From: Candidatus Desulfarcum epimagneticum
Lineage (GTDB): Bacteria > Desulfobacterota > Desulfobacteria > Desulfobacterales > CR-1
Length of the DNA stretch: 64,000 nt
Direction: 5' to 3'
NCBI GenBank assembly: GCA_900659855.1
Contig: CAACVI010000023.1
Coordinates: 62,001-126,000 of the forward strand
Shown one piece after another: positions 1-64,000 of the stretch. Positions within the stretch are counted from its first letter, which is position 1. Every line of letters begins with the position of its first letter. The position numbers and the translations under genes were made by a program. Below the pieces are notes generated by a model, which ran no database searches, was not told where the DNA came from, and saw only the letters and a list, made by a program, of their open reading frames with translations.

Positions 1-90
1 TTGAAAATAGTGGATGGGGAAAACAATCTGGTGGCTGTGACGGAAAAAATATCCGCGTCCGCTTCGCACGCCTATTGTTGCGTGTTTTGA
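1..90 (+). CDS. truB: tRNA pseudouridine synthase TruB, C-terminal end (partial)
   Basis: An open frame enters from the left edge and stops with TGA at 88-90. The 29 residues include VDGENNLVAVTE, which resembles the C-terminal strand of TruB, the enzyme that makes pseudouridine 55 in the tRNA T-loop. Position supports this: truB directly precedes rpsO and pnp in many bacteria, and rpsO-pnp follow here. Only the tail is present, so the catalytic domain cannot be checked. The call rests on a short match plus gene order. Confidence 0.55.
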   Translation: MKIVDGENNLVAVTEKISASASHAYCCVF

Positions 91-98
91 TTTTTTTT
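66..98 (+). terminator. Hairpin plus T-tract overlapping the truB stop
   Basis: CACGC at 67-71 pairs with GCGTG at 80-84 and is followed by a T-rich tract to about 98, the layout of a Rho-independent terminator or attenuator. A longer outer pairing, ATCCGCGTCC at 51-60 with GGGCGCGGAT at 99-108, could compete with it. It lies between truB and rpsO, so it may partly separate their expression. Confidence 0.4.
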
Positions 99-223
99 GG
101 GCGCGGATGAAATTAATGGTTGTTTGTCCCCGCGTTTCAGGATATGATTAAAGACGCTGGACAAAAAAATAAAAGGATTTTTATCTTTCGTTTTTATACA
201 TATAACAGGAGGTAATAAAGAAA

Positions 224-493
224 GTGGTTTTCGCGACCGAGGATAAACAAAGACTGATCGAGAAATTTAAGCTGCATGAAAAGGACACGGGCTCTCCTGA
301 GGTTCAGATCGCCCTTTTATCCCACAGGATTTCATACCTGACCGAGCATTTGAAGACTCACAAAAAGGACCATCACTCCAGAAGGGGGCTTTTGATGCTC
401 GTGGGGAGACGCCGAAGACTTTTGAATTATGTGAAAAACAACGATGTTCAGCGATACCGGTCCATCATCGGCTCCCTTGGCCTGAGAAGATAG
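224..493 (+). CDS. rpsO: 30S ribosomal protein S15
   Basis: The 89-residue product has exactly the usual length of S15, a primary 16S rRNA-binding protein of the small-subunit platform. It carries the family signature region around [14 protein letters not shown] and [19 protein letters not shown], and ends in [12 protein letters not shown]. The start is GTG at 224, chosen because AGGAGG at 208-213 is correctly spaced and the N-terminus then matches the family. It lies between truB and pnp, the conserved order. In other bacteria S15 represses its own translation through its leader; the 130-base leader here could serve that role but was not folded. Confidence 0.97.
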
Positions 494-655
494 CGTTTCG
501 CCGGGGGTTTTAAAAAAGATTTATAAAAAATATGGCCGGCGCGCGCCGCCGCATGGAAACGTTTGCGGTCGGCCTTTCAGCGCGTTTGTGTTTCGCCGGG
601 GAGATTTTCATATCATCGCCCCGAGTCTGGACAGGCCGGGAGAAAAACAAACAGT

Positions 656-2734
656 ATGGAAAAAATATTAGAAGCGGAAGTCGGGAAAAAAACCATCAGC
701 ATTCGGGCCGGGAAAATGGCCAAACAGGCCTCCGGGTCCGTTGTCGTCCAGTGCGGAGAGACGGTGGTTCTGGTCACGGCCGTCTCTTCCCATTCCGAGA
801 GGGACATAGATTTCCTGCCCCTGTCCGTGGAGTACCAGGAAAAGATATACGCGGCCGGACGCATACCCGGAAATTATTTCAGGCGGGAAATCGGTCGGCC
901 CAGCGAAAAGGAAACCCTCACCGCAAGGCTCATTGACCGCCCCATCCGGCCCCTTTTCCCCAAGAAATACCGGAATGAAACCCAGGTGATCGCCACCGTG
1001 CTTTCCATGGAGCCGGAAAATGACCCGGATGTGCTGGCCATGGTCGGCGCCTCGGCGGCCCTTGAGATATCCGACATTCCCTTCGCCGGACCCATCGCCG
1101 CTGTTCGCGTGGGCCGAAAAGACGGCGAGTTCATCATCAACCCGGCCATCGGGGACTGGCCGCTGTGCGACATCAATATCATTGTGGCGGGATCGAAAAC
1201 CGGCGTGGTCATGGTGGAAGGGGGCTCCAATGAAGTCAGCGAAGCGGACATGCTCAACGCGATTTTTTTCGGTCATGAAGCCATCCAGCCCCTCATTGAT
1301 ATGCAAACGGAGCTAAAAGAGACCCTGGGCAAACCCAAGCGGGAGTATGTTCCCCCGGAGAAAGACGAAGAGCTGGCGAAGATGGTGGAGGAAAAATTTC
1401 TTTCCCGGTTTTCCGAAGCCATATCCATCCCGGGAAAAATTGAGCGCAGCCAGGCCCTGAGGGCGTTGAAAAAGAGCGCGCTCGAAGAGTTGGGCGAGGA
1501 TTTTTCCCAGAGAAAAGACGAGATTTCCGAAATATTTTCCGATATCCAGAAAAAGCTTCTCAGGGACATGATTCTAAAGGAGAGCCGCAGGATCGACAAC
1601 CGGGGGCTGGATGAAATCAGGCCCATTTCATGCGAGGTGGGCGTTTTGCCCCGGCCCCACGGAAGCGCGCTTTTCACCCGGGGGGAAACCCAGGCGCTTG
1701 GGGTGCTGACCCTGGGCTCGGGGCCTGACGAGCAGCGTGTGGAGACCCTGACCGGGGAAGAGACCCGCCAGTTCATGCTGCATTACAACTTTCCGCCCTT
1801 TTCAGTGGGGGAAGTCAAGCGAGTGGGGGGGCCCAGCCGGAGAGACATCGGGCACGGGGGACTGTCCACCCGGGCCGTTGAAAAGGTCCTGCCGCCCAAG
1901 GATGAATTCGATTACACCATCCGCATTGTGTCCGAGGTTCTGGAGTCCAACGGCTCTTCCTCCATGGCCACCGTTTGCGCCGCCAGCCTGTCCCTCATGG
2001 ACGGGGGCGTTCCTTTGAAAAATCCGGTCTCGGGCATCGCCATGGGGCTGATCAAAGAAGGGGACGAGTTTGTGGTGCTGTCCGATATCCTGGGCGACGA
2101 GGACCATATGGGAGACATGGATTTTAAGGTGGCGGGAAGCAAAGACGGCGTCACCGCGTTGCAGATGGACATCAAGATCGCCGAGCTGCCCCGTGATATC
2201 CTGGAAAAAGCCCTGGAGCAGGCCCGGGAAGGACGCCTCCACATACTGGACAAAATGCTGGACACCTTAAAAGAGCACCGGGACGATATATCGCCTTACG
2301 CGCCCAAAATTATATCCATCAAAATCCATCCGGACAAAATACGCGAAATCATCGGCCCGGGTGGAAAAACCATTCGCTTGATTCAAAGCGAGAGCAACAC
2401 ACGGGTGGAGGTGGATGATTCGGGTCTGGTGAAGATAGCGGCGTCCAGTGAAGAGGATGGCAAAATCGCCCGGAAAATGATTGACAACATCGTCCGGGAG
2501 CCTGAGCCCGGGGATATTTTCGAGGGCCCGGTGACGAAAATCACGGATTTCGGCGCCTTTGTCCAGATCATGCCCGGCCGGGACGGCCTGGTGCATATTT
2601 CCCAGCTTGCCTCCCACCGGGTGAAGAAGGTGTCGGACGTGCTGAGCCAGGGCGATATGGTGAAAGTGAAGGTCCTGGAAGTCACCCGGGACGGCAAGGT
2701 GCGTTTGAGCCGAAAAGCGATCTCCCAGGATTGA
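656..2734 (+). CDS. pnp: Polyribonucleotide nucleotidyltransferase (PNPase)
   Basis: This is the phosphorolytic 3'-5' exoribonuclease of the RNA degradosome, which releases nucleoside diphosphates using phosphate. The 692 residues show two RNase PH-like domains (about 10-145 and 310-540; the second includes [15 protein letters not shown] and [16 protein letters not shown]), an all-helical linker, a KH domain with GPGGKTIR near 563, and a C-terminal S1 domain beginning [17 protein letters not shown]. The open frame extends 31 codons further upstream, but ATG 656 gives the family N-terminus ([16 protein letters not shown]). The 162-base gap after rpsO has GC-rich inverted sequences and may hold the RNase III or PNPase autocontrol hairpin known in other bacteria. 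The TGA stop overlaps the first bases of a palindromic element. Confidence 0.97.
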
Positions 2735-2892
2735 CAGCATCGTAAAAAAAATGTGTCGCGGCGCTTATTTTTAATTGAGGCATACTACATGTATTGCCTC
2801 AATTAAAAATAAGCCCTGCGCCTTGTGGCTTAAATTTTAGCATATGGAATTTTTAACTTAGCCATCCCAAGCTTTTTTACGAGTTTATCAGG
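2733..2892 (+). repeat. Family I palindromic element, copy 1
   Basis: The left arm GACAGCATCGTAAAAAA starts inside the pnp stop codon. The core is a long perfect-looking stem: CTTATTTTTAATTGAGGCA near 2764-2782 pairs with TGCCTCAATTAAAAATAAG near 2797-2815. The right arm is degenerate, but TTTTTTACGAGTTTATCA is kept near 2874-2890. The same core recurs in copy 4 at 30.9 kb. It lies 17 bases before the next gene, so it could act as a terminator or mRNA 3'-end stabiliser for pnp. Confidence 0.8.
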
Positions 2893-2908
2893 ATTGATAA
2901 AGGCTTAA

Positions 2909-4195
2909 ATGACCATGAATGAATTCCTGTCCCGGAAAACCACCCTGGAAAACGGAATCCGGATTCTCACCCAAACCATTCCCCATGCCCGGTCGGTGTC
3001 CATGGGGGTTTGGGTGAACACCGGGGCCCGGGACGAGGGGGAAGATGAAAACGGCCTGTCCCATTTCATCGAGCACATGATCTTCAAGGGCACCCTGAAG
3101 CGGACGGCGTTTCAGATCGCAAAGGAGTTCGACTCCATCGGCGGTCACACCAACGCCTTTACTTCCATGGAAAACACCTGTTACTACGCCAAGGTCATCA
3201 GCCCCCGCCTTGGGACCATGGTGGAGATTCTTTCCGATATTTTTTTAAATTCCGTTTTTGATGAGGCGGAAGTGGAGAAAGAGCGGGCCGTGATATTCCA
3301 GGAAATCGGAATGACCGAGGACAACCCCGAGGAATACGTCCACCTGCTGTCCAGCCGGACCCGGTGGGGCGACTCACCACTGGGCCGATCCATCCTGGGC
3401 TCCCGGGAAAACGTCGCCGGGTTCAAATCCGGCTCCATCAAAACGTTTTTCCGAAAGAGCTACTGCCCGGAGCGGATCATCGTTTCAGCCGCCGGCGATC
3501 TGGATCATGAGACGTTCGTGGATATGGCGGGGAGGTTTTTTAAATCCATCGCCCCGACACGGCCCCCGGCGTCATCGGGCCGCGTTCCCCCGGAAAGCGC
3601 CGCGAAGGTGGTTTTTAAAAACAGGGACCTGGACCAGGTCCACGTCTGTCTGGGGGCCGATGGGCTGTCCATCACCGATCCCAAACGACACGCCTTTTCT
3701 CTTTTGAATGTCATCCTCGGGGGCAACATGAGTTCCCGCCTGTTTCAGAAAGCGCGCGAGCAAAAAGGCCTGGCCTACTCCATCTATTCCTTTGTCTCCT
3801 CCTATGTGGACACCGGCATGATGGGTGTGTCCACGGCCGTGAGCCCGGACAAGGCCCTGGAGGTCGCGGCGCTCATATTGAGTGAGCTGGAGGCCATCGC
3901 TGAAAAAGGGGTGGAGGAATCCGAGCGGGAAGACGCCGCCGAATATGCCAAGGGCGCTCTTTTGCTCTCCTCGGAAAGCGTGGACAACCAGATGGTTCGC
4001 ATGGCGCAGAATGAAATTCACTTCGACCGCCACATTTCCCTGGATGAAACCATTCAAAAAATCGATTCGGTCTCCGGGGAGGATATCGCGGGCCTGGCCC
4101 GTCGACTGTTCGCCTTTGATGGGATATCCGCCACCCTTCTGGGACCGGTCGGGAATATCCAAAAAAAAGATTTTGAAACGCTTTTACGCCGCTGA
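2909..4195 (+). CDS. M16 family zinc metallopeptidase (processing-peptidase-like)
   Basis: The 428-residue product belongs to the M16 (pitrilysin / mitochondrial processing peptidase beta) family. The inverted zinc motif HFIEH (HxxEH) lies near residues 52-56, and the downstream Glu that completes zinc binding is expected in the VEKERAVIFQEI segment near residue 130. The C-terminal half has the usual GGNMSSRLFQKAREQKGLAYSIYS block, so both M16 domains are present. No signal peptide is visible, suggesting a cytoplasmic enzyme. Such genes often follow pnp in bacteria (the B. subtilis relative is MlpA/YmxG); the substrate is unknown. ATG 2915 is an alternative start. Confidence 0.92.
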   Translation: MTMNEFLSRKTTLENGIRILTQTIPHARSVSMGVWVNTGARDEGEDENGLSHFIEHMIFKGTLKRTAFQIAKEFDSIGGHTNAFTSMENTCYYAKVISPRLGTMVEILSDIFLNSVFDEAEVEKERAVIFQEIGMTEDNPEEYVHLLSSRTRWGDSPLGRSILGSRENVAGFKSGSIKTFFRKSYCPERIIVSAAGDLDHETFVDMAGRFFKSIAPTRPPASSGRVPPESAAKVVFKNRDLDQVHVCLGADGLSITDPKRHAFSLLNVILGGNMSSRLFQKAREQKGLAYSIYSFVSSYVDTGMMGVSTAVSPDKALEVAALILSELEAIAEKGVEESEREDAAEYAKGALLLSSESVDNQMVRMAQNEIHFDRHISLDETIQKIDSVSGEDIAGLARRLFAFDGISATLLGPVGNIQKKDFETLLRR

Positions 4196-4239
4196 AAGGA
4201 GACGACGCGCCGGGGATATCCATGCCGTCGCCATAAACC

Positions 4240-4521
4240 ATGAGTTTGAATGACTCCATGACCATGCGCCGAAAGATTTTCGAAACCGGTCTTTCGGTGG
4301 AAACCATTTCCCTTTATCTGCTGTGCCTGGGGTTCCACGACCAGGGAGAGCGGGTGTCCAGAAAGAATCTCCTGCGGGTATGGAACGGCTCAGGGAACGA
4401 GTTTGCAAAAAGCCTGGACGCGCTTTTCAACAAAAATATCCTGAGAGAGATTTTATCCGACATTGAGGATGAGGACAGCGCGGTGTATGCTCTCAATGAC
4501 GCGGATCAGTGGATCGCCTGA
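4240..4521 (+). CDS. Small hypothetical protein, 93 aa
   Basis: This is a short acidic product with no recognised domain. It begins 44 bases after the M16 gene on the same strand and reads as a compact helical protein (MTMRRKIFETGLSVETISLYLLC, then GFHDQGERVSRKNLL and a Glu/Asp-rich C-terminus). The layout of helices around residues 15-70 could be a small winged-helix-like fold, but no signature supports a function. A purine-rich ribosome site (GAAAGGAGA) is some 40 bases upstream, further than ideal. The TGA stop is two bases from a family I palindromic element. Coding is likely because the frame is clean up to the element and codon use matches its neighbours. Confidence 0.6.
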   Translation: MSLNDSMTMRRKIFETGLSVETISLYLLCLGFHDQGERVSRKNLLRVWNGSGNEFAKSLDALFNKNILREILSDIEDEDSAVYALNDADQWIA

Positions 4522-4522
4522 A

Positions 4523-4667
4523 GGTATCGTAAAAAGTCCGATCTACCGCGTTCCGGGGGTTTTTCCCTCCCTCGGCATACTATGCGTATGGCCTCCGCTC
4601 GCAAAAAATCCCCGCGCCTTGTATATCGAATTTTTACGATACCGTCCCATTTTTTACGCGTTTATCA
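4523..4667 (+). repeat. Family I palindromic element, copy 2
   Basis: The left arm GGTATCGTAAAAAGTCCGAT (4523-4542) and the right arm, read in reverse as GGTATCGTAAAAATTCGAT (ending 4643), form a terminal inverted repeat. The core holds CGGCATAC and GTATGGCC around 4574-4593, inside a G/T-rich to A/C-rich stem. The flank TTTTTTACGCGTTTATCA runs into the stop codon of the convergent gene at 4665. The element therefore separates two convergent genes and contacts both stop codons. Confidence 0.85.
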
Positions 4668-6455
4668 AAATTGGAAGGTAAGAGAAACGTAATACTCCCA
4701 GACCGTTTCGGGCGATGGGAAAAGGGCGTCCATAAGGGTGGATTGGGAAATTTTCACCGGCTCTCCCAGGGGGTTTCCGCTTAGCGTGTATTGATAGCCG
4801 TAATGCCGGGCGCCCAGGGTCAAAAACATGTGTCTATCCGAAAACGGCTTGTGGATATAATACCCTTCCAGGACATGCCCCCTGGCGGACAGTTTGCCCG
4901 CGCCCGGGGAATCGCCGGTCATGCTCAGCCAGTATTGGGACCCCCAGTTGAACTCAATCCCCGCCCGGTCATCGCCAAAGGCCGGAAAGACCGTCCCCGC
5001 GTACACACTGTATCCGTCTCTTGATTTCAGCTCGTCATTGCACAAAAGACCGGCTCCCAAAAATTTGTAAAGGGGATTTTGGGAAAATCCGGACGGCTCG
5101 GTGTGGCTCCATGAAAAGGCCGCGAACAGGTCAATGTCCCGGTCTTTCGCGAAAAACGCCGGGAAGCGGGATTGGATCAGAAGGGTTGCCAGATCGACAT
5201 CGCCGATTCGGGAAACGGGCTCCAGCCGTGTGACGGCCTTGGCGCGGTTGTCCCGGATGTCGATATTCGGGCCCCCGGTCACGGCAAAAGGGAGGATCGC
5301 CGCGTCCGAAAAGCTGTCCGTGATGTTCCACGCGCGGGCGTAGTTCAGAACCACCCGGGCGGTCTCACCGGCATCAAGGGTGGCCGTCGCCCCCCCGAAG
5401 GAGGGGCCGTCCACGGAGCCGCTGTCATGCCCCAGGGAAAATCCGGCTCCCCACTGGTTGTCAAACCCCGCGCCATAAAAGAGTTTGAACTCCAGGCCGG
5501 GCATGTCTGCCTGATCCCCCATAAGAAAAGCCAAAGACGCCCCGTCAAAGGGAATGTGGATCATGTCGGCCAGGGGGGCCCCATCGCCGTATTCAAAGGG
5601 GTCGGGCCTTCGGCCCAGGGAAAAACGAATGGGGGCGGAGCCGATTTTGGTTTGATGGGTGAAAAACGCCTGTTCCAGGCGAATGAAATCTCCCCGGGCC
5701 GGACCGGCCGGGTTGGAATCCACAAACACATCCCCGCTGTCGATCGTTAAAGAAGGGCTGTCCCCAAACGCCTTGCGCATGGCCAGGCGTCCTGAAAAAC
5801 GCAGGTTCGGTTTGATCTCGGCCCGCATGGCCATTCTGAACTCGCTGGTCCAGAAGGCGTGGCCGTCCGAATCGCCGGCGCCGGCGGTGTAAGTTCCCGC
5901 CATGTCTGCTCCCAGGTCGGGATTTTTGAGATATTCGGCGACGGCCCTTCTCAAAAAACCGGCGGAATCCGTCGGCAGCCCGTCAAAGCCGCCGAATTCC
6001 TGGGAGGAGAAAAAATTTTGAAAGCTTTTCTTTGTTTCCACCCAGGCGCGCAGAGTATCCTGAACCCCGTCAAAATTTTTGTTTTTGAGAAAGCTGTCGT
6101 AGAAAGACGATCCGTCCCGGGAAAAGGCGTCCAGGAACCAGTCCGGGGACTGTCTGACGTCTGAGTAATGGATGGAGTCGCATCCGGTTTTGATCTTGAA
6201 TTCGAAAAAGAGTCTGTCGGGGCCGGATTTGGGTGGGGCCTCCCGGGGTGTTGGAATATCAAGGATTTCCTCCTCCGTCTGCGGGGAATCGGGAGTCTCT
6301 TTGCCTGTCGCCCGCTTTTCTTGGGGGTGGGCGCCGGATATGATCCCGGGGTCCGGAATTTCGCCCCGGGCCGGACCGGGTCCGCCGGCCGGGGCGAAAA
6401 AAAAGACCGCCGCGCAGGCGGCGAGGGTCGCGAGGGCTTTTCTAAAATTTGTCAT
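4665..6455 (-). CDS. Outer-membrane beta-barrel protein, DUF3373-like
   Basis: The 596-residue exported protein has an N-terminal signal peptide (KALATLAACAAVFFFAPAGG). A proline/glutamate-rich linker to about residue 75 is followed by a domain starting FFEFKIKTGCDSIHYSDV. The rest alternates short amphipathic strands rich in Gly, Asp and aromatics and ends YYVSLTFQF, a terminal Phe typical of barrel insertion signals. It is clearly paralogous to the protein at 8138-10522 (shared FSGRLAMxKxFGDS, FSLGRRPxxxEY, FDGASLxFxxxD and CNDELKSRDGYS-type blocks) but lacks that protein's SH3 and coiled-coil modules. I assign DUF3373 from remembered family features. Its ATG overlaps the ahbC stop (ATGA), implying translational coupling. 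The substrate, if it is a porin, is unknown. Confidence 0.75.
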   Translation of the reverse strand: MTNFRKALATLAACAAVFFFAPAGGPGPARGEIPDPGIISGAHPQEKRATGKETPDSPQTEEEILDIPTPREAPPKSGPDRLFFEFKIKTGCDSIHYSDVRQSPDWFLDAFSRDGSSFYDSFLKNKNFDGVQDTLRAWVETKKSFQNFFSSQEFGGFDGLPTDSAGFLRRAVAEYLKNPDLGADMAGTYTAGAGDSDGHAFWTSEFRMAMRAEIKPNLRFSGRLAMRKAFGDSPSLTIDSGDVFVDSNPAGPARGDFIRLEQAFFTHQTKIGSAPIRFSLGRRPDPFEYGDGAPLADMIHIPFDGASLAFLMGDQADMPGLEFKLFYGAGFDNQWGAGFSLGHDSGSVDGPSFGGATATLDAGETARVVLNYARAWNITDSFSDAAILPFAVTGGPNIDIRDNRAKAVTRLEPVSRIGDVDLATLLIQSRFPAFFAKDRDIDLFAAFSWSHTEPSGFSQNPLYKFLGAGLLCNDELKSRDGYSVYAGTVFPAFGDDRAGIEFNWGSQYWLSMTGDSPGAGKLSARGHVLEGYYIHKPFSDRHMFLTLGARHYGYQYTLSGNPLGEPVKISQSTLMDALFPSPETVWEYYVSLTFQF

Positions 6456-7633
6456 AGCCCTATTTCTTCATCGGTGAGATAACAGGCCGGATCGGGCGCC
6501 CACAGGTCCCCTGTGACCGCCTCGGCCCTGACCCTGAAGTTGCCTGCGCACACATCCAGCCATCGGCATTTGGCGCATCTGCCTTTGACATGTTTCTTTT
6601 TTTCTTTCAGCTTGCCCATCAGGGGATCCGATGTGTCGGTCCAGATATCCGAAAAGGGACGGTCCAGGACATTGCCGAAACTGTGATGCCGCCAGAACTG
6701 GTCGGCGTGCACGCTTCCGTCCCAGCTCACGCATCCGATTCCCCTGCCCGAGCTGTTGCCCTCGTTCATTTCAAGAAGTTTGAGCACATCGCCGGCCCGG
6801 GGGGAGTTTTCTTTTCGCATGCGAAGGCACACATAGGGGCCGTCGGCGTGGTTGTCCACCGTCAGGACTTCCCGGGGCTTTCCCTGGTCGGCCATCTGTT
6901 TGGCCCGATCCATGATGAGGTCCACCGCTTCCCGGGTCTCTTCCGCAGACAAATCATCGTTGATCAGTTTGGAGCCCCGTCCGGAATACACGAGATGATA
7001 AAAGCATATCCGGGGCACATCCATTTTTTCCATCAGGTCGAACAACTGGGGGATTTCGTAGGCGTTGAAGCGGTTCATGGTGAAGCGCAGGCCCACCTTG
7101 ATCCCGGCTTCCATGCAGTTTTCGATCCCTTTGACGGCCCCGTCAAAGGCCCCCTTGACACCCCTGAAGCGATCGTTGATGGTTTGCATGCCGTCCAGGC
7201 TGACGCCCACGTAGGACAGGCCGATTTCCCTGAGCCGTTTGGCCATGTCCGAATCGATCAGGGTGCCATTGGTGGAGATGACCGCCCTCATGCCTTTTTT
7301 CACGGCATACTCCGCCAGATGGGGCATGTCCGGGCGGATGAGGGGCTCTCCCCCGGAGAAAAGAATCACCGGAACTCCGAAATCGTAAAGATCATCAATC
7401 AGGTCTTTGCCCTGGGCCGTGGAAAGCTCATTTCCAAAATGAATGTTTTTCGCGTGGGCATAGCAGTGAACGCATTTCAGGTTGCAGCGCCGCGTGGCGT
7501 TCCACACCACCACCGGGCGTTTGTCCTTTGAGAACTGGAGCAGATGAGACGGCAGTTTGGAGGACATCCGGCCGTATCGAAGGGCGTCGGAAGGCTCCAC
7601 TGTCCCACAATAAAGTTTTGAAATTCCTATCAT
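6452..7633 (-). CDS. ahbC: Radical SAM/SPASM enzyme AhbC (12,18-didecarboxysiroheme deacetylase)
   Basis: The 393-residue protein begins MIGISKLYCGTVEPSD, the characteristic start of AhbC/NirJ1-type enzymes. C50, C54 and C57 (CNLKCVHC) form the radical SAM 4Fe-4S site. GGEP lies near residue 95, and a C-terminal SPASM region holds Cys in GIGCVSWDG, CAKCRWLDVC and DPACYL for auxiliary clusters. Known family role: removal of the acetate side chains of 12,18-didecarboxysiroheme to give iron-coproporphyrin III in the siroheme-dependent heme b pathway of sulfate reducers and archaea. AhbA, AhbB and AhbD are not in the window. Its neighbours are a coupled outer-membrane barrel and a cytochrome-like exported protein. 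Confidence 0.85.
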   Translation of the reverse strand: MIGISKLYCGTVEPSDALRYGRMSSKLPSHLLQFSKDKRPVVVWNATRRCNLKCVHCYAHAKNIHFGNELSTAQGKDLIDDLYDFGVPVILFSGGEPLIRPDMPHLAEYAVKKGMRAVISTNGTLIDSDMAKRLREIGLSYVGVSLDGMQTINDRFRGVKGAFDGAVKGIENCMEAGIKVGLRFTMNRFNAYEIPQLFDLMEKMDVPRICFYHLVYSGRGSKLINDDLSAEETREAVDLIMDRAKQMADQGKPREVLTVDNHADGPYVCLRMRKENSPRAGDVLKLLEMNEGNSSGRGIGCVSWDGSVHADQFWRHHSFGNVLDRPFSDIWTDTSDPLMGKLKEKKKHVKGRCAKCRWLDVCAGNFRVRAEAVTGDLWAPDPACYLTDEEIGL

Positions 7634-7727
7634 ATCATTAAAGTTGGTTTCTTTATCGTAAAAAAAATTCGCGACATGGCCGGGAAACGGCCATATCGCG
7701 AAAAAAATCAGGATTTAAAAGTAATGA

Positions 7728-8075
7728 TCACTGGCATTTTGCGGGCGTGGGAGAATCGGCCGCGCCTTTGCGCAGGTACGCGTGTATGTTTTCGAGATCA
7801 TCCTCTGAAAGCCCGGCCCACTCCTGTTCGCAGCCCAGTTTTTTGAATCTTTTTTTATCAAAGATTCTTTGCCACTGCTTCTGGGTTTTATCGCTGGGGT
7901 TAAACAGGGGTTTGGGTTTGTCGATCTCGCCCCTTGCCTTGCATTTTTTATAAATCTGGCGATACGTGAATTTTCCTTTTTTATCGTTGCCTTTTGATTT
8001 GGCAAAACACGTCGAATCCATAAACGCCACTGCCAGGAAAAGTCCGAACATCAGTATCAACATTTTTTTCAGCAT
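7728..8075 (-). CDS. Small exported protein resembling a heme-less class I cytochrome c
   Basis: The 115-residue product has a signal peptide (LILMFGLFLAVAFMDSTCFA). Its mature part is laid out like a monoheme cytochrome c: YRQIYKKCKARGE where the CxxCH segment would be, and a C-terminal helix LSEDDLENIHAYLRKGAAD like the usual final helix. The heme motif is absent: one Cys remains and no His follows it. KQWQRIFDKKRFKKLGCEQEWAGL occupies the middle. It lies 94 bases upstream of ahbC on the same strand. Possible roles are a heme-free structural relative, a heme-handling factor, or an unrelated helical protein. Family assignment is inference from pattern only. Confidence 0.55.
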   Translation of the reverse strand: MLKKMLILMFGLFLAVAFMDSTCFAKSKGNDKKGKFTYRQIYKKCKARGEIDKPKPLFNPSDKTQKQWQRIFDKKRFKKLGCEQEWAGLSEDDLENIHAYLRKGAADSPTPAKCQ

Positions 8076-8137
8076 GGTTTCTTTGTTCCTCCTGAATCAT
8101 CTATTAAAGTTATTTTTTGGGGTTTATTTTATTTTTA

Positions 8138-10522
8138 TTAATACCGGACGGTGAAAGACGTGTAAAGGTCCCATACCGTGTCGGGGGTGGGAAAGATCGC
8201 CCCGATGGCGTCCGCGTCGGAAATGGGCACAGGCGCTCCCATGGGATTTCCGCTCAGGGTGTATTTGTAGTCATAGTACCGGGCGCCCAGGGTCAAAAAC
8301 ATGTTTCGGCCCACAATGGGCTTGATGTAGTACCCTTCCACGACCGTTCCCCGGGCGGACAGTTTGCTGGCCACCAGGGAATCCTCGGCGCTGGTCATGT
8401 TGAACCAGTATTTGGAGCCCCAGTTGAACTCAAGGCCCAGCCGGTCATCGCCAAAGGCCGGGAAAACCGCTCCCATGTACAGGCTGTATCCGTCCCTGGA
8501 TTTCAGGTCATCATTGCACAGAAGACCGGCCCCCAGTATCCTGTAAAACGGGTGGTCGGAAAGCTGGGAGGGCTCGGTGTGGCTCCATGACAGGGCCAGA
8601 AACAGATCAATGTCCAGGTCCTCAAAAAAAGAAGAGAGGTTGGTCCGGAAAAGCGCGCCCAGGAGATCGAAGTCGCCGATGTTGGTGTAGGGCTCCATTT
8701 TGGTGATGACGCCGGCGCTGTTATCTTTAATATGGATCACCCGCTCCTTGTCGATGCCTTCGCCCCGGGCGTTGAACAGCCATTCATCCGTTCGGGTCAC
8801 CTGGAAGGGCATGACCATCAGGCCGGAAAAGCCGTCCGTGATGTTCCACGCATGGGCGTAGTTGACCACCAGGCTGGTGAGGCCGTCGTCGTACAGGGTG
8901 GAGATGAATCCACCGAATGTGGCGTCTTTGATGGAATCGCTGTCATGCCCCAGGGAGAAACTGTTTCCCCATCCGCTTTCAAACCCCACCCCGTAGCAGA
9001 GTTTGAACGAAAATCCCGGGACGCCCACCTTGTCCTCCAGCGAGAAGGTCAGCGACGCCCCGTCAAACTGCATGTTGACGAGGCTGGCCAAAGGAGAGCC
9101 GCCCTCAAGGCCGTAGGCGGCGTATTCAAGGGGGGCGCCCATGGTGGCGGGCCTTCTGCCCAGGGAGAAATTAATGGGGGTCGCGCCGATTTTGGTTTTC
9201 CAGTTGAAGTAGGCGCGCTCCAGCCGAATGGAGTCCCCGTGGGGAAGGCTGGAAGTGTTGGAGTCGAGGAAGATATCTCCAAAGGCCCCGTTGTTGACCT
9301 TCATGGCGGAGCTGTCGCCGAACACCTTGTACATGGCCAGCCGTCCGGTGAAGCTTAAGCTCGGCTTGATTTTGGCCTTCATGTTCATCATGAATTTGTT
9401 GGTCCAGATGGTGTCGTCATCCAGGTTGTACGATTCCGAATTCGGCGTATGGCTGCCCAACTGCATGGCTTTTCTTAAATTTTCAGCGAAAGTCGCCGGC
9501 AGCCCGTCAAAGCCGAAACCCTTCAGGGCCAGGACTTTTTCAAGGCTTCCGTTCATATCCACCAAGGGGTTTAAGACCCCTTTCCAAGTCGTTTCAAGGT
9601 CATTGACGGAACTGAATGTTCTGAAAACCGAGCCGTCCCGGGAAAAGGCATCTAGGAACCATTCCGGCGCCCGTTTTACTTCGTTGTAATGGATGGAGTC
9701 GCACCGGCTTCTTAACTCAAAGTCGAATGAGAGTTTGTCGGTGGCTGTGTGAAGCTCCGCTTCGTCCAGCCGGTCTCCCAGATCCAGCACTTCTTCTTCC
9801 AGGTCATCCACTTGCTTTTTAAGCTCGGCGATGACCTCTCCGGGGGCTTTCGGCTGAGCTTTCACCCGGGGTTTGGCCGGCGCTTTGGCCGGGGCTTTGG
9901 CCCGAACTTTTGTCCGGGGCGCCGCGCTTCCGGCGGGTTTGAGCAGGGGCGCGTACACATATCCCAGCGCGTCCCCGTCCCGGTTTGTTTTAAAAACAGG
10001 GCGCCAGCCGTCTTCCGGCGTCCCGGCCTTGACCCGGTCCCCCGGACGGAGCTTGCCCACGACTTCAGATCGGATATCAGGAGATTTCCGGATGTTGACC
10101 CTCGTCCGAACCCTGCGGATGTCGGGATCCTGCCCGGCGGTGGATATCCGGGCCTTCGAGGTGGTATTTCCGGCGGGTTTGAGCAGGGGCGCGTACACAT
10201 ATCCCATCGGCTCGGCGTCGCCGTCCACGCTTTGCCCGACGTCAAAGACCGGGCGCCAGTAATTTTTCAGATCCCCGGCCTTGACCCGGTCTCCCCGGCG
10301 GAGTTTGCCCACGATGTTCGACCGGGTGGTGGGGGATTTTCGAATGTTGACGGTTTCATCCACCCGGCAGACGATGGGGGCCTCACCGGCGCAGGATATT
10401 TCAGGGTCCGGGATTCCCTCCTCGGCCGACCAGGCGCCGACGGCCGAAAAAAGGAACGCGGCCGCGCACACGATGAAAGCGGCGGCCATTTTTTTAAAAT
10501 TCAGCGGTGTTTTTTTATCCAT
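8138..10522 (-). CDS. Outer-membrane barrel with two SH3b domains and a coiled coil, DUF3373-like
   Basis: The 794-residue protein starts at ATG 10522 (MDKKTPLNF), preceded by a good AGGAG site; the open frame runs 25 codons further. A signal peptide ends near 33. Two bacterial SH3 domains follow (about 48-108 and 122-180), each with VNIRKSP, VGKLRxGDRVKAG, WRPVF and GYVYAPLLKP. Then come a Lys/Ala/Pro linker, a coiled coil (VIAELKKQVDDLEEEVLDL) and a barrel domain with HTATDKLSFDFELRSRCDS, typical of DUF3373-type proteins. SH3b domains commonly bind peptidoglycan, so a barrel tethered to the cell wall through a trimer-like coiled coil is plausible. It is a paralogue of the barrel at 4665. 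The SH3 copies share a nearly identical stretch of about 35 bases. Confidence 0.75.
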   Translation of the reverse strand: MDKKTPLNFKKMAAAFIVCAAAFLFSAVGAWSAEEGIPDPEISCAGEAPIVCRVDETVNIRKSPTTRSNIVGKLRRGDRVKAGDLKNYWRPVFDVGQSVDGDAEPMGYVYAPLLKPAGNTTSKARISTAGQDPDIRRVRTRVNIRKSPDIRSEVVGKLRPGDRVKAGTPEDGWRPVFKTNRDGDALGYVYAPLLKPAGSAAPRTKVRAKAPAKAPAKPRVKAQPKAPGEVIAELKKQVDDLEEEVLDLGDRLDEAELHTATDKLSFDFELRSRCDSIHYNEVKRAPEWFLDAFSRDGSVFRTFSSVNDLETTWKGVLNPLVDMNGSLEKVLALKGFGFDGLPATFAENLRKAMQLGSHTPNSESYNLDDDTIWTNKFMMNMKAKIKPSLSFTGRLAMYKVFGDSSAMKVNNGAFGDIFLDSNTSSLPHGDSIRLERAYFNWKTKIGATPINFSLGRRPATMGAPLEYAAYGLEGGSPLASLVNMQFDGASLTFSLEDKVGVPGFSFKLCYGVGFESGWGNSFSLGHDSDSIKDATFGGFISTLYDDGLTSLVVNYAHAWNITDGFSGLMVMPFQVTRTDEWLFNARGEGIDKERVIHIKDNSAGVITKMEPYTNIGDFDLLGALFRTNLSSFFEDLDIDLFLALSWSHTEPSQLSDHPFYRILGAGLLCNDDLKSRDGYSLYMGAVFPAFGDDRLGLEFNWGSKYWFNMTSAEDSLVASKLSARGTVVEGYYIKPIVGRNMFLTLGARYYDYKYTLSGNPMGAPVPISDADAIGAIFPTPDTVWDLYTSFTVRY

Positions 10523-11467
10523 GTGGCTCTCCTGTCTCAACATATTTCTTGCCGTGGAGCATGGCGTTCGGCCGGATTGACTGCCAGGCTCGCTCAAGTT
10601 TTATTTTCGGGAAAGTCAGTCAAACCCGTCGATTGGAAGGGTTTTGAAACGCGTGATCATTTTTTATCTGTTTGGGCGCCGGCCGGTTTTATCCAGCTGT
10701 CTCTCTCCCGGCTATCATAGAAAAAAACGCCGGTTCAAGTCAACAAAAATAATTTGGATTCATAAAAAAATAAGCGCCTGATCCGCTTTTGTTTTTTTGG
10801 GTCAGACTGAGACAGGATAATTTAAAAAAAAAGCGTCGCGCCCTGCGTATTGCGCGATGCCGTTCAATCGGTTTTTTACGAACTTGTCGTTTGTTTATGA
10901 GGAAAATATGATGAAAATATATCTGGACGTTTCGGAAAACAAAAAAATATAAACTCATAGGCGTCCCCATTATATCCCTGGGGGAGACTTGATCCCCCGG
11001 CCGGGAATCATTCACCATTCAGGCTTTGACCCCGATATGCGTTCGTTTTTTGATCCATTACCAAATTTTGGGCTTAAAGTTTTCATCATTGATAATGATA
11101 GCCGTTTCCTCCGCCTGGCCAATGACGAAAAGGCCCTGTTTAGGTCAAAGGGATCGAGAATATGGACAAAGCGCTGGTTTTTGTTTTTTCGGCCGGCGGT
11201 TTTTACAAAAACGCCATCGGGTTTTTTCATGACAACGGGATCGCATGGAGCGAGGATAAAAGGTTTCTGGATCATTAAACCGGCGCCGGTCAGCGTCAAA
11301 AGAGCGGCGCGGAAGTCAAAAAGGTCAGAATTTTACATGGAAGCGTTTTGCAAACTTAATCGGCTGGCTAATGAAAAGAGTAAGCATTTTGCATCCTTTT
11401 CCGGATCAGGGATTAAAGCGTTCATACCCGAGGTGGGAGCCGTATGAGGTGGAGCCATCAATTGTGT
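10523..11467. other. 945-base stretch without a convincing gene
   Basis: Open frames on both strands here (for example plus 10989-11447 and minus 11012-11299) have no recognisable motifs, no good ribosome sites and overlap one another. The part at 10730-10980 is AT-rich and probably holds the promoter of the SH3 barrel gene. The rest may be degraded sequence, consistent with the neighbouring truncated phosphatase. Confidence 0.5.
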
Positions 11468-12061
11468 TTATATCTGGGCCATCACAATGGTCAGATTGTC
11501 GCTTCCCCCCGCGTCGAGAGCCTCCCCGGAAAGTCTTTTCACCTTTGCCTCGATGCCGGCCCGGTCGGCCAAAATGGAGGATATGGCTTTTGGCGGCAAT
11601 TCTCCATGTATGCCGTCCGTCATGAGCGTCAGCTGGTCTCCCTCCCTAATCTGAAGGCTTCCGGTTTCCGGGTCGCAGGGGCCGCTCCCCTGGCCAAGGG
11701 CCTGGTCCAGGATGTTTCTCGATTGATGGGAGGAAGCTTCCTCTTCGGTTATTTCTCCCTCTTCCACCAAAAACCATGCCATGCTCTGGTCACATGTGAT
11801 CTGCCCCGTTATTCCGTTTCTTGTCAGGTAGAGCCGGGAATCTCCCACATGGGCCCACCAGGCCCTGCCGGCGTGCGCGATCACGGTTGTCGCCGTGGTT
11901 CCCATCCCTTTGGAGGCCGGATTTTTTTCCGCGAATTCCTGTATGCGGTCCGAAGCCTCTTTCATAAGCGCCAAAAGTCTTTTTTCCTTTCGAGAATTTC
12001 TTTCGCGCTTTAAATAAAAATTTTCGGCCCACGAATCCAGTCCGTTTCTTATTGACGACTA
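11468..12061 (-). pseudogene. PP2C-type Ser/Thr phosphatase missing its N-terminus
   Basis: The C-terminal two thirds of a PPM/PP2C phosphatase are intact: MGTTATTVIAH, AHVGDSRLYL, DQSMAWFLVEEG, NILDQALG, GDQLTLMTDGIHG and GGSDNLTIVMAQ, the metal- and phosphate-binding motifs of the later half. The frame stays open back to a TAG at 12059-12061, with alternative starts TTG 11974 and ATG 11965. The first 70 or so residues, including the GxxxxxNED metal motif and the DGMGGH loop, are absent in every frame upstream. It is therefore 5'-truncated and probably inactive. A separately used short domain is possible but unlikely. Confidence 0.65.
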
Positions 12062-12499
12062 TCACACCGCGTAGTATCTCTGTCAATAAAAAAACAAAAG
12101 GACAACGAGCGGTGATAAAAGAGGACAGTCCAGCAATACCCATAAGTATTGACATTTGTTTAATCGAAGCCGCATCCACACAGTGGTTGTCCGCGCGTTG
12201 ACATCCAATTTGAAGCGCGCGCAAGCCCTTGGAAATGTTTTATTAAAGAAGGGGGAGGCCAATTCGCCCCAAAAAAGCGTCGTCAATATATCGCAAATAT
12301 TCACGGTCGGGAAAAATGATTTGTCCGGCAAAATCGGCGCGCTTACAAAGGGCGGCTTTGACGGACCAAATGGTGTATATAGAGCCCATGCGCTTTTTTT
12401 TATATATGCGGGACGACATCATGCTGGGGCATCATCTTGATCTTTTGAATGACGGGGGGATTTCATATTTTTTCCCCGAAATTAAAGGAAAAAAGGAAA
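12062..12499. other. Intergenic region upstream of selO, no gene seen
   Basis: No open frame here shows coding character. The region is mixed in composition, has an AT-rich stretch at 12080-12150, and contains short runs such as AAAAAGGAAA just before the selO start. It presumably holds the selO promoter and may hold debris of the missing phosphatase 5' part, although no phosphatase motif was found. Confidence 0.45.
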
Positions 12500-13954
12500 A
12501 TGAATTTTTCAAATTCTTACGCGCGGTTAAATGAGGTTTTTTACGAAAGAACACGGCCCGGGCCGGTGAGCGCCCCCCGGCTTTTTTTGTGGAATTCCGG
12601 CCTGGCTGAGCGGCTGATGATTCCGGATGAATGGGCCCATGATCCGGACTCGCTGGCGCGAATTTTTTCAGGCAATCGCATCCTGCCCGGATCAGAGCCC
12701 ATTGCGACGGCTTACGCGGGTCACCAGTTCGGCGGTTTTGCGCCCCAGCTCGGAGACGGACGGGCCCATCTTCTCGGGGAGGTTTTGGATGAATCCGGGA
12801 AAAGATGGGACATCCAGCTCAAAGGCTCCGGCCGCACCTCGTTTTCCCGGGGGGGCGATGGCCGATGCGCGCTTGGCCCGGCGCTTCGGGAGTTCATCAT
12901 GAGCGAGGCCATGGCGGCTTTGGGCGTCCCCACCACACGCTGCCTGGCGGTGGTCGCCACCGGGGAAACCGTTTTTCGCGAAACGCCTTTGCCGGGGGCC
13001 GTCGTGACGCGGGTCGCCTCAAGCCATATCCGCGTCGGCACGTTCCAGTTCTTCGCGGCCCGGGACGACCGCCCGTCTCTCAAGACGCTTTGCCGATATG
13101 CGATGGAGCGTCATTATCCCGAGTCGCTGGAGGAAGGGCCGACGCCATATGTCTCGCTGATTGACAGGTTCATGGACAGGCAGATTCGGCTGGTGGTGGA
13201 ATGGATGAGGGTCGGTTTTATTCACGGCGTCATGAACACGGACAACACCTCTATTTCCGGGGAAACCATCGACTATGGCCCCTGCGCCATGATGGGAGTC
13301 TATGACCCGAAGACCGTTTACAGCTCCATTGACACGCAGGGCCGATACGCGTTCGGCAATCAGCCCCAAATTATGCAATGGAATATCACGCGATTCGCCG
13401 AGAGCCTGCTGCCGCTCATCAACGCCGACATCCATAAAGCGGTGGATGAAGTCGAGCCGGTTATCGCGGAGTTTTCCGGGCGTTTTGAGAAAAAATATAT
13501 GGAAATGATGGGAAAGAAGCTCGGGCTGACGGCGCTTAAGCCGGGGGACCAGGATCTCATCGAGTCTGTTTTGAACCGGCTCAGGGACCGGCGGCTGGAT
13601 TACACGATCACGTTTGATCTCCTCACCCGGTCTTTGGCGTCCAAAGCCGCGGCGTCTCAAATGGGCCGTGAGCTTGGAGAGGTCTTTGACCTTTGGAAAA
13701 AACGGTTAAGCGGGCAAACGGCGACTTTTGAAGAGGCGCGGGAGCGGATGCGGCGGCATAATCCCGTGGTGATTCCAAGGAACCACCATGTGGAAAAGAC
13801 GCTTCAGGACTGCCAAAAGACCGGGACGGCCGAGTCGGCCGAGAGATTTCTTGAGGTTCTTCGCTCTCCTTATGAAAAGCTGGCGGACACCTCCGATTTT
13901 CAAGACCCTCCGGACGACGGCGATAAGGGGTATCAGACTTTCTGCGGAACCTGA
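12500..13954 (+). CDS. selO: Protein adenylyltransferase SelO (YdiU family)
   Basis: The 484-residue pseudokinase-fold enzyme transfers AMP from ATP to Ser, Thr or Tyr of target proteins, linked in E. coli to redox stress. Visible family blocks are [36 protein letters not shown] (nucleotide-loop region), [24 protein letters not shown], and [24 protein letters not shown], which contains the metal- and ATP-contacting N and D residues. The C-terminus GYQTFCGT is a common ending in this family; the penultimate-region Cys corresponds to the selenocysteine site of some homologues. ATG 12500 is preferred over upstream starts because of the AAAAAGG site and the match to the family N-terminus. Length is normal. 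Confidence 0.93.
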
Positions 13955-14289
13955 AGCCCGGACCTTTAACCGCCGGGTCTTGGTCCGGGGCGGGTTTCCG
14001 GATTTCTATCTGCCTGTTCTTATTTTCCCATTTTTCTATCTGTTTTTGTTTTGGACGCGAAATAAAAAACGATTTGATAATATGTTTCATTTTGATATGA
14101 TGGGTTTGCTCAGCGTTCGAATGGTCTTAACTTTGATGAGACCAAAGACGGAGACATGACAATTTTGGAACCCGGTTTTTAGTTTATCCAGGATATATTG
14201 TAAACCCATTTCTGAGCGAACCCTTAGCCATTTTTCAAGAGGATTGAATGCGGACAAACAAAGACATAAGGGAGGCTTGAGAGGCCGCC
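13955..14289. other. Intergenic region with a family II arm
   Basis: No gene is apparent. Near 14122-14149, GGTCTTAACTTTGATGAGACC is an imperfect palindrome. At 14201-14227 the reverse strand reads AAGGGTTCGCTCAGAAAT, matching the arm of the family II element at 24522-24682. AGGGAGGCTTGAGAGG just before 14290 supplies the ribosome site of the thioesterase gene. Confidence 0.55.
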
Positions 14290-14754
14290 ATGGACTTTAA
14301 GCCTTTAGATCCGAATTATGAGGCCAGGGTGAGGAAGAGTTTCGAGCGCCAGCGTTTTATGTCGTTTATCGGCGCGAAACTGGTTTCCGTGACGCCCGGC
14401 GGATGCGAAATATATCTGCCTTACAAAGAAGAGCTGTCCCAGCAGCATGGCTATTTCCACGCGGGCGTTGTGGGGACAATCGCCGACAACTGCGGCGGAT
14501 ACGCGGCCTACAGTCTGATGCCCGCCGGCTCATCGATTTTGACCGTGGAGTACAAATTGAATCTCGTGGCCCCGGGGCTGGGGCAGGGGCTGATCGGCAG
14601 GGGAAAGGTCATCCGGCCGGGACGCTCTTTGACCGTGTGCGAAACCCGGGTGTTTGGGGCGCTGGACGGCGCTGAAACGCTGTGCGCCACATCCCTGATG
14701 ACGCTGATGAACATGGAGGGAAAGCCGGATCGCCGGCTGGACGAAAAAATATGA
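14290..14754 (+). CDS. PaaI-type hotdog-fold thioesterase
   Basis: The 154-residue protein has the PaaI/YigI-like hotdog pattern: LPYKEELSQQHGYFHAGVVGTIADNCGGYAA carries the conserved HAG and Asp region of the central helix, followed by the strands ILTVEYKLNLVAPG, LIGRGKVIRPGRSLTVCETRVFG and LCATSLMTLMNM. These enzymes hydrolyse acyl- or aryl-CoA thioesters in the cytoplasm. Its last codons overlap the MFS gene start (ATGA at 14751-14754), so the two are probably translated together. The following acyl-CoA dehydrogenases suggest a shared CoA-ester pathway, but the substrate is not visible. Confidence 0.85.
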   Translation: MDFKPLDPNYEARVRKSFERQRFMSFIGAKLVSVTPGGCEIYLPYKEELSQQHGYFHAGVVGTIADNCGGYAAYSLMPAGSSILTVEYKLNLVAPGLGQGLIGRGKVIRPGRSLTVCETRVFGALDGAETLCATSLMTLMNMEGKPDRRLDEKI

Positions 14755-16127
14755 GCGATATCTCCCCTTTTTCCATCCCCAATATCCGGCGCTACATCGG
14801 ATTCAAGGTTCTGTTTAATTCCAGATTTTACTACCCGGTTTTTGCGATCCTGTTCCTGGATTTCGGTTTGAGCGTGGCGCAGTTCGCCATCCTCAACGCG
14901 GTCTGGGCCGCCACCATTGTGGCGGCCGAGGTCCCCTCCGGGGCGCTCGCCGATGTGATCGGCCGAAAACGTCTCCTGGTCTTCGCCACTTTCACCATGG
15001 TGGTGGAGGTGGGGCTGATCAGCTTTGTGCCGACATCCGATCCGTCTCTTGTTTTTTATGTGTTTTTAATCAACCGGGTTCTAAGCGGCCTGGCCGAGGC
15101 CGCCGCCAGCGGAGCGGATGAGGCGCTGGCCTACGATTCCCTGAAAGCCCGGGGAAACCTGGACGACTGGGGACGGGTTCTGGAGCTGCTGGCGCGGTTC
15201 CAGTCCATCGGCTTTATCGTGGCCATGAGCGCGGGCGCGGCGCTTTATGACCCGCGCCTGATGGAGGGCCTTTGCCGCTTTTTGGGGTTTTCCGTCTCCC
15301 TTTCCCAGGAAACCACCATGCGCTTTCCCCTTTACGGGACCCTGGGGCTGAGCCTGTTCGCCTGCATGACCACGCTGGGAATGACGGAGACGGAACCGGG
15401 AAAAGAGGCCGGACCCCGTCAGACCGGCAAAATGGCCCATCTGAGAGGCGCGTTCGGCCTGACCTTTAAGGCCGGAAAATGGATTTTTAAAACGCCGTTT
15501 GTTTTGAGCGTGATTTTATTCGGCATGCTTTTTGACGGGATCATCCGCATGGTCATCACCCTTTCCAGCGAGTATTACCGGATGATCCAGCTTCCGGAGT
15601 CCACCTTCGGCCTTATCGGCTCCCTTGTCGCCATGCTGGGTTTTGTGATTCCCCGACTCGCAAGACAGACCGCGGAGAGCCATCCCCCGTCAAGAGGGCT
15701 CTGGCTCACGGCGGGCCTCACCCTTGCCGGGCTTTCCGGCATGGGTTTTTTCTGGCCCTGGACCGGCCTTCTTCCCGCCCTGGTCACCTTCGGCGCCATG
15801 TACTTTAACGGCTTTTTCGTCAGTTTTTACGTGAACCGGGAAACCGCGTCCGGACAGCGGGCCACGGTGTTAAGCTTTAAAGGGCTCTCCTACAACCTTT
15901 GCTACGGAATGCTGGGCATGGGGTACGCCTTTTTAGTGAAAACCCAAAAGGCGGCGCTTGAATCCCAGGTTCCCGCTCTTTCGGAAAAGATCGCCCTGGA
16001 TCCCGTGATGATCGAAAACCTGGCCTTCCGGGAGACGTTTGTGTGGTTCCCGGGGGCGTTCATCGCGGGTTTTCTTGTTTTGTATCCGCTCTGTTTTCTT
16101 TTTCTCAAAAAACGAAAGGCGAAATAA
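14751..16127 (+). CDS. Major facilitator superfamily transporter
   Basis: The 458-residue polytopic membrane protein has about 12 hydrophobic segments. A motif-A-like loop lies between the second and third segments (PSGALADVIGRKRLL), and the acidic and positive charges of GADEALAYDSL resemble MFS drug/metabolite carriers. ATG 14751 overlaps the thioesterase stop; the open frame extends upstream in the thioesterase gene but is not used. The C-terminus is Lys/Arg-rich (LFLKKRKAK). The transported compound is unknown. Coupling to a thioesterase and proximity to acyl-CoA dehydrogenases suggest an organic acid or lipid-related substrate, which is inference only. Confidence 0.85.
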   Translation: MSDISPFSIPNIRRYIGFKVLFNSRFYYPVFAILFLDFGLSVAQFAILNAVWAATIVAAEVPSGALADVIGRKRLLVFATFTMVVEVGLISFVPTSDPSLVFYVFLINRVLSGLAEAAASGADEALAYDSLKARGNLDDWGRVLELLARFQSIGFIVAMSAGAALYDPRLMEGLCRFLGFSVSLSQETTMRFPLYGTLGLSLFACMTTLGMTETEPGKEAGPRQTGKMAHLRGAFGLTFKAGKWIFKTPFVLSVILFGMLFDGIIRMVITLSSEYYRMIQLPESTFGLIGSLVAMLGFVIPRLARQTAESHPPSRGLWLTAGLTLAGLSGMGFFWPWTGLLPALVTFGAMYFNGFFVSFYVNRETASGQRATVLSFKGLSYNLCYGMLGMGYAFLVKTQKAALESQVPALSEKIALDPVMIENLAFRETFVWFPGAFIAGFLVLYPLCFLFLKKRKAK

Positions 16128-16200
16128 GCGGTCCGATTTTTGAGAAAAGTGGCGGATTGGCAATCGGATTTACAATCCTCAGAAATACAAAGGAGGGGAT

Positions 16201-17706
16201 GTGGCGCTTTCAAAATTCGAGCAAAAAGCCTATTTGAGCCGGGAGCCCCAATGGGACGACATCATGTGCGGGGCCGATGCCCTGGGAAAATCGCCGGCGG
16301 GCATGGTGAAAGAAACCCGGGAAGTGGTGGCCCTGGCCCGGAAGTTCAATGATGAAATGTCTAAGGAGGGGTTTTTGGAAATGGATCGCAAAATCCAGGA
16401 AAACCCCGACTATCTGCCGGAGGAGCTGGTGAAAAAGGCCTCCGAATGGGGGTTTTACACCATGTGGATTCCAAAGCTGTTCGGGGGAAAGGGATACAAC
16501 CTGCCCTCTTTTTCCCACTTCGCCGAGGAGCTGGCCGCCAACTGCGCGGCCATGGCCAATCTCATCGGGGTGCATTACCTGGGCATGGCCACTTTGATGG
16601 CGACCTGGAATTCCAGGCTCATTGTCCGGGCGATGGGCGAGGTCATTGAAGGGGAAAGGACCGGGCGCCCCTGCCTCATCTCCCTGGCGCTCACCGAGCC
16701 CTCCGCCGGAACGGACATTGAGGACGTGGAGCTGATGGAAAAAGGGGAGATGACCTGCCACGCCGAGCGGGTTCCCGGCGGATACCGGGTCAATGGATCC
16801 AAGGTGTTTATATCCAACGGTCATTTGTCCACATGGCATATCCTGTTCGCGTTCTCCGATTTGAAAAATCCCTCGGAAAATTTGGTCATCATGGCGGTGA
16901 GAACGGGCATGAAGGGCTTTTCCTTTGGCCGCGTGGAGCGAAAAATGGGACAGAAGGCCTGCCCGGCCTCTGAGCTGATTTTCAAAGACTGCCATGTCCC
17001 GGACGATCTGGTCTGCATGAATCCGGCGGACATGGTCAAACGGGCTAGGGGCCGCCGGGGAAGCGCCATGCAGGTCATTGATTATATTTTTTCCGCCTCC
17101 CGGGCCGGCGTGTGCGCATTCGGGGCCGGCGTGGCCCGGGGCGCCTATGAGGACGCGCTTCAATTCGCCTCCGAAACCATCGTTTGCGGAAAGCGGCTGA
17201 TTGATCACGAATGGGCCCAGGGCATGCTGGCGCGGATGCGCGCCAACACGGACGCCGCCCGGCTGGCCTATGTGGAGTCCAACCATGCCAACAGCCTGCA
17301 CGGCATGTATAAATGGCTGCAATTCAAGCCGTTTTTTTATTTTTTCAAATGGCTCCCTCCCTGGTTTTTTAAAAAATGCGTCCGCCCCTTCCTGACCCGG
17401 CCCATCGGGACCTGGATATTGAGAAAAATTTACTGCGATTTTCAAACCGACGCCGAGATGGACCGGGTGTCCGGCTGGGGGTCTTTGGCCAAATGCGCCG
17501 GGAGCGACGCCGCTGTGGCCAACGGGCGGATGGCCCTTGAGATGATGGGACAGGCCGGGCTTCGCCACGACGCCTCGGCTGAAAAGCGTTTAAGAGACGC
17601 CAAGCTGCTCCAGATTTACGAAGGGACCAACCAGCTCAACCGCCTCAACCTGTTTAAATGCCTCATCGCCCGGTCCTGCCCCGGGGCAAGGGTTTTTGAC
17701 GACTGA
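16201..17706 (+). CDS. Acyl-CoA dehydrogenase, catalytic subunit-like
   Basis: The 501-residue FAD flavoprotein has the acyl-CoA dehydrogenase layout: N-terminal helical domain, SLALTEPSAGTDIEDVE (flavin/substrate loop), GSKVFISNG beta-domain, and a C-terminal helical bundle with YEGTNQLNRL near residue 480, whose Glu is at the position of the catalytic base of medium-chain enzymes. A 50-residue insertion near 370-420 (FKPFFYFFKWLPPWFFKK) is hydrophobic and may touch a membrane or partner. The start is GTG 16201 after AAAGGAGGGG. The next gene, 18 bases on, is a second family member lacking the Glu, which suggests a heteromeric enzyme. Confidence 0.88.
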   Translation: MALSKFEQKAYLSREPQWDDIMCGADALGKSPAGMVKETREVVALARKFNDEMSKEGFLEMDRKIQENPDYLPEELVKKASEWGFYTMWIPKLFGGKGYNLPSFSHFAEELAANCAAMANLIGVHYLGMATLMATWNSRLIVRAMGEVIEGERTGRPCLISLALTEPSAGTDIEDVELMEKGEMTCHAERVPGGYRVNGSKVFISNGHLSTWHILFAFSDLKNPSENLVIMAVRTGMKGFSFGRVERKMGQKACPASELIFKDCHVPDDLVCMNPADMVKRARGRRGSAMQVIDYIFSASRAGVCAFGAGVARGAYEDALQFASETIVCGKRLIDHEWAQGMLARMRANTDAARLAYVESNHANSLHGMYKWLQFKPFFYFFKWLPPWFFKKCVRPFLTRPIGTWILRKIYCDFQTDAEMDRVSGWGSLAKCAGSDAAVANGRMALEMMGQAGLRHDASAEKRLRDAKLLQIYEGTNQLNRLNLFKCLIARSCPGARVFDD

Positions 17707-17724
17707 ATCGAAAGGCCGAATCAA

Positions 17725-18906
17725 ATGAAAACAGACCCCAGAGAGATCCGGCTCATTGAAAAAGCCGCCGTTGAATTTGCCCGAAAGGAGCTGGCCCCCG
17801 ACAGGCGGGCGCATGACAAATATCCCTTTGGCTCCTTTTTCGGGCCGATTGTGGAAAAAGCCTTTGAACTGGATTTTTTCCACGCCGCGCTTCCCGAAGA
17901 CCTGGGGGGAATGGGCCGGGGAATCCGGGCGTTTTGCGTTCTTCTGGAAAAACTTTGCATGGAAGACGCCTCTTTGGGGGGCGTTTTGTTCGCCAACGCC
18001 TGCTCCCAGGAGATACTGACGGCCGCCGGGGAGGGAGACCGGCTCAAAGAAATGGCCGGGGCGTCCCGGGCCGCTGATTTTCTCATCGCCTTTCCGTGTT
18101 TCAACCATCCCTCTCAAATCCCTCATATAGCCCGCGCCGGCCGGGAAAAAGACCGATACGCGCTGTCGGGGACCCTGGAATACCTGGTCCTGGGAAGCGT
18201 GGCCCGCTGGGCGGTGATCCCCGCCGTCATGGACGGCCGGGAGGGGTTTTCCTATTTCCTGGCGGATTTAAACGACCCCGGGGTCGAAAAAAGCGAGGTG
18301 GTTTTAAGCATGGGGCTGCGAAGCTGTCCGGCCGTGGACGCGGCCTTTGACGGGGTCCCGGCGATTTTGGCCGGGGAGCCGGGATGGGGGACGCGGCATT
18401 TCGAGGCGGCCGCGCCAAAGATGATCCTGGCGGCGGCGGCCATGTCCCTTGGGGTCATGGGGGGCTCTTTCCGGGAGGCGCTGGCGTACGGCAAAAAACG
18501 TTCCCAGGGGGGCAGAAAGATTGTGGACTGGACCCAGCTTCAAATGATTCTGGCCGATATGGCCATTGGTCTGGAGATGGGAAAGCGGGCTTTGGAAAGC
18601 GTCCTTCGGTCCGCCGAGGACGGGGAAAAGGGCTGGGAAGACAGCGCCCTGGCGGTGAGCGCCGCCATCCAGAGACAGGCCTGCGACGCGGTTTCAGACG
18701 GGGTCCAGGCGCTGGGGGGCGCGGGATACATGAGCGATTACGGGCAGGAAAAAAGATTCCGGGACGCCATGCAGCTCCAGTCCCTGCTGGGTCTGGCGCC
18801 GCTGAAACGGATCAATTTTTTACGGCGTCTGGCGGGAAGGGACGATCTCTTTTATAAAAGCCGCTCTGATGGACAAAACGAATCAGACGAAAAGGGGAAA
18901 AAATGA
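17725..18906 (+). CDS. Acyl-CoA dehydrogenase-like protein lacking the catalytic Glu
   Basis: The 393-residue protein has the acyl-CoA dehydrogenase fold (PEDLGGMGRGIRAF N-terminal region; SDGVQALGGAGYMSDYGQEKRFRDAMQLQSLLG at the C-terminus). At the place where EGT carries the catalytic base, the sequence is MQLQSLLG, so dehydrogenation by this subunit alone is unlikely. The flavin-domain TEPxxGSD motif is also not clear. It is 18 bases after a normal paralogue and overlaps the next gene by ATGA. Paired active and inactive subunits are known in some steroid and other acyl-CoA dehydrogenases; I infer a similar partner role here. Confidence 0.85.
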   Translation: MKTDPREIRLIEKAAVEFARKELAPDRRAHDKYPFGSFFGPIVEKAFELDFFHAALPEDLGGMGRGIRAFCVLLEKLCMEDASLGGVLFANACSQEILTAAGEGDRLKEMAGASRAADFLIAFPCFNHPSQIPHIARAGREKDRYALSGTLEYLVLGSVARWAVIPAVMDGREGFSYFLADLNDPGVEKSEVVLSMGLRSCPAVDAAFDGVPAILAGEPGWGTRHFEAAAPKMILAAAAMSLGVMGGSFREALAYGKKRSQGGRKIVDWTQLQMILADMAIGLEMGKRALESVLRSAEDGEKGWEDSALAVSAAIQRQACDAVSDGVQALGGAGYMSDYGQEKRFRDAMQLQSLLGLAPLKRINFLRRLAGRDDLFYKSRSDGQNESDEKGKK

Positions 18907-19769
18907 GGAAAACACACGAGGCCTTTTTTGAAGGAACCCGGCCCGGGAAAACAGTGACTCACGGCCAGGCGAGTTTTGAATTGCCCATCCTGTATTACCG
19001 GGACGATCTTTTTGGGCTTTATTTTTCGGCGGACGAAGGAAAGGTCCGGGAGGTCATGCCCTCCCATGAGCTGCGCCCGGTTCTTTTGCCCAACGGCCGG
19101 GCCATTGCGGCGATTTTCGCCTTCCACTACATGGAGACCTCCATCGGCCCCTATGGGGAGGTGGCTGTGGGGATTCCCGCCGTTTATGGAAAAAGGATCA
19201 CGCCGCTCACCGGCGCGGCGCCCGCCCTTCTGGAGAGCGCCTTTCCGGGGTTCGGCGTTCTGGTTTCGCATCTGCCGGTCACGACCCTCCAGGCCCGGGA
19301 CGCCGGCCGGGGGGAGTGGGGGTATCCCAAATTCACGGCGGACATGGATTTTGAGATCGCGCCGGAGTTCATGTCCTGCGATCTGGGCGAAAACGGGGAG
19401 CGGATTCTGGAGCTGAAAGTCATGAAAAGGGGCTTTCATGCCCGGGACTCGCGGCCTTTGACCACCTACAGCGTCAAGGACCGCAACCTGATCAAAACCG
19501 TGATTCCCCAAAGGGCGGTCAAGCGAATCTCTCTTTTCCCCAGGGGCTCTTTCGTCCGCCTGGGGGACCATCCCGCGGCCCGATCCATCCGGGGCCTGGA
19601 TCTGTCGGAAAAGCCCTTTATGTCCGTTTATTACCCGGAGCGGGCCGGGATTTTGCCCCCGGGCGAAGTCATTGAAACCGGGGTCCGCCCCCTGGAAGGC
19701 TATATGGGGGGCTCAAGGGAAGGCGGGCTTTCGGTTTCCCATGGGGCTCTTTTTGAAACGGCGGAATAA
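18903..19769 (+). CDS. Acetoacetate decarboxylase family protein
   Basis: The 288-residue protein has the acetoacetate decarboxylase fold signature: LPNGRAIAAIFAFHYMETSIGPYGEVAVGIP in the first half and GRGEWGYPKFTADMDFE, where the Lys of the GYPK motif corresponds to the Schiff-base lysine. Many relatives are not decarboxylases but hydratases or dehydratases, so the reaction is open. Its ATG overlaps the preceding acyl-CoA dehydrogenase-like gene, completing a three-gene unit (16201-19769). It is convergent with the octaheme cytochrome gene, from which a short A/T hairpin separates it. Confidence 0.82.
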   Translation: MRKTHEAFFEGTRPGKTVTHGQASFELPILYYRDDLFGLYFSADEGKVREVMPSHELRPVLLPNGRAIAAIFAFHYMETSIGPYGEVAVGIPAVYGKRITPLTGAAPALLESAFPGFGVLVSHLPVTTLQARDAGRGEWGYPKFTADMDFEIAPEFMSCDLGENGERILELKVMKRGFHARDSRPLTTYSVKDRNLIKTVIPQRAVKRISLFPRGSFVRLGDHPAARSIRGLDLSEKPFMSVYYPERAGILPPGEVIETGVRPLEGYMGGSREGGLSVSHGALFETAE

Positions 19770-19798
19770 AAAAGAAACCTATTTCTTCGTTTTTTCAG
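19768..19798. terminator. Short A/T hairpin between convergent genes
   Basis: AAAAAAGAAA followed by CCTA and TTTCTTCGTTTTTT can pair as a stem with A and T tracts on both sides, the pattern of a bidirectional terminator. It overlaps the 3' end of the minus-strand cytochrome gene. Confidence 0.5.
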
Positions 19799-21026
19799 CG
19801 CGCAGTTCCTTTGCCATGGCCCTGATTTCCGTCAGGTCCCGCTTCATCGCGCTCCAGCCGTACCACAGCGAGTAGTCCGGGTTGGAATGAAACGCCCCCT
19901 GGAAGGCCCTCATGCGGTGTTTCAAGTGCATCTCGAAAAGGGTCTGCTCAATGACCGTGGGCGCGTCGTGAAAAGTCAGAAGGTCGGGAAAGGCGTGGGC
20001 GTAGGCCTCGGGTTTTTCAAGGACGCCGTCTTTGTAAAGCGCGGCCACGATTCGGATGGCTTCGGCCAGCAGGCGGTCGGCCTCCCGGATCATCCCGTCC
20101 GCCTTTTCAAGCTCGGCTTTGGCGAAACGGCCGGAATGGCACTGGCGGCAGGCGTCTGTCATCTTGTCCCTTTCTTTTTGCCAGCTTTCCTGGGTCAGAC
20201 GGGCCACATCGGCGTTTTTCACCAGGTTGAACCGGGCCGTGGGGTTCCCTTTGGGGTCTAAAACGCCCAGCGCCTTTAAGATGTCCACCTGGTCCGCTTT
20301 CCACTCCGGGTCTTCGGGAAGGGGCAGCCGGACGGCCAGAAATCCCCAGGCCGTTCGGACCTCGTGGTTTCCCTCCTGGAAATGGCAGGTCTGGCAGGTC
20401 GGGGCCGCGGTTTTTTCATGCAGAACCCCGCTTTGTTTCAACAGCGCCCGAACCCCGTGCTTGGAGGACGAGTACATCTCCCACTGGGGATGGTCAAAGC
20501 CCATGTGGCAGGTCTGGCAGGCCTGGGGCTGCCGGGCCTCTTTTTTGGAGAACGTGTGCCGCGTGTGGCAGGCGTCGCACGAGGCCGTCCCGAATCCCGA
20601 GCCGTTTTCTTTCAGCTCCCTGATCTCGTCTTCGGTCTTCAGCCCGATTTTATGGCATCCGCCGCATCCCTTCATCCCCTCCCGCATGTAAATGGGGAGC
20701 ATGTGGGTGGTGGGCATGGCCTTCATGGACGCCCAGGCCAGGGCGTGTTTTCCCCTTTTAAACTGGGCGGTCTGGTCCTCATGGCATTCCCCGCAGGTGT
20801 CGGGTCTCGGTATCCGGGCGTTTTGCGGGTCCTTTTCCGACTTGTGCCCGTCGCCGTGGCACGTGGAGCAGTCCACATCGTTTTCGCTGTGGGCGCTGAT
20901 TTCCCAGTCGGAAACAATATGGGGGGTGGCTGCCCGGTGGCAGTCCACGCACTCCTGGGCCGATCCGGGAGCGGGCATCAAAAGGGTGACGATGAAAAAA
21001 ACGGCGCATGCGATGGGGGGGATCAT
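19779..21026 (-). CDS. Octaheme c-type cytochrome, hydroxylamine oxidoreductase-like
   Basis: The 415-residue periplasmic protein has a signal peptide (IACAVFFIVTLLMPAPGSA) and eight CxxCH motifs: CVDCH, CSTCH, CGECH, CGGCH, CDACH, CQTCH, CQTCH and CRQCH. Other HAO-family features are SSKHGVRALL between hemes 6 and 7 and FHSNPDYSLWYGWSAMKRDL at the C-terminus. HAO relatives in non-nitrifying anaerobes usually reduce nitrite or hydroxylamine rather than oxidise hydroxylamine; whether the Tyr that crosslinks to the P460 heme exists cannot be settled by eye. The start at 21026 follows AAAGGAG; the upstream extension lacks a signal. It is a single gene, with no visible membrane partner. Confidence 0.88.
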   Translation of the reverse strand: MIPPIACAVFFIVTLLMPAPGSAQECVDCHRAATPHIVSDWEISAHSENDVDCSTCHGDGHKSEKDPQNARIPRPDTCGECHEDQTAQFKRGKHALAWASMKAMPTTHMLPIYMREGMKGCGGCHKIGLKTEDEIRELKENGSGFGTASCDACHTRHTFSKKEARQPQACQTCHMGFDHPQWEMYSSSKHGVRALLKQSGVLHEKTAAPTCQTCHFQEGNHEVRTAWGFLAVRLPLPEDPEWKADQVDILKALGVLDPKGNPTARFNLVKNADVARLTQESWQKERDKMTDACRQCHSGRFAKAELEKADGMIREADRLLAEAIRIVAALYKDGVLEKPEAYAHAFPDLLTFHDAPTVIEQTLFEMHLKHRMRAFQGAFHSNPDYSLWYGWSAMKRDLTEIRAMAKELRAEKTKK

Positions 21027-21224
21027 GGCAAAGTCTCCTTTTAAAGTAAAGTCAAGATGAGGTTTCTTACCATATCCCAAGGTCAAAAAAAAGATCAAAA
21101 TGGTCCAGGATCCTGGAATTTCGATAAACTCGCTTGTGGCTGGTGGAAGGGGGCGCTATAAAGGGCGCCTGAATCCGGCGTTTGGGGTCATTTGTTTTCG
21201 GGTCGTCTTAAAGGAGGCGTTTTC

Positions 21225-21761
21225 ATGAAAAAAAACAGGGGATTCACCCTTCTGGAGCTGATCGCGGTCATCGCCCTGATCGCCATCATGGCCGCTTTGG
21301 CGATTCCGAACTACCTGGCGTGGCTGCCCGGATACCGGCTGGACGGCGCGGCCCGGTCTCTTCGGTCCGATTTGCGCCTGACCCGGATGCGGGCGGTGTC
21401 CGAAGGCCGGACATTCACCGTGACCTTTGATGTGGCGGCGGGCCGCTACTCGATTTACGCGGGCCAGTCCCTGGACGAAGAAAACCGGGTCAAAACCGTG
21501 GACATGGGGCAGACGTTCACGGGGGTGGAGTACGGATATCTGCCGGGCAAAAGCCCCTCGGGAAGTCGGATCAAACGCCCGGTCACGTTCAGCGGCCGGC
21601 CGCCGAAAGTGTCGTTTCGGCCCTCGGGCATGTCCAACAAGGCCGGCAGCGTGTATCTGACCACGTCCGGAAACACGGATGTTGAGAGGCAGCGGGCCCT
21701 CACCGTTCTTTTGACCGGCCGGGTCCGGCTGTACCGGCGCCTGGCCGGGGGGTGGGAATGA
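21225..21761 (+). CDS. Type IV pilin-like / GspH-FimT family pseudopilin
   Basis: The 178-residue protein has a class III signal: KKNRGFTLLELIAVIALIAIMAALAIPNYL, with cleavage expected after Gly and Glu at position 5 of the mature protein. The C-terminal part (LRLTRMRAVSEGRTFTVTFDVAAGRYSIY and a final VYLTTSGNTDVERQRALTVLLTGRVRLYR) matches GspH/FimT minor pilins. ATG 21225 follows AAAGGAGG. No other pilin, prepilin peptidase or secretion ATPase is nearby, so the partner machine must be encoded elsewhere. It ends 12 bases from the convergent PocR gene. Confidence 0.85.
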   Translation: MKKNRGFTLLELIAVIALIAIMAALAIPNYLAWLPGYRLDGAARSLRSDLRLTRMRAVSEGRTFTVTFDVAAGRYSIYAGQSLDEENRVKTVDMGQTFTGVEYGYLPGKSPSGSRIKRPVTFSGRPPKVSFRPSGMSNKAGSVYLTTSGNTDVERQRALTVLLTGRVRLYRRLAGGWE

Positions 21762-21773
21762 GCCCGCCGCTGT

Positions 21774-22280
21774 TTACGCCTCATGCTCCGCCGCTATGCC
21801 TTCGGCCTTTTCCTCCAGAAACGCCGCGATCTCGCGGGCTTTTTCCCCGGTCAGAAAACCGATGCTTTCGGAAAGCTCCTCAATGGTCTCATCTTCGATG
21901 CCGGTGGTTTTGTTCACCAGAAAAGCGTCTGTCTCGCCGTCTTCCATGAGCAGGCCGCATCCGCCGATGGCGCCCAAAAATTCGCCTTGGACAAACAGGG
22001 GGGCGATGATTTTGAGCAGGCCGGCGTCGCACTCCATGACCACGGATTTTTTGGAGTTTTTGGCCATGGTGGCCAGATTCTGATGGGCCACCGCGCAGAT
22101 GTAGCTCTGCCCTTTTTCATTGGCCTTGATGACCGGGCACAGCCGGTTGACCCATTTTTTATAATCGGTGATCCGGATGCCGTCGATGTCGAACACAGAG
22201 GCGTCAAGCCCGGATTTTTCGTGAATTTCCTTTTCCAGCGCCACCCATTTTTCAAGGGGCCATATATCGGTCAGTTTCAT
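21774..22280 (-). CDS. Stand-alone PocR-type sensory domain protein
   Basis: The 168-residue protein consists almost entirely of a PocR ligand-binding domain. Family features are LEKEIHEKSGLDASVFDIDG, the Cys-containing RLCPVIKANEKGQSYICAVAH and MECDAGLLKIIAPLFVQGEFLGAIGGCGLL. In PocR and its relatives this PAS-like domain senses small organic ligands and is normally fused to DNA-binding or kinase domains; here nothing is attached except a short acidic tail (EEKAEGIAAEHEA). ATG 22280 is favoured over the start ten codons upstream because GGACCC/ATCTCC precedes it, but the evidence is weak. The stop of the upstream dehydrogenase gene is 26 bases away, suggesting one transcript. Confidence 0.75.
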   Translation of the reverse strand: MKLTDIWPLEKWVALEKEIHEKSGLDASVFDIDGIRITDYKKWVNRLCPVIKANEKGQSYICAVAHQNLATMAKNSKKSVVMECDAGLLKIIAPLFVQGEFLGAIGGCGLLMEDGETDAFLVNKTTGIEDETIEELSESIGFLTGEKAREIAAFLEEKAEGIAAEHEA

Positions 22281-22306
22281 GGAGATGAAGGGTCCTTTCT
22301 TTGGAT

Positions 22307-23290
22307 TCAAACAGGTGTGAAAACGTCCGGATTCACCATATGCGCCGGTTTTTTCCCGCTGAAAAATTCCAGGGCCTGGTCCGCCGCCCCCATGCTCATG
22401 TTGTTCATGGCCTCATGGGTGAAGGCCGCCGTGTGCGGGGTGAGGACCACGTTGTCCAGCTTGAGGAGGGGCGAGGAAACCGGCGGCTCCTCATCGAACA
22501 CATCAATTCCGGCCCCGGCGATGGTTTTGTTTTCCAGGGCCGCGAACAGATCGGCCTCGTTGACGATTCCCCCCCGGGCCGCGTTGATGAGAAAGGCCGA
22601 GGCCTTCATCGTCTCAAACGCCTTTTGGTCGATGATCCCTTTGTTCTCCGGGGTCAGGGGCGAATGGATGCTTAAGATGTCGGATATTTTCAAAAGCTCC
22701 TCCAGCTCCACGCGCCGGATGTCGTTTTCACGGGCGAATTCCTCGGGCCAGAAGGGATCACAGGCCGCGATTTCCATTTGGAATCCTTTGGCCCGAAGGG
22801 CCACGCTCCGGCCGATGGCCCCAAGGCCCATGAGCCCCAGGGTTTTTTTCCAGATTTCCACCCCCATGATTTTCGTGTGCTCCCAGCGTTTTTCGCGAAG
22901 GCCCGAGTCGCAGGGAATGATTTTCCGGGCCACGCTCAGCATCAGGGCGAAGGTGTGGTCCGCCACCGCGTCTTTGTTGGCGCCCGGGGTGTTGAACACC
23001 GCCACCTTATGGCGGGTGGCGGCCTCGACGTCCACCGTGTCCAGCCCCACACCGAATTTGGAGACGGCCTTTAAATTCGGGGCCGTGTTTAAAAACGCCT
23101 CGTCCACCACCAGATCGTTTCCGCATAAAACGGCGTGGGCGTTTCCCGCCGCCTCCATGAAGGCCGGGTCGCCCACGCCCGAGCCACGCATGTCCGTGAT
23201 GATCAGGTCCGATTTTTCAAGCTTTTCCATGGCCGAGCGGTCAAACACGCAAAAAGGTCTGGCTTCCAGAAGTAAATGAAACGGTTTCAT
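22307..23290 (-). CDS. D-isomer-specific 2-hydroxyacid dehydrogenase (SerA-like)
   Basis: The 327-residue NAD-dependent oxidoreductase has a catalytic domain (DLVVDEAFLNTAPNLKAVSKFGVGLDTVDV) and an NAD-binding domain with GLMGLGAIGRSVALRAKGF. The usual active-site residues are visible: Arg in INAARGGIVNE, Glu in GAGIDVFDEEP, and His in VVLTPHTAAFT. It lacks the C-terminal ACT domain of long 3-phosphoglycerate dehydrogenases, so it could be a short SerA or another hydroxyacid dehydrogenase. The start at 23290 follows AAAGGAG. The PocR gene follows closely on the same strand, and a family I repeat fragment separates this gene from the one upstream. Confidence 0.9.
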   Translation of the reverse strand: MKPFHLLLEARPFCVFDRSAMEKLEKSDLIITDMRGSGVGDPAFMEAAGNAHAVLCGNDLVVDEAFLNTAPNLKAVSKFGVGLDTVDVEAATRHKVAVFNTPGANKDAVADHTFALMLSVARKIIPCDSGLREKRWEHTKIMGVEIWKKTLGLMGLGAIGRSVALRAKGFQMEIAACDPFWPEEFARENDIRRVELEELLKISDILSIHSPLTPENKGIIDQKAFETMKASAFLINAARGGIVNEADLFAALENKTIAGAGIDVFDEEPPVSSPLLKLDNVVLTPHTAAFTHEAMNNMSMGAADQALEFFSGKKPAHMVNPDVFTPV

Positions 23291-23303
23291 CTTTTTTTTC
23301 TCC

Positions 23304-23343
23304 TTTTTTACGACGCTGTCCCGTGATTTTTTACGAGTTTATC
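23304..23343. repeat. Family I right-arm fragment
   Basis: TTTTTTACGACGCTGTCCCG followed by TGATTTTTTACGAGTTTATCC matches the right end and flank of the complete family I elements (compare 30967-31045). The reverse strand supplies the TAA stop of the gene at 23339. Confidence 0.75.
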
Positions 23344-24136
23344 CTTTTTCCAGGACATATGTTTTCAACCGCCCAAAAACCCCGGCGCCTTCAAAAGCGG
23401 GGCTTGCCATTCCGGAGGCGGTCTTTTTCAGCGCGCGGCGCCCTTCCCGGTCCCGGGCGCCGATTGTTTCCTCCATGAGCCCCAGCGCGCCTTGAATTTT
23501 GTCGTAAAGGACGATGGGTCCGCAGATCGCCTCGCCGTCCGGGCCCTGGCCCACGGCGCCCAGGGCCTTTGAGCCGGGCGTTTCAAAGGGTTTGGGCAAA
23601 GGCCCGTATCCCAGGATTTCGGCGAAAATCACAAGGCTTTCCTCCCATTGCGGGACGATGGAAAGCTCAAAGGCGACGCGGCCGTCCTCGGCCAGGGCCT
23701 CGATGTCGGATGCCTGAAACGACAGATCCAGGTCCGCCAGACATTTTTCCCGGACGGTTTCAAGGGACACGTCCCTTTTGCTGACAAGCACATCGCCGTC
23801 GTTGAGTATTTTAATGATCTTCAGGATGTGGACCATCTCTTTGATCAGCGGGTTTTTCCTCATGGCCGCGTCTTCGGGAAAGGTCCGGTAGATGGCCAGC
23901 TCGTTGTCCAGAGCCAGGATCAGGGGCCTGCCCGTTTCAGGGTCCGGGGACTTTTCAAGGAAATACAGATCCAGGCCCCGCTTGGTTTCCATTGGAAATT
24001 CCCTCATTTCCAGAAGAAGGCGCATGCTTTCCAGGTCCGTGGACGCGCCGCTTCCCGGGGGGCCGATGGAGGACAGGACCGCCTCGGCCAGGCGTTTGAT
24101 TTGGATTTTTTTTAATATGTTTTCTTTAAAAGACAT
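23339..24136 (-). CDS. Hypothetical protein, 265 aa
   Basis: I do not recognise this family. ATG 24136 (MSFKENILKKIQIKRL) is preferred because the open frame upstream of it runs into a family I element, which would encode a spurious 34-residue extension, and because AAGGACTGG precedes 24136. The product is mixed alpha/beta, soluble, without signal peptide or membrane segments. Recognisable stretches are PSIGPPGSG, RPLILALDNELAIYRTFPED, IKILNDGDVLVSKRDVSLETV and a C-terminal helical region with GALGLMEETIGARDREGRRAL. The stop codon lies inside a repeat fragment. It could be co-transcribed with the 75-residue gene upstream, with the palindromic element between them. Confidence 0.65.
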   Translation of the reverse strand: MSFKENILKKIQIKRLAEAVLSSIGPPGSGASTDLESMRLLLEMREFPMETKRGLDLYFLEKSPDPETGRPLILALDNELAIYRTFPEDAAMRKNPLIKEMVHILKIIKILNDGDVLVSKRDVSLETVREKCLADLDLSFQASDIEALAEDGRVAFELSIVPQWEESLVIFAEILGYGPLPKPFETPGSKALGAVGQGPDGEAICGPIVLYDKIQGALGLMEETIGARDREGRRALKKTASGMASPAFEGAGVFGRLKTYVLEKG

Positions 24137-24159
24137 GTTCGCGCCAGTCCTTAATAAAA

Positions 24160-24282
24160 GGCGTCGTAAAAGTTCGATATACAAGGCGCGGCTTTTTTTT
24201 GAGAGAGAGGCCATACAAACAGTATGCCGAACGAACAAAAAAGAGCCGGAACGCGGTAGATCGGACTTTTTACGACGGCGTC
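24160..24282 (-). repeat. Family I palindromic element, copy 3 (inverted orientation)
   Basis: On the minus strand the left arm reads GACGCCGTCGTAAAAAGTCC and the right arm ends TTGTATATCGAACTTTTACG. The core CGGCATACTGTTTGTATGGCC is the same type as copy 2, but the outer stem differs (GGCTCTTTTTTG with CAAAAAAAAGCC). The TGA stop of the gene at 24281 overlaps the left arm. Confidence 0.85.
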
Positions 24283-24508
24283 ATTTCTTCTGATCTTCCA
24301 GCATCTTTTTGAGCCCCTTGAGAGTCCCCTTCCATCCCGATTCCCCGGCCATGATGGAGACGATGGCGTCGTCTTCCACGCTGACCTCCAGAATGATCTC
24401 CTCGTCGCCCACTGTGAACACGGCCTCGCCCCATCTCTGGGCCGGGAAGCCCGTGGCCTCGCAGTCATAATCGGTTCTCATCTCGCCGGTCATTCGGATT
24501 TCGTCCAT
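24281..24508 (-). CDS. Small hypothetical acidic protein, 75 aa
   Basis: This 75-residue soluble product has no recognised domain. It looks like a small beta-sandwich or hairpin followed by a helix: CEATGFPAQRWGEAVFTVGDEEIILEVSVEDDAIVSIMAG, then GTLKGLKKMLEDQKK. TAAGGAGACAG gives a well-placed ribosome site before ATG 24508, which supports real coding. The gene sits between a family I element at its 3' end and a family II element upstream. No function can be inferred. Confidence 0.65.
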   Translation of the reverse strand: MDEIRMTGEMRTDYDCEATGFPAQRWGEAVFTVGDEEIILEVSVEDDAIVSIMAGESGWKGTLKGLKKMLEDQKK

Positions 24509-24521
24509 GGTCTGTCTCCTT

Positions 24522-24682
24522 AGGGTTCACCCAAAAATCAGTTTGCAATTTTGGGAGTTAAGTCGCCTGCCTGACAAGGCGTGAAAACTTGAGGCATATC
24601 GGGATATGCCGAGTTTTCATAACGCGGTCAGGCAGGATGAATGGGCTTCCAAAATGTAAAGTTATTTTTGAGTGAGCCCTTA
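24522..24682. repeat. Family II palindromic element, full copy
   Basis: The arms GGGTTCACCCAAAAATCAG (from 24523) and, on the reverse strand, AAGGGCTCACTCAAAAATAA (from 24681) form an imperfect terminal inverted repeat. Inside, CTGCCTGAC near 24567-24575 pairs with GTCAGGCAG near 24626-24634, and GAGGCATATC with GATATGCCGAG makes an inner stem. The reverse-strand arm begins with the TAA stop of moaB. Confidence 0.8.
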
Positions 24683-25189
24683 CTCCTGTAAATGTTTGGC
24701 CACATGCCCCAGCTCCGGGAAAATAATGTGCTTGCAGGCCAGCTTGCAGGCCTTGATGCTGCCGGGCATGCAGAAGATGACGGCGTTTTTCCAGATCCCG
24801 GCCGCGGCCCTGGATAAAATCGCGGCGGAGTCGATCCGCTCATAGCTCAGCTGGGCGAAGATGGCGGCAAACGCCGTCATTTCCTTTTCAAAAACCGGGC
24901 GCAGGGCCTCGATGGTGACGTCTTTGGGGCTGACGCCGGTGCCCCCGGACACCAGCAGGGCGTGGGGGCGGTAGTTTTCAATGATGGACGCCGCCTCGTT
25001 CCGGATCACGTCGGCGTCGTCCGGCGCCACGTCGTGAAACACCACCCGAAAGCCGTTTCGGGCGGCCTGGCCGGCCATCCATTTTCCGCTTTTGTCCTCG
25101 GCCAGGCCCCGGGTGGTGGACACGGTCAATATGGCCACCCTTAACTCCCGGGGCGCCTTTTTTTTATGCGCGGTCACGCTCGCCGTCAT
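24680..25189 (-). CDS. moaB: Molybdopterin adenylyltransferase-like MoaB/MogA
   Basis: The 169-residue protein belongs to the MoaB/MogA family, which adenylylates molybdopterin during molybdenum-cofactor maturation. It shows RVAILTVSTTRGLAEDKSG at the N-terminus, DDADVIRNEA, the core signature LLVSGGTGVSPKDVTIEALRPVFEKEM, and GSIKACKLACKHIIFPELGHV, all typical. ATG 25189 overlaps the pyrR stop, so the two are probably co-translated. Its TAA is the first base triplet of a family II element. It lies near mobA, moaE and moaC on the opposite strand. Confidence 0.92.
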   Translation of the reverse strand: MTASVTAHKKKAPRELRVAILTVSTTRGLAEDKSGKWMAGQAARNGFRVVFHDVAPDDADVIRNEAASIIENYRPHALLVSGGTGVSPKDVTIEALRPVFEKEMTAFAAIFAQLSYERIDSAAILSRAAAGIWKNAVIFCMPGSIKACKLACKHIIFPELGHVAKHLQE

Positions 25190-25743
25190 GGGGCGCCCTC
25201 CTCCCTGCGGATGTCGATCCGGTCCATTCCGTCATGCTCCGAAAGACGCACATCCACCGTCTCCTCCGGTTTGGTCCGGATGGTTTTGCCCGTGTAATCG
25301 GGGTGAATGGGAAGCTCCCTGAACCCCCGATCCACCATGACCGCCGCCTCGATTCGGTCCGGCCGGCCGAAATCGATCAGGGCGTTCATGGCGGCCCGGA
25401 TGGTCCGGCCGGTGAAGATCACATCGTCCACCAGGATGGCCCGCATGGCGTCCACCGAAAAGTCGATCCGGGTTTCCCGGACCACGGGATGGAGGCTGAT
25501 GCGGGTCCAGTCGTCCCGGTACAGGGTGATGTCGATGGAGCCCGCGGGCGGGGCGGCGCCCTTGATGGCCTGGATTTGTTTCTGGATTCGTCTGGCTAAG
25601 TAAACGCCCCGGGTCTGGATGCCGATGAGCGCCATGTCGCCGGCGTTTCCGCGCGCGACCAGTATGTCATGGGCCATCTTTGAAACGATTTTTTCCATAT
25701 CCGCCTGGTCGCAAATGGTCTGGATTATGCCCTGGTCCGACAC
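25186..25743 (-). CDS. pyrR: Bifunctional pyr operon regulator / uracil phosphoribosyltransferase PyrR
   Basis: The 185-residue type I phosphoribosyltransferase has the PRPP-binding loop VDDVIFTGRTIRAA near 100-113, MALIGIQTRGVYLARRI for the pyrophosphate loop, and VMVDRGFRELPIHPDYTGK, all characteristic of PyrR. In Gram-positive bacteria PyrR attenuates pyrimidine operons by binding RNA; in Proteobacteria it may act mainly as an enzyme. The start is GTG 25743 after GGGAGGG. No pyr biosynthetic genes are adjacent; instead it is coupled to moaB, an uncommon pairing. Confidence 0.92.
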   Translation of the reverse strand: MSDQGIIQTICDQADMEKIVSKMAHDILVARGNAGDMALIGIQTRGVYLARRIQKQIQAIKGAAPPAGSIDITLYRDDWTRISLHPVVRETRIDFSVDAMRAILVDDVIFTGRTIRAAMNALIDFGRPDRIEAAVMVDRGFRELPIHPDYTGKTIRTKPEETVDVRLSEHDGMDRIDIRREEGAP

Positions 25744-25877
25744 CTTGGTTTCCCTCCCTGGTTTTCCCGCCCGGCTGATGGGGGGCTTTTGAAATTGTCT
25801 TGATTTTGTTTATCATTTTTCATATGATTAGACAATATGATATTTTATTTTTTCAAGATGAAAACCGGCCGCCGGAC

Positions 25878-26495
25878 ATGAGCCGTTCCCCTTTCTCAGG
25901 CGTGATCCTGGCCGGGGGGATGAACACGCGTTTTTCCGGAAGAAACAAGGCGTTTCTGCGCGTGGGGGGCCGGCCCATCATCGAGCGGGCGCTTGAGGCG
26001 TTTTCCGGGCTGTTCGACGACATCGTCATTGTCGCCGGCGATCCTTTGGAATACCTGGAATATGACTGCCACATCGTCACGGATATTTTTCCCGTCCGCA
26101 GCTCCCTCACCGGCGTGCACGCGGGGCTTTTTTACGCGAAAAACCCCCATGTGTTTTTTTCCGCCTGCGACACGCCTTTTATCCGAAAAGAGGTGATTGA
26201 ACTCATCCTGGACCGCGTGGATCCCGGCGCGGACGCGGTGATTCCCGAAACGCCGGGGGGCATGGAGACCCTTTGCGCGGTCTATTCAAAGCGATGCTTA
26301 AACGCTGTGGAGGAGCGCCTGAGGCAAAAAAGGTTCAAGGTCCTGGATGTGTTCAGGAAACGCCGGGTCAAAAAGGTCCCGGAAAAGGCCCTGCGCCGGG
26401 CCGACCCGGGGCTGATTTCTTTTGTGAACATCAATTCCCCGGATGATCTTGAGCGGATTGATAAAACGGTGAGAATTGATCAGGCGGCGTTTTAA
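25878..26495 (+). CDS. mobA: Molybdenum cofactor guanylyltransferase MobA-like
   Basis: The 205-residue nucleotidyltransferase-fold protein begins with SGVILAGGMNTRFSGRNKAFLRVGG, the GTP-binding LAGGxSxRxGxxK signature with Phe-Ser in the middle. HVFFSACDTPFI carries the Asp of the metal-binding site, and VNINSPDDLERI is the MobA-type C-terminus. It should attach GMP to molybdopterin-Mo to form the bis-MGD cofactor. ATG 25878 is chosen because the residues before it are not conserved-looking. It is the first of a plus-strand set (mobA, moaE, moaC, mltA) diverging from pyrR-moaB. Confidence 0.85.
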   Translation: MSRSPFSGVILAGGMNTRFSGRNKAFLRVGGRPIIERALEAFSGLFDDIVIVAGDPLEYLEYDCHIVTDIFPVRSSLTGVHAGLFYAKNPHVFFSACDTPFIRKEVIELILDRVDPGADAVIPETPGGMETLCAVYSKRCLNAVEERLRQKRFKVLDVFRKRRVKKVPEKALRRADPGLISFVNINSPDDLERIDKTVRIDQAAF

Positions 26496-26501
26496 AAATT
26501 T

Positions 26502-26538
26502 CATAACGCGGCGGACCGTATTTTTTACGATGCCGTCA
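26502..26538. repeat. Family I remnant before moaE
   Basis: Around 26502-26538, CATAACGCGGCGGACCGTA and TTTTTTACGATGCCGTC resemble a shortened family I end, directly followed by the moaE ribosome site AAGGAGG. Confidence 0.5.
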
Positions 26539-26555
26539 AGGAGGGGTTTTTTTAT

Positions 26556-26918
26556 ATGAGAACCATGTCGGAGCTGATGGAGGCGGTGAGGCGGGGCCCG
26601 GATTTTCACAAGGCGGGCATGGCGCTGTTCCACAACGGGGTGGTGCGGGAGACTTCCCGGGACGGCCGAAGGGTGTCCGGCCTGGAGGTGACGGCGGACC
26701 ATGAAAGGCTCGGAGAGATTGTCGCGCGCCATCAAAAAAGGCCGGGCATTGTGGACGTGCGGGTGGAGATCAATGAAAACAAAAAGCTGGCCGTGGGGGA
26801 CGATGTCATGTTCATCGCCGTGGCCGGCGATATCCGGGAGCATGTGATCCCGGTTTTAACGGATGTGTTAAACGAAGTGAAAGCCACAGTGACGAAAAAG
26901 ACCGAATTTTTTGTGTGA
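26556..26918 (+). CDS. moaE: MoaE-like molybdopterin synthase large-subunit homologue
   Basis: The 120-residue protein has a MoaE-type pattern, though divergent: KAGMALFHNGVVRETSRDGRRVSGLEV corresponds to the GAxxxFxGxVRxxxxGxxV strand, followed by helices and strands around VRVEINENKKLAVGDDVMFIAVAGDIREHVIPVLTDVLNEVKATV, and a final KKTEF where MoaE has catalytic lysines. MoaE and MoaD form molybdopterin synthase, which inserts dithiolene sulfur into precursor Z. No moaD is visible next to it. It sits between mobA and moaC, which supports the call. Confidence 0.75.
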   Translation: MRTMSELMEAVRRGPDFHKAGMALFHNGVVRETSRDGRRVSGLEVTADHERLGEIVARHQKRPGIVDVRVEINENKKLAVGDDVMFIAVAGDIREHVIPVLTDVLNEVKATVTKKTEFFV

Positions 26919-26931
26919 CAGGAGAGCGGCT

Positions 26932-27414
26932 ATGTCTGACTTTACCCATATCGACCCCAAAGGCCGGGTCCGGATGGTGGATGTGACCCCGAAAGAGCCC
27001 ACACTCCGGATCGCCACGGCCCGGGGAAAGGTGACCATGACCCTGGAAACCCTTGAAAAGATCGAAACCGGGGTCTCCAGAAAGGGCAATGTGCTTGAGA
27101 CCGCCCGAATCGCCGGCGTCATGGCGGCCAAAAAAACCCCGGACCTGATCCCCATGTGCCATCCCCTCAACCTCACCCATGTGTCGGTGGATTTTTTTCC
27201 TGACCGCGCGTCTTGCTCCATCGGGATTGAGGCCAAAGCGAAGATTTTCGGGCCCACCGGGGTGGAGATGGAGGCCCTTTGCGCCGTGTCCGTCGCGGCC
27301 CTGACCATTTACGACATGTGCAAATCCCATGACAAAGGCATGGCGCTTTCAGACATCCGCCTGGTTGAAAAATCAGGGGGGAAAAGCGGGGACTTCAAAA
27401 GGGAGGCGTTTTGA
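26932..27414 (+). CDS. moaC: Cyclic pyranopterin monophosphate synthase MoaC
   Basis: The 160-residue protein has normal length. It shows MVDVTPKEPTLRIATARGKV at the N-terminus, AAKKTPDLIPMCHPLNLTHVSVDF (the PMCHPL signature with the active-site His/Cys environment), GVEMEALCAVSVAALTIYDMCKSHDKGM with the conserved catalytic Lys and Asp, and IRLVEKSGGKSGD. It converts 3',8-cyclo-7,8-dihydro-GTP to cyclic pyranopterin monophosphate together with MoaA, which is not in the window. It starts 13 bases after moaE with AGGAGAGCGGCT upstream. Confidence 0.95.
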   Translation: MSDFTHIDPKGRVRMVDVTPKEPTLRIATARGKVTMTLETLEKIETGVSRKGNVLETARIAGVMAAKKTPDLIPMCHPLNLTHVSVDFFPDRASCSIGIEAKAKIFGPTGVEMEALCAVSVAALTIYDMCKSHDKGMALSDIRLVEKSGGKSGDFKREAF

Positions 27415-27421
27415 TTCGGCG

Positions 27422-28696
27422 ATGAGAAAATCTGTTTTTTTACGGGCCGCCGCGCTGACCGCCGGCCTCGCCCTTCTTTTTTCCTGGGGATGCGTCATAG
27501 AAAGAAAACGGGACGCGGATATCGCGCGGCCGGCCCTTTTGAAAGTCGGCGCAAGGGACTTTCCGGAGTTTGCGGATGATCTGTCCTACGAGGGCCTTGA
27601 GCAAAGCGTTTTGGAGAGCCTTCTTTTTTTTGAGAAAAAACCCGATGACGCGGTTTTTCATTTCGGGCGGGACCGCTTTACGGCCGGGCGCATGCGCGAC
27701 TCCCTTAAGACCTTTCTGGACTTTATCCAAAAAAATCCCTCCCCGGACCGCCTGACGCGCTTTATCCGCCAAAACTACGAGGTGTACGCCTCTTCGGCGA
27801 ACCGGCCCGACGGTGTGCTGATGACCGGTTATTTTGAGCCGGTGTTTAAAGGCAGCCTTTTTAAAACCGATGAGTGCCGATTCCCGGTCTATGGCAGACC
27901 GGCGGACATGATCACCATCGATCTGTCCCGGTTTTCGTCGGAGTATTCGGGGAAAAAGATTGTGGCCCGGTATGAAAAGGGGGCGGTGATCCCTTATTTC
28001 GACCGGGAGCAGATCACCCGGAAAAACGCCATCAAGGGAAAGGCCCGGGCCATCGCATGGCTCAAAGACCCGGTGGATGTGTTTTTTTTGCATGTGCAGG
28101 GATCAGGCAAGGCCATTCTGGAGGACGGCCGGACGATTTCCCTTCGTTATGATTCCCAGAACGGCCGGCCGTACCGGAGCATCGGCCGGCTTTTGGTGGA
28201 GATGGAAAAAATACCCCTGTCGGAAATTTCCATGCAGAGCATCCGGGCGTATCTCGCCGCCAACCCCCATGAGACGGACGTTGTGTTGAGTCACAACCCC
28301 AGCTATGTGTTTTTCCGGGAGGGCGACAGCGTCCGCCCCAAAGGCTGCATCGGGGCGGAGCTGACCCCCGGACGCTCCCTGGCCACCGACAGGCGGATTT
28401 TTCCCGAAGGGGCGCTGGCGTTTATCCGGACCCAAAAGCCGGTCATGGACGAGAGCGGCGCCATTCAGGAGTGGACGGACATGTCCCGGTTTGTGTTGAA
28501 CCAGGACACGGGCGGCGCCATCCGGGGGCCGGGACGGGCGGATATTTTCTGGGGGGACGGGGAATACGCCGAGATGGCGGCGGGCCATATGAAACATAGA
28601 GGGGAAATGTTCTTCCTGGTTTTGAAAGACGTGAAAAACCCCGGGGGGTTTCATTTCCTTCCCCGGATGACGAATGTGTCGAATCCTTTGGAGTAA
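27422..28696 (+). CDS. mltA: Membrane-bound lytic murein transglycosylase A (MltA)
   Basis: The 424-residue protein starts at ATG 27422, seven bases after moaC, with an N-terminal export signal (ALTAGLALLFSWGC) whose Cys could be lipidated, although the lipobox is imperfect. The MltA domain follows (MTGYFEPVFKGSLFKTDECRFPVYGRP). A C-terminal 3D domain is seen in FPEGALAFIRTQKPVMDESG, SRFVLNQDTGGAIRGPGRADIFWGDG, where the Asp in NQDTGGAI is the catalytic acid position of the family. It cleaves peptidoglycan to 1,6-anhydromuropeptides. Its 3' end overlaps the convergent apbE gene by 46 bases. Confidence 0.93.
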   Translation: MRKSVFLRAAALTAGLALLFSWGCVIERKRDADIARPALLKVGARDFPEFADDLSYEGLEQSVLESLLFFEKKPDDAVFHFGRDRFTAGRMRDSLKTFLDFIQKNPSPDRLTRFIRQNYEVYASSANRPDGVLMTGYFEPVFKGSLFKTDECRFPVYGRPADMITIDLSRFSSEYSGKKIVARYEKGAVIPYFDREQITRKNAIKGKARAIAWLKDPVDVFFLHVQGSGKAILEDGRTISLRYDSQNGRPYRSIGRLLVEMEKIPLSEISMQSIRAYLAANPHETDVVLSHNPSYVFFREGDSVRPKGCIGAELTPGRSLATDRRIFPEGALAFIRTQKPVMDESGAIQEWTDMSRFVLNQDTGGAIRGPGRADIFWGDGEYAEMAAGHMKHRGEMFFLVLKDVKNPGGFHFLPRMTNVSNPLE

Positions 28697-29784
28697 TAAT
28701 CCGTCAACCGTCCGTTTTTTCTTTCAATCACCATGCACTCCACGCCCCTGAGGCGGTTGATGAGCCGGACGCCTTTTTTTCGGCCCATGACCAGGAGGGC
28801 GGTGGCCAGACCGTCGGCCATCATGGCGTTTGGGGCGATGACCGACGCGGCGGCCGCGGCGCTTCGGGCGGGCCGGCCGGTCCCGGGGTCCAGGATGTGG
28901 GAGTAATAGGCGCCGCCGTGTTTGAAAAAGAGCCGGTAATCCCCGCTGGTGGCCATGGCCATGTCTTTGAGGGCCACGATTTTTCTCGCGCTCCCGGCGG
29001 GCGCGCCCCTGATCGGGGACTGGACGCCGACCCGCCACATGCCCCCGTCCTTTCTAAGTCCGGACGCCACTATCTCGCCCCCCGCCTCCAGGATAAAATC
29101 CGTGACGCCGTTTGCGCGCAGGTCCCCGGCCGCCATGTCCAGGGCGTATCCCTTTGCGATGGATGACAGATCGATTTGAACGCCCGGGCGTTTTTTTTTA
29201 AGCGCCCGGCTTTTAAATCGCCGTTTGTCAGTCCCCGGGGCGTCCCGGCCGGGCAAAGGGATGATTTCAATGAGATGAAATCCGACGTCCGACCGAAGGC
29301 GTCGGATTTCCTCGTCCCCGGGGGGCGTTTTCCGGGTCCCGGACGAGCCGAATCCCCACAGGTCCGCCAGGGGTTTGAGGGAGCCGTCCCAGGCGCCCCG
29401 GGTGAGGCGGTGAAGGGAGATGGCCCCTTCCATGACCCGGGCCATGTCTTCCGACACAGGGAATGGGCCGGGGCCGGTCCAGGCGTTGAAAAGGGAAATT
29501 TCGCTGTCCGGGCGGTGGATGGACATGCTTTGGCTGATCTGTTCCAGACGGCGCTCAATCACAGAGCGCGTTCGGGCGGCCCGGGCGTCTAAGTCCGGCG
29601 GGCCGCCGGATGGGGAGGGGCGGGGGATGACGGCCGTCAGACGCCAGCCGGTTCCCATGGCTTTTCCGGAAAGGGACAGGCTCTTAAATCCCGCGCCGGT
29701 GAAAAGGACCCAGGCCAGAGGCATGAAAAGAAGCGGGATGAGTCGCCTCACAAAAAAATCGCGCGGTTTGGATCGGTTTTTCAC
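28651..29784 (-). CDS. apbE: FAD:protein FMN transferase ApbE
   Basis: The 377-residue protein has an N-terminal membrane anchor (RRLIPLLFMPLAWVLFTGA). The ApbE fold is shown by GKAMGTGWRL, ISLFNAW, TRGAWDGSLKPLADLWGF, VQIDLSSIAKGYALDMAAG, DFILEAGGEIVASG and MATSGDYRLFF...YYSHILDPGTGRPA, followed by APNAMMADGLATALLVMG with the metal-binding Asp. ApbE transfers FMN from FAD to Thr of Rnf/Nqr and similar flavoproteins outside the cytoplasm. The start is GTG 29784 within a sequence resembling a family I arm. hypE ends seven bases upstream, so it may be in the hyp transcript. Confidence 0.94.
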   Translation of the reverse strand: MKNRSKPRDFFVRRLIPLLFMPLAWVLFTGAGFKSLSLSGKAMGTGWRLTAVIPRPSPSGGPPDLDARAARTRSVIERRLEQISQSMSIHRPDSEISLFNAWTGPGPFPVSEDMARVMEGAISLHRLTRGAWDGSLKPLADLWGFGSSGTRKTPPGDEEIRRLRSDVGFHLIEIIPLPGRDAPGTDKRRFKSRALKKKRPGVQIDLSSIAKGYALDMAAGDLRANGVTDFILEAGGEIVASGLRKDGGMWRVGVQSPIRGAPAGSARKIVALKDMAMATSGDYRLFFKHGGAYYSHILDPGTGRPARSAAAAASVIAPNAMMADGLATALLVMGRKKGVRLINRLRGVECMVIERKNGRLTDYYSKGFDTFVIRGRK

Positions 29785-29791
29785 GACGCCA

Positions 29792-30814
29792 TCAGCAAAT
29801 CCGGGGGAGCTGTTCCCCGGCCAGCATGTCCACCGCGCGCAGACCGCCGATCCGGGTTTTTAAAAAAACCCGTCCCGGATGATCGTCCACCACCTCTCCG
29901 ATGATGGCGGCGTCGCGGCCCAGGGGGTCTTTTTTCATCTCGGATAAAACGGCTGGGGCGTTTTCTTTGTCCACAAAGGCCAGCAGTTTGCCTTCGTTGG
30001 CCACATAAAGGGGGTCGAATCCCAAAAGCTCGCAGACCCCCATCACATTGTCGTTGACCGGGATTTTATCCTCATGGATCAGGACGCCGGCGCCGGAGCT
30101 TTCCGCGATTTCGTTCAGCGTGGTTCCCACGCCGCCCCGGGTGGGGTCCCGGAGGACGTGAATGTCCGGGCACACCGAAAGGAGCTTTTGGGTCATGTGA
30201 TTCAGCGCGGCGCTGTCGCTTTTTATTTCCGAGTCAAAATCCATCCCCTCCCGCCGGGTGAGGATGGTCATGCCGTGATCCGCGATGGTCCCGCTGATGA
30301 GAACCTGGTCCCCGGGAGCGGCCCGGTGGCCGGCCGGCCCCACGCCTTCGGGAATGAGACCCACGCCGGTGGTGTTGATGAAAATGCGGTCCGCCGCGCC
30401 TTTGGGGACCACCTTGGTGTCGCCGGTGACGATTTTGACCCCCGCTCGCCGGGCCGCTTCGGCCATGCTCCGGATGATTTTTTTGAAATCGGAAAGGGGA
30501 AATCCCTCCTCGATGATCACCGCCGAGCTGAGGTACAGGGGGACGGCGCCGCACATGGCCACATCGTTCACGGTTCCGTTGATGGCCAGATCCCCGATGT
30601 CCCCGCCCGGGAAAAAAATGGGGTCCACCGTGAAGGTGTCGGTGGAAAACGCCAGCCGGCTGTCCCCGAACCGCAGCTCGGCCCCGTCATCCAGCCGGGA
30701 AAGCATGGGGTTGTCAAATTCGGGAAGCACGATGCCTGTGATCAGCTCGTGCGAGATTTTGCCGCCGCTTCCGTGGTCAAGGAGTATCCGTTCCTTTCGC
30801 TCATCCTGTGTCAT
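29792..30814 (-). CDS. hypE: Hydrogenase maturation protein HypE
   Basis: The 340-residue protein is an AIR-synthase-like ATPase. It has ILLDHGSGGKISHELI, LAFSTDTFTVDPIFFPGGDIG, KIVTGDTKVVPKG, RDPTRGGVGTTLNEIAESSG and ends in PRIC; the terminal Cys is the one that is carbamoylated by HypF and dehydrated to thiocyanate, the source of the cyanide ligands of the NiFe site. Length is normal. hypD lies upstream on the same strand but is separated by about 250 bases holding a palindromic element and tandem repeats. No hydrogenase structural gene is in the window. Confidence 0.96.
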   Translation of the reverse strand: MTQDERKERILLDHGSGGKISHELITGIVLPEFDNPMLSRLDDGAELRFGDSRLAFSTDTFTVDPIFFPGGDIGDLAINGTVNDVAMCGAVPLYLSSAVIIEEGFPLSDFKKIIRSMAEAARRAGVKIVTGDTKVVPKGAADRIFINTTGVGLIPEGVGPAGHRAAPGDQVLISGTIADHGMTILTRREGMDFDSEIKSDSAALNHMTQKLLSVCPDIHVLRDPTRGGVGTTLNEIAESSGAGVLIHEDKIPVNDNVMGVCELLGFDPLYVANEGKLLAFVDKENAPAVLSEMKKDPLGRDAAIIGEVVDDHPGRVFLKTRIGGLRAVDMLAGEQLPRIC

Positions 30815-30850
30815 GGCTCATCCTGTGGTTTTTTTGGATTTTATGGGTTT

Positions 30851-30977
30851 GACAGCATCGTAAAAAATCCGATCTACTGTGTTGCAGCGCTTATTTTTAA
30901 TTGAGGCATACCAAATGTATTGCCTCAATTAAAAATAAGCGCTACGCCTTGTATATCGAATTTTTTACGACGCTGTC
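30851..30977 (+). repeat. Family I palindromic element, copy 4
   Basis: This is the most complete copy. The left arm GACAGCATCGTAAAAAATCC (30851-30870) pairs with the right arm, which reads GACAGCGTCGTAAAAAATTC on the reverse strand (ends 30977). The core is nearly the same as in copy 1: CTTATTTTTAATTGAGGCA with TGCCTCAATTAAAAATAAG. It lies between hypD and hypE, 37 bases before the hypE start. Confidence 0.9.
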
Positions 30978-31050
30978 CCGTGATTTTTTACGACGCTGTC
31001 CCGTAATTTTTTACGACGCTGTCCCGTAATTTTTTACGAATTTATCAGGT
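30967..31050. repeat. Three tandem 23-bp repeats plus a partial fourth
   Basis: Units begin at 30967, 30990 and 31013 with ACGACGCTGTCCCGT followed by GA or AA and TTTTTT; a diverged partial unit begins at 31036 and continues as ATTTATCAGG. The first unit overlaps the right arm of element copy 4. The block lies just downstream of the hypD stop. There are no spacers, so it is not a CRISPR array. Confidence 0.9.
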
Positions 31051-31063
31051 TTGGTGACGGATT

Positions 31064-32152
31064 TTATTTTCCATGGTACTTGTAATACGCCGCGCAGGTT
31101 CCTTCGGTGGAGACCATGCATGGGCCCACCGGGCGCATGGGGGAGCAGGTTTTTTTGTACAGGGGGCACTCGGGGGGAATTTTGGCGCCGATGAGTATCT
31201 CGCCGCAGGCGCATCCTTTGGGCTCTTTTGATTCAATGGCGGGCAGACGGAATATTTTTTCGGCGTCAAACCCGGAAAAATCATCCCTTATTTTAAAGCC
31301 GCTTTTCGGAATGACGCCTATCCCGCGCCAGTTCGCGTCCACGGTTTCAAACACTTCCCGGCACAGCGACATGGCCTTTGGGTTCCCCTCCCGGGAGACG
31401 CCCCTGGGATAGGCGTTTGTCAGCTCGGGTTCTTTGGATTCAATCTGCCCGGCCAAAAGCGAAACCGCGTTTAATATATCCACCGGCTCAAAACCCGCTA
31501 TGACGCAGGGAATGGGGTTTTGTCTGAAAAAGTCCTCGTAGGCCCCGGCGCCGATGACCACCGACACATGCCCCGGCAGGATAAAGCCGTGGATGCGGAC
31601 CTCAAGGCCCATCAGCGCGGAAAGGGCAGGGGGGACAAGCTTGTGCGCGGAAAAGACGCTGTAGTTGTCCACCCCGGATTCCCGGGCCATGACAATGGAG
31701 GCGGCGATGGTGGGGGCCGTGGTCTCAAATCCCACGCCTAAGAACACCACCCGTTTGTCCGGATTTTTCCTGGCGATGTCCAGGGCGTCAAAGGTGGAGT
31801 ACACCATCCGGATGTCTTTTCCCACGGCCCTTTCATGGCCCAGGGAGGACACGGTCCCCGGGACCCGGATCAGGTCCCCGAACGTTGTGATGATCACGTC
31901 TTTTTCCCCGGCCAGGGCGATGAAGGCGTCGATCTCATTTTGAGCGGTCACGCACACCGGGCAGCCCGGCCCGGAAACCAGGGATATCCGATCTGGAAGA
32001 ATCGACCTTATTCCGCTTCTGAAAATCGACATGGTGTGGGTGCCGCACACCTCCATGAGCCGGATTTCTTTTCGGCCCGAGTTTTCAATGTTTCGGATCA
32101 GGGCCCGCGCGATCTCGGGGTCCCGGTATTCCTCGATATGTTTGATGGTCAT
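31064..32152 (-). CDS. hypD: Hydrogenase maturation protein HypD
   Basis: The 362-residue iron-sulfur protein scaffolds assembly of the Fe(CN)2CO group with HypC. Family landmarks are LMEVCGTHTMSIFRSGIR with the conserved CGTH, LVSGPGCPVCVTAQNEID, FLGVGFETTAPTIAA, and the C-terminal cluster region CACGEILIGAKIPPECPLYKKTC...GPCMVSTEGTCAAYYKY, where the Cys residues ligate the 4Fe-4S cluster. Length is normal. It is the first of the minus-strand hypD-hypE-apbE set. hypA, B, C and F are not present here. Confidence 0.96.
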   Translation of the reverse strand: MTIKHIEEYRDPEIARALIRNIENSGRKEIRLMEVCGTHTMSIFRSGIRSILPDRISLVSGPGCPVCVTAQNEIDAFIALAGEKDVIITTFGDLIRVPGTVSSLGHERAVGKDIRMVYSTFDALDIARKNPDKRVVFLGVGFETTAPTIAASIVMARESGVDNYSVFSAHKLVPPALSALMGLEVRIHGFILPGHVSVVIGAGAYEDFFRQNPIPCVIAGFEPVDILNAVSLLAGQIESKEPELTNAYPRGVSREGNPKAMSLCREVFETVDANWRGIGVIPKSGFKIRDDFSGFDAEKIFRLPAIESKEPKGCACGEILIGAKIPPECPLYKKTCSPMRPVGPCMVSTEGTCAAYYKYHGK

Positions 32153-32210
32153 AAAAAAAGGCTTTTGAGGCCTCCTCCTTTCCGGCGGGTTTAAACGCTC
32201 CGCGAGCCGG

Positions 32211-33083
32211 CTATTCGTCCCATGTCACGTCCTGGACATATCCAAATACTTCAATGCCCAGCTTTTCAGCCGTTTCGCCGGCTTTTTTATCCACCATGGG
32301 GGAAATGATGAGGGCCCGGTCCGCTTTTCGCCCGTGCTTTTTTTCGTAAAAACGCTTCTTTTTCCAGAAGGTGTACACCTGGGATTTGCTTGCCGACGAT
32401 TTGATCTCGCACAGTATCAGGGTCCCGTTGTGTATGATGACATCCATTTCGATCTGATCGGGCCGGCCGAACACCACGCCGTCCGTGTCGAAATCCCAAT
32501 ATCGCTCCACTTTGACTCCGAACGATTTTTCCAGAATGGATCTCAAACCTTTTCGGAAAGCCCCCTCGGATTGAAGGCCCCATCGCGCCCCAAGCGCGCC
32601 GATGGTGGCGTCATGTTTTTTGTTCAGCGCTTCGATGGAGTCCAGCATCCTGTCGATGGCTTCCTGATTCTTCTCCCATTTTTCGTCTTGTTTTTTTCTC
32701 TCTTCCTCCCATTTCTTTTCCCATGCGGCCCACTTTTCGGCCTGCTTTTTATTTTCCTCTTCCCATCTTTTATCCTGGGCGGCCCACTTTTCGGCCTGCT
32801 TTTTATTTTCCTCTTCCCATCTTTTATCCTGGGCCTCCCATTTCTTTTCCTGGGCCTCCCATTTCTTTTCCTGGGCGTCCCATTTCTTGTCGCGTTTTTC
32901 GCGATCGCGTTTCAATTCATCCAGGATTCGGTCAATGCGGTCTTTTGTTTTTTTTCTGCCCGCGTATCGGCTTTCGGTGACTTTGACCACAAAATCACGC
33001 ACCTCGGGGTCGGTTTTGATGATGGAAGGCAGCTCGGCGATGATCATGGTTTTGATCTGTTCCCGTGTGAAGTCCTGATTCAT
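32211..33083 (-). CDS. DUF3782-like protein: coiled coil plus restriction-endonuclease-like domain
   Basis: The 290-residue protein has an N-terminal helical part (to about 60). A long Lys/Glu/Trp-rich coiled coil at about 60-150 is built of KKWEAQE-type heptads and 18-residue units. The C-terminal PD-(D/E)xK fold has MDVIIHNGTLILCEIKSS, giving the D and E-x-K catalytic signature, followed by FYEKKHGRKADRALIIS. Such DUF3782-type proteins are common in bacteria with multicellular or complex genomes, and their role is unknown; nuclease activity is inferred from the motif. The repeats in the coiled coil are near-identical at DNA level (54-bp and 21-bp periods), so length is likely to vary between strains. 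Confidence 0.8.
   Translation of the reverse strand: MNQDFTREQIKTMIIAELPSIIKTDPEVRDFVVKVTESRYAGRKKTKDRIDRILDELKRDREKRDKKWDAQEKKWEAQEKKWEAQDKRWEEENKKQAEKWAAQDKRWEEENKKQAEKWAAWEKKWEEERKKQDEKWEKNQEAIDRMLDSIEALNKKHDATIGALGARWGLQSEGAFRKGLRSILEKSFGVKVERYWDFDTDGVVFGRPDQIEMDVIIHNGTLILCEIKSSASKSQVYTFWKKKRFYEKKHGRKADRALIISPMVDKKAGETAEKLGIEVFGYVQDVTWDE
32727..32900 (-). repeat. In-frame tandem repeats in the coiled coil
   Basis: A 54-bp unit starts at 32727 and again at 32781. After it, a 21-bp unit (CTCCCATTTCTTTTCCTGGG type) is repeated about three times. Both periods are multiples of three and of the heptad or 18-residue protein repeat. Confidence 0.85.
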
Positions 33084-33317
33084 TTTTCGCGCCCTTTTCT
33101 ATTGATGTGGTTTTTTCAAAGGCCACGGCTTTTGAGCGCCCCGTTCCCCGTGGGCGTTTGGGCCTTAAACAAAGATAACACGTTTGAGCGGCCCTTTCAA
33201 GGGGAATTCAGGCGAATATCAGCTCCCCGAATTGCCTGTTGCCATGCCCCCGGCTTTGTTATATCATCAAAGGAGTCGGCGTTTTTTTAAAGTCTTGGTT
33301 AAAAGGAGGATGTGAAC

Positions 33318-33491
33318 ATGAGCGCGCTTTCGATTTTTTTGATCCGGCTGGTCATGGGCGGGGGATTCGCCTTTCTCCTGGGACGGCTGTTTTATCCCGA
33401 CGCGAACGCGGGATACATAGCGGGTCTCGGGGCGATCCTGGTGGGACTGGCCTATTTCGCGGAATTTTTGCGAAACCGGAAAAACAGGTAG
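33318..33491 (+). CDS. Small two-helix inner-membrane protein, 57 aa
   Basis: ATG 33318 is preceded by AAAAGGAGG and encodes 57 residues: a hydrophobic segment (LSIFLIRLVMGGGFAFLLGRLFY), a short polar turn (PDANAGY), a second hydrophobic segment (IAGLGAILVGLAYFAEFL) and a basic tail (RNRKNR). It lies 134 bases before the DUF2170 gene on the same strand as the pspA cluster, so it may be a membrane anchor or partner of the PspA-like protein, comparable in position and size to small Psp membrane proteins, though not recognisably PspB or PspG. Confidence 0.7.
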   Translation: MSALSIFLIRLVMGGGFAFLLGRLFYPDANAGYIAGLGAILVGLAYFAEFLRNRKNR

Positions 33492-33625
33492 GCGGCGGGA
33501 TTAAAAAAAGCCGCCGCTTGACTCGGGGCCTTTTCATCCTTATTTTGAGGGTTGATCCCGCCCATCATCAGACAGCGGCGGGCGGTTTTTTGCCTGGAAA
33601 CCAAATTTTTGAAAAGGAGAGAGGA

Positions 33626-34024
33626 ATGTCTGAAAAATTCAACCTGGTGAAAGCGCATCTTCTGGAGATGGGGATGCCGGTGGTCATGGAGGACCCGGAC
33701 GAGGAGCTGGTGGTGGTCGAGGACGAGGAAAAAGGGATCAAGAACCTGATCATCGACTGCGAGGATTCCATCCTGATTCTGGAGCAGGTCATTATCCCGG
33801 TTCCCGATGATCCCGGGGAGCTTTTCAGAAGTCTGCTGAAGATGAACCGGCGCCTGGTGCATGGCGCCTTTGTCATGGACGGGGATGAGAAACACATTCT
33901 TTTCAGGGACACCCTTTGCCTTGAAAATCTGGACCGAAACGAGCTGGAGGGCTCCATAGACGCCCTGGGGCTGGCCATGGCCGAGCATGGGGCCGAGCTT
34001 CTGGGGTATGTCAAACAGTCATAA
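33626..34024 (+). CDS. DUF2170 family protein (YjfI-like)
   Basis: The 132-residue acidic soluble protein starts MSEKFNLVKAHLLEMGM after GAAAAGGAGAGAG. The fold resembles YbjN or type III chaperone-like alpha/beta proteins (LVVVEDEEKGIKNLIIDCEDSILILEQVIIPV, LFRSLLKMNRRLVHGAFVMD, ILFRDTLCLENLD). In E. coli, yjfI (DUF2170) immediately precedes the pspA homologue yjfJ; the same order is seen here with a 28-base gap, which supports the assignment. It probably acts as a small adaptor or chaperone for the PspA-like protein, but this is inference. Confidence 0.75.
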   Translation: MSEKFNLVKAHLLEMGMPVVMEDPDEELVVVEDEEKGIKNLIIDCEDSILILEQVIIPVPDDPGELFRSLLKMNRRLVHGAFVMDGDEKHILFRDTLCLENLDRNELEGSIDALGLAMAEHGAELLGYVKQS

Positions 34025-34052
34025 ATCATAATGGAAGGATGGAGGTTTCGCC

Positions 34053-34757
34053 ATGTCAATATTCAAACGCATTTTTAAGGTGTCCCAGTCCGAGGCCCAC
34101 GCCGTTCTGGACAAGATCGAGGATCCCATCAGAATGACCGAGCAGGGCATTCGGGACTTGAAAAAGGACCTGCAAGGGGCCATGACCAGCCTGGCCGAGG
34201 TCAAGGGAATGGCCATCAGAACCCGGAGGGACGCTGAAAACAAGAAAAAATCCGCCGCCGATTATGAGCGAAAGGCCATGACCCTTTTGCAGAAAATGCA
34301 GGACGGTCAGCTGGAGGCGGCCGAGGCCGAGCGCCTGGCCACTGAGGCCCTGAATCTGAAGGAGAAAGACGCCGCCGAGGCGCTGAGGCTCTCCCGGGAG
34401 GCGGAACAGCATGAAAAAATGTCCGCGCAGCTTCAGGCCAATGTGAACAAGATCAAATCCACGATTCAAACCTATGAAAACGATCTGCTCACCCTGAAGG
34501 CCCGGGCCCGCACCGCCTCGGCCACGAAAAAAATCAACCAGCAGATTTCCAGGATCGACTCCTCCGGGACCATATCCATGCTTGAAAAAATGCGCGCCCG
34601 GGTGGAGGAGGACGAATCCCTGGCCGCCGCCTACGGAGAAATGGCGTCCGCCGACCGCAACGTGGATGACGAGATTGAGGCGGCCCTGGGCTCCGGGTCC
34701 TCGGCTTCCTCCCCGTCCCTGGATGATCTGAAAAAGAAGATGGGAATCGGATCCTGA
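34053..34757 (+). CDS. PspA/IM30 family protein (YjfJ-like)
   Basis: The 234-residue almost wholly helical protein has the ESCRT-III-like PspA/Vipp1 pattern: N-terminal amphipathic helix MSIFKRIFKVSQSEAHAVLDKIEDP, then long coiled coil (KKKSAADYERKAMTLLQKMQDG to LTLKARARTASATKKINQQIS), and C-terminal RIDSSGTISMLEKMRARVEEDES. It ends with an acidic Ser-rich linker and LDDLKKKMG, a terminal helix seen in YjfJ-type members. These proteins polymerise on membranes to protect them under stress. It is flanked by DUF2170 and DUF4178-like genes with short gaps and faces a DUF350/spermidine-synthase-like set. Confidence 0.92.
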   Translation: MSIFKRIFKVSQSEAHAVLDKIEDPIRMTEQGIRDLKKDLQGAMTSLAEVKGMAIRTRRDAENKKKSAADYERKAMTLLQKMQDGQLEAAEAERLATEALNLKEKDAAEALRLSREAEQHEKMSAQLQANVNKIKSTIQTYENDLLTLKARARTASATKKINQQISRIDSSGTISMLEKMRARVEEDESLAAAYGEMASADRNVDDEIEAALGSGSSASSPSLDDLKKKMGIGS

Positions 34758-34780
34758 CACGCGAAAGGAGCGCCGGCGGT

Positions 34781-35320
34781 ATGGGAATCAGGGATTTTTT
34801 CAAAAAAAAGGCGCCGTCGCCGGAGCCGGTCACGGACATTCGTCTGGCCGACATGGGGCAGGGGTGGATGGTGGATTACGACATGAAAACATGGGAGGTG
34901 TCGGCCCGCCACCATTATGACTGGGGGGAGGGCGACGTCACCTATGAATGGCGGCTTGAAAGCGCGGATGAGACCGTTTACCTGTCCATGGAGTCCGATG
35001 ACGACGTCCACTGGAGCGTGAGCCGGAAAATTCCCTTCAGCCGCCTGGGGGCCGGCGTAAAAGAGGCCCTTGTCAAGACCGGGGACCCCCCGGATGAGGC
35101 GAGTCTGGACGGGACGCGCTACCGGCTCGCGGAGACCGGGGGCGGCCATTTTTACAAAGACGGCCAGGGGCCGGGGCGTCGAATGCTGTCCTGGGACTTT
35201 GATGATGACTCCGGCCGGCTTTTTCTCACCATTGAGCAGTGGGGTGAAAACGACTTCGAGGCCTCTGTGGGAAAGGCGGAGGAGGAGTGGCGCTTTTCCA
35301 ATATCCTTCCCGGGGCTTAG
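34781..35320 (+). CDS. DUF4178-like protein of the PspA cluster
   Basis: The 179-residue soluble protein starts MGIRDFFKKK 23 bases after the pspA-like gene. It reads as a beta-rich domain with ADMGQGWMVDYDMKTWEVSARHHYDW, VTYEWRLESADETVYLSMESDDD, and a second half GTRYRLAETGGGHFY...LSWDFDDDSGRLFLTIEQWGENDFEASVG. The pattern resembles DUF4178, a family repeatedly found next to PspA, DUF350 and spermidine-synthase-like proteins; DUF2491 (YjfK-like) is the alternative given its position. Its 3' end is four bases from that of the convergent spermidine-synthase-like gene. Confidence 0.65.
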   Translation: MGIRDFFKKKAPSPEPVTDIRLADMGQGWMVDYDMKTWEVSARHHYDWGEGDVTYEWRLESADETVYLSMESDDDVHWSVSRKIPFSRLGAGVKEALVKTGDPPDEASLDGTRYRLAETGGGHFYKDGQGPGRRMLSWDFDDDSGRLFLTIEQWGENDFEASVGKAEEEWRFSNILPGA

Positions 35321-35324
35321 CCCC

Positions 35325-36878
35325 TTAGCTCCCCGGACCCCATGAGCCGCTTAAGTAATACCCGTGGAGGGCCGGGCGGAGCTTTGTGTTGACCCGGATG
35401 CTTTCTTTTTCTTTTTTCCCCACCGACCCTTTTCCGAAATGGGTCATGGACATCATGGCGTCCGGGTTTAAGAATTTTAAATCCAAATCGCTGAAATCAA
35501 GGGCCGGCGCCCTTTTTTTCAGCGCCCCGGCGCCGGGGTCTCCGGCCCGGGCCCCCAGAACCCATCCCCATTCTCCCATGGTGGGAATGTGGTTGTGATA
35601 GGCCAGGACGCTGAATCCCGCCTCCCGGATGGTTTTTTTCACGCACAGAAACGCTTTTTCGGAAAAATAGGGGCTGGTGGCCTGGGTGACAAACACGCCC
35701 CCCCGGACGAGACGCCGTTTGATCTCGTGATAAAACCCCAGGGAGTACAGGCGGGCCAGGTCCAGGGTGTCGGGATCGGGAAGGTCCGCCACAATGACCC
35801 CGTATAAATTCGCGTCCTCCCTCAAAAAGGCGGCCGCGTCCCGGTTGATCACACGGACCCGGGGGTCGTTTAAGGCCCCCCGGTTTAAGCTGAGCAAAAC
35901 CGGGTGGGTTTTCGCCAGCCGGGTCATGGCCGGGTCCAGGTCCACGACGGTCAAGGACCGGACATCCGGGTATTTCAAAATTTCCCGGGCGGCCAGGCCG
36001 TCTCCTCCCCCCAGGATCAGAACCGAGCGTCTGTTCGCCGCGAGTTTCAAAGCCGGGTGAACCAGGGGCTCGTGATACTTTTCCTCATCAAAGCTGCTGA
36101 ACTGGGTCTGGCCGTTGATGAACAGCCAGTGAAAGTCTTTCCACCGGGTGAGGACGATTTTTTGAAACACCGTCTGCTCGGCGTAAACGATCCGGTCTTT
36201 GTACTGTTTCTGCTCCCCGAAAAGAACGATGGGCTTTGCCATGACCGCCAGGGCGATCAAATAAAAAAAACACAGGCCGAAAAGCGAGAGAATCAGCTTT
36301 TTTTTTTCAATAAGGCGGTAAAAAAACGCCATCACCAGGCCGGCCACGGCGAAATTCACGGCGCCCAGGACGATGGGGGTATAGGTCAGGCCCAGGCGGG
36401 GAAGGGCCACAAAGGCGAAAAAAATCCCGCCGACAAGCGCGCCGTAGTAGTCCTTTTCCATAATGGAGGCGATGTTTTCCCTCAACTCTTCATAGGACTG
36501 GTTGAGCCGGGTCACCAAAGGAATTTCAAACCCGATCAGGATTCCGACGCATATGGCGAGCGCGTATATCAGCATGTCCGCGCAGCGGATGAAAAAGGAG
36601 ACGCCGTACACCAGGGTCGTGGAAGACGCGCAAAGGACGGACAGGCCGATTTCCACGATGAAAAAGGTTTCGATGAGATGGGAGCCGACGCGCCTGCTCA
36701 GACGGCTGCCGACTCCCATGGAAAACAGCATCAGCGACATGATGATGGTCCACTGGAACACCGCGTTTCCGATGAGATAGGCGGCCAGGGTGGACAGCGC
36801 GTACTCGGCCACGATTCCGGCGCAGCCGGTGGCCAGGATGGATGTTTTCAGGACCAGACCGGCGCGGGACGCCTTCAT
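35325..36878 (-). CDS. Membrane-embedded spermidine-synthase-like methyltransferase-fold protein
   Basis: The 517-residue protein has about seven hydrophobic segments in residues 1-215 (for example ILATGCAGIVAEYALSTLAAYLIGNAVFQWT), followed by a soluble spermidine-synthase-like domain: INGQTQFSSFDEEKYHEPLVHPAL, VLILGGGDGLAAREILKY, TVVDLDPAM, VIVADLPDPDTLDLARLYS. The GGGDG loop and DLDP are the nucleotide and amine-binding elements of aminopropyltransferases. This architecture recurs next to DUF350 and PspA genes. The start is ATG 36878, which overlaps the DUF350 stop (TATGA). Whether it makes polyamines or modifies lipids or peptides is unknown. Confidence 0.85.
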   Translation of the reverse strand: MKASRAGLVLKTSILATGCAGIVAEYALSTLAAYLIGNAVFQWTIIMSLMLFSMGVGSRLSRRVGSHLIETFFIVEIGLSVLCASSTTLVYGVSFFIRCADMLIYALAICVGILIGFEIPLVTRLNQSYEELRENIASIMEKDYYGALVGGIFFAFVALPRLGLTYTPIVLGAVNFAVAGLVMAFFYRLIEKKKLILSLFGLCFFYLIALAVMAKPIVLFGEQKQYKDRIVYAEQTVFQKIVLTRWKDFHWLFINGQTQFSSFDEEKYHEPLVHPALKLAANRRSVLILGGGDGLAAREILKYPDVRSLTVVDLDPAMTRLAKTHPVLLSLNRGALNDPRVRVINRDAAAFLREDANLYGVIVADLPDPDTLDLARLYSLGFYHEIKRRLVRGGVFVTQATSPYFSEKAFLCVKKTIREAGFSVLAYHNHIPTMGEWGWVLGARAGDPGAGALKKRAPALDFSDLDLKFLNPDAMMSMTHFGKGSVGKKEKESIRVNTKLRPALHGYYLSGSWGPGS

Positions 36879-37723
36879 ACGCACCAGTAGATGATCAGCG
36901 CCCCGGCGATGTACGAAAAGGCCTCGATGTAGGCGGCCCCGACATTCGGCTTTTCCTGCCCGGCGATTTCGTGGGAAAGCTTGACGGCGGGCAGAAGAAT
37001 TTTATCGGTCAAAAGACGGATCAGGGGAAGCAGGACCAGTCCCAGGACCGCGTAAAACAGGTAGTCCGGAAGGCTCTGGCCGAACGACTCGAAATCGCTT
37101 TCCCCGGCCAGACCCACCACCATTCCCATGGCGATCAGCGCCCCGGCGAAGCTCACCCCGGCCGCCACGTTGTCTTTTTCGATCTCATCATGCAGGTCGT
37201 AGGGGGTGATGAGGTTGTAGATTTTTCCCGCCAGAATGAGCATGATCTGCCCGATGGCCCAGAACGCCATGACCGTCCAGATATTTCCCCCCTGTCCCTG
37301 GACGGCGCCGAATATAATAAAGCCCGAGGCCACGCTCACCCCGGCGGCCACGCTTCCGGTCCCGGCGTTTCGGTCCCGTATCAGCTCTTCGGTCATGCAG
37401 AATTTGTGCAGAATCAGCTTGTCGCACACAAACCCGGACAGGTTTAAAAGGACGATGCCCAAAGGCCCATAGACGGCCAGATCGGCCAGGTCTTCCCAGA
37501 CGCCGCCGTCGCCGGGGCCCGCCAGGGTTCCGCCGATGGCCAGGATCAGGCCCATGTAGTAGCCCGCCAGGGCCAGGGCCAGCGCGTCGTTGTCTTTTTC
37601 CACCAGCTCGACGTTTAAATTGAATTTCCGATGCAGCAGGTCATAGACGACCTTTCCGATGAAAAATATGACGTAAAAGGCCGCGACCAGGATCAGGCCG
37701 GATATTAAGATGTCCAGTTTCAT
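36875..37723 (-). CDS. DUF350 inner-membrane protein, duplicated (YjfL-like)
   Basis: The 282-residue protein has about eight hydrophobic helices arranged as two DUF350 units. Each contains a conserved polar stretch: NVELVEKDNDALALALAGYYMGLILAIGGTL in the first and DEIEKDNVAAGVSFAGALIAMGMVVGLAG in the second, and each ends near LPDYLFYAVLGLVLLPLIRLLTDK-type sequence. E. coli yjfL also lies beside the pspA homologue yjfJ. The stop overlaps the start of the spermidine-synthase-like gene. Function is unknown; coupling suggests both act together in the inner membrane. Confidence 0.85.
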   Translation of the reverse strand: MKLDILISGLILVAAFYVIFFIGKVVYDLLHRKFNLNVELVEKDNDALALALAGYYMGLILAIGGTLAGPGDGGVWEDLADLAVYGPLGIVLLNLSGFVCDKLILHKFCMTEELIRDRNAGTGSVAAGVSVASGFIIFGAVQGQGGNIWTVMAFWAIGQIMLILAGKIYNLITPYDLHDEIEKDNVAAGVSFAGALIAMGMVVGLAGESDFESFGQSLPDYLFYAVLGLVLLPLIRLLTDKILLPAVKLSHEIAGQEKPNVGAAYIEAFSYIAGALIIYWCV

Positions 37724-37726
37724 CTT

Positions 37727-38413
37727 TTATTTCCCCCCTATGCCGCTTCTGCCGGAAAAACCGGCCCGGGTTCGCCCGATCCGCCGGTTGAATTTGTCCC
37801 CGAAGGAGGCCCGGGACGCCTTTCTTCTTTGGGCGGCCCTTTGGTAAAAATTCGGATTCCGGCGCCGGGTCAAAGAGCCGTCACGGCCGTATTCTTTGTT
37901 GGGGCCGTAATACGGAACCCCCCGGGCGCGGCCGGCGGAGTAGGCCGCGTAGTGATTTCGGTAGATGGGGCCGGCGCCCAGAAGATCTCCCAGGAGTCTG
38001 TACTGGCCGTAAAACACCCAGAACGAGCTTCCCGAGGAATCGGAGCGCCACCGGCCGTACCGGGGATTGTCCACATACTCGTATCCCGGGGGGCCCGCGG
38101 CGGCGCTTTCCCGGCCGTCCTGCTTGGTCCAGATGGTCATTCCCAGCAAAGACCTGTTCTGTTCGTAGGTTTTTTTTGGAACCCGGGCCCAGTCCATGGA
38201 CACAGGCCCCTGTTCCGTGATGACTTTGTATTTATGCCAGTGTGTCTCAAAAATATCGCCCTCGGTTTTCATGTCGTCCAGAACGATTGAATAGGAGGGC
38301 AGGCCCCGGAGGGTTTTCCGGGTCTCGTCCAGGGCCGATGGCGGGTCCCCGCATCCGGCGAGCCAAAAAAAAGGAATCATGACGGCAAAAACCGTCCAGT
38401 TCATTCCGCGCAT
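37727..38413 (-). CDS. Lipoprotein of the PspA/DUF350 cluster
   Basis: The 228-residue protein has a signal peptide and a clear lipobox (FFWLAGC), so it is probably lipid-anchored in the periplasm. ATG 38413 follows AAAGGAGACG at good spacing. The mature part begins DPPSALDETRKTLRGLPSYSIVLDDMKTEG and has WHKYKVITEQG, aromatic-rich central repeats (PPGYEYVDNPRYGRWR, WVFYGQYRLLGDLLG) and a highly basic tail full of Arg, Gly and Ser (GDKFNRRIGRTRAGFSGRSG). It starts the minus-strand set and ends three bases before DUF350. Related lipoproteins accompany DUF350 in other genomes; the function is unknown. Confidence 0.75.
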   Translation of the reverse strand: MRGMNWTVFAVMIPFFWLAGCGDPPSALDETRKTLRGLPSYSIVLDDMKTEGDIFETHWHKYKVITEQGPVSMDWARVPKKTYEQNRSLLGMTIWTKQDGRESAAAGPPGYEYVDNPRYGRWRSDSSGSSFWVFYGQYRLLGDLLGAGPIYRNHYAAYSAGRARGVPYYGPNKEYGRDGSLTRRRNPNFYQRAAQRRKASRASFGDKFNRRIGRTRAGFSGRSGIGGK

Positions 38414-38897
38414 AATGGGGGCGTCTCCTTTCCCGGTCATGTGGATTCAAACAAACCGCCGGCCGCGCCCGACCGGCGTTACATGTGAAAATATTTCATT
38501 ATTCTCACTTTTTATAAAATACCACGCCCGTTCGTCTCTGTCAATTGAATAAGCGCCTCGCGGGCCGGGGGGGGCGATTTCGGACCCGAAAGCCCGGAAA
38601 ACCTTTCAGGCGTTTCGCCGGGCGTCATGTTTGAAGAAAAAGTCGAATTTATATACAATGCACGTTCAAAATATTTTTTTATGAAAAAAATGATCTGAAT
38701 GTGTCATTTTGTATTTCCAGAAACGCCAAAAAAAACCATTTTATGATAAAAAAATAAAAAAAAGTTATTGCATTTTTTTTTCGGGTATGTCATAAAGTTC
38801 GGGTTGTGGCGCTCAAGAGTTTACAAAATGTCTCATTTTAGACTTTTTATTTATAAAAAATTTTATTCGATTAAACAGGAAAACAAGGATTAAAACT
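38414..38897. promoter_or_regulatory. AT-rich divergent control region
   Basis: This 484-base stretch lies between the divergent lipoprotein gene and the first helix-turn-helix gene. From about 38640 it becomes strongly AT-rich, with long A and T runs. GTGTCATTTTG near 38700 and TGTCTCATTTTAGACTTTTT near 38829 share a TGTC-x-CATTTT-like core and could be operator half-sites. AAACAGGAAAACAAGGA precedes the start at 38898. No gene is seen. Confidence 0.45.
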
Positions 38898-39614
38898 ATG
38901 AAAAAAACGGAAAATGTTAAGAAAAATAAAAATGTCCCGGATGACATCAGCGAGCTTTACCGGGCGGCCTTGAAGCACTACATCGAAATGTACAATAAGA
39001 AAAAGTTTCGGTCCGATTTATTTAAAAAACTGAATTTAAAGTATACAAATATATCTTTCAGTAACTTAAACAATTTTATAAATGAAAAAACGCCTTTATC
39101 TGAAAAAAAACGGATTCAAATTGCTTATTTTCTTGGATTCAGGTATGAGGACTTTATTTATTTGGGAAGAAAGCTGGTTTATTTGAAAGAAAATAACATA
39201 ATTCCGCAGGAGGCGGAATCCGAGGATTTTTATTTAAATCGCGCAACGGGCAAAATATTTAAAGAAATACAGGAAAAACACTCTCTCACCGACCGGGATG
39301 TGGCCGGCTACCTCAGCGTCGATTTAATTGAGTATCAATTTAAGAAAAAAGGCCTGATTCCTTTTAGCTTTGATGAAATCGCCATTGTTTTTAAAAAGAC
39401 CGGCCGAAGTCTTCCGGATATGAACGAGTTCATGGAAAAGCCCCCGGAAAAGAAAAAAATTATTTCCCAAATCGTGGATGAGGTGAAAAAGATGTCCCCT
39501 GAAGACCGGGAAGTGATAAAAAAGCTCCTTGAAACCAGTGATGAAATCGGCGATAAGTTTGTCGAGAAGATGAAACGGGTCAAAAAAATGATCAAAACCG
39601 ATGATAATGTGTAA
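38898..39614 (+). CDS. Helix-turn-helix regulator, AT-rich paralogue 1
   Basis: The 238-residue protein appears to hold two XRE-like helical DNA-binding units. In residues about 15-90, SFSNLNNFINEKTPLSEKKRIQIAYFLGF has the spacing of helices 3-5 of a Cro/repressor fold. In 115-175, FKEIQEKHSLTDRDVAGYLSVDLIEYQF, then PFSFDEIAIVFKKTGRSL, looks like a second. The C-terminal MSPEDREVIKKLLE is a common closing helix of such regulators. Base composition is far more AT-rich than most of the window, suggesting transfer or relaxed selection. The next gene is a clear paralogue. The role is inferred to be regulation of the adjacent exported-protein locus or of itself. Confidence 0.65.
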   Translation: MKKTENVKKNKNVPDDISELYRAALKHYIEMYNKKKFRSDLFKKLNLKYTNISFSNLNNFINEKTPLSEKKRIQIAYFLGFRYEDFIYLGRKLVYLKENNIIPQEAESEDFYLNRATGKIFKEIQEKHSLTDRDVAGYLSVDLIEYQFKKKGLIPFSFDEIAIVFKKTGRSLPDMNEFMEKPPEKKKIISQIVDEVKKMSPEDREVIKKLLETSDEIGDKFVEKMKRVKKMIKTDDNV

Positions 39615-39754
39615 ATAAGAGTTGCAAAAAAAAGGGCGATGGTATATTTGCATGGGTCATGTTCGCCGAAATCTGAAAAGAAGCGGTAAAAAACGCGCTC
39701 AAATGTCAAGGCGGCATTTTTTGATCAAATGAAAACAACCGTTAAAGGGGTTTC

Positions 39755-40384
39755 GTGATGAAGACCGACAATGAAAACCATGTCGAGGATATCAGCGAGC
39801 TGTTTCGACTGGCGCTGAGGCATTATATCCATATGCAGACGGAAAAAAAATTCAAGTCCAACCTGGTCAAAGGCCTCAACGATGAAGGGGTGAAAATATC
39901 TTTCAGCAATTTCAGTAATTTTTTAAACAAAAAAACGTCATTGTCGGAAAAGAAAAGAGCGCGGATCGCCCATCACCTGGGATTTAAGTACGAAGAGTTT
40001 ATTTTGCTGGGGCGAAGACTGGTGGAGTTGAAAGACGCCATGCCGATGGAGAAAATCGGGACCGAGGCCCTGTACCTGAATCGCTCCACGGTGGAAATAT
40101 TCAAGGAGATTCAAAAACGCTACAAACTCTCCGGAAGAGACATCTCCAACTTTTTAAACATGGATTTCATTGATTACCAGTTCAGATTAAGGAACCTGAT
40201 TCCCTTTAATTTTGATGAAATCGCCACTGTGTTTGAAAAAGTGGGCAAACGATACCCGGATTTCAACAACCCCATCAAGAAATCCGAGGCCCCTCAAAAA
40301 AGCGTCTCCGATGTGGCGGAAGATATCAAAAAAATGTCCCCCCTGGAAAAAGAAGTGGTGAAATCCCTGATTGAAAATGAATGA
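39755..40384 (+). CDS. Helix-turn-helix regulator, paralogue 2
   Basis: The 209-residue paralogue of the preceding gene shares DISELxRxALxHYI, ISFSNxxNFxNxKTxLSEKKR, HLGFKYEEFILLGRRLVELK, LNRSTVEIFKEIQ, FDEIATVFEKVGKRYPD and KKMSPLEKEVVKSLIE. It is less AT-rich than paralogue 1, so the two have diverged in composition as well as sequence. The start at 39755 (or 39758) follows AAAGGGG. It converges on the exported helical-repeat protein gene at 40435 with a 50-base gap. No recombinase, lysis or other phage gene accompanies the pair, so a prophage repressor pair is not supported. Confidence 0.65.
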   Translation: MMKTDNENHVEDISELFRLALRHYIHMQTEKKFKSNLVKGLNDEGVKISFSNFSNFLNKKTSLSEKKRARIAHHLGFKYEEFILLGRRLVELKDAMPMEKIGTEALYLNRSTVEIFKEIQKRYKLSGRDISNFLNMDFIDYQFRLRNLIPFNFDEIATVFEKVGKRYPDFNNPIKKSEAPQKSVSDVAEDIKKMSPLEKEVVKSLIENE

Positions 40385-40434
40385 GCCCCCTCACGCCCCA
40401 CCATGCCCATCGGTTTCTGCCAATCGGAAAAGTT

Positions 40435-41154
40435 TCAAAGGCTTTTTAGAAAAGAGATAAATTTTTTGTCGGCGTCATACCTTTCCGCGGCGATGTCTTT
40501 CTCATCCATGGCCTCATCGTCTCTTCCCTGTTCCGAAAGACTTTGGATGAGCCCGGCCCGGGCCCACCTTGCGGCTTCGTCTTCAATGCCGTAAGACTCC
40601 ATTCCCACCACCGCCCTGAAAGCCTCTTCCGCTTTTTCCCATTTCCGGCTCAGCAGCATGTGGGTTCCCATGTCCATCAGTTTGGATGTCTTATAGGCGA
40701 TCTCCCGGGCGTCGCCCATGTCCCGAATGGTGGAAAATGATTCCAAAACCCCATCCCACATGGATTCCGGAACATCATAATCCTGCGTCAGCCGGGCGAT
40801 TTCCAAAGAATCGGCTTTTTCCTCCTCCCTGTTTTCATTCCTTTTCCCGGCGGTATCCATGTCACGGGGATCGTTTTCAAAAACAGGCCCCTCTTCAAGG
40901 CGCCCGGCGATCTCGGTCTTCACATGTTCCGGGATATCCGAAGCTTGAAGTTTGGCAAGCATATCACCCGGCGCCGGGTTCCGGGAAGTTTTGGGCCCGT
41001 CCTTAAGACCGGGAGTCCCGGACGCGCTTTCCTCCAGGGTCGAAGAGGACCGGACCGGCTCTTTTTCTTCTTTCCCCGGATTTAAGAAAAACCAGGCGCA
41101 AAAAACAGCGATAATCAGCGCCGGAAACAGACAATATTTTTTCAAAGGCTTCAT
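40435..41154 (-). CDS. Membrane-anchored protein with helical (TPR-like) repeats
   Basis: The 239-residue protein has an N-terminal membrane anchor or uncleaved signal (KYCLFPALIIAVFCAWFFL) and a polar low-complexity linker to about residue 95. A helical C-terminal half includes KLMDMGTHMLLSRKWEKAEEAFRAVVGMESYG and ARWARAGLIQSLSEQGRDDEAMDEKD, which fits TPR-type helix pairs. ATG 41154 follows GGAGGACG. It is the last gene of the minus-strand exported-protein series, 64 bases after the 1436-residue protein. A scaffolding role at the inner membrane is possible; nothing more specific can be read. Confidence 0.65.
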   Translation of the reverse strand: MKPLKKYCLFPALIIAVFCAWFFLNPGKEEKEPVRSSSTLEESASGTPGLKDGPKTSRNPAPGDMLAKLQASDIPEHVKTEIAGRLEEGPVFENDPRDMDTAGKRNENREEEKADSLEIARLTQDYDVPESMWDGVLESFSTIRDMGDAREIAYKTSKLMDMGTHMLLSRKWEKAEEAFRAVVGMESYGIEDEAARWARAGLIQSLSEQGRDDEAMDEKDIAAERYDADKKFISFLKSL

Positions 41155-41218
41155 CAAACGTCCTCCTTTCGGCGCTCCCGGCCGGCCGGATCACAGCCGG
41201 CCGGGAGCAAACCGGGGT

Positions 41219-44200
41219 TTATTTCACACGGAAATAACTGATTCCCCCGGTTTTGTCATTTCCTTTATAATTTTGGTCCATGGCGGTGACGACCTTTTCG
41301 GATTCGTCGGGATCGCACATAAATTCATACACATATCCGTCTTTTGTCTTTTCTTTCCGGATCAGCCTCAACGAATCGGACCATTTGACATCCGTCACAT
41401 CCACATCGTCCGTGATCCGAAACGCCACTCGCCTTTGCCATCCTCTTCCCCGCTCCGTCCCGGAATCAGACCAGCGGCCGTCTTCATACACCCAGTTGTC
41501 ATGGGCAAACGCCTTTTTTGAAGATATCAGCTCGATTGACGGGGAGGCGTCCAGCAGAAAAACCGCGCCGTCCTTTTCCGCCTGGTAAACATGAAAGCGT
41601 GTTAAATATCCACTTTCAGATGGCGCCACCACCTTGTGGCCGTAATCCAGGGGACTGTCTTTTTCAAGATGGGCCCAGGCGTTCACAGGGCGGGCTCCGG
41701 CCCAGGAAAAGACATGGCATATGGCCTTCCACCGCTCGGCCTCATCAAAAAAATCAGGGTCGGGATTGGAAAAGGCCTCTTTAAAAATTCCATGTGAGAG
41801 ACAGACTATGGCCGCGCCGGTTGTGATCAGCCGTCCATTGTCATTCTTCTCAAAAAGAACCAGCGCGTAATCCCCCGACCGGCTTTCCACCTTGATGACC
41901 CGTCCGACGTTTTCAGGCATGAACGCGCTTTTATAAGGCTCAAGCTCAAGCGCGCTCATAAAGTCCCTGTTTTTCATCAGCGCCTCTTTGATTTCATCGT
42001 CGGCGGATTCGGATGAGGAACTTTCATCGGCCCAGAAATCCTTATACTGAAAATCCGTTCCCGATCTTTCAAGCCCCCGGGTCAAATCCGGGTTGGGCTC
42101 CGGAGTTTTTGCGGCCGCATGGACCTCCCCTTCGGTTTCAGGGGGCTCCACCGCGGCGCCGTACATGCCCGCTCCTTCCAGACCCTGGGCGATGGTACGC
42201 TCCGGGGTTTTTGCGGACATATGGACCCTCTTCTGTTCGGTTGTAGGGAAGCCGTTCATCACGTAGCCGTACATGCGCTCTCCTTCCAGCCCCAGGGCAA
42301 TGGGACGAAAATATTTTGAGTTCCATTCCGAGGCCTGAATGTATTTTTCGCTCCCCATGCCGCCAGCGGCGGGATCGCTCACCACAAATCCGTTTAGTTC
42401 ACGATACACGGATGGCCTATCAAACATAAAGCGGGTGGAATGGCCCACGATGGTCATCCAGTGGCGGTAGTCGCTGTCGGCCCCGCCCCCCCCGGCCCGG
42501 TGGGGATTGGAAGAAATCGTCACAGCGACGGGAGCGGGGGCTATGTCAGACGGATCCCCTTCCAGCCACCAAGCGATCTGGAAGTTCGCAAAGTCTTGAT
42601 TCATCGCATAATGCAGTCTATCAGCAGTGTTTTTATAATTGTATCTCGTTGACGGATGCAGGTAATGGTTCAGGGCCGCCTTCATTTCCGAGAGTGAGAG
42701 AACCCCGTCGTCAGTTGCGTCCCTGTCGCTCATCAATTGCTCCTGACGGTCGGCGTCGTCGTTTTGCGCCAGATATCCGGACAGCAGGTGAGAAAGGATG
42801 GTGTCGGCCACCGCCGCGCCGCTGTACGCGGCGTTTCCGTCTTTGGACATGGTTTGAGAAACGCCCTGTATCATAAGACCGTAGCCCACCGTCACGGAAA
42901 TAGACACAGTCGTATTATCGGAATGGGAACCATTTGTATCCTTCGCTTGGTATGTAAACGTGTCCGATCCGATGTAACCGTTGCTCGTGGTGTAAGAAAA
43001 TGACCCGTCGTTTTCGAGCTGAAGGGTTCCGTGAGATGGACTCTCGATCAAAACGGCTTCGAGCGTGTCTCTATCCGGGTCCGTGTCATTGATTAATACA
43101 CCCGGCGCGGCCACTGACAGGTCAACGCGATAAGGAGCACTAATGCCCTGACCAAAGCTGTACGAATCATTTTGCCCTGCGGGCGGGTCATTCACTGCGG
43201 TCACCTGGATGGACGCCGAGGCTGTATGGGAGCTGAAGGCGGCCCCGCCGCCATTTGTGCTCGCGGCGGCCCGGCTTCCCGAAGAGGCGCCGTCGCTTTT
43301 GTCCCAGGCTCTGAAAGAAAACGCGGCCCGGCCGTTCCAGTTTGCGTCGGGGACAAATCGGATATGATCGTTCTGGTCAAGCAGCGCGGCATCGGCATCG
43401 GCCGTCGCGGCGCCGAAATTAATCCATGTGGCCCCCGAATCCGTTGAGTATTGCCAGTCGCCGTGGGCGTTGTCAACTTCTGTCACTGCGATGGCTTCCC
43501 GGGCGTCTCCGTCCGGGTCCGTGATGGATCCGTTCGCCACAATCTCCGACACCAGGTTTCCGCTGTTTGAGGACCCCGGGTCTTCGGATATCGAGGACAA
43601 AGCATGGGACTGCGCTGTGTTAAGAACGGGCGCCCTGTTTATCATGGCCACTGTAAAAGTAAATGGTGTACGCTGACTCCCCCACCCGTCCAATATTGAA
43701 TTCTGGGGCGGGGTCACTGTAAGGCTTGTTAAATGGCTAGCATGCTCAAGACCTGTGAAATCCTCGATCTGGAAACTTCTTACATCCAGGGTTGTAAGAC
43801 GACTTTCCAGTTCAGTTCGGGATATTGGGCCGGTTCGATTCAACTCCCCGTTTATGGCTTCAAGAAGATCCGGGTCGGCAAAAACCACCCGGGGACTGAT
43901 GGACACAGTGGCTTCGTCGGAATACATTGTTCCGTCATAGGCCGTGTATTCGAACGAGTCGGTCCCGGTGAAGCCATCTCCCGGCGTGTAATCAAATGAG
44001 CCGTCGGCGTTCAATGTCACCCGGCCATTTTGAGCAGCGGAGGGCTCGACCGCCGTGAATGGATCGTCGGAATTCATTCTCGAGTCATTGGCCAGAACGC
44101 CATCGAGCGCCGTTATCGACAACGCCCCCGCCGCTGCGTCGGAACAGTAATAATCGTTTGCGGCCGTGGGCCTTTGCCTGGCTTCGACATTGACGGAGAC

Positions 44201-45529
44201 GGTTATGCTCCCCTCCGTATAACTGAAAGAATCGGTCCCCGTATATCCGTCGAAGGTGGTATAGCCCAGAGAATTTTTACCATCATCAATCTCCGCCTCT
44301 CCATGACTCGGTTTGGTTTTAATGTCGACGGAGGCTCTGTCATGAACCGCGATCTCAACCCGGACGTCCGTTTCAGCGATTATATTCAGAGTCACATCGG
44401 TCAAAGAGGAAAGCCCGGCCAGTTTCCACACCTCCGAAGTTTGAGACAGATTTATCGTAAGACTTTGCAAATTCACCGCATGCTCAAGACCTGTGAAATC
44501 CGTGATCCCGGAGCCGCTTAAATCCAGATCAGTGATTTTTTCCAGCTCCCTTCGGGTCAGCGCGTCCATGCCTCGTTTGCCCAACCTGCCGTTTATCAAT
44601 GAGCGAAGATTTTGGTCATTTAAAACCACCCGGGAACCCGGGGAGGGCGATCCGCCGCTTTCCACTATGCTCATGGCCTGAAGCGCCAGCGATGTCAGGT
44701 AAACGTTGCCCCATTCCCCGTCGGCTTCCCGGGTCGAATGAATCTGCCCCAAAAGCTCCAGGCCCCTCGGGCATGCCGGATCGCTTTCCAGAAAAGCCAG
44801 GGCCGCGCGCGCCTTGATCATGGCCGGAGAGGCGTCGGTCACATCATGGGAAAGATCCGAAGTGGCGTCTGAAATAATTTGCGAAAGCCCAGGGTCGCCG
44901 GCTCTCAAAGGAATCAGCGCCCGTATCACCCGGGCTGTGGAAATCGCGTCCGAGCTTGCGTCTTCTTTTGAGGCAAAAGACATCCCCCATCCCTTTTCGC
45001 TTCCGGTCAGCCGGGAGGACTTCAGGTACTCCGTCGCTTTTTGAAGCGCCGCAGGATGATCGGCGAGCGCGGACATGACAATGGCGGTGTCCATCGGGGA
45101 AGAGTAATAGCCCGGATTGGTTCCCCACCCAAGGCCGTCGGATGACGCGTCGTCGCCCTGGACGGCGACAAGCCCGGCTATGTCCTCGTCCACATCGTCG
45201 CCGTGGGGAACCAGGGCCGCGATTCGCCTGGCCCTGGAATCGTGGTTCAAAGGATTGTGGTTTTCAAGCCAGGTGATTCCGTTGTAATAGGACGAGTTCA
45301 TATGAACGCTGTCCCTCAGCGCCTTCACCGCTTCCGAGGTGTAAACAAATCGGATCGCCCCGTCGTCTCCCCAGCTGCCGTCGCGGTTCTGCTGGTTTTC
45401 AAGCCAGGTCGCCGCGTTTTCGACAGAGGTGGCGTATGTTCCGGCCAGGGCGTTGACGGATGTGAGAAAAATAAGGGTCAGAAGCGCGAGCGCGGCCGCG
45501 CGTATCCGGACAATGTTTTTTCCAGTCAT
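41219..45529 (-). CDS. Giant exported multidomain protein (toroid, leucine-rich, cadherin-like, C39-like), 1436 aa
   Basis: The protein has a signal peptide (AAALALLTLIFLTSVNALA). Residues about 30-290 form a terpenoid-cyclase-like alpha/alpha toroid (AATWLENQQNRDGSWGDDG repeated as QW-like units). Residues 310-400 have a leucine-rich segment (LTRRELEKITDLDLSGSGITDFTGLEH), repeated near 560-600. Between these and 880 lie several Big/cadherin-like tandem domains (GYTGTDSFSYTEG, ANDYYCSDAAAGALS, DTDPDRDTLEA). An EF-hand-like loop DRDATDDGVLSL lies near 940. Residues 890-1060 resemble a C39-type papain fold with HWMTIVGHS and VSDP, but Ser stands where Cys is expected. The C-terminal 370 residues are unrecognised, with repeats of GLEGxxMYG. 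The Asp-Ala-Ser-x-Asp peptide recurs here and in the RHS protein. It probably acts at the cell surface or is secreted. Confidence 0.8.
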   Translation of the reverse strand: MTGKNIVRIRAAALALLTLIFLTSVNALAGTYATSVENAATWLENQQNRDGSWGDDGAIRFVYTSEAVKALRDSVHMNSSYYNGITWLENHNPLNHDSRARRIAALVPHGDDVDEDIAGLVAVQGDDASSDGLGWGTNPGYYSSPMDTAIVMSALADHPAALQKATEYLKSSRLTGSEKGWGMSFASKEDASSDAISTARVIRALIPLRAGDPGLSQIISDATSDLSHDVTDASPAMIKARAALAFLESDPACPRGLELLGQIHSTREADGEWGNVYLTSLALQAMSIVESGGSPSPGSRVVLNDQNLRSLINGRLGKRGMDALTRRELEKITDLDLSGSGITDFTGLEHAVNLQSLTINLSQTSEVWKLAGLSSLTDVTLNIIAETDVRVEIAVHDRASVDIKTKPSHGEAEIDDGKNSLGYTTFDGYTGTDSFSYTEGSITVSVNVEARQRPTAANDYYCSDAAAGALSITALDGVLANDSRMNSDDPFTAVEPSAAQNGRVTLNADGSFDYTPGDGFTGTDSFEYTAYDGTMYSDEATVSISPRVVFADPDLLEAINGELNRTGPISRTELESRLTTLDVRSFQIEDFTGLEHASHLTSLTVTPPQNSILDGWGSQRTPFTFTVAMINRAPVLNTAQSHALSSISEDPGSSNSGNLVSEIVANGSITDPDGDAREAIAVTEVDNAHGDWQYSTDSGATWINFGAATADADAALLDQNDHIRFVPDANWNGRAAFSFRAWDKSDGASSGSRAAASTNGGGAAFSSHTASASIQVTAVNDPPAGQNDSYSFGQGISAPYRVDLSVAAPGVLINDTDPDRDTLEAVLIESPSHGTLQLENDGSFSYTTSNGYIGSDTFTYQAKDTNGSHSDNTTVSISVTVGYGLMIQGVSQTMSKDGNAAYSGAAVADTILSHLLSGYLAQNDDADRQEQLMSDRDATDDGVLSLSEMKAALNHYLHPSTRYNYKNTADRLHYAMNQDFANFQIAWWLEGDPSDIAPAPVAVTISSNPHRAGGGGADSDYRHWMTIVGHSTRFMFDRPSVYRELNGFVVSDPAAGGMGSEKYIQASEWNSKYFRPIALGLEGERMYGYVMNGFPTTEQKRVHMSAKTPERTIAQGLEGAGMYGAAVEPPETEGEVHAAAKTPEPNPDLTRGLERSGTDFQYKDFWADESSSSESADDEIKEALMKNRDFMSALELEPYKSAFMPENVGRVIKVESRSGDYALVLFEKNDNGRLITTGAAIVCLSHGIFKEAFSNPDPDFFDEAERWKAICHVFSWAGARPVNAWAHLEKDSPLDYGHKVVAPSESGYLTRFHVYQAEKDGAVFLLDASPSIELISSKKAFAHDNWVYEDGRWSDSGTERGRGWQRRVAFRITDDVDVTDVKWSDSLRLIRKEKTKDGYVYEFMCDPDESEKVVTAMDQNYKGNDKTGGISYFRVK

Positions 45530-45588
45530 GGCAATCCTCTTTTTTTATTGATCCCGTATTGTTTAAGCAAAGGCATGGCGGATCGTTT

Positions 45589-46926
45589 TCAGCGCCGCCG
45601 GTCAAGCTCCCGCATCTTTTCCAGATCGGATCGAATGCGGGCGGCTTTAGAATTCCGGCCGATTTTTTCCAGCATAAAAGCCATCAGCTCGTAATCTCTC
45701 CCCAAAATCTCATCATTCCATGGCTGGAAAGAAACGGATTTCAAAAGGTGGCGAAACGACGCGTTCGGATCCGTGGTCATGAGGGCGGCGGCGGCCACGC
45801 AATGGGCCTGTTGGCGAAAAATCAAATGCGAGTCTTCCAAAGCGCCAAGCGCATGCAATATGGCCTTGGGATAATTCCCCCGGTTCAGATACTCAATGGC
45901 CAGGCTCAGCCTCAGGTTGCCGTAGCCCGGATGCTTCCGGGTGCCTTCTTCCAGGATGCGCGGCGCGTCCGGTCCCTTCCCCCGGTTTAAGTAATCGCCC
46001 CCGAAGTTCAGGCGCCTTATGCTCGAATGCCAGCGTTTCTCTATTTCCGGGAGCCCGAGGCCGGTCGCCGCCGACAGCGCCGAATGGGGAGGCTCGCCGT
46101 CACGGAAACGTCGAACGAATTCGGCCAGCCTGGTCTCTCCATGGCTCCGAAGAAGATAAAGAAACAGGCTTCTTCCGGTATTGTATAGAAGGTTTCTTTG
46201 TTCTCCATCCGTATCGAAATCACTGTTCGGGGTCTCCAAAAAAGTTTTCAGACCCGGAATCCGACCCTTTTCAAAGGCGGCCCGAAACGGCGTTTCCCGC
46301 CAGGGGTTCGGGTTGCCGTACACCCATTGTCCCCGCAAAACCCGTCCGACCTCGAACAGGCTTGCAAAACCCTCGTGAAACCAAAGCGGTGGCTGGTTTT
46401 TTCCGAAATCCGCGTCGATCATGGCGTGGACGACTTCGTGGAAAAGAGTCCCCACCCCGGACTGACGCCCGTCAGGAAAGTATCGACGCGCGTAGAGCGA
46501 ACGGGTCAGGCTGTCATATATCCCATTGGCGGACCCATGATGAGAAAATCCTTTTTTGCGCATAAGATTTTCGTAGTCCCGCCCTCCGTTGATCAGGTGA
46601 CAATCCACCATTTTCATATCCTGCTTGAAGAATCGTGGCCGCGCCAATTGATGGAATTGTTCAAGAAGCCCCGCCGCCACTGTGTGATATCGGACGCTGG
46701 TGTCGCTGATCACCCGAAAATGATCGGTTTCAAGGACACGGAATCCCTCCCCGAATTTTGCTTTCACCTTTTCCTGCTCTTCTTTTCCCGGCTCAGTCAC
46801 CAGATCGGCGGGCCGGGTCATGGCGAATGACCGCGCGGGCATAAAGAGAATCAGCGCCCAAAGCGACGCCCATGCCGCCTGTCTCAAAATCCATGATGAA
46901 GTTTTATCTTTTTTGTCTTCCATCAT
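45589..46926 (-). CDS. Exported HExxH metallopeptidase with TPR-like tail
   Basis: The 445-residue protein has an N-terminal hydrophobic signal (QAAWASLWALILFMPARSFA). A gluzincin-type site follows: TLFHEVVHAMIDADFG near 162-177 (HExxH) and PLWFHEGFASLFE about 20 residues later, giving the third zinc ligand Glu. The arrangement matches peptidase-MA-like/DUF1570-type proteins. The C-terminal third (GYGNLRLSLAIEYLNRGNYPKAILHALGALEDSHL) looks like TPR helices. It starts five bases after the stop of the barrel gene, so the two are coupled. It could process the large surface proteins of the locus, which is inference. Confidence 0.8.
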   Translation of the reverse strand: MMEDKKDKTSSWILRQAAWASLWALILFMPARSFAMTRPADLVTEPGKEEQEKVKAKFGEGFRVLETDHFRVISDTSVRYHTVAAGLLEQFHQLARPRFFKQDMKMVDCHLINGGRDYENLMRKKGFSHHGSANGIYDSLTRSLYARRYFPDGRQSGVGTLFHEVVHAMIDADFGKNQPPLWFHEGFASLFEVGRVLRGQWVYGNPNPWRETPFRAAFEKGRIPGLKTFLETPNSDFDTDGEQRNLLYNTGRSLFLYLLRSHGETRLAEFVRRFRDGEPPHSALSAATGLGLPEIEKRWHSSIRRLNFGGDYLNRGKGPDAPRILEEGTRKHPGYGNLRLSLAIEYLNRGNYPKAILHALGALEDSHLIFRQQAHCVAAAALMTTDPNASFRHLLKSVSFQPWNDEILGRDYELMAFMLEKIGRNSKAARIRSDLEKMRELDRRR

Positions 46927-46931
46927 AACCT

Positions 46932-47786
46932 TTAAAACCGAATATAGAGACGAACGCCTATTTCCGTGGTTTCATTCTCCGGCTCATAAATCGTGGTGAC
47001 CCAGCCGGGTCCGGGCGTGTCGGGCACAACCACAGGCTCGGATATGTCCACGCTCCAGAAACGGATGAAAGGCTCCAGAACAAATGTCAAATTTGTCCGC
47101 CGGATTATTTTGACAGACGCCCGAAGGCCGTATCCGGAGTCCTGCTTATTCTCGGCCGCGCCCCCCAGGTTCGGGTAAAAAAAGCCCACATGGGAGATCT
47201 GTTTCCCCTTCCACAGGAAATCATACTCGGCCGAAACGGCCAGTTCCCAGCCGTTTTCCATTCTTTTCACGGCCTCCACCCCGAGGGGGCTGTAATAATA
47301 ATGCGATTCCCGCTTGTATCCCAGGTGACCGCTTGTGCTTCTCATGCCGCTTGAGTCATTGACCAGATACCGGTAGCCGAAACCCGTGTACGGGGTGATG
47401 GACAGAGAGTCGTGCAGGTCAAAATCATAGCCCAAAACGCCCCGAAGCTCATGCATGTACTGGTCGATCCCCTCGTCGGAGCCGGTTCCCGCGCTTTGGT
47501 AGTCCACATCGCCGAAACTTGCGGCAAATTCCGCCTTCAAAACGATATCCGTGGGATCACGATAGGCGTAAGCCGCCATAAAACCCTTCATCAAACCGTC
47601 ATGATTCACGAAATCCGGGTGTTTCTCCGTGCTTTCGCCGTATTCGTAGGAGGCAAGCTCAATTCCCGCCTCCCATGTGTGTGTTTTGAAAAAATCCGTT
47701 TCCGATTCCGACTCCCCGGCGAAAACAATTGACGATATATACATCGTCCCCAGAAAGGACAGCGCAACGAACAGATTTTTGAACAT
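46932..47786 (-). CDS. Outer-membrane beta-barrel protein, 284 aa
   Basis: The protein has a signal peptide (LFVALSFLGTMYISSIVFAG) and a sequence dominated by alternating amphipathic strands (WEAGIELASYEYGES, FMAAYAYRDPTDIVLKAEFAASFGDVDY, ITPYTGFGYRYLVND, YYYSPLGVEAVKRMENGWELAVSAEYDFLWKG). It ends in GVRLYIRF, a terminal Phe typical of outer-membrane barrels. Length suits a barrel of roughly 10-12 strands. It is coupled to the HExxH peptidase gene and lies downstream of the RHS locus on the same strand. It could be a secretion or anchoring pore, or an OmpW/OmpA-like protein; there is no specific family signature. Confidence 0.75.
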   Translation of the reverse strand: MFKNLFVALSFLGTMYISSIVFAGESESETDFFKTHTWEAGIELASYEYGESTEKHPDFVNHDGLMKGFMAAYAYRDPTDIVLKAEFAASFGDVDYQSAGTGSDEGIDQYMHELRGVLGYDFDLHDSLSITPYTGFGYRYLVNDSSGMRSTSGHLGYKRESHYYYSPLGVEAVKRMENGWELAVSAEYDFLWKGKQISHVGFFYPNLGGAAENKQDSGYGLRASVKIIRRTNLTFVLEPFIRFWSVDISEPVVVPDTPGPGWVTTIYEPENETTEIGVRLYIRF

Positions 47787-47826
47787 GATTTCTCCTTTCT
47801 TTGATTTTACGGTAAAAACGTCATAC

Positions 47827-48048
47827 GATCAGGTCGCCACATCCGATCCGAAGTCGATCCCCGTGATGTTTCCCCCTGGGTCATGGGAAAAACCCATCCG
47901 GTGAGCCGGGGCTCCGTCGACGGATGTGTTTCGGATGCCGGTGAGACGGCCGTCATAGTCGCAGGTGTAATGGGTCCCGGCGCCGTTTGACAAAATCCGG
48001 TTCACCAGACGTCCGGCCGGGCTGTAATAATACGACGCCTGGAGACAT
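47827..48048 (-). pseudogene. Orphan RHS fragment
   Basis: About 220 bases closely match the RHS gene segment at roughly 50110-50335 (encoding the DRAGNITKIDAS to SPAGRLVNRILSNG region). They include the same GTTTCGGATGCCGGTGAGAC and TGTAATAATACGACGCCTGG strings with scattered differences. It is in the same orientation, has no start codon, and stops being similar at both ends. Such displaced RHS pieces are typical remnants of cassette exchange at RHS loci. Confidence 0.85.
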
Positions 48049-48081
48049 GTCAGGGTTAGTTACGTTCAAAAAAATTATTTT

Positions 48082-48609
48082 TTAAACACCTTTTATTATT
48101 TTAAATTTTTTGTAATCTTTTTCGAAATAAATTTCGGCATTGTATTTGGTTGACTTTTCCCCTTGTTTTAATATGAAATTTATCTGAAGTATTACATCAG
48201 AATATTCCATGTTTATATTTTTAAATGAAAAATATGCTGTATAATCATTGATATGTTTTTCAGCGGGTTTCTTAATTATGCGTGTATATTTTTTGATGCG
48301 CTTTTCAGGAATATTATCTTTATTGAAAATATTTTTTTTGGATTTGGCGTATGTTAATTTAAGCCCCAATATTTGAACAATTCCTTCTATCGGTGTTTCA
48401 GAGGAAAACCAGATGAGCAATTCATATGGGGACCTTCTGACTGCCGTATTATTTCTCATTTCCATTTTACCTTTTAATTTTCCGCCAACTGATCCCCAAT
48501 GAAATTTATTTTCCGCTGATTTAAAACCATCAATCTCATATTTTTGAAAACAACCGGAAAACAAAAATAAACCGACAATCAAAATCCAAAATATTCTTAA
48601 AAACCTCAT
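48082..48609 (-). CDS. AT-rich lipoprotein, candidate RHS immunity protein
   Basis: The 175-residue protein has a signal peptide and lipobox (FWILIVGLFLFSGC), so it is probably a lipoprotein. The mature domain is beta-rich and basic (FHWGSVGGKLKGKMEMRNN, ELLIWFSSETPIEGIVQILGLKLTY, NDYTAYFSFKNINMEYSDVILQINFIL). It is strikingly AT-rich compared with its neighbours, begins 86 bases after the RHS gene, and is followed by an RHS remnant. That is the usual position and composition of an immunity gene in a polymorphic toxin locus. The immunity role is inferred; no known immunity family was recognised. A periplasmic anchor would suit a toxin acting in the periplasm. Confidence 0.65.
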   Translation of the reverse strand: MRFLRIFWILIVGLFLFSGCFQKYEIDGFKSAENKFHWGSVGGKLKGKMEMRNNTAVRRSPYELLIWFSSETPIEGIVQILGLKLTYAKSKKNIFNKDNIPEKRIKKYTRIIKKPAEKHINDYTAYFSFKNINMEYSDVILQINFILKQGEKSTKYNAEIYFEKDYKKFKIIKGV

Positions 48610-48694
48610 TTCGCCTCCTTCCTACAGACAGACAACTTATTAAAGGGTTGAAAACTTTTATCATAATTTTTGAGCACAATATCTTGTCTTGCAT

Positions 48695-51600
48695 TCACCA
48701 TGTGATGCAAGAGCTTTTATAAATATTTAATTTAACATCAAAATCTAATTCGCCGGGGTATGTCCAGTAGTCTCCGAAACCTTGGTCCATAGACCATGGC
48801 ATGTCCAGACCCGGATTCATTAAGTCCCCGGATAATGAATAATACGGGTCTGTGGACCCTCTGTATCCCCCAAAAAACCTTTCGGATATGATGGTCGGAT
48901 CATCCGGGGTATTTCCCCAGATGTAATATGGAGCCATATCCAGAAAAAAGTGGCCCACCGGGTCCTGTCTCGGATCCGCGTAGTTGTATGTCGGGCCATT
49001 GACCGGATCCGTTATCCGAAAACCGTTCGGCCTGAAGATGGCCTCTGAATGGCCGTCCGGGGAGACAAATTTTATATTGTGTTCATTTCCAATTCCTTGT
49101 TGATGGTAAAAGGCCGGAACATTATCATCCCAATATTTTTGTGCATCTAAAAAAGTAACATATTGATTGTTTAAATTCCGGTTATAATGCAGTTGTCTAA
49201 GCCGTTGTATCAGCGAAGGCCCTTTAGCCTCATCCGGAAGCATATGATCCAGGAAATCCGCCTCCAGCCCCGTAGGATCACTGGCGCTGACCGGATTATT
49301 ATCCGCATAAGCGTAAAAATTGACCCCGGCCTCAAACCCCTTGGGGTCCTCGGTCAAAAACCGCCCGACCTCGGGATCGTAATACCGGGCCCGGTAATAA
49401 TACAGCCCGGTTTCCTCATCCATCTCCCGGCCCGTGTATTTCATCCGGTTTTTCACAGTCCCCGGGCCGGTTTCGCCGATCATGCTCCCGAAAGGATCAT
49501 ACTGAAACGTTTTCACCGTCCGGCCCCGGTGATCGGTCAGCGCCGCCACCGATCTCAGATGGTCATGGTGAAACGTCAGGTTCTTCCCGCGGCCTAAGGC
49601 GTCATACTCAAACCCGTTGATGATCTCGTCCACCAGGGTTCCCCGGAAGTATTTGGCCGCAAGGCTTCCGTCGCCCCGATACACGGCCTCCAGATGCTCG
49701 GCCTCCAGAAGGTAGTCGGAGGTGGCGTCGGCGGCGCCCCGGACCACCCGGTAGTCGTTGGGGTCATATTGGTAATGAAAAACCTTTGTTCCGTTTCGGT
49801 AATCCGTCAGACGGGTCATCCGCCGCTTCTGGTCATATTCGTAGGACTGGATATTGTTTCCCGAAGGCCCTTTTTTGGCGGTCCGGCTTCCGTTTGAGTC
49901 GTACTCGTAGGTATAGACCAAAGGCCCGGTCTCGCTTCCGCTCCTCACTTCCGTAAGCCGATTTCCGGCGTCGTAAATGTAGTGAAGAGTTTGGCCGTTT
50001 TTCGTCAGCGTTTTGCGGTTGCCCACTTTGTCATACGTCCAGGTCTGATCGTTGGCGTCGCCGGAGGCGTCCACTCCCGTGAGACGGTAAACGCCGTCGT
50101 AGGTGTAAGTCGCCACATCCGAGACGGAATCGGTTGAGGCGTCGATTTTCGTGATATTGCCCGCCCGGTCATGGGAAAAATCCATCCGGTGAACCGGGGT
50201 TCCGTCGGCGGATGTGTTTCGAATGCCGGTGAGACGGCCGTCGTCGTCGTAGGTATAGTGGGTCCCGGCGCCGTTTGACAGTATCCGGTTCACCAGACGC
50301 CCGGCCGGGCTGTAATAATACGACGCCTGGAGATACCCGTTGTTCTCAAGGCCGACCAGGCGGTTGGAGGAATCGTACAGATACCGGGTCTCCTCTCCCT
50401 GGAAGTCGATTTTCCGCTCCAGGTTCCCGGCGCTGTCGTAAAACCATTCCAGGTTTTTGCCCCTCCGGCTGTCGGTTTTGCTTTTCAGCCGGTTGTGGGT
50501 GTCATAGGTGTAGGCATAAGACACGCCCGGGCCGGTTAAGCGGATCAGGTTTCCGTAGATGTCATACTCCCGGGTCTCCCGGGTTCCGTCCGCGACAAAC
50601 TCCGTTTCGATCAGACGGTTGAGGCGGTCGTATGTGTATCGGATGCTCTCCCCGTTTCGGTCGGTCATGGTGTGAAGGTTTCCGGCCTGGTCATACGCAT
50701 AGCGGGTGGTCCGGTCCGGCGATTCCACAACGGGGTCGATGATTTCCTTGAGCCTTCCCAGATCGTTATACACGAATGTCGTGGTTCGGCCCTCGGCGTC
50801 CGTCAGCGATGTGATATTGCCCAAAAGATCGTAAGTGTGTGAGGTCTCGCCGTTCATGAAGTCGGTTATCCGCGTTTTTCGGTTAAAGGCGTCGTACGCC
50901 GTGTCCGTGCTGGCGTCGGCCGGGTCTTTCACATTTGTGACATTGCCGTTGGCGTCGTATGTCATGACGGTCTGGCGGCCCATGGGAGTGGAGATCGACT
51001 TTTTTCGGCCTGCTTTGTCATATTCAAACGTGGTTTTGTCCCCTCCCGGATCGGTCACGGCGATGAGATTTCCCGCCGGATCGTATTGGTTTTCGGTTTC
51101 GTGCCCGTTGGCGTCCGTGGCCGAGACCCGGCGGCCCATGGGGTCATACCCGTATTCCACGCTGTGGCCGCCGGGGTCTGTGATCTGAATCACATTGCCC
51201 ATCTCGTCATGCTCATAGAGGGTCTCGTTTCCGTCAATGTCTCTTTCCCGGAACAGCCGGTCCGCCGCGTCGTACTCATACCGTTTGACCACGCGAATAT
51301 CGTATGTGCCGGCGGGCCTTTTATAATGAATTTCGTCCTTGAGCTTTTTGCCGTTTGGGTCGTAAAAAGTTTTTTTGATATTTCCGGCCGGGTCGGTCTC
51401 CGAAATCAGACGCCCGAGGTCGTCATAGGCGTAAGCGGTGGTCAGGTCCAGAAGGGTGGAGTCCGAAGGCGATGTCCGGCGTTTCAGGACGATTTCCGTC
51501 ATGCGGCCGAGATCGTCCCAGTCGTATCGGGTCTCCACAACCAGGGCGTCCCCGGACGCGTCCTCCGAGGCGTCCGCCGCGCTGTATTCGGTCAGGGCCT

Positions 51601-54600
51601 TGACGGTTTTTTTCCAGGGCCTGAAATCCAGTCCATTGTATCGAAAGCCCGGATTTTGGTCAAAGAAATACTCGGTGACGCGTTTTTTCGAAGGATCGGC
51701 GGGATCGATATATTCCGTCATGGTTTTTAAGTTTCCCCCCGGCGTGTAAGTGTATTCTTTCAATACCGTCGTTTTGGCCTCATCGGTCCCGGGATATTCC
51801 ACAATGGACTCTCTTTCAAGCTTTCCCTTTACGGCGCCTGTGGCGGCGCTGGTGGCGGCGTAATAGGCCCAGACCCGGTCGCGGCCGTTTTTGTCCCGGA
51901 TCCGGGTCGGCTGGTCATGGATCCCGTAATCGTATTCGATAAAATGACCCAGGGGGTCCAGCTCTTTGCTCACCCGGCCGTGATTGTCGCTTTTGGCGTC
52001 GCTTTCGGCGGGAAAACTGCGGTCTTTCATGTAGGAATATTGGGTGACATAGCCCAGGGGGCCGATTTTTTCCTCGCGCAGCCCGTCGCCGTTGTTTTCA
52101 AACAGCAATACGCCGCCGTCGGGCTCGGCGAGTTTGGTCAAAGACCCCTTTTCATCGTAATGATGGGTCCGGACATGGCCCCGGGGGTCGGTCACCCGGG
52201 TTCGCCTGCGGAACAGATCATAATCCAGGGTCTCGGTTTCCCCGAACGGGTTGAAATAACGAAACGCCTTTCCGTTTCGGTAGTACTCGAAGGTGGTTTT
52301 CACTTTTTTCCCCCCGCCCCGGGTCTCGGGCAGGGAAACGCTCTCAAGATAATCCGTGTCCCCGTCATAGGCGTAGATGGTCACATTTCCCAGGGGGTCT
52401 GTGACGCTTTGAAGGCGTTTGTTCGTGTCATAGGCGCAGGTCCATGTTCTCCCGGTCCAGTCCTGAACCGTTCTCAGACGATTATCGGCGTTATAGGACA
52501 GGACCATTCCCGTTCGACTGGTGATGCCGAGATTGTCGGCGACGCCCGTGAGTTTATCGCCGGCGTAAGTGAAGCTCAGCGTGTTCCCGTATGGGTCCTC
52601 AATGCGCTCAAGTCTCGCGGTGGCTCCCGGCGTTCTCATCATATGGGCGTCGGGTCCGCTGTAAAAAATATATTTGACGCCGTTTCTGAACCCAAGGGTG
52701 TGAAGCCCGTTTGAGGGGGAATCCGTGGCCAGTGTGTCGAAAATGCCCTCGGGCGACGTCACCTCCCAGGTCGGCGTGTCGCCTGAGCTGTCCACCAGGT
52801 AGTTGGACTCCCCGCCCCGCTCGTTGGTGTAGGTGATGGAGGAGGTTTTGCCGTTCCCGTTTTCAGGGGCTTTAAAAGCCGGGTAATCGGGATATTTGCC
52901 GTAACTGTTGGCCGTCAGCCTCATATTCCAGGAATGGGTCCAGCCCGGGCTTAAAGGGGGGCCGTCGGATGAGGCGTCCGTCGAATTGTACGTCCGGGTG
53001 AAAACCATATCCAGGCCCCGGCCCTCAATGACAAAATCGGTCTCGTCATGGTACATGTTGCCGGTGACCGTGCTCACCGGGTCCGCGGTGGAAGGGGTGA
53101 GCCACGGATGGTTGTTTGTCTGTAAAATCACATCCTCATCGGTGAAATAGCTGTTGTCATAACGAAGGCCCGTGTCATCGGAATGTTCAGACAAAGGCTC
53201 CCATCCGTCCACATATCCGCCCCCGGCCACAAGGCCCAGTTCCTCGGAATAAATCATATAGCTGGAGGCGAGAGGATATCCGTCGGAGGCGTCCACGGCC
53301 GTGTCGATGGCCACGGAAAAGGCGTGGCCGCTTCCCATGGTTTTCCGGGAAGACATCACAAACTCGCGTTTTACTCCATCGGGGGGCAGATACACGGCGT
53401 GGCGGATAGAGCTTATGAAGCCCACCCCGTGAATATCCGAAGAAGCGTCTTCGGCAAGATAGACCTGGTCGGCGGGGTCAAAGCCATGGTTTCGGTCGAA
53501 GTAGTCGTACATTTGGCCGGAACTGTTAAATAGATTGATATAAGAGCCGTAACCGTTTTGCAAAAGGGTCATCCAACCCGATTTGGTTTGAACTCCCCAT
53601 CCATCAATCCCGAAAAAAGGCATGGTCCACCAAATATAACTACCAGTGAAACTGTCTATTTTATTTTTATGAAGCTGAGTTGCAAGATTCACGAGTTCTA
53701 GAATGTCTGAATAACGCATGGTTTTAAGACGCAAATCGCTGTCGGACGCGGCCGGAATCTTTTTAAACGTGTAAAATCCATACTCCTCGCCGTCGTCAGG
53801 CTGAAACGACCAGGATGTGGGATTTCGCTTGAAAAGGCTTCTGTCATGCCGGGTAAAACCGGCCGGGGCCTGGCTCAAAAAACCCAGCTTGGGGTAGGCG
53901 CTCAAGGGGGTGTCTTCGGAGGCGTCTGTCGCGGGGTCTTTCATATGAAGGAGTTGGGCCCCGTCCTGGGCCAGGGCCTTCTGGATGCCGCGAACCGTGG
54001 AGATGGCGTCATAGCCTGTCAGCTCCTGCCAGATTTCGTGCTCAAAGGAGGAGTCGATATGGCCGCTCAGCTTATGATGGCGGTTTTCCGAATGCATCAG
54101 TCCCATGACGCCCCCCGTCCCGGGGTTTCGATGAAAATGTCCGGCAACCACATGCGCCATGTCGATCACCAGACCGGCGGGCATGATGGAAAAGGAGGTT
54201 CCGTCCAGGTACTCGGCCCGGGAAGCGCTTTTCGTCACCCCCAGGAGGACGCTTCCGGGCGACAGAACATGGTTCAGGGCGCCCAGCTCCATGCCCGCGT
54301 CCCGGACCCGGGCCCCGTACAGCGCCGCGCCGGCGTAAAGAAGGCCCTCGGTGAGGGCCCTTTGTGCGTCAGGACTCTCGCCCAGGGGGCTTTCCCCGGA
54401 ATCAACGGCCCCGTTTTGGTTGCCGTCCACATAAGGAATTTCCTCCATGCCCATGGCGATTCCCCGGGGATAGGCGTCTTCCAGAAGCCGGCGATTGAGC
54501 TTTTCCAGTTCATTCCCCGAAGGGCTCTCGTCCGCAAGGGCCTGGGTTTCTTCACTTAATTCCACGCCGGAAAAACGGGCCGGGTCATAAATGCCGGGGC

Positions 54601-56257
54601 CCCGGATCACGGCGTTGAGTTGGGCGATCAAAAGGTCCTCATTGGCCTGGGAGACAGGATAATCTTTGAAAATATCAAAATTATTCACAAAGTCCCGGCC
54701 GGCTTTTGAAAACCGGCCCAGGATATACACGGACAGGGGGTTTTTGCTGTCGGCGAGCCTTGAGATCATTTCAAAAGCGTTGATTTCATCTTCGGAAATG
54801 CGCCAGTCCGTTTGGGGCCGGTTCACAATGGGATGGGCGTCATTGGCATCAAGCAGAAGCCGGGTCGCCCGGTGGACCTGGGACCAGTTGGAGGTTTCCC
54901 CGCCCGCGGTGATGACATAATGGTTGCCCGCCACGCACAGGCTCTCATCTTCCAGAAAGATATCCTCTTTGCCTTCTTCCGTGGAGGGCCAGCCGTCCAC
55001 CCTGATCTTCAGAAAAAAAGGCTGATGAAGAAGCGGGACGCTTGCGTCGCCCGCCGTGACCTGCCCGGAAAAAAGCTCGGCGATCTCCTGTCCCCCCAGT
55101 CGCAGGGTCAGGCGCCCGTTTCCCGAGGCGGCGCCGTCCGCCGGGGCCTCATAGGAAAGCGCCAGCTTTCGGGTGGCCATGTCCGATAAAAGAACGTTTG
55201 TGGAGGCGCCCCCCCATTGATCGTTGATTTTGATGTTCACGGAAAGATACTTGGCCCAGTCTTTGGGCTTCGGAGAAAGGGAAGCCTGGTCATGCTCCTG
55301 AACCGACGCATAACGGCGCGTGGCCCCCAGGATTTTGAAGGGAAGAGACGCGGGCAGAAATCCCGCCTCTTCGGGAATGATCTTCCCCGGGTCCATGACG
55401 TCATTCAATGTTTTGCCGGGATGATTGTCCCGGAGATATTTTAATATCTCCTCTTTGTATATCTCCAGGGGGTTTTTGTCCATGTACGGGCCGTCATTGT
55501 TTTTGATGGCGTGGTAATACCGGTTGTAATCAAAAGGGACCACGTCGTAAATATGGATATTCTGATCGCGGAATCGACGCAATTTGAATGAAGGGTCGAG
55601 ACCGATCCACTGACAGCGCTCCGGACTCCCTCCGCAATCGACAGAGGCGTCCGGACCCGCTCCCCGGTAGTCGCCGTAGGGAACCAGCGCCTCCACCCAG
55701 ACATGCTCGAATTCGACATGGCGTTTGTCGCCGGTCAGTTTCGCCCCTGTGTCGATCTCCGTTTGAGAATCTTGTCCGGAAATTTCCTCCCGGGGACCCT
55801 GGATGCCCACGGAACGCATGATATGCGCCGCGAGATCCGCGTTTCCCGCTCCCAGCCAGTTGGCCGCGTCATCGGCTTTCATACGGACATTTCCCGTCAC
55901 ATAGCGGGCCGGGATATTTTGGGACCGGAGCATGGCGATGAGGGTGGAGGCCAGGTCCACATCATTGCCCCGCCCGCCGAGAAACGTATTGATCGACCCG
56001 CCTCTTGATCCGTGATAAAGGTCGTATTCATAATGGTTTCGAACATATTCATAAATCCGGGCCGGTGATGACAGATCGGCGGCCTTGTCGAAAAGGGCCT
56101 TTGCGTCCGGGGAGGCGTCGCTTTGGGAAAAAAGGATTTCATCCGCGCTTTGAAGAAATTTCTCCATCCCCGAAGCCCGGGCCGGCCCCGGCGGCGAAAA
56201 AATAAAGAAAAAAATTAAAATCAAAAAAGACAGGATGGGTTTGATAAAATAACTCAT
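48695..56257 (-). CDS. Giant RHS/YD-repeat protein with transglutaminase-like N-terminus, 2520 aa
   Basis: After a signal peptide (PILSFLILIFFFIFSPPG), residues about 60-225 form a transglutaminase-like domain (RIYEYVRNHYEYDLYHGSR, GNDVDLASTLIAMLRSQNIPARYV, FEHVWVEALVPYG, WIGLDPSF): His and Asp are present, but Asp replaces the usual Cys. A long unassigned region follows. Near 1085, FVIEGRGLDMVFTRTYNS marks the DUF6531-like start of the RHS part, and dozens of YD repeats (for example YDxxGRLxxxxD) run to about 2250. RARYYDPEVGRFLTEDPKG near 2290 and the DPTG sequence near 2331 end the RHS core. The last 190 residues are a variable tip (GNEHNIKFVSPDGHSEAIF, NYADPRQDPVGHFFLD, YYIWGNTPDD) followed by a candidate immunity gene. 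It is probably surface-exposed or secreted. Confidence 0.9.
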   Translation of the reverse strand: MSYFIKPILSFLILIFFFIFSPPGPARASGMEKFLQSADEILFSQSDASPDAKALFDKAADLSSPARIYEYVRNHYEYDLYHGSRGGSINTFLGGRGNDVDLASTLIAMLRSQNIPARYVTGNVRMKADDAANWLGAGNADLAAHIMRSVGIQGPREEISGQDSQTEIDTGAKLTGDKRHVEFEHVWVEALVPYGDYRGAGPDASVDCGGSPERCQWIGLDPSFKLRRFRDQNIHIYDVVPFDYNRYYHAIKNNDGPYMDKNPLEIYKEEILKYLRDNHPGKTLNDVMDPGKIIPEEAGFLPASLPFKILGATRRYASVQEHDQASLSPKPKDWAKYLSVNIKINDQWGGASTNVLLSDMATRKLALSYEAPADGAASGNGRLTLRLGGQEIAELFSGQVTAGDASVPLLHQPFFLKIRVDGWPSTEEGKEDIFLEDESLCVAGNHYVITAGGETSNWSQVHRATRLLLDANDAHPIVNRPQTDWRISEDEINAFEMISRLADSKNPLSVYILGRFSKAGRDFVNNFDIFKDYPVSQANEDLLIAQLNAVIRGPGIYDPARFSGVELSEETQALADESPSGNELEKLNRRLLEDAYPRGIAMGMEEIPYVDGNQNGAVDSGESPLGESPDAQRALTEGLLYAGAALYGARVRDAGMELGALNHVLSPGSVLLGVTKSASRAEYLDGTSFSIMPAGLVIDMAHVVAGHFHRNPGTGGVMGLMHSENRHHKLSGHIDSSFEHEIWQELTGYDAISTVRGIQKALAQDGAQLLHMKDPATDASEDTPLSAYPKLGFLSQAPAGFTRHDRSLFKRNPTSWSFQPDDGEEYGFYTFKKIPAASDSDLRLKTMRYSDILELVNLATQLHKNKIDSFTGSYIWWTMPFFGIDGWGVQTKSGWMTLLQNGYGSYINLFNSSGQMYDYFDRNHGFDPADQVYLAEDASSDIHGVGFISSIRHAVYLPPDGVKREFVMSSRKTMGSGHAFSVAIDTAVDASDGYPLASSYMIYSEELGLVAGGGYVDGWEPLSEHSDDTGLRYDNSYFTDEDVILQTNNHPWLTPSTADPVSTVTGNMYHDETDFVIEGRGLDMVFTRTYNSTDASSDGPPLSPGWTHSWNMRLTANSYGKYPDYPAFKAPENGNGKTSSITYTNERGGESNYLVDSSGDTPTWEVTSPEGIFDTLATDSPSNGLHTLGFRNGVKYIFYSGPDAHMMRTPGATARLERIEDPYGNTLSFTYAGDKLTGVADNLGITSRTGMVLSYNADNRLRTVQDWTGRTWTCAYDTNKRLQSVTDPLGNVTIYAYDGDTDYLESVSLPETRGGGKKVKTTFEYYRNGKAFRYFNPFGETETLDYDLFRRRTRVTDPRGHVRTHHYDEKGSLTKLAEPDGGVLLFENNGDGLREEKIGPLGYVTQYSYMKDRSFPAESDAKSDNHGRVSKELDPLGHFIEYDYGIHDQPTRIRDKNGRDRVWAYYAATSAATGAVKGKLERESIVEYPGTDEAKTTVLKEYTYTPGGNLKTMTEYIDPADPSKKRVTEYFFDQNPGFRYNGLDFRPWKKTVKALTEYSAADASEDASGDALVVETRYDWDDLGRMTEIVLKRRTSPSDSTLLDLTTAYAYDDLGRLISETDPAGNIKKTFYDPNGKKLKDEIHYKRPAGTYDIRVVKRYEYDAADRLFRERDIDGNETLYEHDEMGNVIQITDPGGHSVEYGYDPMGRRVSATDANGHETENQYDPAGNLIAVTDPGGDKTTFEYDKAGRKKSISTPMGRQTVMTYDANGNVTNVKDPADASTDTAYDAFNRKTRITDFMNGETSHTYDLLGNITSLTDAEGRTTTFVYNDLGRLKEIIDPVVESPDRTTRYAYDQAGNLHTMTDRNGESIRYTYDRLNRLIETEFVADGTRETREYDIYGNLIRLTGPGVSYAYTYDTHNRLKSKTDSRRGKNLEWFYDSAGNLERKIDFQGEETRYLYDSSNRLVGLENNGYLQASYYYSPAGRLVNRILSNGAGTHYTYDDDGRLTGIRNTSADGTPVHRMDFSHDRAGNITKIDASTDSVSDVATYTYDGVYRLTGVDASGDANDQTWTYDKVGNRKTLTKNGQTLHYIYDAGNRLTEVRSGSETGPLVYTYEYDSNGSRTAKKGPSGNNIQSYEYDQKRRMTRLTDYRNGTKVFHYQYDPNDYRVVRGAADATSDYLLEAEHLEAVYRGDGSLAAKYFRGTLVDEIINGFEYDALGRGKNLTFHHDHLRSVAALTDHRGRTVKTFQYDPFGSMIGETGPGTVKNRMKYTGREMDEETGLYYYRARYYDPEVGRFLTEDPKGFEAGVNFYAYADNNPVSASDPTGLEADFLDHMLPDEAKGPSLIQRLRQLHYNRNLNNQYVTFLDAQKYWDDNVPAFYHQQGIGNEHNIKFVSPDGHSEAIFRPNGFRITDPVNGPTYNYADPRQDPVGHFFLDMAPYYIWGNTPDDPTIISERFFGGYRGSTDPYYSLSGDLMNPGLDMPWSMDQGFGDYWTYPGELDFDVKLNIYKSSCITW

Positions 56258-56330
56258 GGTTGTGTGGCTCCCGCAAATTCAAATATGTGTCAAAAAACGC
56301 CTGCTCCCGTCGGAATTGTTCCCGCCGGGA

Positions 56331-57041
56331 CTACCGGTTCCCCCTCCCCCTGAAGGGTTTGAGCGGCATGGGATGGGCCGAAGGCTTTTCGGAGCGTTTG
56401 ATCAGATCATCCAGCGCGCTTAAACGGTCCTCGGCGGAAAGGGCCGATATTTCGCTCAACTCCGCTGAAAACGCGGCTATTTTCGACGCTTTGATCGCGT
56501 CGGCTTTCTGTGTTTCGGACAGAGTCTTCGCCCGTTCCGCCCCGATGACGCTCAACAGTCTGTCAATGGCGGAGCTTTCAGTTCTTTGAGCGCCGTAACC
56601 GCTCTCAAGGCGCCCAAGCGCAAGGCCCGTCTCCCGGATTTTCGACGCGACTTTTCCACGGGAAATCTCCGAGCGCTCCCGGGCGCTTCTTTCAATGTGG
56701 GAATCCGGCTCCATTTCCTTGATGAATTTCATGGGCGTGTCCATTCGGGAAGCGCCTTCTTCCGTTTTCTCCATGCCTCGGCCTTCCTCAATCATATCCC
56801 GCCGAAGATTCCGAAGGGTCCGGCGGAGCGTCTCAAGAACCCGCTGGTCCTCCCTGAAACGCAGCGCGTCTCTTCCGTCCCGCCTGGAGCGCAAAACAGC
56901 CTGCCCGACGCCGCGAATCTCCCGAAGCCGCGACGCCTCGATTCCTTTTGGAGCCGAACGCGCCCCATCCTCTCCGCGCGCCGAACCCGCAACGCTGACG
57001 CACATAAAAAATATGACGAATGCCCAGACGCTTTTTTTCAT
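56331..57041 (-). CDS. Exported helical protein, first gene of the RHS series
   Basis: The 236-residue protein has a signal peptide (VWAFVIFFMCVSVAGSARG). The mature part is almost entirely helical and charged: Arg-rich REIRGVGQAVLRSRRDGRDALRFREDQRVLETLRRTLRNLRRDM, later SEISRGKVASKIRETGLALGRLES and EISALSAEDRLSALDDLIKRSEK. It ends in a basic GRGNR. No family is recognised. The gap to the RHS gene is 73 bases and the strand is the same, so co-transcription is likely. A periplasmic chaperone or coiled-coil partner for the RHS protein would be consistent with the position, but no direct evidence exists. Confidence 0.65.
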   Translation of the reverse strand: MKKSVWAFVIFFMCVSVAGSARGEDGARSAPKGIEASRLREIRGVGQAVLRSRRDGRDALRFREDQRVLETLRRTLRNLRRDMIEEGRGMEKTEEGASRMDTPMKFIKEMEPDSHIERSARERSEISRGKVASKIRETGLALGRLESGYGAQRTESSAIDRLLSVIGAERAKTLSETQKADAIKASKIAAFSAELSEISALSAEDRLSALDDLIKRSEKPSAHPMPLKPFRGRGNR

Positions 57042-57828
57042 GCCTTCCCCCTCGTCAGGATACGCGGCCTGTGTCGCCCGGAAAACCTTCCGGATCTTTC
57101 ATGCCGCCGTTTTTGGATGTTAAAAAAAATTTCATTTTAAAAACAAATGCGTCAAAAATTTCCAGGCGGATATAATTCATATTCTGGTGGCCACGTCAAG
57201 TATTTTGATAAAATATTTAATATTTTTGTTATTTTTTTATAAATAAATGGATTAAAAATTTATCATTTTTGAACACAAAAATCGTGCCGAATGGCGAATA
57301 TTCGGCCATATCGCGGGGAGATTCCAGGGAAGCGGCGCAGAATTTTGACTATGCTCATATATATCAAGTATTTGTAAGTATATTGGAGGGTTATATTTTT
57401 AATAAAAAAACGAGCCGAGAATTATCATTTTTGGGCGTAAAATTCGGCCCCGGAAGGAGAGATCGTGCCCGATTTTAAGGTTTTTCGGGCCTGCGTAAAA
57501 CCCATCCGGCGCCGCGAACGGACCATGTCCGGTCACAAAAAAAGCCGGGACCCTGCCTTTTATTTAAAGGGGGGCATGGGAAAAAACAGGAAAAATAAGC
57601 AAACAGTATAATGTTTAGAAAATATTTTATTTTTCCTATATTTTTCTAATTTTATCTTTTTTTGTTTTCCCATATATTATTTTTCACTATTTTATCCCTC
57701 TTGTTTGTTGATAAATATAATTTATAAGCTATATTTGAGCCAAACCAGAGAAAAGCCGGGAGAGAAGTCAGAAAAAATCTCACGGTTTTTGAATTCCATC
57801 ATGAAAGGATGGAGAGAGGAGGGACGAC
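57042..57828. promoter_or_regulatory. 787-base AT-rich divergent intergenic region
   Basis: This separates the minus-strand exported-protein series from the plus-strand response regulator gene. Two very AT-rich blocks (about 57165-57260 and 57600-57740) probably hold the promoters. Two related short segments each carry TTATCATTTTTG followed by AAAAT and TTCGGCC or similar (about 57257-57310 and 57421-57452), possibly binding sites. A 69-codon open frame at 57269-57478 has no ribosome site and is not considered a gene. Confidence 0.5.
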
Positions 57829-58254
57829 ATGGGAGAAAAATCTGAATGCGCGGTTCTTTTTGTGGACGATCAAATGGAGACGTTGATGGCCTACCGGCTG
57901 TATTTTCAAAGAAAATTTATTTTCCTGACCGCCGGGGATTACGAGGAGGCTCTGAAAATTTTAAAGAAAAAACGCGACGTTGAGATCGGCGTTCTTCTTT
58001 CGGATCTTCAGCTGTCCAAAAAGCCCCGGGACGCCTCCGGCCTGGATCTTTTGAAGGAGTGCGCGCGGACGCGCCCGGAGGTGGTCCGGCTGCTGATCAC
58101 CGGGCATATCGAATCCGGGGTGTGCGTGGACGCCGTCAATTCGGGCGCGGTGGATCGAATGATCGCCAAACCCTGTGTGCTGGAGGAGCTGGAAAAGGTC
58201 CTGAGCCGGGCCGTGGATGATTTTCTCCAGGGCAAAAAAGACGGGGGCGTTTAA
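57829..58254 (+). CDS. Single-domain response regulator
   Basis: The 141-residue protein is a lone receiver (REC) domain. AVLFVDDQMETLMAY carries the acidic pair, GVLLSDLQL the phospho-acceptor Asp near 64, VVRLLITGHIES the conserved Thr position, and DRMIAKPCVLEELEKVL the Lys-Pro pair. No output domain follows, so it may act by protein contact or relay phosphate. It resembles receiver domains of RpfG-type regulators. AGAGAGGAGGGACGAC gives a strong ribosome site. No histidine kinase is adjacent. The AT-rich region upstream separates it from the exported-protein locus. Confidence 0.9.
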   Translation: MGEKSECAVLFVDDQMETLMAYRLYFQRKFIFLTAGDYEEALKILKKKRDVEIGVLLSDLQLSKKPRDASGLDLLKECARTRPEVVRLLITGHIESGVCVDAVNSGAVDRMIAKPCVLEELEKVLSRAVDDFLQGKKDGGV

Positions 58255-58396
58255 AAACATTCCGGGCCCGGGTTTTTGGTTTTGACATTTTCTTTTTTTT
58301 TCGTTACACAAAGCGTCAGGGGCGCGGGCCCGGGCATATTCAATAAAGGTAAATTCGTAAAAAGTGGATCAGACGGCGTCGTAAAAAAAAACGCCG

Positions 58397-59332
58397 ATGG
58401 GTGAGGGAATGGATCAAAAAAAAGCCAATGAGGTCATCGCCGGCATACGCCGGCTGCTTGGGGATTATTTTAAGAAAAACGGCCTGACCTACGCTGTTTT
58501 CGGAAAATCCGAAGGTCTGGACAGCTCGGTCATCGCGGGCCTTTTAAGCGGCGTTAAGGGAATCAGGCCCATCGGGGTCATCATGCCCTGCGAATCCGAT
58601 CCCGACGCCGAGCGCGTCGGCCGGCTGGTTCTGGATCATTTCAATATCCCCCATATCCGGCTGGATCTCACCCGGGAGTTTCACGGCGTCATGGGGCTTT
58701 TTTATTCGGCGGACGGCCTTTACGGACAGCTTTGCGAGATACTGAAAGGCTGCGGAGACATAGACGCCGCCAGGGGCCTTTCGCATAAAAAATCCATCGC
58801 CGCGGGAAATATCAAGGCGCGGCTCAGGATGATCACCCTTTACCACATCGCCTCCCTGGTCGGGGGGCTGGTGGTGTCCACGGACAATCTTTCCGAGCTG
58901 CACATGGGGTTTTGGACCTTAAACGGGGACGTGGGGGACATCGCCCCGATCCAGCATGTGTTCAAAGGGATTGAGGAATACGATATCGCCGAGGCGCTGG
59001 GCGTTCCGGAGGAATCGCTCAACGCCGTTCCCACGGACGGGCTTGACGTGACGCCGGGCGGCGTGGACGAGGACCAGCTGGGCATGCCGTATCCGGACAT
59101 CGACCGGGTGATCATCGGGCTGATTCGAAGCCGTTTTTGCGAAAAAGACCGGTTTAAGGAGGAAGAGATCCCGGCCCTGGCCCAAAAGCTGTCCCGGGAA
59201 ATCGGTTACCAGCCTGATGAGATCGCCCATGTGGCCGAGCGGATGCTTAAAACCGATTACAAACGCCATTGGCCCCGGGTTTTTCAAAGGGATGAGATTG
59301 GGTTGACTGAGATTGAGAAGATGAAAATTTGA
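58397..59332 (+). CDS. nadE: NAD+ synthase-like protein with altered ATP loop
   Basis: The 311-residue protein matches NadE over its length: adenine-nucleotide alpha-hydrolase fold, STDNLSELHMGFWTLNGDVGDIAPIQHVFK (the conserved NxxE and GD region that contacts NAD precursor and magnesium), and TDGLDVTPGGVDEDQLGMPYPDIDRVI. The usual P-loop SGGxDS is changed to GKSEGLDSS near residues 36-44, so the first Gly-Gly is Ser-Glu-Gly. It has no glutaminase domain and would use ammonia. ATG 58412 after GTGAGGG is an alternative start. The 3' end overlaps the convergent dacB frame. Confidence 0.85.
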   Translation: MGEGMDQKKANEVIAGIRRLLGDYFKKNGLTYAVFGKSEGLDSSVIAGLLSGVKGIRPIGVIMPCESDPDAERVGRLVLDHFNIPHIRLDLTREFHGVMGLFYSADGLYGQLCEILKGCGDIDAARGLSHKKSIAAGNIKARLRMITLYHIASLVGGLVVSTDNLSELHMGFWTLNGDVGDIAPIQHVFKGIEEYDIAEALGVPEESLNAVPTDGLDVTPGGVDEDQLGMPYPDIDRVIIGLIRSRFCEKDRFKEEEIPALAQKLSREIGYQPDEIAHVAERMLKTDYKRHWPRVFQRDEIGLTEIEKMKI

Positions 59333-60509
59333 TTTTTGAGCGAACCCCCTCCATAATGGCGTCCATGCGTTTCCAGCCTGTGTGGGCCATCACGCAAAAC
59401 GAAAACAGCTTTCCTTCCGGGGTTTCAAAGAACCCGGCCCGGGCCCGAATGCCTTTTAAAGACCCGGTTTTGTAATATTCATCTCCCCTTCGGGTCATCA
59501 GACGCCTGTGGGGCCGAAAGGCCCGGAGGATTTTCGCCATGTTTCGGGCGCTGATTTGGTTTCGCCGCGAGATTCCCGATCCCTCCACGATGGCGATTTC
59601 CGTTATTCCCAGCCGGTCCCGGGCAAAGGCCCGGAGGGCCGACACCCCTTTCTCAAGGGTGGCCGGGGGGCCCGACACCTGGGCGCCGGCGGTTAAAAGA
59701 AGCTGGTTGGCCATAAAATTGTTTGAAAATTCAAGGGTTTTTTGGACCACTTCCTTAAGGCTCCAGGTGGACAGATGGGTGTGAAGCGGTGGGTCCTCCC
59801 CGGCCCCGGCCCTGCCCATGACGACTTTTCCCGAAGAAGGAATCCCGGCTTTGTTCAGGAAAAAATGAAACAGCCGGCCGGCATGCGCGAGATTTTCGCG
59901 GTTTTTCCCGGAGAACACAATCCGGCCGGAGTTCCGGCCGTATTTTTCGATCCGCTCAAGGGCCATAGGGAGCAAAGGCGTCTGGGGCTCGGCGCTTTTG
60001 GGCCGGCCGTCTTTTCCCCGGGCGAAATACACGCTGTTGAAGTTGACGCACAACGCCCCCACCGGCGCGTCATAGGGCTCAAAAGACGGGGAAACCCCGG
60101 GAATTTGAATCCCGGGGGCGAAATAGGAGTCGTCCATGACCAGGTTCCGGACGCCCGTCAGGCGCCCGGCGAGATGGTTTGAGATTTTTTCAAGCTCTTC
60201 GGAGACCAGAAGGGGATCGCCGTATCCTTTGATCCCCAGGTTTTTTCCCCGGTCGATAAAAAAATCGGTTTTGAACCTGAAATCTTCCCCCATAACGGAC
60301 AGGGCGAACAGGCAGGTCAGTATCTTCAGGGTGGAGGCCGGCGCGAGTTCGGATCCGGCGTTTTTTGAAAACACGGTCTTTCCATCCGGGTCCAGGATCA
60401 AAACCGCGTCTTTTTCCCCCAAAAGCCGGTCCAGGTTTTGAAAATCGGCGCGGGCCGGAAGGGCCAGGAGAAAAATTGCCGGCAAAACAGCCCAAAAACG
60501 CCATGTCAT
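59247..60509 (-). CDS. dacB: D-alanyl-D-alanine carboxypeptidase/endopeptidase (PBP4, S13 family)
   Basis: The 420-residue periplasmic penicillin-binding protein has a signal peptide (FWAVLPAIFLLALPARA). All three active-site motifs are present: SxxK in PASTLKI near 57-63, SxN in EFSNNFMANQLL, and KTG in YYKTGSLKG. It trims pentapeptides and cleaves crosslinks in peptidoglycan. ATG 60509 is chosen for the signal peptide; the open frame runs 27 codons upstream. The last 30 residues (GVRSKIKFSSSQSQST and following) are unlike the family and run through a family II arm at 59330-59352 into the convergent nadE gene, an 86-base overlap. The original stop was probably lost to the element. Confidence 0.9.
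   Translation of the reverse strand: MTWRFWAVLPAIFLLALPARADFQNLDRLLGEKDAVLILDPDGKTVFSKNAGSELAPASTLKILTCLFALSVMGEDFRFKTDFFIDRGKNLGIKGYGDPLLVSEELEKISNHLAGRLTGVRNLVMDDSYFAPGIQIPGVSPSFEPYDAPVGALCVNFNSVYFARGKDGRPKSAEPQTPLLPMALERIEKYGRNSGRIVFSGKNRENLAHAGRLFHFFLNKAGIPSSGKVVMGRAGAGEDPPLHTHLSTWSLKEVVQKTLEFSNNFMANQLLLTAGAQVSGPPATLEKGVSALRAFARDRLGITEIAIVEGSGISRRNQISARNMAKILRAFRPHRRLMTRRGDEYYKTGSLKGIRARAGFFETPEGKLFSFCVMAHTGWKRMDAIMEGVRSKIKFSSSQSQSTQSHPFEKPGANGVCNRF
59330..59352 (-). repeat. Family II single arm at the nadE stop
   Basis: On the minus strand, GGGGGTTCGCTCAAAAATCA matches the family II arm. It overlaps the TGA of nadE and is read through in the dacB frame. Confidence 0.6.
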
Positions 60510-60638
60510 GGTTTTTTTGCCTTTAAAAATAGGTTGATTAATCGTTTCGGCGGCCATAATATCAGAAAACAGGCAAATGGCAAGCGCCAAGACGCCGGAA
60601 TGTTGATGGGGATCTGATTAAAAAACGGGGGAACAACG

Positions 60639-62501
60639 ATGCGTTGCCGACAATGCGGCGCGACAAGGCCGAATGGCGCCCGTTTCTGCCCCGAATGCGG
60701 GGCCGCTTTTGACGGGAAACGAAAAAAAACCTTTGGAATCTGGGCCGCGCTGATTTTCTTTTTCGCCGGCCTGGCTTTGGGCGGAACCGCGCTTTTTTTT
60801 CACGCGGACCAAAAAATCCAAACGTTTTCAAAGACCTTGACCCGCCTGGCCCAAAGGGCCGCGGAAATGGAAAGGACGCTGGAAACGCGGCCCCCAAAGC
60901 CCCAAAGAAAGACGGCGCCCGGGCCTGTGGAAAGCGGAATTCAGCTTTTTTCCGGACGGGTGACCGTCCGGGACCCCGATGGGGAGACGGCGGGGGAGAT
61001 TCTCGGCGCGGCGGCCGGGGGCTCATGGACGGCGCTTCCCGCCCGGGCGTGCGTCGGGGGGGACGACTGGCGTTTTTATGACCGGATGGGCCGCTTTTTT
61101 GAAATCGAAGGGGGAATATGGCGGCCCGGGGACCGGATCGGGCTCTGGAGGATATCCCGAAAGCCCGCGCCCAATGAGTATTCCCTGGCGGTTTTTGACG
61201 AAAACCGGCCTTTGTTCTGGCAAAGCCATGAGCCCGGCGCCCCAAAGGAGCCCGCCCAGGTGTTTCCGGACCGGCCCCGGGGGATTTTCAGGCCCTGTCT
61301 GATCCCGGAAAACATGGACGAGCCCGGGGTGTTTATCCAGGGGAAAAACGTGGTGGGATGGACATTCGGCGCTTTGCTGGATTCGGGCCGCCTGCTTTCG
61401 GCCGATGTGGAGCAGGCCATGGACGCCTATGTCACGGTGGACGGCTTTTACGACGCCACCTTTGCCTTCAGCCGGGAGCGCCGGTTTTCAAAGGCCCTGG
61501 CCATGGGGGAGGACGCTTCCATCCCGGATCGCCTGGCGGCTTTTTCCGAAGGGTTTCTTCTGGAGCCCAAACTGTCCCGACCCAACACCCCGACCCGGCT
61601 TTTGCCGGAAAATATTTTGAAACGCATGCGCGCTTTGGCCGACGCCGGCCTTAAACAGGACCTTCACGCCTCCATCGCCGACGCCCTGGATGAAAGGGCC
61701 CTGGCCCGGGCTCTGGACCCCGGCCTTTTTGAAAGGGCCGTGAGGGCCGTTTCCAAGGCTTACGGATATGACCGGGCCGCGGCCGTCGCCGAATATGTCC
61801 GCGCGGGCGCCGCCCGGGGCCCCGGCGATGAAAAAAGGGCGGCCATAGAACGGGCGTATGGGCGTTTGCGCCGCGCGCATATCCGCTCCAAAATCGCCGG
61901 GGGCGACATCGAGGAGGGATGGGAGATTTTTGATCGGGCCAAACCGCTTTTTCAAAACGATCCCCATCTTCATCTCCTGGGCGTGGAGCTGGCCCTGGCC
62001 GACCAAAACTGGGAAAGGGCCCTGGGCCTGCTTTCGAATATGCCCGCCCGTCCGCCGGAGATGGAAGACCGGATTCGGCTCATTGAGCAAAGAATCGCGA
62101 AGGCAAGGGGAGAGGAGGGAAGGATCACGGCGCTTTTTGAGCCCGGCTCCGCCGCCATCCCGGCCGCCGCCCTTATAAACGGGGCGTGGAACCAGGATTT
62201 CATCATCGACACCGGGGCCTCGGTGACCGTCATCCCGCCTGCCGCCGCCAGGGCGCTTGGAATCCGGATCGGGCCGGGGACTCCCCGACGCGAAGTCTCC
62301 ACGGCTGGTGGGATCAGGCGCGCTCCGGAGGTTTTTCTTTCGTCCATTGAAATGAGCGGGTGGGTGGAGACGGATGTCGCCGCGCTGGTCATGGATATTC
62401 CGGGCATGGAGGGCGCGGGTCTTTTGGGGCTCAATTATCTTAACCGCTTCGACATGGATATTGACGCGCAAAAGGGGGTTTTATCGCTCACGCCCAGGTG
62501 A
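60639..62501 (+). CDS. Zinc-ribbon, membrane-anchored retropepsin-like aspartic protease
   Basis: The 620-residue protein begins with a zinc ribbon (MRCRQCGATRPNGARFCPECG, four Cys) and a membrane helix at about 32-53 (IWAALIFFFAGLALGGTALFF). A predicted periplasmic part follows with a coiled segment and an SH3-like region near 100-160, then a helical middle with TPR-like units (IEEGWEIFDRAKPLFQNDPHLHLLGVELALADQNWERALGLL). The last 110 residues form an aspartyl-protease domain with FIIDTGASVTVIPPAAARALGI (DTGA) and GLLGLNYLNRFDMDID. Such DTGA domains act as dimers. Domain order puts the ribbon in the cytoplasm and the protease outside. Substrate unknown. Confidence 0.8.
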   Translation: MRCRQCGATRPNGARFCPECGAAFDGKRKKTFGIWAALIFFFAGLALGGTALFFHADQKIQTFSKTLTRLAQRAAEMERTLETRPPKPQRKTAPGPVESGIQLFSGRVTVRDPDGETAGEILGAAAGGSWTALPARACVGGDDWRFYDRMGRFFEIEGGIWRPGDRIGLWRISRKPAPNEYSLAVFDENRPLFWQSHEPGAPKEPAQVFPDRPRGIFRPCLIPENMDEPGVFIQGKNVVGWTFGALLDSGRLLSADVEQAMDAYVTVDGFYDATFAFSRERRFSKALAMGEDASIPDRLAAFSEGFLLEPKLSRPNTPTRLLPENILKRMRALADAGLKQDLHASIADALDERALARALDPGLFERAVRAVSKAYGYDRAAAVAEYVRAGAARGPGDEKRAAIERAYGRLRRAHIRSKIAGGDIEEGWEIFDRAKPLFQNDPHLHLLGVELALADQNWERALGLLSNMPARPPEMEDRIRLIEQRIAKARGEEGRITALFEPGSAAIPAAALINGAWNQDFIIDTGASVTVIPPAAARALGIRIGPGTPRREVSTAGGIRRAPEVFLSSIEMSGWVETDVAALVMDIPGMEGAGLLGLNYLNRFDMDIDAQKGVLSLTPR

Positions 62502-62510
62502 CGCCGTGGT

Positions 62511-62556
62511 CAGGGCTCATTCAAAAATGGGTTATTTCTGAGTGGGCCCTTTAGCC
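62511..62556. repeat. Short family II palindrome at the dctM 3' end
   Basis: AGGGCTCATTCAAAAATGGG and the reverse-strand arm AAAGGGCCCACTCAGAAAT form a compact hairpin between convergent genes. The TAA of the TRAP permease frame is at its right edge. It could serve as a terminator. Confidence 0.7.
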
Positions 62557-63853
62557 CATCAGGCCCGGCAGAAAAAGCGCGATTTGAGGAAAAATGGTGA
62601 TGGCCGCCGCGACCAGCAGGATGGGGATGAGAAAATAAAAGGCGCCTTTGAAGATGGTCTCAATGGGATAATCGGACACCCCGGCGATGACGAAAATATT
62701 GAGGCCCAGGGGGGGGGGTGATCAATCCGGCCTCCATCATCAAAACCGAAATCACCCCGAACCACAGCGGATCGAACCCCATTTCAAGAATGGCGGGAAA
62801 TATCACCGGAAGGGTCAGGGCCATCATGGAGACCGCGTCCAAAAAACAGCCCAGGACCAGGTAGCCGGCCAGGATGATGGCCAAAACCGCGTATCGGGAC
62901 ACCTCCAGCGCCGCCAGGACCGCCGCCAGTTTCTGGGGCAGCAGGGTCAGCGCGATGAAGCGGGCGAAGATGTCCGCGCCCCCCAGTATGATAAAGGTCA
63001 TCACGGAAATTTTCACTGTGGACTGAAACGCCGCCAGAAAATCCTTCGGGCTGGCTTTTTTTCTGAAGATCGCCGTCAAAAAAAGAAAAAACGCCCCGGC
63101 CGCGCCGGCCTCCGTGGGGGTGAAAACCCCGGCGTATATGCCGCCCATGACCAGGAAAAAGGCGGCGATCAGCTCCCACGCGCGCGTGAGGGCCGCTATT
63201 TTTTCCTTAAAAGGGACCTTTTCAAATGAGGCCGGGGCGGCCTGGGGTTTCACGGTCGCCCATATCCAGACGATTCCCGCAAAGGCCGCCGCCAGCATAA
63301 AGCCGGGCAGAAAGCCGGCGATGAGAAGTTTGCCGATGGAAAGCTCGGTCAAAATGCCGTAGATCACAAATCCCACGCTGGGGGGAATGAGAAACCCCAG
63401 CGCCCCTCCCGCCGCCACGGTTCCCGAGCTGAGTTTTTCGTCGTAGCCGTAGCGTTTCATCTCCGGAAGCGCGATTTTTCCCAGGGTGGCGGCCGTGGCC
63501 ACGGAAGAGCCGCATATGGTGGAAAATCCCGCGCACGCCCCGATGGTGGCCAGTCCCAGGCCGCCCGGGAGCCGGCGGGCCCACTTGTCGGCGGCGAAGT
63601 AGATGTCTTTGCTCAGGCCGCATATGGAGGCCAGCTCTCCCATGAGCACGAAAAGCGGGATCACGGTGAGGGAATAGGACGTGAAGGTGGAATAAAAGGA
63701 CCGGGCCAAAGCCGGCATGGCCACCTCCGGGGAAATCAGGACGCTGATTCCCATAAAACCCGTGAGCGCCAGGGCCAGGCCCACTGGCATGCCCAGGATC
63801 AAAAGAACAAAGAGCAGCGCCGATCCCGCGACGCCCGCCGTCATGGGGTCCAT
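62551..63853 (-). pseudogene. dctM: TRAP transporter large permease DctM, frameshifted in a poly-C tract
   Basis: The protein is a TRAP large permease with about 12 hydrophobic helices (MTAGVAGSALLFVLLILGMPVGLALALTG; CAGFSTICGSSVATAATLGKIALPEMKRYGYDEKLSSGTVAAGGALGFLIPPSVG). The frame is intact to residue about 380 (VLMMEAGLITPP). A run of ten C on the minus strand (62709-62718) then shifts it into a false ending. With nine C, the sequence continues as LGLNIFVIAGVSDYP and on to FPQIALFLPGLMG with TAA at 62551, the expected TRAP C-terminus. Either a sequencing error or a phase-variable or inactivated gene is possible. ATG 63853 overlaps the dctQ stop. Confidence 0.88.
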
Positions 63854-64000
63854 GCCGCGCTCCTTTCAGACGTTTTGAAAAACGCCCGGCCTGCGGCCCG
63901 AACATCCGCGGCAAGGGTCGCGAAAAGAAGGAAAAATCCCGCCGACGCCGCGAAGCGGAAGGGGAAAAGGGGCGTTCCCAGCATGTCCGTGGCCGTTTTG
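63841..64000 (-). CDS. dctQ: TRAP transporter small permease DctQ, C-terminal end (partial)
   Basis: The frame entering from the right edge on the minus strand reads MLGTPLFPFRFAASAGFFLLFATLAADV and stops with TGA at 63841-63843, overlapping the dctM start by 13 bases. The last transmembrane helix and the DctQ-DctM overlap are typical of TRAP operons. The N-terminal part and the periplasmic binding protein lie outside the window. Confidence 0.65.
   Translation of the reverse strand, partial: KTATDMLGTPLFPFRFAASAGFFLLFATLAADVRAAGRAFFKTSERSAAWTP

What the first reader, a model, noticed from the sequence alone, without database searches (positions are those of the whole stretch)
33318..38413. 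PspA-centred envelope locus with a membrane spermidine-synthase-like partner
Small two-helix protein, DUF2170, PspA-like and DUF4178-like genes converge on lipoprotein, duplicated DUF350 and a seven-helix spermidine-synthase-like protein. The parts parallel the E. coli yjfI-yjfJ-yjfK-yjfL set, whose biochemical role remains poorly defined, but replace glutathionylspermidine-type functions with a membrane aminopropyltransferase-like enzyme. The 57-residue membrane protein at 33318 may be a partner overlooked by length-limited gene calling.
Basis: partly seen in the sequence, partly recalled or inferred. Interest (0 to 1): 0.58.

Follow-up and report, generated by a model that had tools for sequence, protein, structure and literature searches.

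The report
Lysine-tailed lipoprotein beside membrane spermidine synthase
A known bacterial envelope gene cluster turns out to pair a membrane enzyme related to spermidine synthase with an envelope-anchored protein whose flexible tail ends in a lysine, and the same pairing recurs with unrelated tail proteins in distant bacteria, which suggests that the enzyme decorates that lysine.

Summary
They form the published CesT/Tir-PspA-DUF4178 / spermidine-synthase-DUF350-lipoprotein cluster (Ravi 2024), here as two convergent units. The 57-residue protein is a real, conserved gene but not a partner: 38 of 38 loci from 35 relatives carry it directly upstream of selB. PspA is not the core; lipoprotein, DUF350 and membrane synthase are.

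New: the lipoprotein ends in an Arg/Ser/Gly-rich tail whose last residue is lysine. A tail ending in Gly-Lys or His-Lys lies beside the membrane synthase in 89 of 114 loci and, with the criterion unchanged, 53 of 59 further loci (51 of 57 without duplicates). Carriers fall into 18 sequence-unrelated groups, at least 3 of them doubtful; some are only a membrane anchor plus tail. Neighbouring opposite-strand frames gave 0 hits.

The synthase domain keeps aminopropyltransferase active-site residues and is predicted to lie outside the inner membrane, on the lipoprotein's side. Best explanation: it aminopropylates the tail's C-terminal lysine, giving a spermidine-like end, a parallel to E. coli YgiC/YjfC, whose neighbours end in Gly-Gly. 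Against: 30 of 96 synthase-bearing genomes, this one included, have no detectable AdoMet decarboxylase.

The parts
37727..38440 (-). envelope lipoprotein (lipobox LAGC) with a basic Arg/Ser/Gly tail; proposed substrate
   Evidence: orthologs in 87 of 291 class genomes, 86 of which have the membrane synthase; all 30 aligned orthologs end in Gly-Lys
37730..37777 (-). last 16 codons of the lipoprotein: the conserved tail GRTRAGFSGRSGIGGK followed by the stop codon
   Evidence: sequence; conservation
35325..36884 (-). membrane spermidine-synthase-like enzyme: 7 predicted transmembrane helices (residues 2-228), aminopropyltransferase domain (about 229-494)
   Evidence: invariant active-site residues; AlphaFold2 pLDDT 92.4; positive-inside profile
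36875..37723 (-). double DUF350 (YjfL-type) membrane protein
   Evidence: overlaps the start of the synthase gene by 10 bases
33626..34024 (+).
34053..34757 (+). PspA/IM30-family membrane-remodelling protein
   Evidence: below the PspA equivalog cut-off
34781..35320 (+). DUF4178 protein
33318..33491 (+). 57-aa membrane protein; judged NOT part of the system (selB-linked elsewhere)
38516..38544 (-). sigma-70-like promoter match (TTGACA, 17, TATTTT) upstream of the lipoprotein; consensus match only

Best explanation
The lipoprotein-DUF350-synthase triad is a protein-modification unit. The synthase is anchored by seven helices with its catalytic domain on the outer face of the inner membrane. It transfers an aminopropyl group to the epsilon-amine of the C-terminal lysine of the partner's Arg/Ser/Gly tail. 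A lysine side chain is chemically the aminobutyl half of spermidine, so Gly-Lys plus aminopropyl resembles a protein-bound spermidine. The polycationic tail would then act on anionic membrane or wall, and the CesT-PspA-DUF4178 unit, where present, would handle the membrane side of the same stress. Shown here: gene anatomy; co-conservation of enzyme and lysine tail; invariant active-site residues. Predicted: topology. Inferred: that the lysine is the acceptor, that the group is aminopropyl, and the physiological role. Not accounted for: the donor in genomes without a recognisable AdoMet decarboxylase, and the role of DUF350.
For: (a) Tail ORF beside the membrane synthase on the same strand: 89 of 114 loci, 90 of 1730 frames against 0 of 2152 on the opposite strand and 5 of 4026 beyond 4.5 kb; further loci with the criterion unchanged: 53 of 59 loci, 53 of 873 frames against 0 of 1272 and 0 of 820. 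(b) Ignoring the last two residues and choosing tails by composition alone, 65 of 129 and 51 of 71 nearby tails end in Lys, against 3 of 69 and 1 of 25 opposite and 5 of 103 and 1 of 17 far. (c) With the last 25 residues removed, the 142 carriers fall into 18 unrelated groups, at least three of them doubtful; 37 carriers are shorter than 100 aa, down to an anchor plus tail of 49 aa. (d) Lipoprotein orthologs: 86 of 87 genomes also have the membrane synthase. (e) Active-site residues are invariant in 34 class synthases and mostly across 40 of wider origin; the domain folds like SpeE. (f) Positive-inside profile gives N-in, seven helices, domain out; helices supported. (g) AdoMet decarboxylase is encoded within 6 kb in 33 of 78 loci of other taxa. 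(h) E. coli YjfM and YgiB, beside annotated peptide-spermidine ligases, also have Arg/Ser/Gly-rich tails, ending in Gly-Gly.
Against: No modification has been observed. 30 of 96 class genomes with the membrane synthase have no PF02675 match; a 26-sequence profile of locus-linked decarboxylases also finds none in those 30 while finding 3 of 3 controls, so the donor there is unknown. 25 of 114 first-set loci and 6 of 59 further loci lack a tail by the criterion; among them are beta-proteobacterial loci in which none was found on wider inspection. The tail may be a binding or sorting element and not a substrate. The topology is predicted, and an external domain needs donor export. Most further-set carriers are orthologs from the same class, so that test is not phylogenetically independent.
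Confidence: 0.48

Rival explanations
1. The tail protein and the synthase work together but the lysine is not modified: the basic tail binds anionic lipid, wall or the synthase itself, and the synthase makes a small polyamine or an unknown aminopropylated metabolite for envelope protection.
For: The tail is strongly basic and low in complexity; Ravi 2024 proposes polyamine sensing or aminopropylation of other substrates; AdoMet decarboxylase is often nearby.
Against: A pure charge function does not require the last residue to be lysine, yet composition-matched nearby tails end in Lys in 65 of 129 and 51 of 71 cases against 3 of 69 and 1 of 25 on the opposite strand. The Li 2019 abstract, from memory, reports no spermidine and no complementation of a SpdSyn mutant.
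Confidence: 0.25
2. The synthase acts on the tail lysine but with AdoMet itself (3-amino-3-carboxypropyl or methyl transfer), at least in genomes without AdoMet decarboxylase.
For: 30 of 96 synthase genomes lack any detected AdoMet decarboxylase; those of them that were aligned keep the enzyme's active-site residues and the tail.
Against: Active-site residues do not differ between synthases from genomes with (13) and without (15) the decarboxylase; only one column (284) differs strongly. Many loci outside the class encode the decarboxylase beside the synthase.
Confidence: 0.15
3. The C-terminal lysine is a wall-attachment site, as in Braun's lipoprotein, where an L,D-transpeptidase joins the C-terminal lysine to peptidoglycan (recalled); the synthase is incidental or competes for the same amine.
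For: Many carriers have a lipobox-like motif or a hydrophobic segment (78 and 125 of 142) and a C-terminal lysine.
Against: The tail follows the synthase (86 of 87 genomes for the lipoprotein); no L,D-transpeptidase was named among the Pfam-searched recurrent neighbours of the triad (not tested genome-wide); the pairing also occurs in Bacillota.
Confidence: 0.08

Closest known systems
CesT/Tir-PspA operon, second group of Ravi et al. 2024 (mSystems, PMC11237479; passages read)
   Same: CesT/Tir-PspA dyad, DUF4178, 7TM-spermidine-synthase fusion, DUF350, lipoprotein
   Different: two convergent units here instead of one operon; the passages read mention no lysine tail; no adjacent AdoMet decarboxylase
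MFS/SpdSyn-like fusion and AdoMetDC with a polyamine-independent role (Li et al. 2019, Biochem J 476:2579; not held, abstract recalled)
   Same: the same enzyme architecture, with DUF350 nearby; substrate said to be unknown
   Different: a candidate acceptor, the lysine-tailed partner, is proposed here; many genomes with the fusion lack AdoMetDC
E. coli yjfIJKLMC and ygiBC; YgiC/YjfC peptide-spermidine ligases (Pederick et al. 2023; title seen in reference lists only)
   Same: PspA and DUF350 (yjf set), and a partner with an Arg/Ser/Gly-rich tail beside a polyamine-attaching enzyme
   Different: partner ends in Gly-Gly and the enzyme is an ATP-grasp ligase; here Gly-Lys and an aminopropyltransferase-like membrane enzyme
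Hypusination of eIF5A (recalled; also mentioned in PMC12270671 passages)
   Same: polyamine-derived group placed on a lysine epsilon-amine
   Different: different enzyme, internal lysine, cytosolic target

Membership tests
Ravi 2024 second-group CesT/Tir-PspA operon | adjacent CesT/Tir-like and PspA genes | tested here: met
Ravi 2024 second-group CesT/Tir-PspA operon | spermidine-synthase domain fused to an N-terminal 7TM domain | tested here: met
Ravi 2024 second-group CesT/Tir-PspA operon | 8TM DUF350 protein, DUF4178 protein and lipoprotein | tested here: met
   two DUF350 stretches, DUF4178, lipobox. The name 'Ctha_1186' could not be checked, as no Pfam model matched the lipoprotein; the helix count of DUF350 was not computed.
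Ravi 2024 second-group CesT/Tir-PspA operon | one six-to-seven-gene operon | tested here: not met
   two convergent units; likewise in L033, L034, L036
polyamine aminopropyltransferase (PRK03612 type) | NCBIfam cut-off and SpeE-like fold | tested here: met
   569.7 bits against 472; SpeE structures as best Foldseek hits
polyamine aminopropyltransferase (PRK03612 type) | catalytic residues (GGGDG, DxxDP and others; roles recalled) | tested here: met
polyamine aminopropyltransferase (PRK03612 type) | AdoMet decarboxylase in the genome to supply dcAdoMet | tested here: not met
   PF02675 absent, profile A3 absent; PF01536 no match, but its control rang nowhere
polyamine aminopropyltransferase (PRK03612 type) | enzymatic transfer of an aminopropyl group | not testable with these tools
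   needs biochemistry
DUF2170 (YjfI) | match to the DUF2170 Pfam model | tested here: not met
   no such hit up to E 0.1; CesT_Tir_1 6.7e-47
E. coli yjf/ygi peptide-spermidine ligase system | GSP_synth ATP-grasp enzyme (PF03738) | tested here: not met
   0 of 241 class genomes including this one; E. coli control rang

The most novel reading that the evidence does not exclude
A widespread and so far unrecognised protein modification: membrane spermidine-synthase-like enzymes, acting outside the inner membrane, aminopropylate the C-terminal lysine of envelope-anchored proteins whose only common feature is an Arg/Ser/Gly tail. This makes a protein-bound spermidine mimic by a route that converges on the Gly-Gly-plus-spermidine ligation suggested for E. 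coli YgiC/YjfC partners.
Probability: 0.42. Interest if true: 0.92.

Novelty: new variant of a known kind. Interest (0 to 1): 0.74.

Why it matters
The substrate of the membrane spermidine-synthase-like family, annotated as spermidine synthase in many genomes, appears to be an open question (Li 2019, recalled; Ravi 2024, passages read). A recurring lysine-tailed partner makes it testable by one mass-spectrometry experiment. If right, many such annotations would be misleading for polyamine metabolism, and the polyamine link of PspA-type envelope stress systems would be a protein modification, not free polyamine synthesis.

Tried and rejected
Small protein as partner: rejected, selB-linked elsewhere. 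A terminator between it and CesT: hairpins fold, but z-scores of -1.16, -0.11 and -1.80 are not distinctive and the terminator scan listed none there. Hidden AdoMet decarboxylase: not found. Alternative donor enzyme as conserved neighbour: the recurrent neighbours that were Pfam-searched are unrelated (Tex, type II secretion E/F/G, outer-membrane efflux, TelA). Active-site differences by decarboxylase status: one column only. Defence-system reading: PADLOC hits are weak or generic. Searches for a printed statement of the lysine tail or of lysine aminopropylation in this setting listed nothing that I recognised as such; the library lacks most subscription papers, and Li 2019 is not held. Pederick 2023 was not looked up; only its title was seen. 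The tail criterion was set after looking at the first loci, so one search is not a blind test; one search used it unchanged on further loci, most of them orthologous families of the same class; two of those loci duplicated first-set loci (51 of 57 without them; first set 88 of 113 without one internal duplicate). At least three first-set hits (L047, L199, L214) look false.

Full report
OBSERVATION. Minus strand: lipoprotein 37727-38440; double DUF350 36875-37723; membrane polyamine aminopropyltransferase 35325-36884. The two units converge with their stop codons four bases apart.

KNOWN CONTEXT. Ravi et al. 2024 (PMC11237479; passages read) describe this gene set as the second group of CesT/Tir-PspA operons, with a 7TM spermidine-synthase fusion, DUF350, DUF4178 and a novel lipoprotein, and suggest polyamine sensing or aminopropylation of other substrates. 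The cluster itself is therefore not new. Li et al. 2019 is cited there; it is not held, and what I say of its abstract is recalled.

THE SMALL PROTEIN. It is conserved in 227 of 291 genomes of the order at E <= 0.01. In 39 loci examined (the window's own and 38 from 35 relatives, three genomes being present twice), 38 have it directly upstream of selB; the exception is the window's own genome, whose selB lies on another contig. It is a real gene and not a partner of this locus.

THE CORE. DUF350 matches occur in 92 of 291 class genomes. Around 40 of these I fetched wider stretches. The conserved arrangement is lipoprotein-DUF350-synthase; CesT-PspA-DUF4178 lies convergently beside it only in L033, L034, L036 and the window, and PspA lies near DUF350 in two further loci (L064, L066). 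Several loci are cut by contig ends. In L033, L034 and L036 a TrkA-N type potassium channel stands next to the CesT gene, and an AdoMet decarboxylase lies beyond it.

ADOMET DECARBOXYLASE. The window genome (99.7% complete) has none by PF02675. In the class, 118 of 291 genomes have one. Membrane synthase over the curated cut-off occurs in 91 of 291; with five sub-threshold fragments, 96. Of these, 66 have the decarboxylase and 30 do not; among those at least 95% complete, 44 of 55 do. Among the 44 genomes with a close DUF350 (E < 1e-80), 22 lack it. A profile of 26 locus-linked decarboxylases (A3) finds none in the 30 and finds 3 of 3 controls, all three of which had given a sequence to the profile or lie in the same genome as one that did or a near relative. 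The class 2 model PF01536 gave nothing in the own genome, but its control rang nowhere, so that search is uninformative. Yet the synthase's active-site residues (Q261, D266, E267, Y270, H271, E272, D295 of GGGDG, D317, D349, D367, D370, Y380, Q401, W441) are invariant in 13 synthases from genomes with the decarboxylase, 15 from genomes without, and 6 distant ones.

THE TAIL. All 30 aligned lipoprotein orthologs end in Gly-Lys after an Arg/Ser/Gly-rich stretch. Distant lipoproteins in L065, L066, L068, L069 and L070 do too, L067 does not, and L064, which has DUF350 but no synthase nearby, has no such neighbour. A scan of the genome-contig collection (84,980 species) with the synthase alignment A1 (27 sequences) kept the best 80 loci. 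Just upstream of the synthase many encode a protein with the same kind of end. I then fixed a criterion: frame of at least 45 aa, last residue Lys, next-to-last Gly or His, at least 11 of the last 20 in GSRTNYHK, G+S+R at least 7, same strand, midpoint within 3.5 kb. On the loci already seen (114; one duplicate and one locus without a full synthase left out of the 80) it is met in 89, by 90 of 1730 frames, against 0 of 2152 on the opposite strand and 5 of 4026 beyond 4.5 kb: 54 of 78 loci from the scan and 35 of 36 class loci including the window. Thirty decarboxylase loci with short flanks (L071-L100) gave no hit. On 60 further class loci (one without a full synthase), the unchanged criterion is met in 53 of 59, by 53 of 873 frames against 0 of 1272 and 0 of 820; four of the six misses have under 2.3 kb of sequence upstream. 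Without two duplicates, 51 of 57.

CHECKS ON THE TAIL. Selecting tails by composition with the last two residues ignored, nearby tails end in Lys in 65 of 129 and 51 of 71, opposite-strand ones in 3 of 69 and 1 of 25, far ones in 5 of 103 and 1 of 17. With the last 25 residues cut off, the 142 carriers form 18 sequence-unrelated groups, of which nine have two or more members; three hits (L047, L199, L214) look false. Thirty-seven carriers are under 100 aa, many of them an anchor plus the tail; 125 of 142 have a hydrophobic segment. By record title, carriers occur in Deltaproteobacteria, Nitrospinaceae, Binatia, Bacteroidetes, Gammaproteobacteria, Sulfurovum and Helicobacteraceae, Bacillota, Acidobacteria, Gastranaerophilales and myxobacteria (Corallococcus, Pyxidicoccus). 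Lipoprotein orthologs occur in 87 of 291 class genomes, of which 86 have the membrane synthase; the other (G140) is a fragmented assembly. Loci without a hit include beta-proteobacterial ones in which wider inspection found none; some other misses (L160, L186, L195, L215) have Lys-ending tails just under the thresholds.

TOPOLOGY AND FOLD. AlphaFold2 on A2 (40 sequences) gives pLDDT 92.4 with helices 2-37, 41-63, 70-96, 102-128, 134-187 and 195-228. Averaged over the 40 sequences, Lys+Arg is concentrated at the N-terminus and in the loops at 60-75, 124-146 and 188-200 and is scarcer in the other loops, which puts the catalytic domain outside. The best structural matches are SpeE enzymes over about 260-290 of the 519 residues, in the sequence comparison the catalytic domain only.

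COMPARISON WITH E. COLI. YjfM and YgiB, each beside an enzyme annotated as peptide-spermidine ligase, also end in Arg/Ser/Gly-rich tails, but in Gly-Gly. Ligation of spermidine to a terminal glycine and aminopropylation of a terminal lysine would give nearly the same chemical end. This parallel is inference.

VERDICT. The locus is a known cluster in a slightly different layout. The lysine tail, its association with the membrane synthase across unrelated carriers, and the frequent absence of AdoMet decarboxylase are the findings of this work; I found no printed statement of the tail in the searches named under Tried and rejected. The proposed modification is untested.

Noticed in passing
window 38898-39614 and 39755-40384, + strand: Two tandem paralogs (52% identical over 204 aa) without an above-threshold Pfam hit, in a stretch of low G+C (0.42), next to the lipoprotein; possibly acquired regulators.
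   Followed up: partly
window 32211-33083, - strand: DUF3782 / PDDEXK_10 protein with a long run of near-identical KKWEAQ/KRWEEENKKQAEKWA repeats in its coiled coil.
   Followed up: no
L102-L140: A conserved two-helix protein of about 57-60 aa directly upstream of selB in 38 of 38 loci from 35 relatives, without an NCBIfam hit for the window's copy; a candidate overlooked gene of the selenocysteine system, unlinked from selB only in the window's genome.
   Followed up: partly
L033, L034, L036: In three relatives a TrkA-N/RCK potassium channel stands next to CesT-PspA-DUF4178 with an AdoMet decarboxylase beyond it; neither appears beside the window locus, and the decarboxylase was not found in its genome.
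   Followed up: partly
window 41219-45529, - strand: 1436-aa open frame with repeated cadherin-like 'NDSYSF...DTDPD' stretches near the locus.
   Followed up: no
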